This document shows, piece by piece, positions 1-10,759 of a DNA stretch of 10,759 nt. The number at the start of each line of letters is the position of its first letter. Position 1 is the first letter of the stretch. The stretch comes from Burkholderia gladioli (GTDB taxonomy: Bacteria; Pseudomonadota; Gammaproteobacteria; Burkholderiales; Burkholderiaceae). The notes beneath the pieces are model-generated. The model saw only the letters and a list, made by a program, of their open reading frames with translations. It had not been told where the DNA came from and searched no databases. Both the position numbers and the translations under genes were made by a program. The stretch spans positions 1-10,759 of the forward strand of contig WNEB01000033.1 of NCBI GenBank assembly GCA_009914575.1, written 5' to 3'.

Positions 1-203
1 GCGAGCTTCAACGGCGGCCGGGCGGCTTGCCGTCGGGCGATGCGAGCCGCTTGGGCGACACGTGGGCAGTACAGGCCGTTGGTCTGCGTGTTGCGGGCCA
101 GTTCGCGACTCAACGTCGAGGGGGAGCTCAATCGCTCGTCCCGCCAGAAATCGATTCGCATACGTTCTTCAGGTTGCAGTTGTTGGTACGTTATCTTTGC
201 CAT
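1..203 (-). pseudogene. IS30-family transposase, N-terminal fragment with shortened HTH
   Basis: The ATG is at 203-201 on the minus strand, and 67 codons are visible before the window edge. The protein starts MAKITYQQLQPEERMRIDFW and contains SPSTLSRELARN, the hallmark of the IS30 helix-turn-helix (typical form GRSPSTISRELRRN). It continues with the usual Arg/Ala-rich stretch (AQAARIARRQAARP). In family members about ten residues (roughly LRAIARLLGR) separate the first helix from SPST. Here the two parts are joined directly (DERLSS-PST), which looks like an in-frame deletion of about 30 nt that removes most of the DNA-recognition region. The transposase is therefore probably inactive. The catalytic DDE domain lies outside the window, so I cannot say whether the rest is intact. 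IS30 identity is well supported; the deletion is inferred from memory of the family pattern. Confidence 0.7.
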
Positions 204-229
204 TCGCGGACTTTACCGGTTGGCGAAGG

Positions 230-255
230 TGTTGCACTTCAGATTTGAGGCCGCC
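230..255. repeat. candidate IS30 terminal inverted repeat
   Basis: The stretch beginning TGTTGCACTTCAGATTTGAG resembles terminal repeats of IS30-family elements, read outward from the transposase. It lies 27 nt upstream of the transposase ATG, where a left terminal repeat is expected. The partner repeat is not in the window, so this rests on position and resemblance only. Confidence 0.4.
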
Positions 256-266
256 CCGTATATATT
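232..266 (+). promoter_or_regulatory. possible IS-derived outward promoter for the phosphonate operon
   Basis: An AT-rich TATATATT at 259-266 is the only good -10-like sequence ahead of the first operon gene. TTGCAC at 232-237, inside the putative IS30 repeat, resembles a -35 box. The spacing of 21 bp or more is longer than ideal. A start site 6-8 nt after 266 would fall at or next to the ATG at 273, giving a nearly leaderless mRNA. The sequence is suggestive but weak, and the native promoter may have been lost or displaced by the insertion. Confidence 0.25.
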
Positions 267-272
267 CCGCCG

Positions 273-935
273 ATGGACCAAAGAAAATTCATCGCGCCGC
301 CGCCTCCCCGCACGTGGGATGCGCGGCTCGCGCGCAGGCTCGTCACGCCGCTCGTCGACACGCCCGCCGCCCCGAACCACCTGACCACGCTGCGCCTGCT
401 GATCGGCCTCGCGGGGGCTGTCTGCCTCGCCCAGGGCGGCTTCGGCTGGATCAACGCCGGCGCGTTCCTGATCGTGCTGTCGAACTTCGTCGATCACACC
501 GACGGCGAACTGGCCCGCATCAGCGGCAAGACCAGCAAGATCGGCCACTTCTACGATCTCGCCAGCGACGCGGTGATCACCGTCGCGCTGTTCGTCTGCA
601 TGGGCGCGGGCGTGGTGGCGCAAGGCGGCCACATGTTCGCGTCGCCGGTGCTGCTCGGCACGGTGGCCGGCGCGGTCGTGGCGCTGATCTTCTTCCTGCG
701 CATGCGCATCGAATCGTTCGCCGGCAAGGCCGGCACCAAGCAGGCCTCGATCTGCGGCTTCGAAACCGAAGACGTGCTGTACCTGCTGCCCATCGTCACG
801 CTGCTCGACGGCGTCGAGCGGTTCGTCCTGGCCGCAGCGATCGGCGCGCCCGTGTTCGCGGCCTGGGTCGTGATCGATTACTGGCGCGTCGTGCGCCGCG
901 GCGCCGTGCCGGCCGCCGACACCCCGAAGGCCTGA
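273..935 (+). CDS. CDP-alcohol phosphatidyltransferase family membrane protein
   Basis: The 220-residue protein belongs to the CDP-alcohol phosphatidyltransferase superfamily, whose members displace CMP from a CDP-activated donor with an alcohol acceptor at the inner membrane. The complete signature D-x2-D-G-x2-A-R-x8-G-x3-D-x3-D is present. D74, D77, G78, A81-R82, G91, D95 and D99 are all in place, so the Mg-binding catalytic site looks intact. Hydrophobic segments lie near residues 40-73, 100-118, 124-146, 173-188 and 190-212. The ATG at 273 is the only start possible after the in-frame stop at 246-248, and no clear Shine-Dalgarno precedes it. The stop is 7 bp before the oxygenase start, so the two genes are one transcription unit. 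Placed with PEP mutase, Ppd, PhnW and nucleotidyltransferases, it most likely transfers aminoethylphosphonate from CMP-AEP to a lipid or glycan acceptor. That role is inferred from context; the family is clear. Confidence 0.88.
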   Translation: MDQRKFIAPPPPRTWDARLARRLVTPLVDTPAAPNHLTTLRLLIGLAGAVCLAQGGFGWINAGAFLIVLSNFVDHTDGELARISGKTSKIGHFYDLASDAVITVALFVCMGAGVVAQGGHMFASPVLLGTVAGAVVALIFFLRMRIESFAGKAGTKQASICGFETEDVLYLLPIVTLLDGVERFVLAAAIGAPVFAAWVVIDYWRVVRRGAVPAADTPKA

Positions 936-942
936 CCATTCC

Positions 943-1750
943 ATGAGTACCCAGACAGAAGCCGGATTCGAACCGCGCGCCAGCGCCCCGGCCACCGGCC
1001 ACGCCGCGTCCGGCAGCGCCGACCGCGCCGTCTCCGGCGCCGCCGCCGCGCTCGATACCGATCATCTGCATCGCGAATTCGACCGCCAGGGCGCGTTCAT
1101 CCATCTGAAATCGTTCCTGCCGCCCGACGCCTCGCAGCGCCTGGCCGACCTCGCGCGCGCTGCTGCCCGACGTCAACCGGAACTACCTGCCCGGCCACAA
1201 GCAGGGCGGCAGCGTCAGCCGCCACACGATCGACGAGAAAGCGCCGTTCATCGCCGAGCTGTATCGTTCGCCGGCGCTGATCGCGTTCCTCGAAAAGCTG
1301 ACCGGCGACACGCTGCAGGTGTCGCCCGCCGACGATCCGCACGGCTACGCGCTCTACTACTACACGAAGCCGGGCGACCACATCGGCTGGCACTACGACA
1401 CGTCCTACTACGACGGCCGCCGCTACACGCTGCTGATCGGCGTGATCGACGAATCGACCTGCCGCCTCGACTACGAACTGCATACGCGCAACCCGGTCGT
1501 GGCCGACGAGCCCGGCACCACGCAGATCCCCGACGGCGGCATCGTGCTGTTCGACGGCGACAAGCTGCGCCGCCGCATCTCGCCGATGGGCGAAAACGAG
1601 ATCCGCGTGTCGCTGACGTTCGAATACGTGACCGACCCGGGCATGCGCCCGTGGAAGCGCTTCATCTCGAACATGAAGGACGCGATCGCGTATTTCGGCT
1701 TCCGCCAGGTCTTCAAGCAGCTCGCCACGCGGCGCCCCGCCCAGAAATGA
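943..1750 (+). pseudogene. non-heme Fe(II)/2-oxoglutarate oxygenase, frameshifted
   Basis: The N-terminal part is read from ATG 943 (MSTQTEAGFEPR...) to about 1158 in one frame. The rest (LLPDVNRNYLPGHKQGG... to the stop at 1748-1750) is in the next frame. The break lies at a CGCGCGCGC tract (1152-1160), and losing two bases (one CG unit) would explain it. Repaired, the protein has about 269 residues. The C-terminal half has the double-stranded beta-helix of 2OG-Fe oxygenases: HIGWHYD supplies H151-x-D153, and RVSLTFEY supplies the 2-oxoglutarate-binding R222. At the distal iron-ligand position the sequence is DKLRRRISP, with Arg (about R211) where His is expected. In this operon the enzyme may have hydroxylated the phosphonate or the modified lipid; the substrate is not readable from sequence. 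The N-terminal 40 residues are Ala-rich and of low complexity. The stop overlaps the next start (ATGA). The frameshift could be a sequencing error. Confidence 0.72.
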
Positions 1751-2745
1751 CGCGCGCCGGAATCGTCCTGCTGTCCATCGGGACGGCACTGTTCATCGCC
1801 CTGCTGTCCTGGCAGGGCTTCGGCGCTGTGGTCTCCACGCTGGCCACGGCCGGCTGTGGGCTGCTGCTGGTCGCCGCGTTCCACCTGATCCCGCTGGTGG
1901 TCGATGCGCGCGCGATCGCCGTGATGTTCCCGCGCGGCACGCCGGGCGTGTCGACGCGCGAGACGCTGTTCGCGCGCTGGGTGCTCGAATCGGTCAACAG
2001 CCTGCTGCCGGTCGGCCAGATCGGCGGCCCGGTGCTGATGGCGCGCTACCTGTCGCAAAAGGGCGTGCCGATACCGCGCGCGGCGGCGGCCGTCACCGTC
2101 AGCACCGCCATGCAGGCGCTCGCGCAAATCCTGTTCGCGCTCGGCGGCATCGCCGTGTTCAGCTTCGGCGCGAACAGCGCGGCGGCCACGCACCTGCGCA
2201 CGCCGGCCCTGATCGCCACCGCCCTGCTCGGCGCCTGCGCGTTCGGCTTCTATCTGGCGCAGCGGCGCGGCCTGTTCGGCCGGGGCCTGCGGATGGTGTC
2301 GAAGGCGCTCGGCCCGCGCGACTGGCCGTCGCTGGCCGCGCGCGCCGACGCGATCGACGCGGCCGTCGGCGAGCTGTACGGCACGCGCAACCGCGTGATC
2401 GCCACGTTCTGGTACAGCTTCGGCGGCTGGCTGCTCGGCACCGGCGAAGTGTGGCTCGCGCTGCACTTCCTCGGCCATCCGGTCAGCTGGGTCGATGCGC
2501 TGCTGCTCGAAAGCGTCGGCCAGGCGATCCGCGGCGCGGCGTTCATGATTCCCGGTTCGCTCGGCGCGCAGGAAGGCGGCTATCTGCTGCTGGCACCGCT
2601 CGTCGGGCTGCCGCCGGACGCGGCGCTCGCGCTGTCGCAGGCCAAGCGCGAGCGCGAGCTCGCGCTCGGCCTGCCCGGCATTCTGTATCTGCATTTCAGC
2701 GAAAGAAACTGGCTGCGGCGCCGTGCGCCGCAGCTCGCGGACTAG
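1747..2745 (+). CDS. UPF0104 / lysylphosphatidylglycerol-synthase-like (HpnL-type) membrane protein
   Basis: The 332-residue polytopic inner-membrane protein belongs to the UPF0104/LPG-synthase transmembrane family, now often called flippase-like and including the hopanoid-associated HpnL. Hydrophobic segments lie at about 5-21, 35-52, 114-140, 152-170, 216-240, 255-275 and 278-290. Family-type motifs are visible: NSLLPVGQIGGP at 84-95 and PGSLGAQEGGY at 269-279, with the buried Gly and Glu residues usual there. It lacks the soluble acyltransferase-like domain of true MprF. Its ATG overlaps the oxygenase stop (ATGA at 1747-1750), which indicates translational coupling. Next to a CDP-alcohol transferase it may move a phosphonate-bearing lipid across the membrane, but that is inference. 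It lies in the same reading frame as the oxygenase N-terminal fragment, so no stop separates them in that frame. Confidence 0.85.
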   Translation: MTRAGIVLLSIGTALFIALLSWQGFGAVVSTLATAGCGLLLVAAFHLIPLVVDARAIAVMFPRGTPGVSTRETLFARWVLESVNSLLPVGQIGGPVLMARYLSQKGVPIPRAAAAVTVSTAMQALAQILFALGGIAVFSFGANSAAATHLRTPALIATALLGACAFGFYLAQRRGLFGRGLRMVSKALGPRDWPSLAARADAIDAAVGELYGTRNRVIATFWYSFGGWLLGTGEVWLALHFLGHPVSWVDALLLESVGQAIRGAAFMIPGSLGAQEGGYLLLAPLVGLPPDAALALSQAKRERELALGLPGILYLHFSERNWLRRRAPQLAD

Positions 2746-2829
2746 GGCCAGCCCGCGCCGTGCCTGGCGGGCGAACCCTCGGTCGGACCGCATCCGGCCA
2801 AGTAACCATTACATAGCGTGGAGTATTCA
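2746..2829 (+). other. largest intergenic gap inside the phosphonate operon
   Basis: These 84 bp are the only real spacing inside the operon. They contain a weak inverted repeat, GCCCGC (2751-2756) with GCGGGC (2767-2772), without a T-tract. An AT-richer stretch around 2801-2815 (AGTAACCATTACATA) could hold a weak promoter but has no convincing -35 box. A clear ribosome-binding site, GGAG at 2820-2823, sits 6 nt before the ATG at 2830. Confidence 0.4.
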
Positions 2830-3597
2830 ATGCGAGCCATCATCCTGGCCGCGGGCCTCGGCCTGCGCCTGCAACTGCCTCCCGAAGCACAGTATCCGAA
2901 GTGCCTGCTGCGCTTCGACGACGTGTCGCTGCTCGAGCGCCACCTGCGCCTGCTCGAATCGCTCGGCGTGACGGAAATCGTCCTCGCGCTCGGCTTCCAG
3001 CACGAAAAGGTCGAAGCCGAACTGGCCCGCCTCGGGCGCAAGGCCGAAATTGTCCTGAACCCCCGCTTCGATCTCGGCAGCGTGCTGACCGTCCACACCG
3101 CCGCCGACGCGCTCACGCGCGGCGGCGACGTGCTGCTGATGGACGCCGACGTGCTGTACGACGACAGCATCATTCAGGCGCTGGTCGCCAACCCCGAGCA
3201 GGCGGTCGACCGCCTGCTGATCGACCGCGATTTCGAGGCCGGCGACGAACCGGTCAAGCTCTGCGTGAAGGACGGCGTGCCCGTCGAACTGCGCAAGCAG
3301 CTCGCCGTCGATCTGCAATACGACACCATCGGCGAATCGGTCGGCTTCTTCCGCTTCAGCGAAGGCACGGCCCGGCGTCTCGCCAAGATCGTCGCCGGCT
3401 ACGTGGACTCGGGCCGGGCCAACCTGCCCCACGAGGAAGCCGTGCGCGACCTGCTGCTCGAAGGCGACCGCACGTTCGACGTCGCCGACGTGACCGGCGC
3501 CCCGTGGATCGAAATCGATTTCCCGAACGACGTCGCCCGCGCGGCTGACGAAGTTCTCCCGCTGATTCAGCGCAATACCGTAGGAGCCGCACGATGA
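2830..3597 (+). CDS. stand-alone nucleotidyltransferase (PntC/LicC-like cytidylyltransferase)
   Basis: The 255-residue sugar-phosphate-type nucleotidyltransferase has a Rossmann fold that joins an NTP to a phosphate or phosphonate. It begins [14 protein letters not shown], giving the nucleotide-binding LAAG-x-G-x-R motif (G9, G11, R13), followed by P23-K24. The metal-binding LMDADVLYD has D105 and D107. Near the end [13 protein letters not shown] matches the C-terminal W-x-EID pattern of LicC-like cytidylyltransferases. ATG 2830 is preferred over the upstream GTG at 2818, because GGAG at 2820-2823 is spaced 6 nt from it. The stop overlaps the PEP mutase start (ATGA). PntC of Treponema denticola is the characterised 2-AEP cytidylyltransferase of this general type, so CMP-AEP synthesis from CTP is the best guess. 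A phosphorylated alcohol as substrate is the main alternative. The family is certain; the substrate is inferred. Confidence 0.86.
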
Positions 3598-5279
3598 ACG
3601 CACGCGAACCGAACAACTTCACCGAATCCCGCGCCGCGCGGCTGCGCCGCATGCTGACGAGCAACCAGCTCGAATTCCTGATGGAAGCGCACAACGGCCT
3701 GTCCGCGCGCATCGTGCGCGAAGCCGGCTTCAAGGGCATCTGGGGCTCGGGCCTGTCGATCTCGGCCGCGCTCGGCGTGCGCGACAACAACGAAGCGAGC
3801 TGGACCCAGGTGGTCGACGTGCTCGAATTCATGGCCGACGCCAGCGATCTGCCGATCCTGCTCGACGGCGACACCGGCTACGGCAACTTCAACAACATGC
3901 GCCGCCTCGTGCGCAAGCTCGAACAGCGCGGCATCGCCGGCGTCTGCATCGAGGACAAGCAATTCCCCAAGACGAACAGCTTCATCGACGGCGAACGCCA
4001 GCCGCTCGCCGAAATCGACGAGTTCGCGGGTAAGATCAAGGCCGGCAAGGATTCGCAGACGGATTCCAACTTCTCGATCGTGGCGCGCGTGGAAGCGCTG
4101 ATCGCGGGCTGGGGCATGGACGAGGCGCTGCGCCGCGCGCACGCCTACGCCGACGCCGGCGCCGACGCGATCCTGATGCACAGCAAGCTGTCGCGCCCGG
4201 ACGAGATCCTCGAATTCGCGCGCCAGTGGAACAACCGCGCGCCGATCGTGATCGTGCCGACCAAGTACTACAGCACGCCGACCGACGTGTTCCGCCAGGC
4301 CGGCATCAGCACCGTGATCTGGGCGAACCATCTGGTCCGCTCGTCGGCTGCCGCGATGCAGGCCACCGCGCGCGACATCTTCGAGAACGAAACGCTCGTC
4401 AACGTCGAGGACCGCGTGGTCACCGTCAACGAGATCTTCCGCCTGCAGGACGCCGACGAATATTCGTCGGCCGAGCGCATCTACCTGTCGTCGTCGCGTT
4501 CGTCGAACTCGGCCATCGTGCTGGCGGCGAGCCGCGGCAAGGGCCTGGAAGCCGTCACCGAAGACCGGCCGAAGGTCATGCTGCCGGTCGCCGGCAAGCC
4601 GCTGCTGCGCTGGATCGTCGACGGCTTCAAGAAGGAAGGCGTCAACGACATCACGGTGGTGGGCGGCTATCGCGCCGACGCGATCGACTCGGCCGGCATC
4701 AAGCTGGTCGTCAACGAGCGCCACGCCGAAACCGGCGAGCTGAGCTTGCTGGCCTGCGCGCTGGGCAAGGTCAAGGGCGACACGATCGTCTCGTACGGCG
4801 ATCTGCTGTTCCGCAGCTACATCGTGCGCGACCTGGCCGAAAGCGACGCCGAATTCACCGTGGTGGTGGATTCCTCGCTGACCGATTCGACCAACCAGAG
4901 CGTGCGCGACTTCGCGCTGTGCTCGTCGGCCGACGACCGCGGCCTGTTCGGCCAGAAGGTCACGCTGCAGCGCGTGGCGAGCGACGCCGGCAACGGCGCG
5001 CCGCACGGCCGCTGGGTCGGCCTGCTGAACGTGCGCGGCGCGGGCGTCGAACGCCTTAAGGCCGCCGTGGCCACGCTGCAGGCGCGCCCCGATTTCGACC
5101 AGTTCGACATTCCGGCGCTGCTCAACGCGCTCGTCGACGCCGGCGAGAAGATCGCGGTGCAATACGTGCACGGCCACTGGCGCGGCGTGAACGACCTCGA
5201 CGAATTCCGTCGCGCCGGCGATTTCGCGCACGGCCAGACGCCGCTCGCGAACGGCGCCGCCGCCCGGGACGCGCAATGA
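3594..5279 (+). CDS. aepX: phosphoenolpyruvate mutase fused to a nucleotidyltransferase domain
   Basis: This 561-residue two-domain enzyme makes the C-P bond. Residues about 20-285 are PEP mutase, which isomerises PEP to phosphonopyruvate. The diagnostic EDK-x5-NS motif is exact ([10 protein letters not shown], residues 120-129), the metal-binding DGDTGYGN is at 91-98 and WGSGLS at 50-55. Residues about 306-550 form a nucleotidyltransferase domain ([14 protein letters not shown] from S306, then [15 protein letters not shown] and [11 protein letters not shown]). Its loop differs from the textbook LAAG-x-G-x-R: Ser313 replaces Gly and Gly317 stands where Arg is usual. The domain may be a specialised subfamily or catalytically altered. 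Such fusions are known in phosphonate clusters and tie C-P bond formation to CMP activation. Start choice is firm: TAGGAG at 3581-3586 lies 7 nt before the ATG. ATGA overlaps join it to the gene before and the gene after. Confidence 0.95.
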
Positions 5280-6424
5280 TCGAGGCAGCCCAGTTCGTCG
5301 AAACCGCGCGCGCGCGCGGTTTCGATTCGTACGCGGGTGTGCCCTGCTCGTATCTGACGCCGTTCATCAATTACGTCCTGCAGGATCCGTCGCTGCACTA
5401 CGTGTCGGCGGCCAACGAGGGCGACGCCGTCGCGCTCGCGGCCGGCGCCACGCTGGGCGGCCGGCGCAGCATCGCGATGATGCAGAATTCCGGCCTCGGC
5501 AACGCGGTCAGCCCGCTGACCTCGCTGACCTGGACCTTCAAGCTGCCGCAGCTGCTGATCGTCACCTGGCGCGGCAAGCCCGGCGAGCACGACGAGCCGC
5601 AGCACGCGCTGATGGGGCCGATCACGCCGCAGATGCTCGACACCATGGAGATCCCGTGGGAGCTGTTCCCGACCGAGGCCGAGCAGATCGGCCCGGCGCT
5701 CGACCGCGCGATCGCGCACATGGACGAAACCGGTCGGCCCTACGCGCTGGTGATGCAGAAGGGCAGCGTGGCCGCCTATCCGCTCAAGGATGCGCCGATG
5801 CCCGCGCCGCGCCCGCACGTCGTGCCGGCGGCCGCAGCCGGCGCAACGGCCGAGCTGCCGTCGCGCCATGACGCGCTCGCGGTCGTGATCGCGCGCACGC
5901 CGCTCGATTCGGCCGTGGTGCTGGCCTCGACCGGCTTCTGCGGGCGCGAGCTGTATGCGCTCGACGACCGCGCCAACCAGCTATACATGGTCGGCTCGAT
6001 GGGCTGCGTGACGACGCTCGCGCTCGGCCTCGCGCTGGCGCGCCCCGACCTCGCCGTGGTGGCCGTCGACGGCGACGGCGCCGCGCTGATGCGCATGGGC
6101 GCGTTCGCCACGCTCGGCGCCTACGGCCCGAAGAACCTGATCCACCTGCTGCTCGACAACGGCGCGCACGAATCGACGGGCGGCCAGTCCACCGTCTCGC
6201 CGTGCGTGTCGTTCGCGGCCGTGGCCGCGGCCTGCGGTTACGCGTCGGCGCGCGAAGGCGGCCTGGAAGCGATCGACGCGCTGTTCGCCGAGCCGGCCGA
6301 TGGCGCGCGCTTCGCCTGCGTCAAGATCCGCACCGGCGTGCCCGACGGGCTGCCGCGCCCGACCGTGACGCCGGTCGAAGTGAAGGAACGTCTGATGCGC
6401 CACATCGGCGCGGGAGCCCAATGA
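5276..6424 (+). CDS. aepY: phosphonopyruvate decarboxylase
   Basis: The 382-residue thiamine-diphosphate enzyme converts phosphonopyruvate to phosphonoacetaldehyde and CO2, the irreversible step that pulls the unfavourable mutase reaction forward. The pyrimidine-domain Glu is E48 ([12 protein letters not shown]). The family stretches [13 protein letters not shown] near the N-terminus and [15 protein letters not shown] are present. The diphosphate- and Mg-binding motif runs from GDG (266-268) to D294-N295 ([10 protein letters not shown]). Length equals the usual value for the family. A low-complexity Ala/Pro linker at about 170-195 joins the two TPP half-domains. ATG 5276 overlaps the mutase stop (ATGA). 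A perfect 26-bp palindrome starts 22 nt into the gene (separate entry). Confidence 0.95.
5298..5323. repeat. perfect 26-bp palindrome in the 5' end of the decarboxylase gene
   Basis: TCGAAACCGCGCG is followed directly by its reverse complement, CGCGCGGTTTCGA, with no spacer. It encodes part of ETARARGFD near the N-terminus. The mRNA could fold into a stem of about 11 bp with a 4-nt loop, starting 22 nt after the ATG. It may be a chance product of Ala/Arg codons in GC-rich DNA. Confidence 0.6.
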
Positions 6425-7491
6425 TGCTGTTGCTCAATCCCGGCCCGGTCACGCTGACCGAGCGCGTGCGCCGGAGCCTGCTGCAAACCGATCTCTGCCA
6501 TCGCGAAAGCGAGTTCTTCGACCTGCAGGACGAAGCGCGCACGCGCCTCGTCGCCGCCTACGATCTCGACCCGGCCGAATGGCAGGCCGTGCTGATGACG
6601 GGCTCCGGCACCGCCGCGGTCGAAAGCATGATCGCCGCGCTGGCGCCCGAGGACGGCAAGCTGCTCGTGATCGAGAACGGCGTGTACGGCGACCGCATCG
6701 CGCAGATCGCGAAGCAATACCGGATCGCCCACGAGGCGCTCAAGCACGAGTGGATGGACGCGCCCGATCTCGGTCGCATCGAGGCCGCGCTGGCCGCCGA
6801 TCGCGCCATCACGCACGTGGCCGTGATCCATCACGAAACCACCACCGGCCGCCTGAACGCGCTCGGCCCGATCGCCGAGCTGTGCCGCCGGCACGGCGCG
6901 CGCCTGCTGGTGGACGGCGTCAGCAGCTTCGGCGCCGAGGCGCTCGATTTCGCCGACGGCGTGACCGACGCCGTGGCCGCTACCGCCAACAAGTGCCTGC
7001 ACGGCGTGCCCGGCGCGGCGTTCGTGATCGTGCGCAACGCGGCGCTGGCGCGCGCCGCGAGCCGCACCTATTACCTCGATCTCGGTCGGCTCGCCAAGCT
7101 GCAGGCGCAGCGCAACACGCCGTTCACGCCGTCGGTGCACGCGTATTACGCGCTGGTCGAGGCGCTGCGCGAGTTCGAGGACGAAGGCGGCTGGCAGGCG
7201 CGTCACGCCCGCTACAAGGCGCTTGCCGATCAGGTGCGCGACGGCCTGGCCGCGCGCGGCATGTCGCTGGTGCTGCCCGACGGCGAATCGTCGGCGGTGC
7301 TGCGCGCCTACACGCTGCCAGCCGGGGTCGGCTACGACACGCTGCACGACGGCCTCAAGGCGCGCGGCTTCGTGATCTACGCGGGCCAGGGCGGGCTGTC
7401 GGCCTCGCTGTTCCGCGTGTCGACGATGGGCGCGATCGCGCCGACCGACATGGATCGCCTGCTCGAAGGCTTCAGCGCGCTGACGCGTTGA
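6421..7491 (+). CDS. phnW: 2-aminoethylphosphonate--pyruvate transaminase
   Basis: The 356-residue class V PLP aminotransferase interconverts phosphonoacetaldehyde plus alanine and 2-AEP plus pyruvate. In this operon it runs toward 2-AEP, completing the three-step pathway from PEP. The start LLLNPGPVTLTERVRRSLL and LCHRESEFFDL are typical of PhnW. GSGTAAVESM binds cofactor phosphate, D165 in LLVDGVSSFGAE pairs with the PLP ring nitrogen, and K191 in ANKCLHGVPG forms the Schiff base. Length is normal. Two ATGs are adjacent (6421 and 6424). The first gives the ATGA-type overlap with the decarboxylase stop, while the second has better spacing (7 nt) from GGGAG at 6412-6416. PhnW can also serve 2-AEP breakdown, but the mutase and decarboxylase upstream argue for synthesis, and no phnX is present here. 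A strong terminator follows 30 bp after the stop. Confidence 0.95.
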   Translation: MMLLLNPGPVTLTERVRRSLLQTDLCHRESEFFDLQDEARTRLVAAYDLDPAEWQAVLMTGSGTAAVESMIAALAPEDGKLLVIENGVYGDRIAQIAKQYRIAHEALKHEWMDAPDLGRIEAALAADRAITHVAVIHHETTTGRLNALGPIAELCRRHGARLLVDGVSSFGAEALDFADGVTDAVAATANKCLHGVPGAAFVIVRNAALARAASRTYYLDLGRLAKLQAQRNTPFTPSVHAYYALVEALREFEDEGGWQARHARYKALADQVRDGLAARGMSLVLPDGESSAVLRAYTLPAGVGYDTLHDGLKARGFVIYAGQGGLSASLFRVSTMGAIAPTDMDRLLEGFSALTR

Positions 7492-7521
7492 TGCGCCGCT
7501 TCGCCGGTTCGACGGCATGAC

Positions 7522-7554
7522 GCAAAACGGACGCCTCGGCGTCCGTTTTGCTTT
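7522..7554 (+). terminator. rho-independent terminator of the phosphonate operon
   Basis: GCAAAACGGACGCC (7522-7535) pairs perfectly over 14 bp with GGCGTCCGTTTTGC (7538-7551), with a TC at the tip, and is followed by TTT. The T-run at 7546-7549 mirrored by the A-run at 7524-7527 could act in both directions. It isolates the operon from the FUSC gene. Confidence 0.88.
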
Positions 7555-7701
7555 GTTGCGGTGCGTCGCGTTAATACGGGGAGGCGCGGCCGGGCCGATC
7601 CATTAATTAGAATCGTCCGAACGTGCGATGCGCGCGGTCGGCAGCCGCGGCGCGCCCATCGCGACCTTCCACGCGAGCGCCCTGCCTTCACGTTGCCCGT
7701 C
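7555..7701 (+). promoter_or_regulatory. upstream region of the FUSC gene with a possible -10 box
   Basis: About 150 bp lie between the terminator and the FUSC start, with no gene. An AT-rich island, CATTAATTAGAAT (7601-7613), contains TAGAAT at 7608-7613 as a plausible -10 element. I do not see a good -35 box at the right distance. Position, after a terminator and before the next operon, is the main support. Confidence 0.3.
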
Positions 7702-8757
7702 ATGACCGCATCTCCGCCGCTCCGTCTGCCCGCCGCCCTGCGCGCGCTGTTCCGCCCGCTGCTCGATCCCTATCGCCGTTACCGGCACGCGAAGCTGATC
7801 CACGCGGCGCGCGTCGCGCTCAGCGTGCTGGTGTCGATCGCACTGTCCACCGGGCTCAATATACCGCACGGCGAATGGTCGTCGATCACGGTGCTGATCG
7901 TGATCGGCGGGCTTCAGCATCACGGCAACATCCGCAAGAAGGCGGTCGAGCGCGCGCTCGGCACCACCATCGGCGCCGTGGCCGGGCTGGCGCTGATCGT
8001 GCTGCAATCCACGCTGCATGTGTCGATCGTCACGTACCTGGTGATGAGCGTGCTGTGCGGGCTCTGCGCCTACTACGCGATCGGCAAGGCCGGCTATGTC
8101 GCGCTGCTGTCGGCGATCACGATCCTGATCGTGGCCGGGCACGGCGACAACGAGATCGTCGACGGGCTGTGGCGCGCCGTGAACGTGATCGTCGGGATCG
8201 GCATCGCGCTGGCGTTCTCGTTCGCGCTGCCGCTGTACGCCACCTATTCGTGGCGCTACAAGCTTGCCGATTCGCTGCGCGCCTGCGCGGTGGTGCATGC
8301 GCGGATCGTCAGCGACACCGCGCACCTGAAGGAGATGGCCGCGCTGAACGCGCTGCTGGTGCAGATGCGCTCGCTAATGCCGTGGGTGTCGAAGGAAACC
8401 GACATCACGATGGCGCAGCTCGACGCGATCCAGCGCTCGCTGCGGCTCGTGATCAGCTCGCTCGAAATGCTGGCGAGCGTGCAGCCCGCCGACGGCGACG
8501 TGGCCGGCCGCCATTACGTGCAGACGGCGCAGCGCCCGCTGAACCGCCGCATCCACGGCCTGCTGATCGGGCCGAGCCGCGCGCTCAAATTCGGCACGCT
8601 GGCGCGCCTGCAGCCGCTGCCGGCCGTCGGCGCCCCGACCGACGGCGAGGTGCCCGCGCAGTTGTCGGGCTTCGTGTCGATCAACGACAAGATCGCGCGC
8701 GAATGCGACGTGATGCGCCAGCGCGTGCAGGACGTGGCGGCGCAGTGGTACATCTGA
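7702..8757 (+). CDS. FUSC-family inner-membrane protein
   Basis: This protein of about 351 residues has an N-terminal cluster of membrane segments (about 36-54, 60-72, 88-104, 107-127, 130-146 and 158-182) and a C-terminal helical soluble part. The pattern ERALGTTIGAVAGLAL (83-98), following a WSSITVLIVIGG segment, is typical of the FUSC/aromatic-acid-exporter superfamily (YccS, AaeB relatives), of which this is a short one-block form. Some relatives export aromatic acids or other small acids; the substrate here is unknown. ATG 7702 (MTASPPLRLP) is preferred. The frame is open upstream to 7561, but those residues are Arg-rich out-of-context sequence across the promoter region. It is separated by a terminator from the phosphonate genes and probably has no link to them. 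The DUF1801 gene follows after 24 bp and is probably co-transcribed. Confidence 0.8.
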   Translation: MTASPPLRLPAALRALFRPLLDPYRRYRHAKLIHAARVALSVLVSIALSTGLNIPHGEWSSITVLIVIGGLQHHGNIRKKAVERALGTTIGAVAGLALIVLQSTLHVSIVTYLVMSVLCGLCAYYAIGKAGYVALLSAITILIVAGHGDNEIVDGLWRAVNVIVGIGIALAFSFALPLYATYSWRYKLADSLRACAVVHARIVSDTAHLKEMAALNALLVQMRSLMPWVSKETDITMAQLDAIQRSLRLVISSLEMLASVQPADGDVAGRHYVQTAQRPLNRRIHGLLIGPSRALKFGTLARLQPLPAVGAPTDGEVPAQLSGFVSINDKIARECDVMRQRVQDVAAQWYI

Positions 8758-8781
8758 CGCGACACGCTCAAGGAACCGAAC

Positions 8782-9203
8782 ATGGCCACGAAGGCTCCCG
8801 CCGCCGGTGAAGAGATCGACGCCCGCATCGCCGAACTCGGCGACTGGCGCGGCGACGTGCTGGCCCGCATGCGCGCGCTGATCCGCCAGGCCGCGCCGGG
8901 TGTCGTCGAGGAATGGAAGTGGCGCGGCACGCCGGTGTGGTCGCTCGACGGCATCCTGTGCACGGGCGAATCGTACAAGGCGGTGGTCAAGCTGACGTTC
9001 GCCCAGGGCGCGGCGCTGGCCGATCCGGCCGGGCTGTTCAACGCGAGCCTGGACGGGGCAAGGTGCGGCGCGCGATCGACATCCGCGAAGGCGAGACGGT
9101 GGACGACGCCGCGTTCGTCGCGCTGATCCGGGCGGCCGTCGCGCTCAATCAAGCGAAACGGACGAGCCGGCAGGCCAAGGCCAAGCGGACTAAAGCCGAC
9201 TAA
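8782..9203 (+). pseudogene. DUF1801-domain protein, single-base frameshift
   Basis: The start MATKAPAAGEEIDARIAELG and the stretches VEEWKWRGTPVWS and YKAVVKLTFAQGAALAD, then LFNASLDG, match the DUF1801 (YdhG-like) fold, whose biochemical role is unknown. After the GGGG run at 9055-9058 the frame changes. The expected C-terminus (VRRAIDIREGETVDDAAF...) appears in the -1 frame and ends at the stop at 9201-9203. In the original frame translation runs into unrelated sequence and stops at 9126. Loss of one base (for example GGCGGC to GGGGC) explains it. Repaired, the protein has about 140 residues, normal for the family, with a Lys-rich tail (QAKAKRTKAD). An AAGGA ribosome-binding site sits 7 nt before the ATG, and the FUSC gene ends 24 bp upstream. 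A sequencing or assembly error is an equally good explanation. Confidence 0.72.
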
Positions 9204-9248
9204 AGCGGCGCAATGAACCCGCGCGCGCCGGCCGCGTTCCTCAAGTGC

Positions 9249-10407
9249 TCAATACCGCGACAACCGGTTTCCGGCATCGATCCGCACGCGGTCGCCGGGT
9301 TGCCAGTCGCCCGCGCCGGGCACGTCGAAGCCGCGCATCGTGCCGTCCGAGAGCTGCACGTCGATCCGGTAGCCGGACGACGCGTTCATCTGCTGCCCCA
9401 CCTGATTGCCGACCGCCGCGCCGCCCAGCGCGCAGATCACGGTGGCCGCGCCGCGGCCGCGACCATGCCCGATCTGATTGCCCAGCACGCCGCCCACGAG
9501 CGCGCCGACCACCGTGCCCGCCACGCCCGACGGGCTGGTGCCGCCGCCGATCGGGCGGATCGCCGCGACGGTGCCGTATTGCGCGCCGTAACCGGGCTGC
9601 GCATACGACGGCTGGCCATAGCCCGGCTGCGACGGTTGCGCGCCGTAGGGCTGCACGCCGGGTTGCGGATACGGCGGCTGGCCGGACGGATCGTCGGGCT
9701 GCCCGTAACCGGGCGGCGGGCTCGGCGGCGGATAGGCGGACGGCGCCGCGTTGCCGGGCTGGCCCGGATAGCCCGGTTAGTTGCCGTTGCCGTAGCCCGG
9801 CTGGTTGCCATAACCGGGCTGACCGGTCTGCGGCGCGTAACCGGGTTGGCCCGGCTGCGGGCCGTCGTCGTCCGAATCGTCGGGCGGCGCCGCGTCGGGC
9901 GGCGGATAGCCCCCCTGTCCGTTCATGTGCGGCGCCGGTTGCGCGCCGCCGTAGCCGGGCTGGCCATATTGCGGTGCGCTCGGCTGCGCCTGATAGGGTT
10001 GCGGCTGATACGGCTGCGCATTCGGTTGCGCGTACAACGGATTCGTCTGGCCGTACGGCGGCGGCACGTAGCCCGGCGCGTCGGCCCCGCGCTGCGGGTA
10101 ACCCGGCTGGGCGGGCTGCGCTTGCGGCGGCGCGCTGACGGGCGGATACGCGGGGGCGCCGTCGTCGTCCCGATTGGAATCGCCCTGCTGCGCCGGCGCA
10201 TAGCCGGGCTGGCTGCCCATATGCACCCTGGCCGCTGCCCACATATTGATCGTTGCCGTCGTACAGGCCGGCCGCGAAACTCGCGCTCGACGGCAGCGCC
10301 AGGGCCACGGGCAGCAGCCAGGCGGCGCGCGCCATCCGCGGCTTCAAGCGCAAACGCAGAGGAGAACGATGCAATGCGCGCAGGGAATCGTAAGGAGTGA
10401 AAGCCAT
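9249..10407 (-). pseudogene. secreted glycine-zipper protein with QPGY repeats, frameshifted and with a nonsense codon
   Basis: The N-terminus holds a signal peptide, MARAAWLLPVALALPSSASFA (ATG 10335), then AGLYDGNDQYVGSGQ. An in-frame ATG at 10407 would add 24 Arg-rich residues, so the start is uncertain. At about 10215-10235 the frame shifts by one. The rest (SQPGYAPAQQGDSN...) is a Pro/Gln/Gly/Tyr-rich region with eight QPGY motifs. A TAA at 9779-9777 interrupts it exactly where a further QPGY would have its Gln, so CAA to TAA is the likely change. The C-terminus is a glycine-zipper domain of the 17-kDa-antigen/SlyB type (GVAGTVVGALVGGVLGNQIG, then GGAAVGNQVGQQM) and ends at 9249. Family members sit in the outer membrane or periplasm. 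With both lesions only a truncated secreted peptide can be made, unless these are sequence errors. It is convergent with the DUF1801 gene, 45 bp away. Confidence 0.7.
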
Positions 10408-10453
10408 CGTCGTGGCGGGCCGCATGCGCCCGCGATCGGGAATAAACGGCACG

Positions 10454-10459
10454 AGTATA
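10454..10459 (-). promoter_or_regulatory. candidate -10 box for the glycine-zipper gene
   Basis: On the minus strand 10459-10454 reads TATACT, five of six matches to the sigma-70 -10 consensus. It lies about 47 nt upstream of ATG 10407 and about 119 nt upstream of ATG 10335. No convincing -35 box is visible 16-18 bp further upstream. Confidence 0.35.
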
Positions 10460-10501
10460 GGGAACGCCCGGCGGCAGCCCCCGCGGATTCGGGTAACGAT
10501 C

Positions 10502-10644
10502 GGCGTTGTTGCATAAATCTAGTGTGAGGATGCGATAGTATCGACGGGCATAATTTCAGGCGATACGAACGTATTGCGGACGAGCGAGGTCCGCCATACG
10601 GTTGATGACGCCGACGCGAACGGAGATCTCGGTGATCTTGCCCC
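10502..10644 (-). mobile_element. IS5-family (IS903-like) element, right-end remnant
   Basis: GGCGTTGTTGCATAAATC at 10502-10519 closely resembles the 18-bp terminal repeat of IS903-group IS5 elements (GGCTTTGTTGAATAAATC). It is followed by the 3' end of the transposase gene on the minus strand. The remnant stops at about 10644, where an IS3-type end begins. The rest of the element is either beyond the IS3 insertion or lost. Confidence 0.8.
10556..10644 (-). pseudogene. IS5-family transposase, C-terminal 28 residues
   Basis: Reading the minus strand, the final 28 codons (starting GKITEISVRVGVINRMADLA and ending YVRIA, stop at 10558-10556) match the C-terminus of Burkholderia-type IS5 transposases as I remember them. 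The frame is cut at about 10644 by the IS3-family end, so this piece has no start and no catalytic residues. Confidence 0.72.
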
Positions 10645-10759
10645 TGATTTACGGACACCTATCTAAGCGACATTGGCCAGCTCGTACTGCTCTGGGCTGA
10701 GGTAGCCCAGGGTCGAGTGCAGCCGGATCCGATTGTAGTCAACCTCAATGTAGTCAAAC
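10645..10759 (-). mobile_element. IS3-family element, terminal part, inserted in the IS5 remnant
   Basis: The element end is placed at TGATTTACGGACAC (10645 onward). It starts with TG, as IS3-family ends do, and sits exactly where IS5 coding sequence stops. The 3' end of its transposase follows on the minus strand. The element continues beyond the right edge, so its target duplication cannot be seen. Confidence 0.75.
10663..10758 (-). CDS. IS3-family transposase (OrfB integrase), C-terminal fragment
   Basis: The minus strand encodes a C-terminus of 31 residues ([20 protein letters not shown], then SPEQYE and LANVA), stopping at 10665-10663. The sequence [19 protein letters not shown] is the hallmark of the end of the rve integrase domain in IS3-family OrfB. 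The 5' part lies outside the window, so intactness cannot be judged. The stop lies 18 bp from the inferred element end, as is usual for this family. Confidence 0.88.

Follow-up and report, generated by a model that had tools for sequence, protein, structure and literature searches.

Decoration of the cell surface is the predicted role of most bacterial phosphonate gene clusters, with the later steps of these pathways largely unknown (PMC6697681). In the PntC tailoring pathways described in the same paper (Rice et al. 2019), the donor is CMP-AEP, the cytidylyl-activated form of 2-aminoethylphosphonate (AEP), PepM can be fused to a PF12804 nucleotidyltransferase domain, and a second nucleotidyltransferase is encoded nearby in some clusters. 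The locus analyzed here resembles these pathways, yet searching the main text of that paper for the words CDP-alcohol, phosphatidyltransferase, Burkholderia and hopanoid gives no match.

The same kinds of genes appear in PMC5987646, where the legend of Fig. 7 presents a putative phosphonolipid cluster of a lichen Nostoc with a Burkholderia example and credits it to Yu et al. 2013. The legend includes CDP-alcohol phosphatidyltransferase, OG-Fe(II), NTP transferase, pepM, ppd, AEPT and hpnL. However, the paper's account of the cluster terms hpnL a “putative membrane protein” and makes no link to hopanoids. The initial annotation of our locus had not recognized the combination as a described pathway, a claim that has to be withdrawn, and we reject a novel gene combination because the set was already published as a putative phosphonolipid cluster. 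What is new here is the hopanoid link. In Roseomonas (Alphaproteobacteria), a linkage of hopene cyclase and pepM was reported in a 2021 paper, whose authors suggested an undiscovered terpene-phosphonate (PMC8776678); the account of this linkage names no CDP-alcohol transferase, nucleotidyltransferase, HpnL or mechanism.

Two further systems share part of the logic. The IPCT-DIPPS protein (CTP:inositol-1-phosphate cytidylyltransferase / CDP-inositol phosphotransferase) also combines a cytidylyltransferase with a CDP-alcohol phosphotransferase, but in one protein instead of two, and the pepM neighbors of our locus indicate a phosphonate donor. HpnI-HpnJ-HpnK are head-group genes for bacteriohopanepolyols that are accompanied by an HpnL paralog; their head group is a sugar or cyclitol, in contrast to the phosphonate proposed here, and their HpnL belongs to a separate group.

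Gene content of the operon

The window, i.e., the whole stretch of 10,759 nucleotides that was analyzed, carries seven genes between positions 273 and 7491. All lie on the plus strand, and the ORF list and family profile searches confirmed them in the order initially annotated. The last four genes (NT1, PepM, Ppd and PhnW) are each joined to the next by four-base overlaps. PepM (3594..5279; TIGR02320, 409 bits, cut-off 319.55) is identified as a PEP mutase by this score and by the motif EDKX5NS (PMC6697681) in its translation. Together with the phosphonopyruvate decarboxylase Ppd (5276..6424; TIGR03297, 455.7 bits, cut-off 312.5) and the AEP aminotransferase PhnW/AepZ (6421..7491; TIGR03301, 410 bits, cut-off 360.8), likewise over their cut-offs, it favors AEP synthesis, as first annotated.

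Both expected nucleotidyltransferase domains are present, one as the stand-alone protein NT1 (2830..3597; PF12804) and one as a C-terminal PF12804 domain fused to PepM. The nearest solved structure to the predicted model of NT1 is the fold of PntC, a proven AEP cytidylyltransferase. Its loop reads G9xG11-L12-R13 followed by P23-K24 and departs slightly from the PntC consensus GXG(T/S)RX4-8PK as given in PMC6697681, with Leu in place of T/S and 9 residues between R and PK; the Arg and Lys are kept in all 74 sequences compared. Based on the model, we propose that NT1 is a CTP:AEP cytidylyltransferase of the PntC type, making CMP-AEP. The loop of the PepM-fused domain, compared with LicC via an ungapped match, reads AASRGKGL and lacks the Arg of the GXGTR motif; in 81 loop strings this position is never Arg (Gly in 79, Asn in 2). 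Replacing the loop Arg by Ala in Tde PntC left under 10% of the activity (PMC6697681). We rejected the fused domain, as it lacks this Arg, as the obvious CMP-AEP maker. We do not call it dead, because all 81 strings keep the Lys of PK and the metal Asp.

CDP-alcohol phosphotransferases carry the signature D-x2-DG-x2-AR-x8-G-x3-D-x3-D. It is complete in the first gene product, CDPAP (273..935; PF01066, 50.8 bits, cut-off 22), as D74-x2-D77-G78-x2-A81-R82-x8-G91-x3-D95-x3-D99, which upholds the earlier call of an intact enzyme of this family. The motif is invariant in the Burkholderiaceae alignment, with D99 missing from some distant copies. The AlphaFold model (pLDDT 89.5) has the CDP-alcohol phosphotransferase AF2299 as its best solved fold, and 4mnd, listed for IPCT-DIPPS, is among the structure matches of both the CDPAP and NT1 models. 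We propose that CDPAP acts as an AEP (phosphonyl) transferase.

The membrane protein initially described as UPF0104/LPG-synthase-like is indeed present (1747..2745), with LPG_synthase_TM/flippase-like features, but it is actually HpnL, of the hopanoid-associated subfamily (TIGR03476, 350.7 bits, cut-off 195.65). This assignment points to hopanoids, a link absent from the initial annotation. The functions of hpnL, hpnA and hpnB are given as open in PMC12583986. The HpnL of the window falls in a phosphonate-linked clade, separate from the HpnL group that accompanies HpnI/J/K. We rejected a merely generic flippase, since copies outside the operon mostly have HpnI, HpnJ or HpnK nearby (59 of 67 loci examined).

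An iron oxygenase had also been annotated; the family is present, but the gene is broken in the window. Its N-terminal piece (943 to approximately 1180, frame 1) and its catalytic, C-terminal piece (1319..1750, frame 2) lie in different frames, as seen from the ORF list and relatives, and the C-terminal piece keeps H-x-D but has Arg in place of the distal His of the H-x-D...H site. In all 44 relatives a single open frame spans the catalytic half, with HYD and the distal His; one intact relative is 269 aa long (L001:5348-6157). Four intact relatives are HalD/BesD-like (PF23169, 43-51 bits, cut-off 26), a group from which the window copy departs in that its H-x-D...H triad is not in one open frame.

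Conservation of the operon and its cassette

The order CDPAP, oxygenase, HpnL, NT1, PepM, Ppd is repeated in 44 of 80 loci, and the operon thus recurs far beyond chance. Loci were found in Burkholderia, Paraburkholderia, Caballeronia, Trinickia, Cupriavidus and Pandoraea. In genomes with a split operon, in which PepM-Ppd-PhnW stand separately, CDPAP is found elsewhere (34/34 of those searched), and CDPAP-oxygenase-HpnL-NT1 are all together in each of the 20 of these genomes examined over longer stretches. Hence this cassette goes with PepM-Ppd-PhnW in split operons, too. A neighborhood comparison, suggested by the initial annotation, therefore finds CDPAP and HpnL conserved with pepM. Presence was counted by tblastn and not from rough gene calls. 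By eye, the genes flanking the split-off cassette appear unrelated.

A plasmid search returned 23 records (Cupriavidus 11, Mycetohabitans 7, Burkholderia 4, Rhizobium 1). The whole length of the operon was matched by the four Burkholderia replicons only, and the Mycetohabitans matches were confined to PepM-PhnW. In two protein searches, the best 120 of 2328 and the best 120 of 3122 matches were close kin.

Co-occurrence with hopene cyclase and hpn genes

In a class-level sample of 369 genomes, CDPAP (E<=1e-20) was found in 20, and hopene cyclase exceeded its cut-off in every one of them, compared with 52 genomes overall (hypergeometric P = 2e-19, uncorrected for shared ancestry). The family-level sample of 172 genomes gave CDPAP in 92 and the cyclase over cut-off in 112, among them 91 of the 92 CDPAP genomes; the remaining one (G878) carries two cyclase fragments. 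A cyclase sequence was also detected in 13/13 CDPAP genomes tested in the phylum-level sample, three of them by fragments. These presence/absence counts are confounded by the small size or incompleteness of many cyclase-free genomes. Within the samples searched, the CDPAP family is restricted to genomes with hopene cyclase.

The CDPAP genomes of the class sample carry pepM in 19 of 20 cases, and HpnH was over cut-off in 19/20 of them versus 0/6 pepM genomes without cyclase. Four genomes count against the hopanoid reading: two with a PepM fusion and no cyclase (G409, G253), though these have an NT1 only 27-28% alike and no CDPAP match, and two (G205, G373) that have pepM and cyclase with no CDPAP at E<=1e-20.

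Physical linkage was seen in part of the genomes. Among 21 with both pepM and cyclase, pepM lies about 12 kb or less from HpnH or the cyclase on the same contig in 9, and in 11 at least one of HpnA, B, G, H, N or SHC is found in the same stretch as pepM; the other 10 have no hpn gene of this set near pepM, with some contigs under 16 kb. Also counting against the reading, no hpn genes other than HpnL were found around the operon itself, in flanks of up to 8 kb, in 77/80 loci. Phosphonate genes sit among hpn genes in two Pandoraea and in Pararobbsia. Pandoraea iniqua shows the operon followed by dxs and HpnN, then ispH-HpnH-HpnA-HpnB and HpnG-SHC-HpnE. Most hpn calls in loci L125-L250 were made by tblastn with Pandoraea and B. 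ubonensis proteins, themselves named by NCBIfam.

A proposed phosphonohopanoid pathway

The operon most likely makes a compound with a C-P bond that is attached to a membrane lipid, and its functional tie to hopanoids is very probable. Hopanoids are the bacterial counterpart of cholesterol, and carbon-phosphorus bonds are rare. We infer a pathway, including substrate specificities, acceptor and direction of transport, in which PepM, Ppd and PhnW would form AEP and NT1 would convert it to CMP-AEP. CDPAP, a membrane enzyme, would then move AEP onto a hopanoid hydroxyl, most likely of a bacteriohopanepolyol, and HpnL would carry the resulting phosphonohopanoid across the membrane. The oxygenase, intact in relatives and broken here, may optionally hydroxylate AEP or the product. 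We give this reading, a hopanoid pathway with a phosphonate head group, a probability of roughly 0.6. Co-occurrence as such is no proof of substrate, and that the hopanoid itself is the acceptor is probable to the same degree.

The main rival is an ordinary phosphonolipid, in which CMP-AEP and diacylglycerol would yield a phosphono analog of phosphatidylethanolamine by Kennedy-type chemistry, HpnL would flip the product and hopanoids would be mere companions in the membrane. CEPT1 belongs to the fold family of CDPAP (rank 19 among the structure matches), and PMC5987646 proposes a phosphonolipid pathway for the homologous cluster of Nostoc and Burkholderia, with DAG, AAG and HAEP among its abbreviations. 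The restriction of CDPAP to genomes with a cyclase sequence (20/20 and 92/92), the company of HpnL and the HpnA or HpnN neighbors that CDPAP has in other genomes are, however, left unexplained by diacylglycerol, and we consider it unlikely. The same neighborhoods bear on a second, improbable alternative, that the phosphonate is added to a hopanoid already bearing another group, with a sugar or cyclitol hydroxyl as immediate acceptor: CDPAP homologs do adjoin HpnJ, HpnI or HpnL in three loci (L212, L215, L216), but the CDPAP loci with HpnA or HpnN have no HpnI/J/K in the stretch examined, and the operon genes gave no glycosyltransferase match. A cell-surface glycan or small secreted phosphonate is more improbable still, although glycans carrying AEP are known and the phosphonates include antibiotics such as fosfomycin (PMC6697681), because family profile searches found neither a glycosyltransferase, a LicD-type transferase nor a peptide ligase among the operon genes, whose conserved members include a membrane transferase and HpnL. 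Of the initial annotation, CMP-AEP activation and transfer to an envelope lipid are favored, given the PntC-like NT1, the full CDPAP motif and the positive neighborhood comparison; a glycan acceptor is unsupported by the operon genes.

For the phosphonohopanoid reading, tying a common type of PepM cluster to hopanoids supplies a concrete acceptor candidate and a possible role for HpnL. If true, phosphonate would be carried on membrane lipids across the six genera named above, as an unusual, possibly new kind of lipid that might be missed in ordinary surveys of phospholipids or hopanoids; no description of phosphonohopanoids was found in the literature searched. We lean slightly toward a broader proposal, in which phosphonohopanoids form a lipid class with (hydroxy)AEP ester-linked to a bacteriohopanepolyol via a dedicated CDP-alcohol phosphotransferase. 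This class would be common in Burkholderiaceae and occur sporadically in other hopanoid-producing Pseudomonadota. NT1, CDPAP and HpnL would then be a general cassette for phospho-/phosphono-diester hopanoid head groups, with pepM giving the C-P version. Eight genomes of the phylum sample carry weak CDPAP homologs and a cyclase sequence with no pepM, and the cassette is therefore not strictly phosphonate-bound.

Conservation of the operon and its two modules

The phosphonate operon proposed in the initial annotation is real and conserved. It spans 273-7491 on the forward strand, in the order CDP-alcohol phosphotransferase (CDPAP), 2OG-Fe(II) oxygenase (OX), the hopanoid-associated membrane protein HpnL (TIGR03476), a stand-alone nucleotidyltransferase (NT1, a proposed CTP:AEP cytidylyltransferase), a PepM-nucleotidyltransferase fusion, Ppd and PhnW, the last three being the genes for 2-aminoethylphosphonate (AEP) synthesis. 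Among the best 80 of 557 PepM-fusion loci, 44 carry CDPAP through Ppd in the window's order, with PhnW in view at 39 of them; one of the 80, L021, is a 3.4-kb contig. A close relative, locus L001 of Burkholderia sp. Ac-20379 (PepM 98% identical), shows DNA similarity over 256-10501, and the DNA upstream of 256 does not align to it. Positions 151-258 are similar to Cupriavidus DNA that three records annotate as IS30-like, so the operon seems to be closely preceded by the end of an insertion sequence. Genes for a FUSC-family membrane protein (7561-8757) and a DUF1801 protein (8782-9126) follow downstream. Both are found in the flank only at L001 among the 80 loci, with a FUSC match alone at L025, and they are outside the operon.

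PepM and Ppd are also present at 35 of the 80 loci, mostly from Paraburkholderia and 34 of them with PhnW, where CDPAP, OX and HpnL were not found nearby. All 34 of these split-operon genomes that were examined (all but that of L037) encode a CDPAP orthologue elsewhere (70-77% identity). CDPAP, OX, HpnL and NT1 lie together in all 20 of these 34 places that were read as stretches of 17-19 kb, and CDPAP-OX-HpnL was also seen in 12 shorter stretches. The operon is thus composed of two modules that occur together: the PepM module produces AEP, which the CDPAP-OX-HpnL-NT1 cassette would then use. Two Paraburkholderia loci with a split operon (L028, near 7885; L045, near 7831) retain partial NT1 remnants ahead of PepM, and eight other split-operon loci keep a longer NT1 match there, as though the split had been accompanied by a duplication of NT1.

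Co-occurrence and linkage with hopanoid genes

A hopene cyclase (TIGR01507) scored over the cut-off in 41 of 41 tested genomes with these phosphonate genes. In the class sample (n = 369), 20 genomes have CDPAP homologues (E<=1e-20), and 52 and 27 genomes score over the cut-offs for the cyclase and pepM, respectively. The cyclase was present in 20/20 CDPAP genomes, pepM in 19/20 CDPAP genomes and the cyclase in 21/27 pepM genomes (hypergeometric tails 2e-19, 1e-24 and 4e-15, respectively, all of which ignore shared ancestry). The pepM genomes with an open frame of at least 497 residues have the cyclase in 21 of 23 cases; it is in none of the other four, whose frames run to about 440 residues and whose PepM is only 33-35% like that of the window. 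HpnH, the enzyme that builds the extended side chain of hopanoids, was over cut-off in 19/20 CDPAP genomes of this sample versus 0/6 pepM genomes without cyclase. In the family sample (n = 172), 91 of 92 CDPAP genomes belong to the 112 with the cyclase over cut-off, the sole exception (G878) having two cyclase fragments. The phylum sample (n = 349) gave CDPAP matches at E<=1e-15 in 15 genomes, and all 13 of these that had not been tested before contain cyclase sequence (10 over cut-off, 3 as fragments).

The genes are also physically linked. In Pandoraea iniqua, where hpn genes were named by NCBIfam models, the genes after the operon are, in order, dxs, HpnN, one for a 215-residue protein, ispH, HpnH, HpnA, HpnB, HpnG, the hopene cyclase and HpnE; the same genes were found in Pandoraea capi and Pararobbsia alpina by tblastn. 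The cyclase lies 18-39 kb from CDPAP on one contig in 19 of the 92 family-sample CDPAP genomes. Of the 21 class-sample genomes with both pepM and cyclase, 9 have HpnH or the cyclase no more than about 12 kb from pepM (rough chance estimate 2e-11), and in 11 the stretch read with pepM also holds HpnA, B, G, H, N or the cyclase, one of these being counted on a 31% HpnG match alone. Two loci (L232, L233) read HpnB-HpnH-dxs-PhnW-Ppd-PepM-NT1-HpnL-HpnA-HpnN-HpnG-SHC, SHC being the cyclase. CDPAP shares a stretch with some hpn gene, counting HpnI, J and L and leaving out genome G035, in 16 of 19 class-sample genomes (exceptions G052, G126, G160). Against such linkage, no hpn gene except HpnL was found in the flanks of 77 of the 80 best PepM-fusion loci (of 557); therefore, the hopanoid tie in Burkholderia proper is carried by HpnL and by co-occurrence. 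The isoprenoid-precursor gene dxs adjoins PhnW in Pandoraea, Pararobbsia and six class-sample loci (L072:12006-13922; L232-L237).

HpnL was over cut-off in 39/39 genomes. At 67 HpnL loci examined outside the operon, HpnI was in the stretch in 47, and HpnI, HpnJ or HpnK in 59; four of the eight without any of them sit near contig ends. A tree of 55 HpnL proteins resolved three separate groups, each with 100/100 support, namely phosphonate-linked Burkholderiaceae copies (25 rows), HpnIJK copies (13) and a third, HpnI/HpnJ-linked set (12). Given these neighbours and groups, HpnL seems to go with hopanoid head-group pathways. A 2025 Alphaproteobacteria study describes hpnL as absent from its genomes without hpnH and the function of hpnL as not established (PMC12583986).

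Proposed route and earlier descriptions

In the simplest reading, AEP would be made first and activated to CMP-AEP by NT1, CDPAP would transfer it from CMP-AEP onto a hopanoid hydroxyl, and HpnL would move the resulting product. Nucleotidyl activation of AEP and PepM-nucleotidyltransferase fusions are described by Rice et al. 2019 (PMC6697681). The initial annotation did not recognise the combination with the UPF0104-type protein and a second nucleotidyltransferase as a described pathway. However, a 2018 figure legend already presents the same kinds of genes, hpnL included, as a phosphonolipid cluster of Nostoc, gives an example from Burkholderia as well, and credits Yu et al. 2013 (PMC5987646). 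A 2021 Acetobacteraceae survey places pepM beside a hopene cyclase in Roseomonas and suggests an undiscovered terpene-phosphonate (PMC8776678). Our search for hopanoid, bacteriohopane or HpnL with phosphonate, in coverage outside which most subscription journals fall, returned no further title or abstract opening indicating such a lipid. For this cluster, the strong link to hopanoid biosynthesis is new as far as searched, and it makes the acceptor of the phosphonate testable.

Variation in the cassette

Eight phylum-sample genomes have weak CDPAP homologues, and pepM was not found in them. The four such distant frames that were read (L225, L227, L229, L231) carry an extra N-terminal region that by eye has the look of a divergent nucleotidyltransferase. 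Two of the eight pepM-less loci (L231, L228) hold HpnL, HpnN and an NT1-like gene (26%), which suggests that the cassette is able to serve other head groups. The L231 homologue lies within a hopanoid island and possibly serves another hopanoid head group. Second CDPAP copies at L201:6408-7013 and L206:8577-9191 are without the fourth Asp (D4) of the catalytic signature; near both is another CDPAP copy, adjoining HpnA and HpnN.

The window's OX (943-1750) is broken twice, by a frame change between its halves and by replacement of the second (distal) metal-binding His with Arg. All 44 relatives, L001 included, have a single open frame over the catalytic half with HYD and the distal His both kept, and the genes neighbouring the broken OX have open frames; the break may reflect either true decay or low-quality sequence. 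OX matches occur in some related islands (L201, L208, L210, L244) and were not found in others. Since matches are confined to some islands and OX is broken in the window, the OX step is optional; if this strain expresses the operon, the product expected from it is the unhydroxylated form. The PepM-fused nucleotidyltransferase (3594-5279, residues 310-330) has an AASRGxGL loop rather than AAGxGTR across Burkholderiaceae; similar loops occur in much of the class, and the fused domain coexists with a separate PntC-like enzyme.
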